Shown: positions 1 through 27,304 of the stretch, one piece after another
Position numbering within the stretch: the stretch's first letter is position 1
Layout of the letters: each line of letters begins with the position of its first letter
Virus record (IMG/VR): IMGVR_UViG_3300037427_001308
Coordinates: 1-27,304 of that record
Direction: 5' to 3' (one strand)
DNA from: a virus
Length of the DNA: 27,304 nt
Translations under genes and position numbers: made by a program
The notes under the pieces: generated by a model
Databases searched by the model: none
What the model was told of the DNA's origin: nothing
The model's input: the letters and a program-made list of their open reading frames with translations, nothing else

Positions 1-39
1 CCTAATACAGTAGGGGAAGATGTTAACTATTATCAATAA
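1..39 (+). CDS. possible C-terminal end of an upstream gene (partial)
   Basis: Frame 1 is open from the window edge and ends at TAA 37-39, giving only PNTVGEDVNYYQ. The other two + frames stop within the first 13 bases, so if a + strand gene enters the window this is its frame. Twelve residues are too few to identify a family. It could also be non-coding leader sequence. Confidence 0.3.
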   Translation, partial: PNTVGEDVNYYQ

Positions 40-62
40 TGTATCAGGGAATACAAACAAAC

Positions 63-97
63 TTGCATATATAGTATGTACGTGTTACTATTAACAC
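63..97 (+). promoter_or_regulatory. weak sigma70-like promoter with overlapping palindrome
   Basis: TTGCAT (63-68) and TACTAT (86-91) are separated by 17 bases, a legal but poor match to a host-type promoter. The putative -10 lies inside a perfect inverted repeat, GTGTTA-CTAT-TAACAC (82-97). It could be an operator that blocks the promoter, or the first hairpin of the transcript. It lies just upstream of the tandem repeats and the small gene at 220. The palindrome is seen directly; the promoter role is inference. Confidence 0.3.
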
Positions 98-98
98 A

Positions 99-188
99 TC
101 GTTCATCCCATAAGGGACGCAAGTAAGCCGACTCGGAACGGAATCGTTCATCCCTATAAGGGACGCAAAAGCCGACTAAAGGAACGGA
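99..188 (+). repeat. two tandem copies of a structured 44-45 base repeat (leader element)
   Basis: Copy 1 (99-142) and copy 2 (144-188) are near identical, differing by small insertions or deletions and a few bases. Each copy begins with CGTTC and ends with its complement GAACG (100-104 with 136-140; 145-149 with 182-186). Each contains a hairpin: TCCC-ATAA-GGGA (106-117) in the first and TCCCT-ATA-AGGGA (151-163) in the second. Each also carries a shared GCCGACT segment. The compensated layout suggests a folded RNA element repeated in the 5' leader of the gene at 220. Unlike CRISPR there are no unique spacers and only two copies. The function is unknown. Confidence 0.75.
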
Positions 189-201
189 TTAAAACCCCTA
201 C

Positions 202-213
202 TACTTTGGAGTA
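202..213 (+). promoter_or_regulatory. ribosome binding site in a small hairpin
   Basis: GGAG (208-211) lies eight bases before the ATG at 220 and fixes that start. TACT (202-205) can pair with AGTA (210-213) around a TTGG loop, which would partly hide the site. The stem is only four base pairs, so an effect on translation is speculative. Confidence 0.4.
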
Positions 214-219
214 AAGCCA

Positions 220-363
220 ATGGCAAAAGTCACTTACCGTGGAGTCGAGTACGACTCTGCTGATTACAATAGAAGAGTTCTTGCTGAAGCAGCAAGAAAC
301 AGAAACTTCGATTTAATGTATCGAGGTATACAAGTGAAGAGCAAGGCAGTTCCTTGCAGTTAA
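220..363 (+). CDS. small DUF4278-like protein (47 aa)
   Basis: This 47-residue protein begins MAKVTYRGVEYD and has a second LMYRGIQV element near residues 32-39. The two YRG-x2-(Y/V) elements resemble DUF4278, a short domain of unknown function common in cyanobacteria and seen in their phages. The family assignment is from memory of that motif, not a search. A good ribosome binding site (GGAG, 208-211) supports the ATG. The gene stands alone: a repeat-rich leader precedes it and a strong terminator follows seven bases after the stop. It is therefore probably a monocistronic, separately controlled transcript of about 300 bases. No catalytic residues or membrane segment are visible. Confidence 0.75.
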   Translation: MAKVTYRGVEYDSADYNRRVLAEAARNRNFDLMYRGIQVKSKAVPCS

Positions 364-367
364 GATG

Positions 368-393
368 AAGGGGGTTTACACACCCCCTTTTTT
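368..393 (+). terminator. intrinsic terminator after the DUF4278-like gene
   Basis: AAGGGGGT (368-375) pairs perfectly with ACCCCCTT (382-389) around a six-base loop. A run of six T (388-393) follows. This is a textbook rho-independent terminator, placed directly after the stop codon at 361-363. Confidence 0.9.
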
Positions 394-403
394 AATGTAT
401 AAT
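375..403 (+). promoter_or_regulatory. sigma70-type promoter overlapping the terminator
   Basis: TTTACA (375-380, five of six to TTGACA), a 17-base spacer and a perfect TATAAT (398-403) form a strong host-type promoter 19 bases before the ATG at 423. The -35 box begins at the last base of the 5' terminator stem and runs through most of the loop, and the spacer contains the rest of the hairpin. It would start the early/middle run of genes from 423 onward using the host RNA polymerase. Confidence 0.6.
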
Positions 404-422
404 TATTGAAAAGAGTATACTT

Positions 423-644
423 ATGACACTACATATGAGAGAACAATTAATTAGAGCAGTATTGTCTCATGCTCATGGAGAGATTGAAAAGCATAAGGCA
501 AATGTTAATGTTTATCTTGAGCATCCAGCAGGTATAGGTGAGCATTCAGATATTACAGAAGCAATTCAATGTGAGTTGGATAAGATTGCAAGGTATCATG
601 ATCAAGTAGAAGTTGTAGAAAAATATTTTGCTTCTAAAAAGTAA
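423..644 (+). CDS. small conserved cyanophage protein, function unknown (73 aa)
   Basis: A 73-residue acidic, His-rich soluble protein whose predicted fold is mostly helical (MREQLIRAVLSHAHGEIEKH, then ITEAIQCELDKIARYHDQVE). I recognise the general sequence as one of the small proteins found in T4-like cyanophages but know no function. It is the first gene after the sigma70-type promoter at 375-403, and its stop abuts the start of the next gene (TAA then ATG), so the two are translationally coupled. No signal peptide, cysteine pair or enzyme motif is present. A second in-frame ATG (435) is possible. Confidence 0.75.
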   Translation: MTLHMREQLIRAVLSHAHGEIEKHKANVNVYLEHPAGIGEHSDITEAIQCELDKIARYHDQVEVVEKYFASKK

Positions 645-809
645 ATGAATAAAGGAAAATTGAAAGTCTTAGTGCAAGCTCTTAAAGAGATTGTAGATGA
701 ATTAGAATCAGAAGTTTATGCTGATGTTGATTCATATAAGTATGAGAATTATACCCAGTTAACACCCCCACCTGATGATTATGATGAGGTCTTTGATGAC
801 AATGGATAA
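645..809 (+). CDS. small acidic protein, function unknown (54 aa)
   Basis: This 54-residue frame begins at the ATG immediately after the previous stop and itself ends immediately before the next ATG at 810, so it fills the gap exactly. The first half is a lysine/leucine helix (MNKGKLKVLVQALKEIVDEL). The second half is strongly acidic with a PPPDDYDEVFDDNG tail. There is no Shine-Dalgarno site, so translation probably relies on coupling to the gene before. I do not recognise a family. Gapless packing on both sides and codon use like the neighbours are the evidence that it is real. Confidence 0.7.
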   Translation: MNKGKLKVLVQALKEIVDELESEVYADVDSYKYENYTQLTPPPDDYDEVFDDNG

Positions 810-1427
810 ATGGTAAAGGTTGTTTCCATTGCTACTGATATTAATTTAAAGAAACTTGGTAAAAAAATTCTTAAGAATGAACCAAGGATTATAAAAGAAT
901 ATCCTGCTAAGACTATTGATCTTAAAAATGATTTTGATGGTCAGACAGGTTTGGGTTTTAAATCTTTAACATCCAGATCCTGTCATTATAATCTTTTGAA
1001 TTGGACAGGAACAAGATCTTTAAGGAAATGGATTAGGCATGGGTATGAGAAGTATAATAAATTAGATGGACCAGTATCGGTATTATCTAATGGACCATTA
1101 TATGTCCTGTGTTGGGCTAATGTAATGAGAAAAGGTGAAAAGATATTACCGCATAAACATGAAAGTAATCAGGGAACTCCTGCTCATTTTCATCTTTCTG
1201 GTCATCTTAATATACAGGTTGATGGTTCTACCTCTACTTATTATGAAGGTACTCCTATTTTAAATGAATGCGGAATGATGACTTTCTTTCCTGGTTCTAC
1301 TGTTCATTGGACTGATGAGGTTGTAAATGATGGTGAAAGAATAACAGTAGCATTTGACATTTATAATGAAGAATTTTATACTTATGATGTATTTGATGAA
1401 TACAAGTATCATTGGATTGAAATATGA
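810..1427 (+). CDS. putative 2OG-Fe(II) oxygenase / cupin-fold protein
   Basis: A 205-residue protein whose C-terminal half looks like the phage 2-oxoglutarate/Fe(II) oxygenase group (2OG-FeII_Oxy_5-like). It has a histidine cluster (H115, H117, H126, H128, H132) followed by a beta strand. A second motif, FFPGSTVHW, ends in H166, then E-R-I-T-V-A-F-D with R177. H115/H117 or H126/H128 plus H166 could hold iron, and R177 could bind 2-oxoglutarate. The exact ligand set cannot be assigned by eye. The substrate is unknown. Such enzymes are frequent accessory genes in cyanophages. Its stop overlaps the thyX start by four bases (ATGA), so it is co-translated with nucleotide metabolism. A non-enzymatic cupin is the main alternative. 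Confidence 0.6.
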   Translation: MVKVVSIATDINLKKLGKKILKNEPRIIKEYPAKTIDLKNDFDGQTGLGFKSLTSRSCHYNLLNWTGTRSLRKWIRHGYEKYNKLDGPVSVLSNGPLYVLCWANVMRKGEKILPHKHESNQGTPAHFHLSGHLNIQVDGSTSTYYEGTPILNECGMMTFFPGSTVHWTDEVVNDGERITVAFDIYNEEFYTYDVFDEYKYHWIEI

Positions 1428-2068
1428 CACAGAACATTAAATTAGTAAGTGCCACACCAGATGCTGAACAGCACATGGCATATGTTGCTCGTGTTAGCAA
1501 CCCTAAGAATCAAGGCAATGATAACTTTGCTGGTCTTCTTAAGTATTGTATTACACACGGTCACTGGAGTGTCTTTGAGCAAGCATTCATGACGGTAGAA
1601 ATCAATACTACCAGAGGACTTGCTGCACAGATACTAAGACATAGAAGTTTTACTTTCCAAGAGTTTAGTCAGAGATATGCTGACACTAATCTGCTTGATA
1701 GTACAATTCCTGTTCCTGATCTTCGTAGTCAGGACTTAAAGAATCGTCAGAATAGTAATGATGACATACCACCAGAGAAGAAAGAAGAGTATCAAGCATT
1801 GATTGCTCGTCATTTTTCTGATGCAATGGATTTATATAATGCATTGTTGGAAAATGGTATTGCAAAGGAGTGTGCAAGATTTGTATTACCTCTTGCTACC
1901 CCTACACGAATCTATATGACTGGTAGTGTACGTTCATGGGTACACTATATTGATTTGCGTTCTGCTCATGGAACACAGAAAGAACACATGGCAGTTGCAG
2001 AAGGAGTTCGTAGTATATTTACCGAACAGTTTCCTACTGTTGCAAAGGCTCTTGACTGGGCTAAATAA
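1424..2068 (+). CDS. thyX: flavin-dependent thymidylate synthase ThyX
   Basis: A 214-residue ThyX. It converts dUMP to dTMP using methylene-tetrahydrofolate and NADPH through FAD, supplying thymidine for phage DNA synthesis. The diagnostic ThyX signature is present at residues 72-84 (RHRSFTFQEFSQR). The downstream SVRSWVHYIDLRSAHGTQKE segment is the usual C-terminal substrate/FAD region. Length is normal for the family. It overlaps the preceding oxygenase gene by four bases, and a late-promoter-like box covers its stop codon. ThyX is common in marine cyanophages in place of the T4 td gene. Confidence 0.96.
   Translation: MTQNIKLVSATPDAEQHMAYVARVSNPKNQGNDNFAGLLKYCITHGHWSVFEQAFMTVEINTTRGLAAQILRHRSFTFQEFSQRYADTNLLDSTIPVPDLRSQDLKNRQNSNDDIPPEKKEEYQALIARHFSDAMDLYNALLENGIAKECARFVLPLATPTRIYMTGSVRSWVHYIDLRSAHGTQKEHMAVAEGVRSIFTEQFPTVAKALDWAK
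2060..2067 (+). promoter_or_regulatory. late-promoter-like box GCTAAATA
   Basis: GCTAAATA differs from the T4 late consensus TATAAATA in its first two bases. It overlaps the thyX stop codon and ends 20 bases before the ATG at 2088. The identical octamer lies ahead of gp48 on the other strand. It is probably read by the phage sigma factor gp55 with gp33, but it could be chance in AT-rich DNA. Confidence 0.35.
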
Positions 2069-2087
2069 TTACCCTTAATTTTTAAGT

Positions 2088-2372
2088 ATGGCTACGTACC
2101 CCGTCGTTAATCAGCAAACTGGTGAACAGAAAGAAGTTGTTATGAGTGTCCATGATTGGGATCAGTGGTGTTCTGATAACCCTGATTGGTCTCGTGATTA
2201 TTCTGACCCTTCTACTATGCCTGGTGTTGGAGAAGTTGGAGAATGGAAAGATAAGTTACTTAATAAAAACCCTGGATGGGGTGAAGTCTTAAAGAAAGCT
2301 GAGAAGTCTGGTGGTATTTCTGGAAGACTTGCCAGAACCAGAAATGTTGGTACAACACAGGGGAACGGTTAG
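2088..2372 (+). CDS. FmdB-like small protein, function unknown (94 aa)
   Basis: A 94-residue protein beginning MATYPVVNQQTGEQKEVVMS. This start resembles the N-terminus of FmdB-type small regulatory proteins but without the zinc-ribbon cysteine pairs; only one Cys is present. The centre is tryptophan-rich (HDWDQWCSDNPDW), and an EVGEWKDKL...PGWGEVLKKAEK element follows. I recall proteins of this layout in T4-like cyanophages, but no function is established to my knowledge. The stop is separated by one base from the PhoH start. Loss of the metal-binding cysteines argues against a simple zinc-ribbon role. Confidence 0.7.
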   Translation: MATYPVVNQQTGEQKEVVMSVHDWDQWCSDNPDWSRDYSDPSTMPGVGEVGEWKDKLLNKNPGWGEVLKKAEKSGGISGRLARTRNVGTTQGNG

Positions 2373-2373
2373 T

Positions 2374-3129
2374 ATGCCAAGAAAGAAAAAAACTAATGAC
2401 CAACCAATAGGAGTTGGATTAACAGTTAAGCAGATGAAGAGAAAGAAACCTATAAACACAGATTTTTTAAGAGACATTGATCCTCTTACAGAAAATCAAC
2501 AACTCTTATTTAATTCTTATGAGAGTGGAAACAATCTTGTTGCATATGGTGCAGCAGGAACTGGTAAGACTTTTATTACTCTTTACAATGCTCTTAAGGA
2601 TGTATTGGATCCCCAGAGTCCTTGTGAGAAAATTTATATTGTAAGGTCACTTGTTGCTACAAGGGAGATTGGATTCTTACCTGGCGACCATGATGATAAG
2701 TCCTTACTTTATCAGATTCCTTACAAGCATATGGTAAAATATATGTTTGAGATGCCAAGTGAAGCAGACTTTGAAATGCTTTATGGAAATCTTAAGACTC
2801 AAGGAACAATTGATTTCTGGAGTACCTCATTCATTCGTGGTACAACATTTGATAATGCTATTATTATAGTAGATGAATTCCAAAACTTGAATTTTCATGA
2901 GTTAGATAGTATAATAACAAGGGTAGGAGAGAACACCAAGATTATGTTCTGTGGTGATGCTACTCAGACTGACCTTGTAAAGCAGAATGAAAGAAATGGT
3001 ATTGCTGATTTCATGAGAATCCTTAGACTCATGCCATCAGTTGACATCATAGAATTCGGTGTCGAAGACATTGTTCGTTCTGGTTTGTGTAAAGAATACT
3101 TACTATCAAAACTGGAACTTAATTTATGA
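2374..3129 (+). CDS. phoH: PhoH-like P-loop ATPase
   Basis: A 251-residue PhoH-family ATPase. Walker A is GAAGTGKT (59-66), Walker B is IIIVDEFQN (163-171), and the downstream sensor-like element GDATQTDL is at 194-201. This resembles the ATPase core of superfamily 1 helicases. PhoH-like genes are widespread in marine phages. They were originally linked to phosphate starvation in E. coli, but their phage role is unsettled and RNA metabolism is one proposal. The frame is open further upstream, but the ATG at 2374 has a strong AGGGGAA site eight bases before it. An earlier start would overlap the previous gene by 60 bases, so 2374 is chosen. The N-terminus is a basic patch (MPRKKK). It overlaps the nuclease gene by four bases. 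Confidence 0.93.
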   Translation: MPRKKKTNDQPIGVGLTVKQMKRKKPINTDFLRDIDPLTENQQLLFNSYESGNNLVAYGAAGTGKTFITLYNALKDVLDPQSPCEKIYIVRSLVATREIGFLPGDHDDKSLLYQIPYKHMVKYMFEMPSEADFEMLYGNLKTQGTIDFWSTSFIRGTTFDNAIIIVDEFQNLNFHELDSIITRVGENTKIMFCGDATQTDLVKQNERNGIADFMRILRLMPSVDIIEFGVEDIVRSGLCKEYLLSKLELNL

Positions 3130-3809
3130 CCTTTGAGCATTGTAATTTTCTTGGTGATCTTGAATTAGAAAAGAAAGAAACTCCTGGGTGCCGACTGTAT
3201 CATCTTCCTGATGGTCAGTGGGTGCCTTCTATTACGTCTGTAACTTCTTTTTACAACAGAGAAATCTTTGTTAAGTGGAGGAAGAGAGTTGGTATAGAAG
3301 AAGCAAATCGTATTACTAAGAAGGCAACTGCTCGTGGAACTGACTTCCATGAAGTAGCACAGGCATACTTAGAGAACAAAGAACTTAACTGGGATGATTA
3401 TAGACCAGCAAGTAAGTTCATGTTCCATCATGCAGCACCATATCTGGATAAGATAAATAACATACACGCTATAGAAAGAACCCTTTACTCCGAGTACCTT
3501 GGTCTTGCTGGAAGAGTTGATTGTATTGCGGAGTATGAAGGTGAGTTAGCAGTCATAGATTTTAAGACATCTGAGAAGATTAAACCTGAGAAGTGGTTGG
3601 AAAACTATTTTGTTCAGGAGACTTTTTATGCTGCTGCTTACTACGAACTAACAGGTATCCCTGTCAAGAAACTTATCACTCTCATGGTAACTCCTGGTGG
3701 TGAAGTTAAGGTGTTTGACAAAAGAAACAAAGGGGATTATATTAAACTTCTAGTTCGTTATATAAAAGAATTTGTTAATCACAATACTGGGGCAGAAGAA
3801 AGTGAATGA
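3126..3809 (+). CDS. PD-(D/E)XK exonuclease (MGME1/RecB-like)
   Basis: A 227-residue nuclease of the PD-(D/E)XK superfamily. The visible motifs in order are R70-G-T-D-F-H75-E (the helix seen in RecB/MGME1-like exonucleases), GRVD with D132, IDFKT with D145 and K147 (the catalytic D-x-K pair), and the Q164...Y168 motif (QETFYAAAYY). It probably degrades or processes single-stranded DNA ends during phage recombination, replication or host DNA breakdown. Its place between PhoH and the gp33-gp59-gp32 block fits a replication role. It overlaps PhoH by four bases and gp33 by eight. Cyanophage annotations usually name it exonuclease; the exact polarity cannot be read from sequence. Confidence 0.88.
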   Translation: MTFEHCNFLGDLELEKKETPGCRLYHLPDGQWVPSITSVTSFYNREIFVKWRKRVGIEEANRITKKATARGTDFHEVAQAYLENKELNWDDYRPASKFMFHHAAPYLDKINNIHAIERTLYSEYLGLAGRVDCIAEYEGELAVIDFKTSEKIKPEKWLENYFVQETFYAAAYYELTGIPVKKLITLMVTPGGEVKVFDKRNKGDYIKLLVRYIKEFVNHNTGAEESE

Positions 3810-4056
3810 GTTAGAAAAAGCATTGCAAAGCAAGTTCTTTTCTTCTGCAGGGTTTGCACAGGAAATAGAAACCTTAGTGCAAGTAAATAAAGATATGAAT
3901 TATATTGATGCTATTATTCATTTCTGTGATAAAAATGGCATCGATGTGGAATCTGTTCCTAAACTTATCCCTAAACCTTTAAAGGAAAAGATAAAGTATG
4001 AGGCACAAGAATTAAATTTCTTAAAGAGAAGTTCACGAGCAAAGTTACCTATTTAA
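3802..4056 (+). CDS. 33: gp33, late promoter transcription coactivator
   Basis: An 84-residue gp33-like protein. In T4, gp33 bridges RNA polymerase and the sliding clamp so that sigma factor gp55 can fire late promoters. Recognition rests on the segment YIDAIIHFCDKNGIDVESVPKL and the following PLKEKIKYEAQELNFL, typical of cyanophage gp33. Position supports it too: T4 also has 33-59-32 in this order. No ATG exists in this frame near the start. The GTG at 3802 overlaps the nuclease stop by eight bases and follows a purine-rich stretch (GGGGCAGAAGAAA), so it is preferred over TTG at 3772. Confidence 0.8.
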   Translation: MNELEKALQSKFFSSAGFAQEIETLVQVNKDMNYIDAIIHFCDKNGIDVESVPKLIPKPLKEKIKYEAQELNFLKRSSRAKLPI

Positions 4057-4060
4057 AAAA

Positions 4061-4237
4061 ATGAATTTACACGAACAAATTGTAGAGTCTTTTAACTCTT
4101 ACCTTACAGAAGCAGAATCCTTTGATACTAATGGTGTTAAAGTAGCAGGTACAAGAGCACGTAAGGCTCTTGGAGAATTAGGTAAACTTGCAAAAGCAAG
4201 ACGTGCTGAAATTCAAGAGAAGAAGAATAATAGTTAG
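4061..4237 (+). CDS. small basic helical protein, function unknown (58 aa)
   Basis: A 58-residue protein starting at the ATG four bases after the gp33 stop. The N-terminal third is acidic and aromatic (MNLHEQIVESFNSYLTEAES). The rest is a strongly basic, alanine-rich helix (VAGTRARKALGELGKLAKAR, then RAEIQEKKN) that looks suited to bind nucleic acid or a protein partner. I recognise it as a conserved companion of gp33/gp59 in T4-like cyanophages, but know no function. It ends 17 bases before gp59. Its composition slightly recalls histone-like tails, but no HU-type fold is evident. Confidence 0.75.
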   Translation: MNLHEQIVESFNSYLTEAESFDTNGVKVAGTRARKALGELGKLAKARRAEIQEKKNNS

Positions 4238-4254
4238 ATCTTTATTACTTTTTT

Positions 4255-4842
4255 ATGATGCCTTTTGATGCCTACCGTTGTTATCTCTCGTTAAAGAATC
4301 ACTTTACTAAAGACCATTACGATTATATAAAGTATCGTGGTAAGACGAGAGCAACTCATCAAGCTTTCTATAAGAGAAAAGATAGATTTTGGTTTGAAAA
4401 GTTTGCACGGCAAAAGAATGATAAGGAAGTAGAAGAATTTTTTGTATCCAACTTTGTTAGTTCTACCGATCCTGGTACAATGTGGATTGGTGATATGATA
4501 AAGAATGGAGAGGCACGATATGTAGACTGGAAGAAGAAGGTGGAATCACTTTCGTATAATTTTAAGCAGGAAACAAATCAACTTCTTGGTGATAGAAAAA
4601 TAGATGATGTATTTGATTGTTCTAAAGGACATCCACCTATATTAAAAAGTTACCTTGGTGGTGACACTTCCCTTGAGACTCTGGTAATATGTGATAGAAT
4701 ACTTGGGTACAGGAAAGATTGGGATAAAAAATTAAATGATCCTGTATGGGAAACCGTCAGTCTAAAGATAAAAAAGTACTCTCCTTTCCTAAATATAGAT
4801 GTACCACGTTATAAAAAAATTTTGAAAGAGATTGTCTTATGA
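4255..4842 (+). CDS. 59: gp59, loader of gp41 DNA helicase
   Basis: A 195-residue protein matching the gp59 helicase assembly factor. In T4, gp59 binds forked DNA and gp32 and loads the replicative helicase gp41. It is slightly shorter than T4 gp59 (217). The sequence opens with PFDAYRCYLSLKNHFTKDHY and continues with YIKYRGKTRATHQAFYKRKDRFWFEK, a typical gp59 N-terminus. The protein is basic and mostly helical. Its location upstream of gp32 matches the T4 order. ATG codons at 4255 and 4258 are both possible, and neither has a clear ribosome binding site. The end overlaps the next gene by four bases (ATGA). Confidence 0.92.
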   Translation: MMPFDAYRCYLSLKNHFTKDHYDYIKYRGKTRATHQAFYKRKDRFWFEKFARQKNDKEVEEFFVSNFVSSTDPGTMWIGDMIKNGEARYVDWKKKVESLSYNFKQETNQLLGDRKIDDVFDCSKGHPPILKSYLGGDTSLETLVICDRILGYRKDWDKKLNDPVWETVSLKIKKYSPFLNIDVPRYKKILKEIVL

Positions 4843-5180
4843 GTTTTTTCAAATCCGATGTTGTCCGTGCTGAAATGGCAGAAATAGGTGAACTCCAAGA
4901 GGAGGTCTATAGTAATGTCTTTAAGTTTCAAACCATGTCTTCTCCAGACAAAAAATATCATATAGAACTTTTGGAACGGTTGATGGAGAAACAGCAGGTG
5001 ATGTATACTCGATTATCTTTATCAGATGATCCAGATGCTAAAGTAATGAAGAAGCAGATTGAAGAATCTGCGGTAATGATGGGTCTTCCTAAAAATGCTA
5101 ATATGAATCAAGTATTTAAGGATATGACCAAGATGGTTTCAATTATGAAAGATCAACTTGACAAAGATTCTCTTTCTTGA
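4839..5180 (+). CDS. DUF1825-like helical protein (113 aa)
   Basis: A 113-residue, probably all-helical protein beginning MSFFKSDVVRAEMAEIGELQ. The MSFF-S-(D/E)-(I/V)-V start and the repeated helical segments with LERLMEKQQVMYTRLSLSDD resemble the cyanobacterial DUF1825 family. Homologues sit between gp59 and gp32 in many T4-like cyanophages. Its function is unknown. Tight coupling to gp59 (four-base overlap) suggests a replication or recombination role, perhaps as an adaptor, but this is inference from neighbourhood only. There is no cysteine, signal peptide or membrane segment. Confidence 0.7.
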   Translation: MSFFKSDVVRAEMAEIGELQEEVYSNVFKFQTMSSPDKKYHIELLERLMEKQQVMYTRLSLSDDPDAKVMKKQIEESAVMMGLPKNANMNQVFKDMTKMVSIMKDQLDKDSLS

Positions 5181-5205
5181 TACAGTGATAAGGTACATAC
5201 AAGCC

Positions 5206-5225
5206 AAATCTAAACACAAATCTAA
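5206..5225 (+). promoter_or_regulatory. A-rich leader of gp32, candidate autoregulatory site
   Basis: AAATCTAA occurs twice (5206-5213 and 5218-5225), and the second copy runs straight into the gp32 ATG. No Shine-Dalgarno site lies nearby; the closest AAGG is more than 30 bases upstream. In T4, gp32 represses its own translation by binding an unstructured A/U-rich leader. This leader has the right character, but the repeats differ from T4. Confidence 0.45.
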
Positions 5226-6134
5226 ATGTCATTCAAAGACCTAAAAAAACAGTCCTCTCTAGGTTCTCTAACTCAGAAATTGGTTAAAGAAGTGGAGAAG
5301 ATGAACACTACTAGTGGTGGAGCAGATGAAAGACTCTGGAAACCAGAAGTAGATAAGACAGGTAACGGTTATGCCGTTCTCCGTTTCTTACCAGCACCAG
5401 CAGGGGAAGATATCCCTTGGGCAAAAGTGTATTCACATGCATTTCAAGGACCAGGTGGTTGGTATATTGAAAACTCTTTGACCACAACAGGTGGTAAAGA
5501 TCCAGTCTCAGAGTACAATCGTGAACTCTGGAACAGTGGTAATGAATCCGACAGGGATGTTGTTCGTAGACAGAAGCGTAAGCTTTCCTACTATGCGAAC
5601 GTCTATGTTGTAAAAGATCCTACCAATCCTCAGAACGAGGGTGGAGTATTCCTCTACAAGTTTGGTAAGAAGATCTTTGATAAGGTTATGGAAGCAATGC
5701 AACCTGAGTTTGAGGATGAAAGTCCAATCAATCCATTTGATTTCTGGCAGGGTGCAAACTTCAAATTGAAGATCGTCAAGAAGGATGGTTACTGGAACTA
5801 TGACAAGTCAGAGTTCGATGTAGTAACTCCTCTCCTTGAAGATGATGATGCATTAGAAGCATTGTGGAAGAAGCAGTATTCACTTGCTGCTGTTACCGCA
5901 CCAGACCAATTCAAGTCATATGATGACCTGAAGAAGCGTTTGGATTATGTCTTAGGACATAAGCAACCTGCTCGTCGTGTAGATGAAGAGGTTTTTAATG
6001 AGGATAATAGTCGAGGTTCTTATACTCCAGACTTTAATGCTCGCAAAGAACCAGTAGCTGCTGCTCCTGTAGCATCTAAATCATCTGATGAAGATGATGC
6101 ACTAAGTTATTTTCAACAACTTGCTGATGAATAA
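5226..6134 (+). CDS. 32: gp32, single-stranded DNA-binding protein
   Basis: A 302-residue gp32 (T4: 301). It coats single-stranded DNA cooperatively during replication, repair and recombination and recruits gp59 and others. The N-terminal basic/Ser element (KKQSS, 7-11) parallels the T4 cooperativity domain. The core OB-fold carries KRKLS (117-121) followed by YYANVYVVKDP, equal to the T4 KRKTS region. The acidic tail ends DEDDALSYFQQLADE, the protein-interaction domain. The T4 zinc site is not kept: H71 remains, but the three cysteines are replaced (S84, D92 and S95 by my alignment) and the protein has no cysteine at all. The gene ends exactly where gp53 ends on the other strand. Confidence 0.95.
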   Translation: MSFKDLKKQSSLGSLTQKLVKEVEKMNTTSGGADERLWKPEVDKTGNGYAVLRFLPAPAGEDIPWAKVYSHAFQGPGGWYIENSLTTTGGKDPVSEYNRELWNSGNESDRDVVRRQKRKLSYYANVYVVKDPTNPQNEGGVFLYKFGKKIFDKVMEAMQPEFEDESPINPFDFWQGANFKLKIVKKDGYWNYDKSEFDVVTPLLEDDDALEALWKKQYSLAAVTAPDQFKSYDDLKKRLDYVLGHKQPARRVDEEVFNEDNSRGSYTPDFNARKEPVAAAPVASKSSDEDDALSYFQQLADE

Positions 6135-6827
6135 CTAAGAGAATAGTTTAATATTTTCTGCTCGTTTAAGGGTTCCTGTCACATACTGACTGGAACCTTT
6201 TTTGTATGCCATGATTTCATTCATATCATCTTTTATGATATTAATGTATCTTTGTTTAAGTAGGAATATACTTCTTTTTTTATCTTCTATATTGGATTCA
6301 TATTCATAGTTGGTTACTGGAGTTGTAATATCCTCTGCTTTTGTCATGCCATCTATAAAGTAATCATAGAATGTAACTCCTATTCCCGCAGATGCAGTAA
6401 GACCTGCTGGAACAATTACTGCACCTGTAGCATTTTTTATTTCTTTTGTTTCATTGTGATGGACACCGTTATATAACCAATCATATGCAGATGTATATGG
6501 TGATGGGAAGTTGCTATATTTGTCTAAAAGATATCTATCAAAATCTTGTTGCTGCATCGGCCACTCACTTTGTATATTGAGAATATTATTACACTGGAGA
6601 ACTAACCAATCTAATTTGGAGTTTCCATAAAAATCAAAAGCAACATTGTCTGGTCTATCATTACCTTTGATTTCATACTTGGTAAAGATGGTAGTGTCTT
6701 GGAAAATATCTTCTCTAAGATAACCTTTCTTAAAAAGATTTTTTACTTTAATATAGTCAGAGATTCCTGAGTTAGGAAGTCTATTGACATATTCAAAGTC
6801 TGGAACTTGTTTAAAATAACTTGACAT
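6135..6827 (-). CDS. 53: gp53, baseplate wedge subunit
   Basis: A 230-residue protein matching T4 gp53 (196), the wedge component that joins wedges around the hub in baseplate assembly. Recognisable gp53 features are the N-terminal YFKQVPDFEYVNR segment and DNVAFDFYGNSKLDWLVLQC (residues about 59-78). The following WPMQQQDFDRYLLDKYSNF is typical of the family. The C-terminal third (DKKRSIFLLKQRYINIIKDD) is helical and basic. It is the last gene of the - strand late cassette, two bases after gp48. Its stop abuts the gp32 stop with no spacer, and its final codons contain the terminator for gp32. Confidence 0.88.
   Translation of the reverse strand: MSSYFKQVPDFEYVNRLPNSGISDYIKVKNLFKKGYLREDIFQDTTIFTKYEIKGNDRPDNVAFDFYGNSKLDWLVLQCNNILNIQSEWPMQQQDFDRYLLDKYSNFPSPYTSAYDWLYNGVHHNETKEIKNATGAVIVPAGLTASAGIGVTFYDYFIDGMTKAEDITTPVTNYEYESNIEDKKRSIFLLKQRYINIIKDDMNEIMAYKKGSSQYVTGTLKRAENIKLFS
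6168..6203 (+). terminator. intrinsic terminator for gp32, embedded in gp53
   Basis: On the + strand AAGGGTTCC (6168-6176) pairs with GGAACCTTT (6192-6200), with one G-U pair. An inner GTCA/TGAC stem (6178-6181 with 6187-6190) extends it around a five-base loop. Six T follow the GGAACC arm (6198-6203). It lies 34-69 bases after the gp32 stop, entirely inside the 3' coding end of gp53 on the other strand. The reverse orientation lacks a terminal T run, so it should stop only + strand transcription. Confidence 0.8.
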
Positions 6828-6829
6828 TT

Positions 6830-8185
6830 TTAGTAACCTACAGATCTGTCGCCGTCTTCTGGGAAGTCATCACTAAATACTGGTTCGAGTTCTGTGAATG
6901 ACATACTCATTGAGTACGATTGCATTGAACCATCTTCATATACTGCATAGTTATTGTTTGGTGTATACTGAACACCAAATGTTTGCAATGCACATTCCTT
7001 AAATCTATTTAAGAATCTATGTTGGTCTGAACCCTTACGTAGGTATTGCATCTGGAATGTGTAAGGTGACTTAAGAAATAAATTAGAGTCAGTTCTTATA
7101 GGTGCCATCCCTTGTTTAAAGAATCTAAGAATTTTTACAATCGTATTTGCTTCACCTGAATTTCTGGGTGATAGCATGAAGTTAAAACTAAAAGGACGTA
7201 ATGATGGACCATTAAATAGCAATTCCATATTAGGATTCAATACTTGTCCAGTAGTTCTACCCAGTAATGCATTTGGATTACCTCCTGTCGCAGATCCAAC
7301 CAAAGCATTTTTAATTGCTTCTTTTACTGCAGGGTTTTGTGTATTTAATGTGTCTATAGTTTTATCTATACTACCTTCAGCATCTTTATCTCCCAGTAGT
7401 TCTTTTCCAATATTAGCTGCTGCCATTTGTGCTGCACTCATACTATTGGAACCCCAATCTACAGTGCTGGAGTCTGAAATACCAGAAGGTATAGGAAGAA
7501 TAACACTACCAATAATTTTTCTATTCTTCTTTCTTGCTTCACCAGTTGAACCAAAGTTACCTGTTTCTGCTCCTCCTGATCCAGAAGGAACATATTCCAT
7601 CATATTAAATTTGATTACATCTTGACCATTAGACCTAATAGCAGTAGGGAATACTAATGGATTTCCTGCTCCTCCAAAATTACTACGTGTACCTTTGGTG
7701 AACATATTAAGAACTGTACCTAATACATTCCCTGCAGTAGATGATGTTGTTGAATCTCCTGATGCTTCTTCTGCTGCTGATTGATTAGTTCCGAATAATG
7801 TTTGTGTTTGCTCTGCTGCTGTTCTATAACTTCCTGTTTTTTCTGCGATTGCTTTGACAGTTGTAGTCATTGCAGCTTGTCTTGCTGCTGTTGTACCTTC
7901 ATCCGAATTAAAAAAATTAAGTTCAGAGTTCGTGCCAGATGGATCTCCAAAAGAACCTGTAAATGTTTTAGTATCTTTATCTATAGTTCCTATTGTATGG
8001 GAGACCAACATATCTACACCCAAGTCTCCTGTAGAAGTACCAGAAACTGTACCTAATCTCATCACGGTGACATCACCAGTTGTTGTATTAGTTAGAGTAT
8101 AATATTTTCCTGGTAGGTCTCCACATTTAAATTGATCTTTGACTGCGGAACTACCGTACGAGTCATTGAGTGCGAGTGTTGTCAT
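6830..8185 (-). CDS. 48: gp48, baseplate tail tube cap
   Basis: A 451-residue protein, longer than T4 gp48 (364). gp48 sits on the hub and with gp54 forms the platform on which the tail tube polymerises. The C-terminal half has the tube-like beta fold: NPNMELLFNGPSLRPFSFNF followed by MLSPRNSGEANTIVKILRFF, then SMQSYSMSMSFTELEPVF near the end. These features are shared by gp48/gp54/tube proteins of T4-like phages. The N-terminal half is rich in Ser, Thr, Gly and Ala, with low-complexity stretches around residues 100-220. It ends two bases before gp53 and starts after a late-promoter-like box. The opposite strand carries long open frames here, judged to be shadows. Confidence 0.85.
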   Translation of the reverse strand: MTTLALNDSYGSSAVKDQFKCGDLPGKYYTLTNTTTGDVTVMRLGTVSGTSTGDLGVDMLVSHTIGTIDKDTKTFTGSFGDPSGTNSELNFFNSDEGTTAARQAAMTTTVKAIAEKTGSYRTAAEQTQTLFGTNQSAAEEASGDSTTSSTAGNVLGTVLNMFTKGTRSNFGGAGNPLVFPTAIRSNGQDVIKFNMMEYVPSGSGGAETGNFGSTGEARKKNRKIIGSVILPIPSGISDSSTVDWGSNSMSAAQMAAANIGKELLGDKDAEGSIDKTIDTLNTQNPAVKEAIKNALVGSATGGNPNALLGRTTGQVLNPNMELLFNGPSLRPFSFNFMLSPRNSGEANTIVKILRFFKQGMAPIRTDSNLFLKSPYTFQMQYLRKGSDQHRFLNRFKECALQTFGVQYTPNNNYAVYEDGSMQSYSMSMSFTELEPVFSDDFPEDGDRSVGY

Positions 8186-8202
8186 TACAACAATTTTTTA
8201 AC

Positions 8203-8210
8203 TATTTAGC
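8203..8210 (-). promoter_or_regulatory. late-promoter-like box GCTAAATA ahead of gp48
   Basis: Read on the - strand this is GCTAAATA, identical to the box at 2060-2067. It covers the stop codon of the upstream gene and ends 17 bases before the gp48 ATG (8185). It would give gp48-gp53 their own late promoter. Confidence 0.4.
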
Positions 8211-8607
8211 GAGGATTGAGTATGTATTTCCCATAAGGGATAGCAAGGAGGTCATCAAGTTCATTTGGTTGAACAATATACAGTTGACCTGCAAGTTCAT
8301 TCCATGTATAGTTTCTTGATTTTCTCCAGTGAAAGTTGAGACCTTTGAATCCCCATCTCTCTAATGAAGTACATGCAATCAGAGGATGTTGGTCATAAGT
8401 TTCGCCAGGAGTCTTGGCATTATATACAAATGTATAGAAATTACCTACTTCAGGAATAGGAGTTACTGTTTGATTTAGAACTTCCATAATCTCCAGCATC
8501 ATTTCTTCTGGGTCATCAGTTCTATTATTCAAGTCACTTAAGTATTGTCTGATACGATTATCTTCTGCTTCTTCTGCAGCATTATTAAACCCAAAACTAT
8601 CTGCCAT
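8206..8607 (-). CDS. conserved structural-cassette protein, function unknown (133 aa)
   Basis: A 133-residue protein. The N-terminal third is acidic and helical (NNAAEEAEDNRIRQYLSDL). The rest is a compact aromatic domain: VGNFYTFVYNAKTPGETYDQ, HPLIACTSLERWGFKGLNFH and WRKSRNYTWNELAGQLYIVQ. I recognise the aromatic part as conserved in T4-like cyanophages next to gp4 and gp48, but I cannot name a T4 equivalent with confidence. It overlaps gp4 by 11 bases, so the two are translated together. Its place between a head completion gene and a tail tube cap suggests a virion or assembly role. That is inference. Confidence 0.7.
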   Translation of the reverse strand: MADSFGFNNAAEEAEDNRIRQYLSDLNNRTDDPEEMMLEIMEVLNQTVTPIPEVGNFYTFVYNAKTPGETYDQHPLIACTSLERWGFKGLNFHWRKSRNYTWNELAGQLYIVQPNELDDLLAIPYGKYILNPR

Positions 8608-9046
8608 AATGGATACCTAATTCTTTTTCGGTGACAATTTTAAACTCAACTCTCTTATCTTTACACCATTCATCTGCTGCTTTCCATTTGGCTTGATTAG
8701 TAGCATAGGTTTTACATTCATAGATATATGATTGGGTCACTTTTTTTCTTGGTTTAGGTGGTCGTGTTTGCTTTGCAGGTTTAACTTCGATTACATAGGT
8801 TTTAATTTGACCCTTGCTTTCTTTCACCTTGATAATAAAGTCTGGAAAGTAGCGACGGGTTTTACCATCAGGAGCACGGTATGGTATCCAGAATTCTTCA
8901 CTTCCCCACTGTATAATGTTTTCATTGAGGTCACACCAACTACAAAATTTATTTTCCCAAGAACTCCGACAGATAATATTATTCACATTACCCTTATATT
9001 TCTTTGGATTTTTGGGTTTGTAAATACTCTTTTTACTTTCGGCCAT
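8597..9046 (-). CDS. 4: gp4, head completion protein (nuclease-like fold)
   Basis: A 149-residue protein matching T4 gp4 (150), needed to complete DNA-filled heads before tail attachment. The sequence shows the TnsA/PD-(D/E)XK-like layout known for this family. SSWE carries E31, then a W-x-S-E (E50) and IPY strand follow, then PDF with D69, and VIEVKP with E87 and K89. These are the acidic/lysine residues expected of a metal-dependent nuclease, which may trim packaged DNA ends. Three N-terminal lysine-rich turns precede the fold. It is the first gene of the - strand cassette and has a perfect TATAAATA late box upstream. Confidence 0.9.
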   Translation of the reverse strand: MAESKKSIYKPKNPKKYKGNVNNIICRSSWENKFCSWCDLNENIIQWGSEEFWIPYRAPDGKTRRYFPDFIIKVKESKGQIKTYVIEVKPAKQTRPPKPRKKVTQSYIYECKTYATNQAKWKAADEWCKDKRVEFKIVTEKELGIHYGR

Positions 9047-9068
9047 ACATAATATATAAGGTAAAAAT

Positions 9069-9076
9069 TATTTATA
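9069..9076 (-). promoter_or_regulatory. late promoter TATAAATA for gp4 cassette
   Basis: On the - strand this is a perfect TATAAATA, the T4-type late consensus. It ends 22 bases before the gp4 ATG (9046). It lies one base before the ATG of the divergent gene at 9078. The spacing suits a gp55/gp33-dependent promoter driving gp4 through gp53. Confidence 0.7.
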
Positions 9077-9077
9077 G

Positions 9078-9833
9078 ATGGCACAATTAGGCAAGGTAAG
9101 ATCTGTTTCTAAGATAAAGTCTGAGCTGTTAAGACCAGCTACTACTTCTGTTTTTGAAGTAGAAGTTCCTGTACCCAATAGTAATGCAGGTCTAAAAACT
9201 AATGATAGATTGAATCTGATGTGTTCAGAGGCATCTCTTCCTGGTTCATCACTTGCTACGATGGAAATCAATAATGATTTTCCAGGAGTTACTGAGAGAT
9301 ATGCTCATAGAAAGATTTTTGATGATAGATTAGATTTAACTTTTTATGTTGACGCAAAAGAATATGGTGCTATTAGATTTTTTGAAACATGGATGAAGTC
9401 TGTTGTTAATGAAGATACTAACGATGCAAAGTCTAAGTCATATCATTATGAATTAAATTATCCAGATTCATATATTGCAGACCAAGGATTGAAGGTTAGA
9501 AAATTTGAGAAGGATAGAAGACAACTTTTAGAATATGAATTTTTTAGAGCATATCCTATACAGATAACTTCAATGCCTGTGTCTTATGAGGCATCATCTT
9601 TATTGAAGTGTACAGTATCAATGACATATTTAAGGTACTTGATTACTGATGTGGTTACTGATAACACTCCTCCACGTTTTGATCCTTTATCACAGGCAAG
9701 TAGAAATAGTTTCTTTGCTTCTTTAGTTGGTAGATTAGTTGATGCAGGTGTTGATGCAGTTACTGGTAATGATTTGTTGGGTGATATTGCAGGTGGAATT
9801 GCTTCTGGAATGATTCAAAGTGCTCAAGAATAG
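9078..9833 (+). CDS. 54: gp54, baseplate tail tube initiator
   Basis: A 251-residue protein of the tail-tube/gp54 type. T4 gp54 (320) polymerises on gp48 and starts tube assembly. Segments pointing to this fold are LMCSEASLPGSSLATMEINN, then FPGVTERYAHRKIFDDRLDL and TFYVDAKEYGAIRFFETWM. A beta-rich middle region (RAYPIQITSMPVSYEASSLL) follows. The C-terminus is a hydrophobic, glycine-rich helix (GNDLLGDIAGGIASGMIQSA). In T4 gp48 and gp54 are adjacent and co-oriented, but here they lie on opposite strands with divergent starts. A tail tube paralogue other than gp54 is the main alternative. It has no clear ribosome binding site. Confidence 0.72.
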   Translation: MAQLGKVRSVSKIKSELLRPATTSVFEVEVPVPNSNAGLKTNDRLNLMCSEASLPGSSLATMEINNDFPGVTERYAHRKIFDDRLDLTFYVDAKEYGAIRFFETWMKSVVNEDTNDAKSKSYHYELNYPDSYIADQGLKVRKFEKDRRQLLEYEFFRAYPIQITSMPVSYEASSLLKCTVSMTYLRYLITDVVTDNTPPRFDPLSQASRNSFFASLVGRLVDAGVDAVTGNDLLGDIAGGIASGMIQSAQE

Positions 9834-9835
9834 TG

Positions 9836-9843
9836 TATAAATA
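9836..9843 (+). promoter_or_regulatory. late promoter TATAAATA for gp26 onward
   Basis: A perfect TATAAATA (within GTATAAATAAAG) begins three bases after the gp54 stop and ends 27 bases before the gp26 ATG. An AGGA ribosome binding site (9863-9866) lies between. It is the clearest + strand late promoter in the window and probably drives the hub/tape-measure genes. Confidence 0.7.
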
Positions 9844-9870
9844 AAGTACACTGAATTGTATTAGGATATT

Positions 9871-10590
9871 ATGCCTTTACCAAAAATTGCTACTCCGACT
9901 TATGAGTTAGAGTTACCTTCTACTGGAGCTGCAGTTACTTATAGACCTTTTCTTGTTAAGGAAGAGAAGGTGTTGGTGATTGCTTTGGAGAGTGAAGATA
10001 ATAAACAGATCACAAATGCTATTAAAGCAGTTCTTAAGAGTTGTGTTCTTACGAAAGGAATTAAAGTAGAAAAACTTCCTACTTTTGATATTGAATATCT
10101 TTTTCTTAACATCAGAGGTAAGTCTGTAGGAGAAGAGTTGGATGTTAATGTTATATGTCCTGATGATGAAAAGACTACCGTACAGGTTAGTATTAATTTA
10201 GATGATATACAAGTTGAAAAGAATGAGGAACATGATAATAAAATTAAGTTAGATGATAACTTAATGATGGAGTTGAGGTATCCATCTCTTGATCAGTTTA
10301 TTAAAAATAACTTTGAGTTTGATGAAAAGAATGCAATGGCACAATCATTTGAATTGATTGCTACTTGTATTGATAAAATTTATACTGAAGATGAGGTATG
10401 GGCATCTGCTGATTGTACTAAGAAAGAGTTAAATGAATTCCTTGAGTCAATGAATTCCAGTCAGTTTAAAGGTATTGAAACTTTCTTTGAAACAATGCCT
10501 AAATTATCTCATACTATTACAGTTAAGAATCCTAATACCAAGGTTGAAAGTGAAGTTGTACTTGAGGGATTAGCATCTTTTTTCGGCTAG
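9871..10590 (+). CDS. 26: gp26, baseplate hub subunit / assembly chaperone
   Basis: A 239-residue protein of the T4 gp26 baseplate family (T4: 208). The start PTYELELPSTGAAVTYRPFL and VKEEKVLVIALESED are typical, and the middle carries the FDIEYLFLNIRGKSVGEE element. In T4 it acts in hub assembly. Its place just before gp51 and the tape-measure genes matches tail assembly chaperones of other tailed phages. Near its end, TCT-TTT-TTC-GGC-TAG holds a TTTTTTC run from which a -1 shift would continue straight into gp51 (see findings). An AGGA site four bases before the ATG supports the start. Confidence 0.85.
   Translation: MPLPKIATPTYELELPSTGAAVTYRPFLVKEEKVLVIALESEDNKQITNAIKAVLKSCVLTKGIKVEKLPTFDIEYLFLNIRGKSVGEELDVNVICPDDEKTTVQVSINLDDIQVEKNEEHDNKIKLDDNLMMELRYPSLDQFIKNNFEFDEKNAMAQSFELIATCIDKIYTEDEVWASADCTKKELNEFLESMNSSQFKGIETFFETMPKLSHTITVKNPNTKVESEVVLEGLASFFG
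10578..10584 (+). promoter_or_regulatory. candidate -1 frameshift heptamer T-TTT-TTC
   Basis: In the gp26 frame the bases read T TTT TTC, the X-XXY-YYZ form of a -1 slippery site, two codons before the gp26 stop. After a -1 shift the next codons are CGG CTA GGG ATG, which is the gp51 frame with no stop between. The fusion would be about 300 residues. A weak stem (CTC/GAG at 10597-10606, with one extra G-C pair outside a mismatch) begins about 10-12 bases downstream. Confidence 0.45.
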
Positions 10591-10592
10591 GG

Positions 10593-10772
10593 ATGTCTCA
10601 TATGAGTCTGGAGAATTACTTCAGACTTAATTTTGCCCTCCTTCAATACCATAAATATAGCTTGACAGAGATTGAGAATATGATGCCTTGGGAACGAGAC
10701 ATCTATGTGGGACTTCTTCAACAACATCTTGAAGAGGAAAAACTAAAGCAACAGCAACAATCGAATGCCTAG
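10593..10772 (+). CDS. 51: gp51-like hub assembly protein (59 aa)
   Basis: A 59-residue helical protein (MSHMSLENYFRLNFALLQYH, then KYSLTEIENMMPWERDIYVG and LLQQHLEEEKLKQQQQ). The RLNFALLQYHKYSLTEIENM and PWERDIYV pattern is what cyanophage annotations call gp51 or baseplate hub assembly. It is far shorter than the T4 gp51 I recall (about 249), so strict equivalence is uncertain. It also looks like the short T part of G/GT tail assembly chaperones: helical, with a W-x-R turn, directly before the tape measure. It starts two bases after the gp26 stop and overlaps the next gene by eight bases. It may be made both alone (ATG 10593 or 10602) and as a -1 frameshift extension of gp26. Confidence 0.75.
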   Translation: MSHMSLENYFRLNFALLQYHKYSLTEIENMMPWERDIYVGLLQQHLEEEKLKQQQQSNA

Positions 10773-13647
10773 TAACAATAAAAATATAATAGGTAAATTA
10801 AGGCAAAGGTATGAGCCTCATATGCAGCTGTCTGCTAAAGTTGATTTAAATCATCAAATAATACATGAGGTTGAGAAGAAGTTAACAGATTTACCAAAGA
10901 TACATTCTACATTAAGTAAGTCTTTTGGATTACAAAAGAAAACTTTACGTCGAGTGATTGGATTGGAGTCTTTGCAATCTTCACTCCTCTTTCGAGTGAT
11001 TGGATTGGAGGAAGTAGTTACTGGAGATGCACGGAAGAAATTACAGGGTGAGAAACCAAAGAAGAAACCAAAGTTAATTAAAAGGAAATTTAGACCAGTA
11101 GGTGATGGTCCAGATTCTAATGATAGAGGTGGAAGTTATACTGATGGTGCTCGACAGAAAGTTAATATTAAAGATGATTGGGGTGATGTTGATGATGGTT
11201 GGAGTGGTACTTCAGGTAGAGATGGTGCTGATGGATTAGGTGCTGATGGATTAGGAGGTGCCGATGGTCTTGGTGGTGCCGATGGTCTTGGTGGTGCTGA
11301 TGGATTAGGTGGTGCTGATGGATTAGGTGGTGCTGATGGTCTTGGTACTGCTGGTACTGCTGGTACTGATGGTGCTGCTGCTGGTACTGCTGGTAGACCT
11401 GTTCAGATGTTAGATGGTCCTGGTGCTTTTGATAGAGATAGAGGATTCAGAAAGACGAGGATTAGGGCAGAAGATTTAAAGAGAGGTAGTTCTCAAGAAA
11501 CTATTGAGGATAGAATAGAGAGACTTGAAAGAAATGAAGAAGAATCAAAGGAAGCTGAGAAACATTCAGGAAGTATAGAACATATAGAAACTACAACTGG
11601 TGTTGATGCAGAGACTGGAGAACCATTAAGTGCTGAAGAAAGGAAGAGAAGATTTAGAATAAAAACTGGTAAGATTAAGGCAGAAGATATAAAGAGAGGA
11701 ACTGCTGTAGAAGGAGCAGAGGGAGCAGCAAAAGTTGCTGCTGATACTACAGGTGCAAGTGCTCTTGCTATTCGTAAAGGAAAACCAGATGTAACTGGTT
11801 CAGATCTTGTACCACCAGACGAAGAGGGTGAGCAAGTTGAAGGTGATAAACCAGAAAAGAATATTCTTAGTGGACTTGGTAAACATGTTTCAAAGATTGC
11901 TGATACAGTAGATTCTATCTACGAGACTTTACAAAGCCAGTTTAATGAGCAGAAGGATACTAAAGAAGATGCTCGTGTACAGAAAGAACAGAAAGATGCT
12001 GAGAAACAAGAAAAGAATTTAGAGAAAGGTGGTCTTGGTAAAGGTATAAAGGATACAGCAAAAAAAGTATTCAAACCTTTCATGAGTATTTGGGATAAGT
12101 TTGTTAATTTTCTAACAACTATCTTGGTTGGAAAGGTTGTGATGAAAATTTTAGATTGGTTTGGTAACCCTGAAAATGCAGACAGAGCGAAGTCATTAGT
12201 TAGATTCCTTAAAGATTGGTGGCCTGTTTTATTAGCGAGTGTCATGGCATTCATGCCAGCTTTGTTAGGAACAGGAGGGATGATTATAGGAACGGTTATA
12301 TTATTAGCTTGGGCTATTCCTAAGATTATTGATGCTGTTAAATGGGTGATGAACGTCCCCAATATGATAGGAAACTTTCTCAAAGGTGGTGCTAAAGATA
12401 CTGATAAGTTAGAGAAAGATTCTTTAAAGGAATTGGAATCTGAAACGAAAGGTCTTGACCCTACTGGTGGAGGGGAAGGAGGACAGGATCCTTTAGACCA
12501 AGCAAAGACAGAAGGTGGAGGAGAAACACCACCTCTGGAATTTGATAAGCAATCAGATTTACAGAAGGTTGAACCTGTTAAGATGAATGAAGGTGGATCA
12601 GTTCCAGGAAAAGGTGATAAAGATACCGTCCCTGCGATGCTTACTCCTGGTGAGTTTGTTATGTCGAAGGATGCTGTAGAAAAGTATGGTAGTAATACTT
12701 TAGCAGGTATGAATGCTGCTGCTGGTGGTACAAATGTTCCAACATTAGGTGCTGATGGTGGGGATGGGAAGAAGAATAAGAAGCAACCAAACTATATGAT
12801 TCCTCATTTTAGTGGTGGAGGAAAGGGTAAAGCTATTGATAAGTCTCATTATGGAACTTCAGGATATAGAATAGGTCAGATAATGCCAGATCAATATATT
12901 TATTCTAAAGATTCGTTCTACCATAAGATGGTAACTAAGGGTGATGAAGTAGTAGAGAATACAAAAAGTTTTACTTCAATTGGTGGTGCTATTGGAAAGC
13001 CTGATATGATAGAACACCAGAAGCAACTTGTTGGAGAGATACAAAAGGAAGATGGTTATGAGAATGTTAATATTATTGATGTTATGGAACGTGTGAATGG
13101 TAGAGGAAGACTTGTAGGTATGCCCGATGAAGTTCTTTATCCTATTCTTAATGCCAGTGATGCATATAAAGCAACTCAGTCAAAAATGAATGCAGCACAT
13201 AAGATTGATTTAGAATCAAGAGGATTTGGTGATGGTAGTAAGGGTTATTCAATGATGTATAATGGTGGTGGTTTAGTTCAACATTTAAATCAAGGTGGGT
13301 TAGTTCAGAACTTTAATGAAGGTGGTATGGTTCAGAATATGTTTGGTGGTGCTAAGAATGCCTTTAATATGCTTCCTCAAGTTAGAGCAGCAAAATGGTT
13401 GGGTAATAAAGCAAAGAATATCTTTAGTAAAGGAAAGGAATTTATTGGTAATGCCTTAGATAAATCTGCTAATATTCCTCCTCCCTCTACTGGGAATAAA
13501 GTAAAGATTCTTCCTCTTCCTGCACCAGGAGGTCCATCTACTTCAGAGGATACTACAGCTCCTCCAGGAACTACTATACCAACCTTTAGTGTGGTTCATC
13601 CTGGTAATAAGAGTTCAAAACAAAAGACATTGGGGATAACGAATTAA
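10765..13647 (+). CDS. large tape-measure-like tail protein 1 (960 aa)
   Basis: A 960-residue protein with tape-measure character, in the place where T4-like phages carry hub/tail-length genes (gp29 in T4). In order: a basic helical N-terminus with the repeat RVIGLE (two copies); a Gly/Ala/Asp tract (154-208); paired elements IRAEDLKRGS (233-242) and IKAEDIKRGT (304-313); and charged coiled coil (about 385-430). Next come MSIWDKFVNFLTTILVG (440-456) and a hydrophobic stretch (485-519). Then a GG-x-VPG-x-G-x2-DTVPAMLTPGEFVM-like motif (610-642), common in tape measures. Three nine-residue repeats beginning GG(L/M)VQ follow at 835-861. It may set tail length and help DNA passage. It overlaps gp51 by eight bases. 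Equivalence to gp29 is inferred, not shown. Confidence 0.7.
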   Translation: MPSNNKNIIGKLRQRYEPHMQLSAKVDLNHQIIHEVEKKLTDLPKIHSTLSKSFGLQKKTLRRVIGLESLQSSLLFRVIGLEEVVTGDARKKLQGEKPKKKPKLIKRKFRPVGDGPDSNDRGGSYTDGARQKVNIKDDWGDVDDGWSGTSGRDGADGLGADGLGGADGLGGADGLGGADGLGGADGLGGADGLGTAGTAGTDGAAAGTAGRPVQMLDGPGAFDRDRGFRKTRIRAEDLKRGSSQETIEDRIERLERNEEESKEAEKHSGSIEHIETTTGVDAETGEPLSAEERKRRFRIKTGKIKAEDIKRGTAVEGAEGAAKVAADTTGASALAIRKGKPDVTGSDLVPPDEEGEQVEGDKPEKNILSGLGKHVSKIADTVDSIYETLQSQFNEQKDTKEDARVQKEQKDAEKQEKNLEKGGLGKGIKDTAKKVFKPFMSIWDKFVNFLTTILVGKVVMKILDWFGNPENADRAKSLVRFLKDWWPVLLASVMAFMPALLGTGGMIIGTVILLAWAIPKIIDAVKWVMNVPNMIGNFLKGGAKDTDKLEKDSLKELESETKGLDPTGGGEGGQDPLDQAKTEGGGETPPLEFDKQSDLQKVEPVKMNEGGSVPGKGDKDTVPAMLTPGEFVMSKDAVEKYGSNTLAGMNAAAGGTNVPTLGADGGDGKKNKKQPNYMIPHFSGGGKGKAIDKSHYGTSGYRIGQIMPDQYIYSKDSFYHKMVTKGDEVVENTKSFTSIGGAIGKPDMIEHQKQLVGEIQKEDGYENVNIIDVMERVNGRGRLVGMPDEVLYPILNASDAYKATQSKMNAAHKIDLESRGFGDGSKGYSMMYNGGGLVQHLNQGGLVQNFNEGGMVQNMFGGAKNAFNMLPQVRAAKWLGNKAKNIFSKGKEFIGNALDKSANIPPPSTGNKVKILPLPAPGGPSTSEDTTAPPGTTIPTFSVVHPGNKSSKQKTLGITN
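10950..11010 (+). repeat. 19-base direct repeat inside the tape-measure gene
   Basis: TCGAGTGATTGGATTGGAG occurs exactly at 10950-10968 and again at 10992-11010, 42 bases (14 codons) apart. It encodes RVIGLE twice in frame. Exact identity at the DNA level suggests a recent duplication or conversion inside the gene. Confidence 0.85.
11224..11343 (+). repeat. tandem repeat encoding GADGL / GGADGL
   Basis: Two 15-base units (GADGL; 11224-11238 and 11239-11253) are followed by five 18-base units (GGADGL; 11254-11343), all in frame. Units come in two codon spellings, GAT-GGT-CTT and GAT-GGA-TTA, in paired blocks, as expected for stepwise unit duplication. Nine-base GTA repeats follow (from 11344). 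The tract is probably a flexible glycine-rich linker whose length can vary between relatives. Confidence 0.9.
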
Positions 13648-13648
13648 T

Positions 13649-15991
13649 ATGGCTTGGGCAGCATTAGGAAAAAAATTAGCAACTGGAATGGTTAAAGGTA
13701 AGGCAAAGAAGATTGCCACCGATAAGTTATTGAATCGAAAGAAAAAGAAAGAAGCTAAAAGACCATCCTTAGATGAACTTATTGCAGATGTGAGAGGTGG
13801 TGGAGCAGAACCATCAAAAGGTGGAGAACTTATGGTGCGTCCTACCACTTCTTTAGTTCCTAATCCTACAGGTGGTATTCAAAAACATACTGGCAATGAA
13901 GGTGAGTATGGTAGTATAGAAGATAATCTTATTAGAATTAAATCTAAAACTATATCTATTGATCAAGTATTAAAGGGTACTCTTGCTGCACAGAAGGCAA
14001 GGAAGGCAGACCAAAGGAAAGTAGCAGAGCAAGCAGATGCATCAGGAGCAGAATCAAAACTTGAAGGTAAGGGTAAGAAAAAGAAAGGACCAAACTTAAA
14101 AAGGTTTATACCTAAACCCATGATGAGTGCATGGGAAAAGTTAAAGAACTTTTTTACTACTATTGTTTTTGGTTATGTTGCTATACAATTACTACCTTTA
14201 CTTCCTGCATTACTTAAATTTGTTAAGGGGTTAGCTGCTTTTGTTGGATGGATTACTGATATTGGGTTGGGATTATTAACTGGTCTTACAAGTCTTATTG
14301 ATTGGGGATATAAACTTTATGATATGGGAATGGGATTGATAAAGAATCTTGTAGGTGAAGAGGGTGCAGAAAAGTTAGGGCAATTTATGGGAGTGATTAA
14401 GGATCTCTTTACGGGATTCTTAGTATGGAAAATTATCGGACAGAAAATATTTGAAGCAGTAACTAAGAGTATAACAAGAGCATTTAGAATTGCCAGAGTA
14501 ATAGTTAAGAGAGCAATTAAATTTGCTAAGAACTTTATTAAGAATGCAGTTAATTTTGCAAAGAATATAGCATCAAGGGTTGGTAAAAATTTGATGAATA
14601 TACCAGGAGTTAAGAATGTAGTTGGGAAAGTTGCTCAAGTAGGAGGTAATATACTTAAGACAGGTGCTAACATTCTTAATAAAGGTAAAGGATTGCTTAG
14701 TAATGTAGCAAGTAAAGGAGGGGGTGTTGCTAGTAAAGTAGCAAGTAAAGCAGCAGGTAAAGTTGGTGGAATAGCAGCGAAGATATTTGGTAAGGCAGCT
14801 AAGTTTATTGCTCCTGCTATTAAAACTGCAATGCCAGCAGTAAAAGGATTCCTTGGAAAGATTCCTATAATGGGACCTCTTATTGTAGGTATTGTTTCTT
14901 TAATATCAGGAGATCCTCCAGGTAAGGCTATCTTTAAGGCACTTGGTGCAGCATTAGGTGGAGCACTTGGAACCTTTATACCTATTCCTGTTCTTGGTAC
15001 ACTGATTGGTGAAACAATTGGTGTGTTTGTGGGTGAGTTATTATATTATCTGATTATAAAAAGAGATCCTAAAGCAGCATTTCAGTTCCTGAAAGATAGC
15101 TTCATGAAGATCTTTAATGTAGGAAAAAATATATTCCTATTCTTTAAGGATGGGTTTGGTAGGTTTATTAATACATTCCCAATGGTTAAGTTCCCTGCGA
15201 CGAGCATTGGGACAATGGTGGCTGATTTCTTAAGTATTAATCCCATCTATAAAAAATTATTAGAATGGGAAGTTCCTGATTGGAAAGTTATACCTAAAGC
15301 AATTAGAGGATTTTCTTTAGGTGGAATGTTAGATACTCTTCCTACTATACCAGAGATATTAGGAAAGATATTTAGTTTACATCCTTTGTTGAAAATGTTA
15401 GTTAAGGATGGAAAGGTAGAAGGTTTTCCTGCAGTTTGGCAGTTAATGAATCCTGTCTTTATGATTAAGCATCTGAAGGAATCATTCTTCCCATCTAAAG
15501 GAGGTGCAGGTTCTCCAAAAGTAACTGCAGTTACAGGTGGAGGAGGAAAGGTAGGTGGTGGGAAAAAAGAAGACAAAGAAGCAGCACAGTTAGAGAAGGA
15601 AAAGAAGATGGCAGAAATGAAAGAAAAGATTGGTGATGTAGCAGGTAAAGTTGGTGGGTTCTTTAAAAATATTGGTAAAGGTATTAAGAATATAGGTGGT
15701 AAGATTATAGAGAAACATCCTGCAGTAATGGCAGTGAAGGCTGCTAAGAATGCTATATCTCCTCCATGTAAGTGTGACCTTACACCAATAGATGTGAATG
15801 CTGTTTCTAAAAAGACAGATGATATTAGTACCTTTGCATCATATGAAGAAGGTGCAGAGGAAGAGATTGTTATTCCAATTCCATCTGCATCTGATGGATC
15901 CTCTGGAAATAAAGTGACCGATAGTAATCTGATACTTGTTGCTGCCAGTGGCGGTGCAGATTCTACTTTTGATTCTTTATACATCCGTTAA
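13649..15991 (+). CDS. large tape-measure-like tail protein 2 (780 aa)
   Basis: A 780-residue protein, one base after the previous gene. The N-terminal 150 residues are strongly basic (RKKKKEAKR and GKGKKKKG). At 158-175 MMSAWEKLKNFFTTIVFG aligns with MSIWDKFVNFLTTILVG of the preceding protein, so the two are probably paralogues. The middle is a long amphipathic region rich in Lys, Ala and Gly (about 270-400). It leads to a very hydrophobic segment (about 405-470, with GPLIVGIVSLISGDPPGKAI and GALGTFIPIPVLGTLIGETI). The C-terminus is acidic and less hydrophobic, with a CKC pair. Hydrophobic tape measures can enter the host membrane on injection. It is probably the gp29-type tape measure or its partner. 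A GTTAAATA box overlaps its stop. Confidence 0.68.
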   Translation: MAWAALGKKLATGMVKGKAKKIATDKLLNRKKKKEAKRPSLDELIADVRGGGAEPSKGGELMVRPTTSLVPNPTGGIQKHTGNEGEYGSIEDNLIRIKSKTISIDQVLKGTLAAQKARKADQRKVAEQADASGAESKLEGKGKKKKGPNLKRFIPKPMMSAWEKLKNFFTTIVFGYVAIQLLPLLPALLKFVKGLAAFVGWITDIGLGLLTGLTSLIDWGYKLYDMGMGLIKNLVGEEGAEKLGQFMGVIKDLFTGFLVWKIIGQKIFEAVTKSITRAFRIARVIVKRAIKFAKNFIKNAVNFAKNIASRVGKNLMNIPGVKNVVGKVAQVGGNILKTGANILNKGKGLLSNVASKGGGVASKVASKAAGKVGGIAAKIFGKAAKFIAPAIKTAMPAVKGFLGKIPIMGPLIVGIVSLISGDPPGKAIFKALGAALGGALGTFIPIPVLGTLIGETIGVFVGELLYYLIIKRDPKAAFQFLKDSFMKIFNVGKNIFLFFKDGFGRFINTFPMVKFPATSIGTMVADFLSINPIYKKLLEWEVPDWKVIPKAIRGFSLGGMLDTLPTIPEILGKIFSLHPLLKMLVKDGKVEGFPAVWQLMNPVFMIKHLKESFFPSKGGAGSPKVTAVTGGGGKVGGGKKEDKEAAQLEKEKKMAEMKEKIGDVAGKVGGFFKNIGKGIKNIGGKIIEKHPAVMAVKAAKNAISPPCKCDLTPIDVNAVSKKTDDISTFASYEEGAEEEIVIPIPSASDGSSGNKVTDSNLILVAASGGADSTFDSLYIR

Positions 15992-15994
15992 ATA
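15987..15994 (+). promoter_or_regulatory. late-promoter-like box GTTAAATA ahead of gp27
   Basis: GTTAAATA differs from TATAAATA in two bases, overlaps the stop codon at 15989-15991, and ends 22 bases before the gp27 ATG. An AGGAGA ribosome binding site (15999-16004) lies between. Position and spacing match the other late boxes in the window. Confidence 0.4.
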
Positions 15995-16016
15995 GTATAG
16001 GAGAAAAGATAAAAAA

Positions 16017-17438
16017 ATGGCAGCAGAAACTGTATTACCTAGAGCGTCAGAACCATCCTTTGTTAAGAAGGTGGAGATTAGATCTAATAAGGAGGGTTCG
16101 ATTGATGTAGCCAATGGTGTAGTTACCTTAAATTTTTATGAAAGTATTTTACAGGATACTATTAAGGCAACGGTAGTTTTTAATGATGCTGGAGATTCTA
16201 TTGAGGGTAAGACTGCTCTTGATGGATTGCCTATTGTTGGACAAGAGCAGGTTTCGTTGGAGTTTGAGGATAATAATGGAGTATCAATTGGTTCAACTAA
16301 GAAGTTGATTATGTATGTTAATAAAGTAACTCCTATTATAGATGAATCAACAAAGTCAATGGTTAAATTGGATTTGGTATCAAAGGAATATATTTTGAAT
16401 GAAAAGATTAGAGTTGCTGAGAGATTTGATGGTAAAGTATCTGATCATATTAAAAAAATTTATGAAGAACAAACATATTTTGATAATAATAATTCAGAGT
16501 TTCCAAAAGAATTAGATATTGAAGAGACGCAGAATACTTATAATTTTATTGGTAATAATCGTAAACCTTATTATCTTTTAAATTGGTTGTCTCAGAAATC
16601 AATTCCTGCTGGAGGCGAGGGAAAGACTGCTGGATTTATAACTTATGAAACTTCTGATGGTTTTCATTTTAAATCTATTGATTCTTTGATGGATAAAGAA
16701 AAAAATAAATTTAAGAAGTCTCTTATCTATACTAACAGTGCTGGAGAAGAGATTCCTGCTGGATATGATATGAGAATACTGGAATATGAAAAGGATAATG
16801 CAATTAATGCTCAAGAGAAACTACAGTTGGGTGCATATGATACTCGTATAGTTACTTTTAATCCTTTTGATTGTTACTATGAAGTCGTTACTGGGTCTGC
16901 GGATAATACTAAAGATGCACAAGAGAATGCAAACTCTGCAGCATCTCAACCAATTAAACATGCAGGTAAAGAATTGCCTACAATGAATGAAGAATTTAAT
17001 AGGACAGGTGATAGAAAGAATTTTTCTCGTACTACCTATTTTTATCTTGATGTAGGTTCTCTTCCTGGAAGAACAGAATCAGATGGTAGTGGGGAGGATG
17101 TTAAGAAGTCAACTGACGAGCAACTTACTAAGTCAAAGGAAGAAAACTTTAAGTACAAACAGATTGTCAATCAGTCAGTTAGAAGGTATAATCAGTTATA
17201 TTCCTCTAAGATGACCATAACTATTCCTGGAGATTTTTCTCTCCATATAGGAAACTCCCTCTTCATTGATGTTCCCATATCATCAAAAGAAAAAGATGAT
17301 GATGTAAATGCCGAAGATGGAGGTCTATATATTATAGTAGATTTATGTCATTATCTGTCTGCTAAAGGAACTTATACCAAATTAAATTTGGTAAGAGATT
17401 CCGTAGGTAGAGAGGGAAATCATCTTCAACGTTCCTAA
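16017..17438 (+). CDS. 27: gp27, baseplate hub subunit
   Basis: A 473-residue hub protein (T4 gp27: 391). In T4 a gp27 trimer forms the central ring that holds gp5 and passes DNA. The N-terminal tube-like beta domain shows VKKVEIRSNKEGSIDVANGV and VTLNFYESILQDTIKATVVF. This is followed by LDLVSKEYILNEKIRVAERF and the HIKKIYEEQ...FIGNNRKPYYLLNWLSQKS region, both typical of gp27-like hubs. The end has NSLFIDVPISSKEKDDD and GGLYIIVDLCHYLSAKGTYT, as in the second tube-like domain. An AGGAGA site precedes the ATG. It lies two genes before gp5, its structural partner, as expected for co-assembly. Confidence 0.88.
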   Translation: MAAETVLPRASEPSFVKKVEIRSNKEGSIDVANGVVTLNFYESILQDTIKATVVFNDAGDSIEGKTALDGLPIVGQEQVSLEFEDNNGVSIGSTKKLIMYVNKVTPIIDESTKSMVKLDLVSKEYILNEKIRVAERFDGKVSDHIKKIYEEQTYFDNNNSEFPKELDIEETQNTYNFIGNNRKPYYLLNWLSQKSIPAGGEGKTAGFITYETSDGFHFKSIDSLMDKEKNKFKKSLIYTNSAGEEIPAGYDMRILEYEKDNAINAQEKLQLGAYDTRIVTFNPFDCYYEVVTGSADNTKDAQENANSAASQPIKHAGKELPTMNEEFNRTGDRKNFSRTTYFYLDVGSLPGRTESDGSGEDVKKSTDEQLTKSKEENFKYKQIVNQSVRRYNQLYSSKMTITIPGDFSLHIGNSLFIDVPISSKEKDDDVNAEDGGLYIIVDLCHYLSAKGTYTKLNLVRDSVGREGNHLQRS

Positions 17439-17446
17439 TTAAAACT

Positions 17447-17710
17447 ATGACTATTAAACACGACTTAGATCATGAGGTCTATATTGACCCTAAAGATGGT
17501 AAGGAGCATACTAATCATGGTATGCACGAGTATACTAAGGAAGATTTAGAGAATTCTCATGCTTATTATGAGGAGTATCATAAGGGTGAGGAAGTAGATA
17601 GTAATGATGCCAAGATTAATGATTATCATACACGTCATGAGGATCAGCACTTAGAGATCTATTGTGATAATCATCCCGATGCAGATGAATGTAAGGTATA
17701 CGACGATTAA
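17447..17710 (+). CDS. His/Asp-rich small protein between gp27 and gp5 (87 aa)
   Basis: An 87-residue acidic protein with eleven histidines (5, 9, 21, 24, 27, 38, 45, 61, 64, 68, 76), two cysteines (73, 82) and many Asp/Glu. The elements DPKDGKEHTNHGMHEYTKED and DYHTRHEDQHLEIYCDNHPD stand out. I recall close relatives at the same position in other T4-like cyanophages, but no function. The His/Asp/Cys pattern suggests metal binding; the T4 spike tip (gp5.4) and gp5-type spikes are known to hold iron or other metals, so a spike-related role is possible but unproven. It starts eight bases after gp27, and its stop directly abuts the gp5 ATG. Confidence 0.78.
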   Translation: MTIKHDLDHEVYIDPKDGKEHTNHGMHEYTKEDLENSHAYYEEYHKGEEVDSNDAKINDYHTRHEDQHLEIYCDNHPDADECKVYDD

Positions 17711-20482
17711 ATGGAAGTAGGAGCACTATTCAATCAAGGGTTCTTAGGACAGGGATTTAGCTGGTGGATCGGCCAAATCCCTGATGATTCTACGTGGAGA
17801 GATAACATAATACCTGGTAAGTTTGATAATAAAGAAGAGGTTAAGGGTTGGGGAAGAAGATATAAGGTAAGAATTGTAGGAATACACGACCAAGGGGAAG
17901 CAACTCTTCCTTCAGACCAATTACCTTGGGCACAGGTAATGTACCCCATCACGGCAGGTGGTGGTCAAGGAGAGGTCTATCAGACTCCAGGTATAAGACA
18001 GGGTAACTTTGTCTTTGGATTCTTTATGGACGGTCCTGATGGACAAGTCCCTGTTATTATGGGTATTCTGGGGAACAATACTCAGACTGCTTTACAGAAT
18101 GCTACATCTCTACAAGGTTCTTCTCCCAAGGCAAAGAATTTTTCTCCCATTAGTGGATTTGCTCCGACTGTTATTGAGAAACTTCAAACAATTGAAGTCC
18201 CACCTAAAGAATCTTTATCTGCAAAGAGACCTTCTACTAAGGAGCAATTGCAAGAAGAAGTTAATGTTGATAATATAGGGGGTCAGAACTGGCAACCCAC
18301 TGCAGATCAACAGGCAGATATTGATGCGGCTCAGCAAAGTTTAGATAAGTTGGAGGAAGTATGGAAAGATGTTGGTAAAGAATTAGATGAGATAGAATCA
18401 TTGGGTGCTTCTTTTGTAGCAAGTGTTGTTAAGCAGGGGGTTAGAAATCGTACTCGACAAGCAAACTCTCCTACTACTCCCCCTAAACCTGGACCTACAA
18501 AAGAAAACTCTGACAATCCACATTTAACTTCTGCTGGTGATGTAGAAAGAGATGATAAGTACAAAGAGAAAATTGTTTTATTAAAACCAGATGATATAGT
18601 TGCGTCTTCTATCACTGCGACGCAAACAGCGATGGATAATCTTGCTGTAAAAGCTGATAAGTATTTTCAAAGTATGAAAGAGTTTGGATATATTGAAGCT
18701 GTTTCTGGTAGTGGTAGTATGGCAGATTTGAGGAACGATTTAGAAGGTACTGCTAAAGAAATAGCAAAGTATATGAAGGTTCCTTTTAATAAAATGATGG
18801 AGTATACTGAGAAGACTATAAACAAGGAATTGCAAGGAAAGGTATCAGAAATACCTGCATGTATGAGATTTCAACTTGCAGATGTGACTGATATGACTGG
18901 TGAATCTATGCTTGAATCTTATGGTAAGATGACACAGGGATTGGAGAACCAGATTAAGTCTATTATGGATAAGATGTTTCCTTTAGATGACATTCGTCAA
19001 CAAGTTTTTAATAGTGTTGAGGATGTGTCAGATACTGTAGTTTCTGTTCAGGATGGATTTGATGCTCAGATTGTTGCTGCATTTGTAGAGAATGCTAATA
19101 GAGCACCTACTCAAAGTGAAGTTGCTTTTTATAAACAATCAAATAATAATATTGCCGATATTGTAGAGACGATTTTAAGCAAAGACTTTACTGCTACTCC
19201 TGGTGCTATTGCTTCTGCCACTGCGACTGATGTTGAAGGAACTCCAGGGGATGTTCCTATTCAGATAACAGTACCTAAAGTTCCAGTGTGTAGTGCTGAA
19301 GATCTTTTAGGTAGATTACTTGCTTCTAATAAAGAGACTATTGATAAGCTTAATAAGGATACTGTTACGCAATTAAATTATTTCTTAGAAGATATTAAGG
19401 GTCAGATTGGTGGTAAACCTATTGATCCTAATGCTTTACCTCAACCAGAGCATCCAGAAGGTGCTATTATCTCACAGAATGATGAAGAAGTTTTAAATCA
19501 AACAAGAGGTGGTAGTAAGTATACATCTACTAATGATGTAAGTACTTATTGGTATACAAATATTAATCCTGGTATTACTACCAGTCCTGGTAGAGGAGCA
19601 ACTGTAAAGGTAGGAGTTAATACTGGTGGTCTTGGAGCAAACACAGGTGGAGATGCAAAAGGTTTTACGTGGATTGAGAGAGGAACTGGATACACAAATC
19701 CTGGTGCTAATGCTGTTAACTGTACTGTTGTTGGTTCGGGTTCAGGAAGTGGAATGAAAGTGAATTATACAACATATTCTCCTGGTGACAGATCAATAAA
19801 TCAAATATTTGTTCATACTGCAGGAGAAAATTATGAACCCAATACTCTTCTGAGAATTGATGATGGTAATTTTGATGCTCAATTTATTTTGGATGAGGTT
19901 TATGGTCCTGTTAATCCTGGCGGTATTGGGGTACTTAATCCAGGTTCAAAATATCAGGTTGGAGATGTGATAGCAGTTTATAATCCTGATAGCACTGCTT
20001 TACCTGCAACCTTTACGATAACTGCTACTAATGATCCTGGACAAGGAAAGGCAGAGGGTGGAAGTGGACAATCATTGTCTGATATAATAGGTTTGATTGG
20101 CAATCTTAGTGGTAATGTATCTTCAGCTTTAAATTTTGAGAATATTAAATCAAATATTTTCCCCTTCGAATTGCCTCCTAAACCTGCACTTTCCGATCTG
20201 TATCAATTTGGAAAAGGTGGTAGTGGACAAGAGCAACCTCAGTTGCCATCCTTTGGTGCTGTTGGTGACTTTGTTAATAAGGTGGAGGAGATAGCAGAGG
20301 ACCCTGAGAAATTAAAAGAAGTTATTCCTTTACCAGATGCTCCTCTTCCTTTCCTTAAACCAAGTATGGGAGAACCTGATCTTGTATTTAATGGGGACAA
20401 CGTTGATACTGTAACAGACACTCTTAGAGACCTGCAAGGGAATCTTATAGACAGTACTGGGAAGCTTATAAAGAAGGAATAA
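17711..20482 (+). CDS. 5: gp5-like baseplate hub/spike protein without lysozyme domain
   Basis: A 923-residue protein, much longer than T4 gp5 (575). The N-terminal OB-fold of gp5 is clear at about residues 48-123 (RRYKVRIVGIHDQGEATLPS, then QLPWAQVMYPITAGGGQGEV and GNFVFGFFMDGPDGQVPVIM). This domain sits on the gp27 ring. In T4 a lysozyme domain follows; here no T4-lysozyme-like catalytic region is visible. Residues about 190-590 are helical and charged, with linker stretches. At about 600-775 there are beta repeats with G-x2-Y-x2-(P/N/G) turns (GTGYTNPG, GENYEPN, GSKYQVGD). No VxG octapeptide spike repeats were seen. Its start abuts the preceding stop. The hub role is well supported; the enzyme role is not. 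Confidence 0.85.
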   Translation: MEVGALFNQGFLGQGFSWWIGQIPDDSTWRDNIIPGKFDNKEEVKGWGRRYKVRIVGIHDQGEATLPSDQLPWAQVMYPITAGGGQGEVYQTPGIRQGNFVFGFFMDGPDGQVPVIMGILGNNTQTALQNATSLQGSSPKAKNFSPISGFAPTVIEKLQTIEVPPKESLSAKRPSTKEQLQEEVNVDNIGGQNWQPTADQQADIDAAQQSLDKLEEVWKDVGKELDEIESLGASFVASVVKQGVRNRTRQANSPTTPPKPGPTKENSDNPHLTSAGDVERDDKYKEKIVLLKPDDIVASSITATQTAMDNLAVKADKYFQSMKEFGYIEAVSGSGSMADLRNDLEGTAKEIAKYMKVPFNKMMEYTEKTINKELQGKVSEIPACMRFQLADVTDMTGESMLESYGKMTQGLENQIKSIMDKMFPLDDIRQQVFNSVEDVSDTVVSVQDGFDAQIVAAFVENANRAPTQSEVAFYKQSNNNIADIVETILSKDFTATPGAIASATATDVEGTPGDVPIQITVPKVPVCSAEDLLGRLLASNKETIDKLNKDTVTQLNYFLEDIKGQIGGKPIDPNALPQPEHPEGAIISQNDEEVLNQTRGGSKYTSTNDVSTYWYTNINPGITTSPGRGATVKVGVNTGGLGANTGGDAKGFTWIERGTGYTNPGANAVNCTVVGSGSGSGMKVNYTTYSPGDRSINQIFVHTAGENYEPNTLLRIDDGNFDAQFILDEVYGPVNPGGIGVLNPGSKYQVGDVIAVYNPDSTALPATFTITATNDPGQGKAEGGSGQSLSDIIGLIGNLSGNVSSALNFENIKSNIFPFELPPKPALSDLYQFGKGGSGQEQPQLPSFGAVGDFVNKVEEIAEDPEKLKEVIPLPDAPLPFLKPSMGEPDLVFNGDNVDTVTDTLRDLQGNLIDSTGKLIKKE

Positions 20483-20485
20483 ATA
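20478..20485 (+). promoter_or_regulatory. possible late-promoter-like box AATAAATA
   Basis: AATAAATA fits the NATAAATA pattern reported for cyanophage late promoters and overlaps the gp5 stop (20480-20482). It ends only six bases before the next ATG (20492), which would leave almost no leader. It may be a chance match, or serve an internal start. Confidence 0.2.
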
Positions 20486-20491
20486 ATAACT

Positions 20492-23400
20492 ATGGCAGCA
20501 CAACAACAACCTACCTTTAATATTTTTGATTCTCCTACGAAAGAGGGGATAGATGTTGGATATATTTCTAGTGATAGAGGATATGTACAAAATGTTAATC
20601 TTTGTGAAGCCAATGAGTATGCTAAGGCAAATCCAGGAACAGTATTTATTGTTAAGAATAGGGATGTTGTAAAGTATCTTGGAATTAATTCACTCAATAC
20701 ATTAAATCCACAAGACCTTATTCCTGAAGGAGCTAATGAGTGTGCAGGTTATGAAGATTCGAGTATTGATGATGGTGATAACACTACAACCCTAACTGAT
20801 AAATCTTTTCTTCCTCCAACTGGTATAGAAATATTTCATAATCCAGGTAGTTGTAAATCAAGAGTAGCTTTTTATGGTGGTGGAGGAGTAGGTGTCCATG
20901 CAAATGCTATCATTGGTAATGATGGTGGAGTTCTGGCTGTTGATGTTGTTCGTGGTGGATTTGGATATAAGTATCCTCCACAGGTAGATGTTAAGGATAC
21001 TTGTAAGCAGGGTGTTGGGGTTGTAGCAAAGGCATATATTGATGAGGAATTAGAAGTTCTTCATTATTATGATGAAGATTTGGAAGTAGAAGAACCTGAA
21101 CTATGTGCTGATGATATTGCAGGGTTTGGTAGAAGATATAATGCTGCAGGAAAGGATGTAGGAGCGTGGGATCCTTCAGTATATAAGAGAGAATCAGAAA
21201 AAACTGATTATCAAAGAGCAGTTGAAGAATATAATAGGTTAGTTGCAGAATATACAAGACCTTGGAAGACTGTTAGGGATATAAAGGGTGCGGAGAGTCC
21301 TGTACAATTAAAACATATTATATGGACTAGTGGGGGTGGAACAACTAAAGAACAGTATGATGTTAAATGGACAGGTTATACTGCACCAGACAGTCTTTTA
21401 GTAGAAGATACTTTCCTTGTCTATACCGAGGGTGGAGGAGGACAGGGTAGGGTTACAGGAACAGGTTTACAATATACATTTACTTCAGCAACTGGATCAC
21501 ATAAGTTCTCTATAAAAGCAGAATCTTTTGTAAATAGGGCAGCAGCACAACCAGTAAAGATTAAGGTTAAACCTAATACAGTTTATAATGTAGCATCAAG
21601 TGGTAACTATGAAGGTATTAATAAAACTGAGCAAGGACTTCTTAAAGAATCTACTTTTGGAAAGAGGGGAACCGAACAAGATACAGGGACAGGTAAAACA
21701 ATTTTTGCAGACTTGATAGGTTCTGCAGATGATGATGATGACTTACAAATTAAAACTACATTAGGAAAGTTTATAGCAGGAAGTCCAATAGCTACAGGAA
21801 GGGGTCATGATAGTTGGGCAATAACTTATAAGTTAGAGGATTCTTCTGTTAATAATGCAAATGGAGGGTCTGGATCTGATACAGATAATTCAGAAGAGTA
21901 TTTGGGTGATGGATGGGGTGCGTTTATGAATAAGAATGCAATATCTCCTGTTCCTCCATCAGCTGTACCAGGTAGTGATCATGCTGGCGAAACTTTTATT
22001 TGTGAATGGGATGCAGATTTTCCTACTGATGGTGAGTATACCTTTAGAGGAGCATTTGATGGTGATGCAAATTATGGAGATTTTTATGTAGATAATGAGA
22101 AGATAGGTGAATTTAGCCGCTATGATGTAAAACCCATCAGTGTTATTCATAAAATTTATCAAAGAGGATTGCATACACTGAGGTTTGATTTAAAAAATAA
22201 TGCAATCATGAAACCCGTAGCTATTCAACCTACCATTTCAGATAACAATGTTAAGTTTGATGGTATGTTTGTAAAAGAAGGTAGTAATTATTTTTATTAT
22301 ATTGAAAAGGCAAATGATTTAGTAAGTATAGATTTTGAATTTCAGTGGGCAGAAACACAAGATAAAAAGATGACAGTAACTAAAGTTACTTTAGATACTG
22401 AAGATGAACCATTAGTATTTGATATACCTAAGTTGGAGGCTGAACCACCCGCATCTCTGCCTAATATTTCTATGTTAGCTCCTTGGGTAAAGAGTTACCA
22501 AGGTCAGGGTTTTACTAATTGGGTTAATAATTCTAACGTTGAATTTCTAAGAGCTTATGCTGTTTTTCCAGTTACTGATAATTCATTGAATGGTATAAAA
22601 CAAACAGGTAGATGGACTATTGATATTTCAACTCCAGGAACTTATACTCTTGAATTATCGTCAGATGATACTTCATCAGTTAGTTGGGATGGAAATTTTG
22701 TAGGTGATACTACTTGGGATGAATCACAATCTGGTCCAAAAGTATTTACTATTAATGATGTAACTGTAGGTAAGCATGAATTGAAAGGAGAGGTTACAAA
22801 TAATCCTGCCTATGGTAAATCTTGGTATAGGAATCCAGGAGGAATTGGATGGGTACTGAAGAATTCTGCAGGTCAGATAGTAAGAACCTCATTAGATGAT
22901 TTTAATACTGAATTACCTCAAGGATTTAGAGCAATTAGTTTTGATGTACAGAGACAATCTTATGATACTAATAAGATTATCTTTGAAGGGATGAATTTCA
23001 CTGCTACTGGTGATATACCAAATGATACAACTAGTAAACAGAATACTGTAGTTGAAGAAGGTGTTGCTTATAAACTATCTTATTTTGGTAGTGGTAGACG
23101 TACTTGTTTCTTTAAAGTGGAGTATGGTGGATTAGCGATTGGTCTTGATGATGATGGTGGTTCACGTACACCAAATCCTATTAGTGGTGACTTTAAAAAT
23201 AGTGGAGTATATGTAGGAGCAAATCTTCTTGTTACTGCATCTGAAGGAGAGTTCTATGAGCAAGATGGATCTTTCTATTACAAGGTAAGGAAGAGTAATC
23301 TTCAAGAGGATTTGGGTAAAGAAGGAAGTGGATATGAACCACAAGGAAACATTTTAAAGACAGGAACCTTTAAGGATGGTAAGAAATATCGTTTAGTTTT

Positions 23401-26400
23401 TGAGCAAGAACCTATAGGTCATCCAAGTCCTGAAATTAGAGACACTAGTATCTTTAATAATCAAAGTAGAATAGGTGACAATCATGACGATCAAATTTTA
23501 AATTTCCGTCCAGTGGTAGATAAGAATGAGGATGGTGGATACATCCTTGTACCTGATCCCAATGCATTGTTGGCAGCAAGAAATGCTAAACAACTATCTC
23601 CACCTAAGAAAGTATCTGCATATCCAGAACATATTGTGGCAGCAAGTATAGAGAAGAGGAGTGTTTTTAATACTATAGATTATATTGATAAAGCTAATAG
23701 ACCTTTATGGAAATTTCCTGCGACTGGAGGATTCTTAGGTAAATATGGTGTTGTACCTTTTGATACTGGTGTAACCTACGGAGGTAGTGGTAGTGTCCCA
23801 GATAGTGGAACAACAAATAAGAAATTCTCGAAAAAGTTTTGGGTCTTAGAGTACAGGTCAGCAAAAGGCACACATACCAAATACTATCGGAAGGAGCTGA
23901 TAGACTTAGAAACTGATGATAGATTTAAACATAATTACATAACATGGAATGATGATGGTAGCTTATTTGCAGTTCAGGATTTAAATGTAGTCCTAACTAG
24001 ACCTGGGGTAACACAAAATGTCAAAAGGGGTTCAGGTAATTATGGTCCTGGAACTTCTGGAGATTGGAAAGGACTAAGTGGTAATAGAAGAGGAGTCTTT
24101 CGTGAGAAGGCTTACAAGAGATTTGATAGAGAAAGTTATGCGATTTATGGTCGATATACTAAATCCAATCCAAGTATGTGGTTTAGATTGGAACAAGCAA
24201 CGCTAGCTGAGCTTAGTGGTACTACTACGGTTACTAATGATCCAGTAATATCTGGAGGTGCACAGGCTGGAACTCATACTATTGTATGGAGTAATGTAAC
24301 CTTCCCTGTAACTGCCAACTATAAAATTGAAATAAAAGTTGATGATAATGTAAGGTTGACGATTGGTGATCAAGTAAACATTTATAAGGAGGGCTTTACT
24401 TATGGACAACAGGCAACCACTTATGATAGTTTTGGATCTGCAGTTTCAGCAGTTAATGAAGGACAGTTTGGAGCGACAGGGAAGAGTACTTATACAGAAT
24501 TTATAAAGAGAGGAACTTATACAATCACAGCTGATTTAGAACAGATTCCTGGAGGTGTATTGGGATGGGATGCTGGTAAAAACTCTATGGTTCTTGGAGT
24601 TAATATTGAAACCGAAGTTGCATCAGCAGAGGTAATAGATGAATCTAAATCTTGGAATGAGAATCCAATGGGTGTTGCTATAAGTATTGACTCTCCTCTT
24701 CCTTTACCTCCTGTGTTTGCACTTCCTCCTATGGATGGTGAGTGTCCACCTAATCCTATTTGGCATACAAGATATCCTAATGCTAAAAATAAATGGAGTC
24801 CAGTCATAGGGTTCCCTTTCTGGAGTAAGTTCATGAACATGTATCCTCTTTCTCCTCTTCCTCCATTAGATGAACCTGGAACTGATGGAACAGGAGTTGT
24901 GTATACAAATGAATGGACAGTTGATTTACCTTATGATGGTGAATATGGTCTTAGAGGAGCAGTAGATAACTGGGGAAGAATATTAATAGATGGTATACCA
25001 TATCAGAGATATACTAATGAAGAATTATCATCCATAGATCCTTCAGGAATTGATAATCATACACTTGGAGATCCTGTTCAGAAAAAAGTACCATTAGCAC
25101 GAATTGGATTAACTAAAGGGGAACATACTATAACTGTTGAGGTAGAGAACTGGAAAAACTATGAGATACCAAGAACCTTTATTGATGAAAAGATTTTTAG
25201 TACACAAGATTGGCAGGTTCCTATACCAAAGAAAAAACAGTATGCTGATGTAGATTTTGATGTTAGTATTAAAACTTTATTGGGTGCTGGTATTGAAATT
25301 AAAGGATTGTTTGAACGTTCAAAAGATTATGGTGCTGATGGTATTGGACCTCCACCACCACCTGTGACATCAGAGGATACCTTCCGTGTTTATTGGCATG
25401 GTGTACCTGGTATGGAATTTAAATTTACTTCACCAGATGGATCGCATGAGTTTACATTTAAGGCAAGGGATTATCGAGAAGTAACACCAACTACTGAAGC
25501 ACCGATTCATGTTATACCTAATGTAGATTATACTGTCGTAGGAAGTTATAATGCAGATATTTTCTTAGGTGGAGATACAGGTAACGATGCTGTTGAGCAA
25601 GGACTTATCCCTGATAATCAATTTGGAACCAGACGACCAAAAGAAAAAGACACGGGAACAGGTAAAGCTATTTTTGTAGATTTATTGAGATCATCAAATG
25701 ATAACGATGATATGCAAGTTGAAGCTCAGTCGGGACGTTTTACAGCAGGTGCGGAGATTCCAATAGACGTTTCTGGTGATAGTTTCCACTTAACTTATAG
25801 GTTATCGGTTCCTGTTGAAGAGACCATACCTGCAACGAGTGACAGGTATAGAAATTTACATGATAAATTTACAAAGAGAGTTGAGAAAGGACGTGTTTAT
25901 GATGTAATTATTAACAGTGAGGGTAAATGGAGATTGACAGGTGAAAGAGCTGTTAATTCATCTACTATTACTTACATTGGATTAAACTCTTGGGATGGGA
26001 TTACTGTAACTAATAATGCAAAAAGACTTGCCTTTAAAGATGGTGGTGGTAATGATACTAATGGTTGGTTTGATATTGATAGTGTTACAGGAGGAACGGC
26101 AAAGTTTAATTCAGATGGTAAGTCTTTTGCTATTACAGGAAAAGATGTTAAGATTAAGCTTACCTATGGTTGGAATGACAGAACAGACATTGATGGTAAG
26201 GCATTAGATCAAATTAAAATTGGAAAAACAACATGGACTCAAACCAATAGCAAGAAAGGATCAGAAACTCATACTGTTACTTTAAGTTCAGGGTATCCTT
26301 TGGGTGGTGATGGTAGTAAACATTTCCAATTAAGAACTAAGGGTGATAATGTCATCGAGATGGAAGACCTTTGGGGTTGGGAAGGTGTTGGTGGTGGTGC

Positions 26401-27304
26401 TGATCTTGGTCCTTGGTTTGATGATGTTGTATGTGCTACCAGTGAAGGAAAGTTTTATGACATTCAAGGGAACACTGCTAAGTATGCTATTGGTGCTGAT
26501 GTTGAGACGACGGTGGTTAGGGATGGAGTTGAATATGTAGGTCCAAAATTATATAATTATCAACATGCTGCTTACGGTAAGTTTCTTAATAAGAAAGGTG
26601 TTTCTCCAGACTATCCAAAGATAGGTGGAGTGCATGAGGTAATCAATTATACATGGAGTAATGTTGATTTTGATGCGGATGGAGAATATGAATTCCATTT
26701 TGTGAATGATGCTCATGGTTCTCTTTATTTGGATGGAAAAGAACTAATTAGAGGTGCTTTTGATGATAAGGCTGGAGTTTCTGCTTTTGATCGTTTAAAT
26801 TTTACTATAGGACAGAGGAAAATCGTTTCTGTTACTAAAGGAAAGCATACAATAGCAGTTGCTCCTACAGGAAGATTGGGACAAAAAGATATATGGACTG
26901 ATGGTTTGTTTAGAAAACTTTCATCAGATTATTATAAGGGACAGCAAGCATGGGAGAATAATCCTTCTGCAATGGCAGTTAATATTACTCGAAAGGTTGA
27001 AACTTTTCCTCAAGAAGGAAGTGCTGAAGCAGCTGAGTTGAACCTTGGACCTGACTATTTCAGAAACAGGAAAGGTAAATCATGGGTTGAAAATCCTTTA
27101 GCAATTTCTGCTGCTTTAATACCCGCACCTTGTAAACAAGATGCTAAGGGTAAAGGAGTAGTAACAAGAGTGGAAATTATTGATCCTGGATGTAGTTTCC
27201 CACCTCCAGGTACTCCTACTGGAATTGGAACGTATCCAGTCATTTTAACTTGTCCAAGGATTACTGTTGTTGATCCTGGTATTAACTATAATCCAGGTTC
27301 TGGT
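20492..27304 (+). CDS. giant modular virion structural protein (at least 2271 aa, 3' end outside window)
   Basis: An uninterrupted frame runs from ATG 20492 to the last base (2271 codons; each line was read through with no stop). The start lies nine bases after gp5 and has a weak AAGGA at 20474-20478. The protein is beta-rich and low in Lys/Arg clusters, with many Gly, Asp, Thr and Tyr, as in tail fibre or baseplate appendage proteins. Visible modules: a G-x2-Y-x2-PP repeat (about 128-175); a 144-residue block (305-448) repeated at 1628-1771; and PA14-like beta-sandwich units (about 478-570, 700-790, 1258-1350, 1447-1555, 2031-2126). There is a proline linker near 1620 and a further DPG-x2-(Y/F) region at the edge. 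I know no specific T4 equivalent. Host-surface or glycan binding is a reasonable guess from the PA14-like fold only. Confidence 0.9.
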   Translation, partial: MAAQQQPTFNIFDSPTKEGIDVGYISSDRGYVQNVNLCEANEYAKANPGTVFIVKNRDVVKYLGINSLNTLNPQDLIPEGANECAGYEDSSIDDGDNTTTLTDKSFLPPTGIEIFHNPGSCKSRVAFYGGGGVGVHANAIIGNDGGVLAVDVVRGGFGYKYPPQVDVKDTCKQGVGVVAKAYIDEELEVLHYYDEDLEVEEPELCADDIAGFGRRYNAAGKDVGAWDPSVYKRESEKTDYQRAVEEYNRLVAEYTRPWKTVRDIKGAESPVQLKHIIWTSGGGTTKEQYDVKWTGYTAPDSLLVEDTFLVYTEGGGGQGRVTGTGLQYTFTSATGSHKFSIKAESFVNRAAAQPVKIKVKPNTVYNVASSGNYEGINKTEQGLLKESTFGKRGTEQDTGTGKTIFADLIGSADDDDDLQIKTTLGKFIAGSPIATGRGHDSWAITYKLEDSSVNNANGGSGSDTDNSEEYLGDGWGAFMNKNAISPVPPSAVPGSDHAGETFICEWDADFPTDGEYTFRGAFDGDANYGDFYVDNEKIGEFSRYDVKPISVIHKIYQRGLHTLRFDLKNNAIMKPVAIQPTISDNNVKFDGMFVKEGSNYFYYIEKANDLVSIDFEFQWAETQDKKMTVTKVTLDTEDEPLVFDIPKLEAEPPASLPNISMLAPWVKSYQGQGFTNWVNNSNVEFLRAYAVFPVTDNSLNGIKQTGRWTIDISTPGTYTLELSSDDTSSVSWDGNFVGDTTWDESQSGPKVFTINDVTVGKHELKGEVTNNPAYGKSWYRNPGGIGWVLKNSAGQIVRTSLDDFNTELPQGFRAISFDVQRQSYDTNKIIFEGMNFTATGDIPNDTTSKQNTVVEEGVAYKLSYFGSGRRTCFFKVEYGGLAIGLDDDGGSRTPNPISGDFKNSGVYVGANLLVTASEGEFYEQDGSFYYKVRKSNLQEDLGKEGSGYEPQGNILKTGTFKDGKKYRLVFEQEPIGHPSPEIRDTSIFNNQSRIGDNHDDQILNFRPVVDKNEDGGYILVPDPNALLAARNAKQLSPPKKVSAYPEHIVAASIEKRSVFNTIDYIDKANRPLWKFPATGGFLGKYGVVPFDTGVTYGGSGSVPDSGTTNKKFSKKFWVLEYRSAKGTHTKYYRKELIDLETDDRFKHNYITWNDDGSLFAVQDLNVVLTRPGVTQNVKRGSGNYGPGTSGDWKGLSGNRRGVFREKAYKRFDRESYAIYGRYTKSNPSMWFRLEQATLAELSGTTTVTNDPVISGGAQAGTHTIVWSNVTFPVTANYKIEIKVDDNVRLTIGDQVNIYKEGFTYGQQATTYDSFGSAVSAVNEGQFGATGKSTYTEFIKRGTYTITADLEQIPGGVLGWDAGKNSMVLGVNIETEVASAEVIDESKSWNENPMGVAISIDSPLPLPPVFALPPMDGECPPNPIWHTRYPNAKNKWSPVIGFPFWSKFMNMYPLSPLPPLDEPGTDGTGVVYTNEWTVDLPYDGEYGLRGAVDNWGRILIDGIPYQRYTNEELSSIDPSGIDNHTLGDPVQKKVPLARIGLTKGEHTITVEVENWKNYEIPRTFIDEKIFSTQDWQVPIPKKKQYADVDFDVSIKTLLGAGIEIKGLFERSKDYGADGIGPPPPPVTSEDTFRVYWHGVPGMEFKFTSPDGSHEFTFKARDYREVTPTTEAPIHVIPNVDYTVVGSYNADIFLGGDTGNDAVEQGLIPDNQFGTRRPKEKDTGTGKAIFVDLLRSSNDNDDMQVEAQSGRFTAGAEIPIDVSGDSFHLTYRLSVPVEETIPATSDRYRNLHDKFTKRVEKGRVYDVIINSEGKWRLTGERAVNSSTITYIGLNSWDGITVTNNAKRLAFKDGGGNDTNGWFDIDSVTGGTAKFNSDGKSFAITGKDVKIKLTYGWNDRTDIDGKALDQIKIGKTTWTQTNSKKGSETHTVTLSSGYPLGGDGSKHFQLRTKGDNVIEMEDLWGWEGVGGGADLGPWFDDVVCATSEGKFYDIQGNTAKYAIGADVETTVVRDGVEYVGPKLYNYQHAAYGKFLNKKGVSPDYPKIGGVHEVINYTWSNVDFDADGEYEFHFVNDAHGSLYLDGKELIRGAFDDKAGVSAFDRLNFTIGQRKIVSVTKGKHTIAVAPTGRLGQKDIWTDGLFRKLSSDYYKGQQAWENNPSAMAVNITRKVETFPQEGSAEAAELNLGPDYFRNRKGKSWVENPLAISAALIPAPCKQDAKGKGVVTRVEIIDPGCSFPPPGTPTGIGTYPVILTCPRITVVDPGINYNPGSG
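21404..21835 (+). repeat. duplicated protein block, copy 1 (residues 305-448 of giant protein)
   Basis: This begins EDTF and ends AITYKL, with TFTSATGSHKFSIKAE, TEQGLLKESTFG and DTGTGKTIFADL (397-408) inside. The last 52 residues align without gaps with copy 2, with 25 identical by hand count. The DNA has diverged, so the duplication is old. Confidence 0.85.
21923..22200 (+). repeat. PA14-like module with FMN-SP leader, copy 1
   Basis: Residues 478-570 of the giant protein: FMNKNAISPVPP, then EWDADFPTDGEYTFRGAFDG, a DFYVDNEKI strand and RGLHTLRFDLKN. The order W...DGEY.(F)RGA.D...(Y)(V)D...G.HT matches the other copies and resembles PA14-type beta sandwiches. Confidence 0.7.
24830..25153 (+). 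repeat. PA14-like module with FMN-SP leader, copy 2
   Basis: Residues 1447-1554: FMNMYPLSPLPP, EWTVDLPYDGEYGLRGAVDN, RILIDGIPY and KGEHTITVEVENW. It parallels copy 1 (478-570) and copy 3 (2031-2126) in the same motif order. Confidence 0.7.
25373..25804 (+). repeat. duplicated protein block, copy 2 (residues 1628-1771 of giant protein)
   Basis: This begins EDTF and ends HLTYRL, with KFTSPDGSHEFTFKA, VEQGLIPDNQFG and DTGTGKAIFVDL (1720-1731). It has the same length (144) as copy 1 and the same offset to the DTGTGK motif, with compensating gaps in the first half. It follows a Pro-rich linker. Confidence 0.85.
26582..26869 (+). repeat. PA14-like module with FMN-SP leader, copy 3
   Basis: Residues 2031-2126: FLNKKGVSPDYP, YTWSNVDFDADGEYEFHFVN, SLYLDGKEL and KGKHTIAVAP. 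This is the most PA14-like copy (DGEY...LYLDG...KGKHTI). A W-x3-NP-x-A element follows at 2154, as after other copies. Confidence 0.7.

Follow-up and report, generated by a model that had tools for sequence, protein, structure and literature searches.

How does this T4-like ocean virus of cyanobacteria translate gp51, a small reading frame that follows gp26 in the -1 frame: as a gene in its own right or as the end of a longer, frameshifted protein? The DNA analysed here, called the window, covers positions 1-27,304 (27,304 nucleotides) of the IMG/VR record IMGVR_UViG_3300037427_001308. A -1 frameshift at the tail-assembly chaperone genes is a familiar feature of other tailed phages, and Xu, Hendrix and Duda reportedly found in 2004 that it is conserved in long-tailed phages (lambda G/GT tail assembly chaperones). 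Comparison with related junctions makes it highly probable (roughly 94%) that a programmed -1 frameshift at T TTT TTC likewise makes a minority gp26-gp51 fusion beside a majority of gp26. The genes concerned are:

9078-9833, + strand: tail tube protein, directly upstream of gp26 (phrog_45, 6.1e-35; PF23849, 1.9e-16)
9871-10590, + strand: gp26, the zero-frame product and short tail-assembly chaperone TAC-N (PF12322 T4_baseplate, 4.1e-76; phrog_150, 4.8e-81)
10593-10772, + strand: gp51, in the -1 frame relative to gp26 (phrog_634)
10765-13647, + strand: long tape-measure-like ORF (phrog_35029; weak matches to tape-measure PHROGs, 3e-6 and 2.6e-5)
13649-15991, + strand: second long ORF after gp51

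The gp26 of the window also has matches in T4, to gp26 and to the N-terminal portion of gp51. The ORF at 10765-13647 overlaps the end of gp51. An earlier note on this DNA had placed gp26 and gp51 just before the tape measure; the downstream ORF is only tape-measure-like, on weak PHROG matches. Where a single tape measure gene would be expected, positions 10765-15991 carry two long ORFs in succession, of 960 and 780 aa, which have weak tape-measure, lysis and membrane-segment matches; 11215-11390, within the first of them, encodes a run of near-identical GADGLG repeats that is low-complexity and collagen-like. At the far end of the window, one ORF (20492-27304), 2271 codons long or longer, runs past the last position.

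The junction itself has the following parts:

10578-10584, + strand: slippery heptamer T TTT TTC, in X XXY YYZ phase
10588-10590, + strand: gp26 stop codon TAG, one codon after the heptamer
10584-10772, + strand: open -1 frame extension (R-L-G plus gp51), the TAC-C domain (phrog_634, 3.4e-28)

The 3' end of gp26 reads TTA GCA TCT TTT TTC GGC TAG. A reading-frame check bears out what the earlier note had seen here: a heptamer in the correct frame two codons before the gp26 stop, a gp51 of 59 residues in the -1 frame, and a fusion of about 300 residues without a stop. The shifted reading, S-F-F-R-L-G-M-S-H-M..., meets no stop codon and joins residues 1-238 of gp26 to 62 further residues, giving exactly 300 aa. 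The C-terminus of phrog_150 matches the extension (4.1e-5), which aligns continuously with T4 gp51. A TTTTTTC in itself says little: the window contains 12 copies where chance predicts 11.6, and the argument must therefore rest on conservation.

Conservation was assessed in two steps. A first IMG/VR set comprised 125 distinct junctions, the window included, with gp26 proteins 59-100% identical in amino acids to that of the window; all 125 carry TTTTTTC, closely followed by the gp26 stop, and have gp51 in the -1 frame. Addition of a second clade, seeded with ACG-2014j, brought the number of distinct cyanophage-group junctions, taken from viral contigs, to 187; heptamer and frame are present in 187 of 187 (one reaches the contig end before gp51 is complete). 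The same holds for 12 of 12 named cyanophage isolates, mostly from different Kyanoviridae genera. The position of the gp26 stop is identical in 128 of 128 sequences. Codon choice is constrained as well: the last Phe codon is TTC in 106 of 106 equal-length sequences, compared with 27% TTC at the other Phe codons of gp26, and the two Phe codons are always preceded by T, even though the residue to which this T belongs varies (Ser as TCT or AGT, Gly, Ala, Asp). In all cyanophage relatives the aligned junctions thus retain the heptamer, with gp51 in the -1 frame throughout and no stop codon between the heptamer and gp51; a missing heptamer, another gp51 frame or a gp51 apart from gp26, which the earlier note would have counted against frameshifting, were not seen among cyanophages.

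Outside the cyanophages, TTTTTTC followed by a -1 extension is found in six T4-like phages of non-cyanobacterial hosts, namely Citrobacter phage Ci1, Stenotrophomonas phage Marzo, Aeromonas phage P19 and the Vibrio phages EniLVp02, VH7D and D479. A separate pattern is seen in Ackermannviridae, where gp26 homologues have a -1 gp51-like domain and a conserved end, GA(A/G) ATT TTC AT(T/C) TAA, with no standard heptamer (loci L166:3205-3245, L165:3268-3308, and L257-L262 and L267-L273 near 2270-2304). Vibrio phage D506 (L161:3140-3170) has a -1 gp51-like extension after TCA CTT TTC AAG TAA, also without a standard heptamer.

The invariant heptamer and frame bear on the simplest alternative, in which gp51 is translated from its own start by termination-reinitiation at TAG GG ATG and the heptamer is incidental. 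The ATG of the window (10593) sits two bases past the gp26 stop, so separate translation of gp51 is possible there; an ATG occupies this codon in 82 of 128 relatives, and GenBank records annotate two genes where a start is present. Yet independent initiation leaves unexplained why TTTTTTC is invariant and why every relative has gp51 in the -1 frame, and the ATG of the window lacks a Shine-Dalgarno sequence at the proper distance. Moreover, 32 of 199 heptamer-bearing junctions have no ATG, GTG or TTG in the first 14 codons of the extension, and the amino-acid sequence there is nevertheless conserved (RIALFHNTLEGYYKTNF...). In these relatives no way other than frameshifting is evident by which the N-terminal part of the extension could be made. 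We regard independent initiation as very unlikely to explain the junction. Existing annotation is uneven: gp51 is called truncated in the records of P-SSM7, Syn19, S-RIM2 and Sf-CH3 and is absent from those of ACG-2014j, ACG-2014d, S-CAM1 and Aeromonas P19. In ACG-2014j, ACG-2014d and S-CAM1, the un-annotated coding stretches lie at L170:3215-3392, L284:1515-1701 and L287:1515-1698 and were probably passed over because the early ATG is missing.

A T run could also fuse the two frames during transcription, by slippage of the polymerase that adds or removes bases in the mRNA. A run of six T does exist, but it is exactly six in 128 of 128 sequences, preceded by A, C or G, and falls below the 9-base runs cited for bacterial slippage (PMC5009743). 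In addition, the C that ends the run, its codon phase, the GAGGG upstream and the RNA structure downstream all suit ribosomal shifting, and slippage of the polymerase is the least probable of the explanations considered here.

The upstream element is

10564-10568, + strand: Shine-Dalgarno-like GAGGG, candidate 5' stimulator, 9 nt upstream of the heptamer

and its spacing falls inside the 9-14 nt range given for upstream Shine-Dalgarno sequences that stimulate -1 shifts (PMC5009743). In relatives, GAGGG or GAAGGG (encoding Glu-Gly) precedes the heptamer. GAG is used at the motif site in 91 of 128 sequences compared with 33.5% elsewhere in gp26, and where GAA is used, GGG comes next in 29 of 37 cases compared with 9.9% of Gly codons elsewhere, both counts treating the sequences as unrelated. 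The motif is weaker in the ACG-2014j clade. Shine-Dalgarno complementarity shows no excess over column shuffles (4.42 vs. 4.43); as this shuffle keeps the columns, the comparison with codon usage is the informative one.

Downstream of the heptamer, RNA folding was compared with a control in which codons were exchanged among sequences sharing a residue at a given column, so that each protein and the composition of each column stay unchanged. The mean folding energy of 36-nt windows, with positions counted from the heptamer, peaks sharply at +13 to +48 (-7.86 vs. -4.96 kcal/mol in the protein-preserving shuffles, z -17.8) and departs from the control far less elsewhere. The excess is repeated in the independent ACG-2014j clade (z -14.0 at +4 to +39). 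These z values assume independent sequences and overstate significance; the location of the peak and its replication in a second clade make chance unlikely. In the window, the candidate structure is

10603-10629, + strand: 11-bp RNA hairpin UGAGUCUGGAG-AAUUA-CUUCAGACUUA, candidate 3' stimulator (fold of -16.9 kcal/mol, z -2.2)

It begins 18 nt after the heptamer, a spacer farther than usual, which weakens its reading as a stimulator.

The stems differ by lineage: a CATATG palindrome, the 11-bp hairpin of the window and, in most members of the ACG-2014j clade, a 12-bp hairpin. RNAalifold found no single consensus hairpin across the main clade. The CATATG palindrome (GGTCC-ATAT-GGACC and variants) was considered as the sole fold and rejected, being only one of several registers; it covaries modestly beyond protein-preserving shuffles at 85% redundancy but does not do so in the 15 most divergent sequences. 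Within the ACG-2014j clade, one subclade has moved the helix by three bases through the synonymous changes GCA to GCC, TTC to TTT, TTG to CTA and GAA to GAG. Strict column counting yields no compensatory pairs in this clade, a consequence of the three-base change of register from one subclade to another. Selection thus appears to keep some stem downstream of the heptamer and not one given stem.

A different purpose for this structure has to be weighed, one that would touch the stimulator and leave the frameshift itself in place: the fold may hide the gp51 start or serve mRNA processing or decay. The hairpins span the gp51 ATG and the second ATG (HM), and the 18-nt spacer of the window would agree with such a purpose. 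However, the clade that lacks an early gp51 start, and so has no start to hide, shows a structure of equal or greater strength, and we consider this explanation of the fold unlikely, though less so than the two alternatives to frameshifting discussed above. We lean towards the view that a cassette of Shine-Dalgarno-like motif, TTTTTTC and stem-loop is kept while its stem is repeatedly rebuilt from other registers by synonymous changes within conserved coding sequence. Selection would then act on the ratio of short to long chaperone and on no particular fold, and many lineages would have lost a separately startable gp51.

T4 provides a natural control. Its gp51 is a single ORF of 249 residues that matches phrog_150 from 13 to 280, equivalent to the whole predicted fusion, whereas T4 gp26 matches phrog_150 only from 14 to 235 and corresponds to the short form. 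When the predicted fusions are aligned with T4 gp51, the similarity crosses the junction (FF-R-L in the fusions, VF-K-L in T4), so homology to a single-ORF fusion runs through the predicted joint as frameshifting would require. That T4 gp51 comes fused to a gp26-like domain is a further point against a gp51 with its own start. T4 genes 26 and 51 lie on opposite strands, and gp26 of T4 and PG7 lacks the heptamer. T4 thus seems to encode as two genes what its relatives make by frameshifting.

Within the programmed frameshift that we favor, the ribosome would slip by -1 at 10578-10584, with peptidyl-tRNA(Phe) on TTT and tRNA(Phe) on TTC re-pairing one base back on TTT TTT. The majority product would be gp26, TAC-N (239 aa), and the minority product the fusion, TAC-NC (300 aa). 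The upstream GAGGG, bound by 16S rRNA, and the downstream stem-loop probably slow the ribosome and raise efficiency. In the T4 subgroup, both chaperone forms would come from the separate genes 26 and 51. Heptamer, frame, lack of a gp51 start in many relatives, homology to T4 gp51 and selection on RNA structure are established by comparison at the level of sequence, from which we infer that slippage occurs, and its rate.

The arrangement resembles lambda G/GT in that two adjacent ORFs are flanked by the tail tube gene and a tape-measure-like gene, the second ORF being in the -1 frame, with a short and a predicted fused product. It differs in that gp26 belongs to its own sequence family (PF12322) and in the conserved upstream Shine-Dalgarno-like motif and downstream RNA structure. 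The lambda heptamer is GGGAAAG, unlike the TTTTTTC found here. The E. coli dnaX cassette shares the order of upstream Shine-Dalgarno sequence, heptamer and downstream stem-loop, but uses A_AAA_AAG and yields a shorter shifted product; in the phages studied here the shift would lengthen the product, and the stem varies by lineage. As for function, PMC3004832 lists gp26 and gp51 of T4 among the chaperones of hub assembly. An AlphaFold2 model of gp26 (pLDDT 85.7) retrieves the HK97 tail-assembly chaperone 2OB9 at PDB ranks 2 and 5 with non-significant E-values of 0.8-1.1, and PDB sequence searches gave no matches. Given this fold link and the weak tape-measure matches downstream, it is from architecture and literature that we infer a lambda-like role, in which the short and long forms would act on the tape measure protein as gpG and gpGT do.

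The earlier note knew of no such frameshift in T4-like cyanophages. The 2022 abstract of Vladimirov et al. is said to describe frameshifting as conserved in several T4-like groups. A 2016 review had called the G-T frameshift widely conserved "except T4" (PMC5009743). PMC10885494, citing Vladimirov, Gautam and Davidson 2022 (Virology 566:9-15), states that some T4-like phages have a short gene and a fused longer gene, and PMC12846349 credits poly-T -1 signals in T4-like TAC-N genes to the same work. According to these citing papers, the frameshift was thus reported for some T4-like phages in 2022, so that the claim of a mechanism undescribed in T4-like phages is probably wrong, and the cyanophage frameshift is probably not new and may already be listed there. 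PMC12846349 also describes a conserved -1 shift in TAC-N with an invariant poly-T motif, GTTTTT, in Vandenendeviridae/Andersonviridae (phage Adele); families and motif differ from those here, and the passages on this shift mention no test of an RNA stimulator. Our literature search found no paper describing the frameshift for cyanophages by name and none on a stimulatory structure or its turnover; novelty may lie in the stimulatory cassette and in how it turns over.

Compared with T4, the cyanophages belong to the same protein family, in which T4 gp51 combines a short-like domain with the gp51 C-domain, but T4 uses separate, divergently oriented genes without a heptamer where cyanophages would frameshift. 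The comparison thereby marks which T4 relatives use the lambda-type mechanism and which swapped to a second gene, and it provides hundreds of natural variants of one frameshift cassette. If gp51 is the end of a frameshifted chaperone, this would account for its uneven annotation in viruses that are among the most abundant in the ocean, where it figures as a very small gene of its own, as a truncated gene or not at all, and the chaperone ratio tied to tail length would become testable in cyanophages.

Follow-up and report, generated by a model that had tools for sequence, protein, structure and literature searches.

The DNA analysed here, hereafter the window, comprises an entire IMG/VR virus record of 27,304 bases, which itself stops at base 27304 and is a fragment of a T4-like marine cyanophage ending inside a giant gene. 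Its closest DNA matches were Synechococcus and Prochlorococcus myoviruses, and it carries genes for a ThyX-type thymidylate synthase, PhoH, an exonuclease, gp32, gp53, gp48, gp4, a tube protein and gp26. Downstream of gp26 follow two large ORFs, a conserved tail protein, CP12, gp5 and the giant ORF (Table 1), and this gene order from gp26 onward is identical in the phages S-SM2 and Bellamy. The CP12 gene lies inside the hub operon, between the tail-protein gene and gp5, and likewise does so in S-SM2, S-SM1, S-SSM7 and S-SCSM1.

Table 1. Positions of the giant ORF, its modules and neighbouring genes in the window.
Feature	Position	Strand	Evidence or remark
Two large ORFs upstream of the tail protein	10765-13647 and 13649-15991	+	weak tape-measure family matches
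CP12 gene (Calvin-cycle regulator)	17447-17710	+	Pfam E=1e-6
gp5-like baseplate hub/central spike protein, 923 aa	17711-20482	+	phrog_33098 E=5e-143; phrog_1922 E=4e-44; Pfam Gp5_OB E=8e-5; tblastn to cyanophage gp5
Giant modular hub-associated protein (putative), 3' end cut by record end	20492-27304	+	2271 codons, ATG start; phrog_32965 E=1e-230
N-terminal domain, residues 8-79	20513-20728	+	single copy in each family member whose 5' end is intact; absent from the gp5s tested
GY1 module, residues 124-184	20861-21043	+	common to the C-terminal part of gp5 in phages without a giant
B module copy 1, residues 278-459	21323-21868	+	family profiles
PA14-type module 1, residues 472-590	21905-22261	+	no Asp-Asp at motif position; alignment A2 profile matches 6qdi_A, E=3.5e-6
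PA14-type module 2, residues 664-805	22481-22906	+	Asp-Asp (DD) present; family profiles
PA14-type module 3, residues 1255-1404	24254-24703	+	DD present (VDDN); Pfam PA14 E=2.2e-5, 24.7 bits (cutoff 24)
PA14-type module 4, residues 1426-1576	24767-25219	+	DN at motif position; family profiles
B module copy 2, residues 1625-1772	25364-25807	+	family profiles
C/D modules, residues 1794-2001	25871-26494	+	up to three repeats in relatives; family profiles
PA14-type module 5, residues 2010-2165	26519-26986	+	DA at motif position (DD in most relatives); slice matches Pfam PA14, E=0.0023
GY2 start, residues 2213-2271	27128-27304	+	rest of GY2 and CTD of ~90 aa beyond record end

The giant frame contained no stop codon up to the last base of the record, for which the chance is about 6e-82 given the base composition of the stretch, and the remaining five reading frames across it contained 95-361 stops each. 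A preliminary description of this DNA had pointed to a single frame open for 6.8 kb to the window edge directly after gp5, and both observations were confirmed, the giant starting only 9 nt beyond the stop of an ORF with a 'baseplate hub and tail lysozyme' match. The absence of an enzyme motif, also remarked upon there, was in agreement with our search of NCBIfam, in which no enzyme family matched the giant at E≤0.1. The last 110 residues aligned to 14 relatives at points 157-402 residues short of their stops, from which a full length of about 2430-2670 aa can be estimated by extrapolation; the missing part is expected to end near ...SNDPRLNIPGTPDNLT. Once the missing part is counted, the protein would exceed in length each of the 53 other full-length family members that bear an array (1209-2269 aa). 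Compared with its nearest relative, designated L026, the giant was 68% identical, with a dN of 0.22 and a dS of 0.45 (a rough estimate), and the lower dN is consistent with purifying selection. The corresponding dN/dS ratios of the giant, gp5 and the tail protein were 0.49, 0.37 and 0.22, but as dS differs between these genes the ratio was dropped as a sign of fast evolution and retained only in support of a real coding gene.

Profiles built from window segments and their relatives resolved the interior of the giant into five PA14-type modules, two B modules and one C/D block, confirming the modular build proposed from the letters, and at least three module types are present besides PA14. The whole protein passed the Pfam PA14 model (PF07691) with E=8e-12 and 45.7 bits against a curated cutoff of 24, and PA14 chains were recovered from the PDB by profile, so that the PA14 or carbohydrate-binding matches named beforehand as support for adhesion were indeed found. 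Module 3 exceeded the Pfam cutoff by itself and the other four PA14 modules were found through the family profiles; for each of the five, the profiles of its four counterparts, or of most of them, also recovered it. A PDB search with the single giant sequence returned nothing, whereas the family profiles matched 6qdi (3.5e-6) and, more weakly, the RTX protein 36gk (0.008) and the adhesin 6m8m (0.34, weak). A beta make-up of the giant is suggested solely by this relationship to the PA14 family. In characterised PA14 lectins a tandem Asp-Asp (D-cis-D) holds the sugar-binding Ca2+ (PMC6650083). In the window, modules 2 and 3 have this pair and modules 1, 4 and 5 lack it; across the family, it was found in all 18 rows of type 2, in 86 of 104 rows of type 3 (16 of the other 18 being gaps) and in 36 of 56 rows of type 5, and rarely in types 1 and 4. 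PKD domains, a further accessory module of the array, occurred in 10 of 40 C-terminal halves of relatives (alignment A3). Our literature search found no report of PA14 in phage baseplates.

The giant belongs to a known family, phrog_32965 'virion structural protein' (full profile E=1.4e-230). Among isolates, relatives were found at the same place in S-SM2 (SSM2_017, 1424 aa), Bellamy (gp17, 1993 aa) and SynMITS9220M01 (405 aa), and further ones in two single-cell viral genomes and in dozens of marine contigs. Contrary to the preliminary description, the protein is thus not easy to miss, since the S-SM2 and Bellamy members already bear the annotation 'virion structural protein'; this RefSeq label appears to be a transferred annotation, and the GenBank version of the S-SM2 gp5-neighbour reads only 'PA14 domain-containing protein'. 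A search of viral contigs with the giant protein alone returned no relatives, whereas a relative used as query, followed by an alignment, yielded 291 stretches, of which 80 loci were kept. A gp5 ORF was located immediately upstream of 84 of the 89 family ORFs that have the N-terminal domain, with gaps mostly of 11-56 nt. Of the five exceptions, three had an ORF of 635-927 aa in the gp5 slot. Two loci showed an interrupted gene. At L093:9974-15547, the giant is split by one in-frame stop into frames of 1098 and 753 residues, with the N- and C-terminal domains both kept, and at L036:2124-7164 the C-terminal domain lies in another frame overlapping the end of the main ORF, which points to a frameshift, to a split gene or to an error in the assembly.

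The ends of these proteins were constant and their interiors were not. All 54 full-length family members start with the N-terminal domain and GY1 and end with GY2 and the CTD, and between GY1 and GY2 we counted 36 distinct module architectures, including that of the window. Protein length correlated with module number (r=0.84), and relatives with 76-77% identical N-terminal frames differed in length by up to 470 aa. SynMITS9220M01_016, the 405-aa relative, consists of the N-terminal domain, GY1, GY2, the CTD and a proline-rich Gly-Tyr tail, and has no array. Thus, the constant ends, the variable interior and this array-free relative place the array at a fixed site between GY1 and GY2. For the window protein itself the CTD is extrapolated from the family, as the record ends first. 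Profiles of the frame and the CTD gave no credible match in the PDB.

The same frame was found at the C-terminus of gp5 in phages without a giant. GY1 was located in the C-terminal half of gp5 of the giant-less phages P-SSM2, P-TIM68, S-B43, ACG-2014f and S-SSM7, the GY1 HMM giving E-values of 5e-23 for S-B43, 4e-22 for P-TIM68, 5e-21 for P-SSM2, 9e-21 for ACG-2014f and 2e-11 for S-SSM7, as well as 1e-16 for S-SCSM1. In S-SSM7, P-TIM68 and S-SCSM1, which have no giant, GY1, GY2 and the CTD form the gp5 C-terminus in the order seen in the giant family. A CTD model made from giants only scored 34.9 bits on the gp5 of S-SCSM1, 17.4 on that of S-SSM7 and 14.8 on that of P-TIM68, against a maximum of 8.9 bits in 1000 shuffles of each gp5; taken in isolation the match is strong for S-SCSM1 and weak for the other two. 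Independently made libraries linked the two groups in both directions, as S-SCSM1 gp5 matched positions 1865-2021 of phrog_32965 (E=3e-25) and the C-terminus of a relative of the giant matched phrog_1922 (gp5) at 849-910 (E=3e-5). Six of the ten cyanophage records searched contained the CTD, at one place each, with a model that includes gp5 examples, and S-B43 gave one further weak match (E=0.04). It was on gp5 itself in S-SSM7 and P-TIM68 and on the gene right behind gp5 in S-SM2, Bellamy, SynMITS9220M01 and a 208-kb contig (L074). The gp5 of P-SSM2, S-B43 and ACG-2014f stops at a Val-Ile-Asp-Cys motif, where the CTD would start. Furthermore, the S-SSM7 gp5 (L103) carries an Ig-like Big_5 domain at residues 619-731, between GY1 and GY2 (E=5e-12), which suggests that gp5 accepts insertions at the site where the giant has its array.

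The giant is not itself a gp5, as it has no Gp5_OB domain and the Gp5_OB match falls on the preceding ORF. The window protein displays GY1 and the start of GY2, and the complete gp5-type tail of GY1, GY2 and CTD is found at the family level. By the domain-fusion argument, the giant would be a partner of gp5 in the hub. The S-SCSM1 gp5 record carries the mark 'virion protein', and 45 proteins of this phage have been detected in purified virions by mass spectrometry (PMC9602691). In the article texts searched, no virion proteomics of a giant-bearing phage was found. A search of seven genomes for a PAAR protein capping the spike gave none, which says little since the S-SM1 'PAAR motif' gene was also missed.

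Given a conserved frame equivalent to the gp5 tail, the adjacency to gp5 and a PA14 array, all of them established at the level of sequence, the giant is best read as a detached and expanded gp5 tail serving as a baseplate-hub adhesin; from this we infer its virion location, docking to gp5, fold, glycan binding and any effect on host range. In the mechanism that we consider probable, the part made up of GY1, GY2 and the CTD, elsewhere the C-terminus of gp5, would here have become a separate gene right behind gp5 and would have acquired, between GY1 and GY2, a long array of PA14-type and further modules that changes fast. At the tail tip, the frame would dock the giant to gp5 or to the hub, and the array would reach outward and bind glycans of the cyanobacterial envelope, in a Ca2+-dependent manner in those PA14 copies that keep Asp-Asp. 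A receptor-contacting role would fit a protein in which the frame is fixed and the array fast-changing. The preliminary suggestion of a very large baseplate appendage agrees at the sequence level with the PA14 modules and with the frame in common with the gp5 C-terminus, and as an interpretation it is supported in part.

The main rival is a free-standing fibre or a wedge-attached appendage, in which the GY modules would be general baseplate blocks and the adjacency to gp5 a matter of operon order only. GY modules do recur in other giant baseplate-region proteins: GY-type modules matched phrog_1922 positions in several other very large proteins, one of them the 6180-aa S-SM1 frame at T4-GC 969, reported in S-SM1 virions (PMC3037559), and GY also matched several wedge-subunit families. 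A tail-fibre gene is moreover located nearby downstream in relatives of the giant locus. As GY by itself does not place the giant at the hub, the hub placement rests on the ordered frame and the CTD; the former has the same GY1-GY2-CTD order as gp5, and the latter was seen a single time in each genome that has it, always on gp5 or on the immediately following gene. We therefore regard a fibre or wedge attachment as unlikely.

Rather more improbable is a structural or spacer role for the array, with degenerate PA14-like modules that bind no glycan. Three of the five PA14 modules in the window have no Asp-Asp, as is the case for types 1 and 4 in most of the family, but almost every family copy of types 2 and 3 has retained the pair, and the array composition varies much faster than the frame, as expected of parts that contact a receptor.

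The least probable reading, a head (capsid) decoration protein, follows the 'head and packaging' class in PHROG and the 'major head protein' name in RefSeq, in that phrog_32965 and phrog_773 bear head labels and match the giant, and is hardly credible because the S-SM1 'major head protein' SSM1_226 (T4-GC 1038, 703 aa) lies near psbA/psbD and not near gp5, the true S-SM1 gp23 is a different gene apart from it, SSM1_226 has only internal module stretches in common with the giant, and the frame of gp5 type, together with the neighbouring gp5 gene and the hub operon, points to the tail. Membership of the giant in phrog_773 was rejected on the same grounds of internal matches and of an S-SM1 member near psbA. 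The S-SM2 record labels the gp5-neighbour as T4-GC 1038, 'similar to S-SM1 protein', and the 'head protein' label on the family looks like an annotation transfer; likewise, 'major head protein' on the PA14-bearing phrog_773 and on SSM1_226 of NC_015282 looks like an annotation error. In a 2010 comparison of T4-like cyanophages, a PA14 carbohydrate-binding domain was among the Synechococcus-enriched genes, the region near gp5 was a variable hot spot, and T4-GC 969 was the only one of those enriched genes whose product was named as detected in virions (PMC3037559); for this last reason, that the giant is part of the virion is something that we infer.

Of the known proteins, S-SM2 SSM2_017 and Bellamy gp17 resemble the giant most fully, in their position right after gp5, the N-terminal domain, GY1, the PA14, B and C kinds of module and synteny, whereas the window giant is longer and has a module order of its own, identity to these isolates being 32-40%. 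SynMITS9220M01_016 shares the N-terminal domain, GY1, GY2, the CTD and the place directly after gp5, but has neither PA14 nor any other array, and its proline-rich Gly-Tyr tail resembles that of S-SSM7 gp5. The gp5s of S-SCSM1, S-SSM7 and P-TIM68 (phrog_1922) have the C-terminal GY1-GY2-CTD in common with the giant family; in them a single chain joins the frame to the Gp5 OB part and there is no PA14, whereas the giant forms a chain of its own that has the N-terminal domain and lacks OB. To the PA14 lectins of RTX and yeast adhesins (MhPA14, MpIBP PA14, Epa1) there is similarity at the profile level, and Asp-Asp in two of the five giant modules, but the giant is a phage protein with several diverged copies and its sugar binding is predicted only. 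The 'evolved' Dit proteins of siphophages are tail-tip scaffolds with inserted carbohydrate-binding modules, and the giant would work alike, with glycan-binding-type modules in a tail-tip scaffold. Dit is, however, an unrelated protein of non-contractile tails and Gram-positive hosts, whereas the scaffold proposed here, a gp5 tail, belongs to a T4-like phage with a contractile tail and carries a much longer array.

The family itself is already known; what is new here is the frame shared with the gp5 tail. Little is known of host recognition by marine T4-like cyanophages, and for the largest proteins near gp5 the available labels are just 'virion structural' or a misleading 'head'. Equivalence to the gp5 tail assigns the family to a definite site, the hub, and offers a test, Ca2+-dependent glycan binding by PA14 modules 2 and 3, for which the array-free 405-aa relative and the fused gp5 forms are natural controls; it also suggests that the head label of phrog_32965 be corrected. 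As a broader proposal, with arguments about evenly balanced, one lineage of T4-like cyanophages may have turned the gp5 tail into a separate gene and thereby into a plug-in site at which lectin-like arrays are gained, lost and shuffled, forming a hub-mounted receptor-binding system apart from the tail fibres.

Further upstream in the window, the first of the two large ORFs behind gp26 (10765-13647) carries GADGLG-type repeats and was the least conserved gene in the comparison with L026, with 42% identity, the genes between it and the giant being 61-87% identical.
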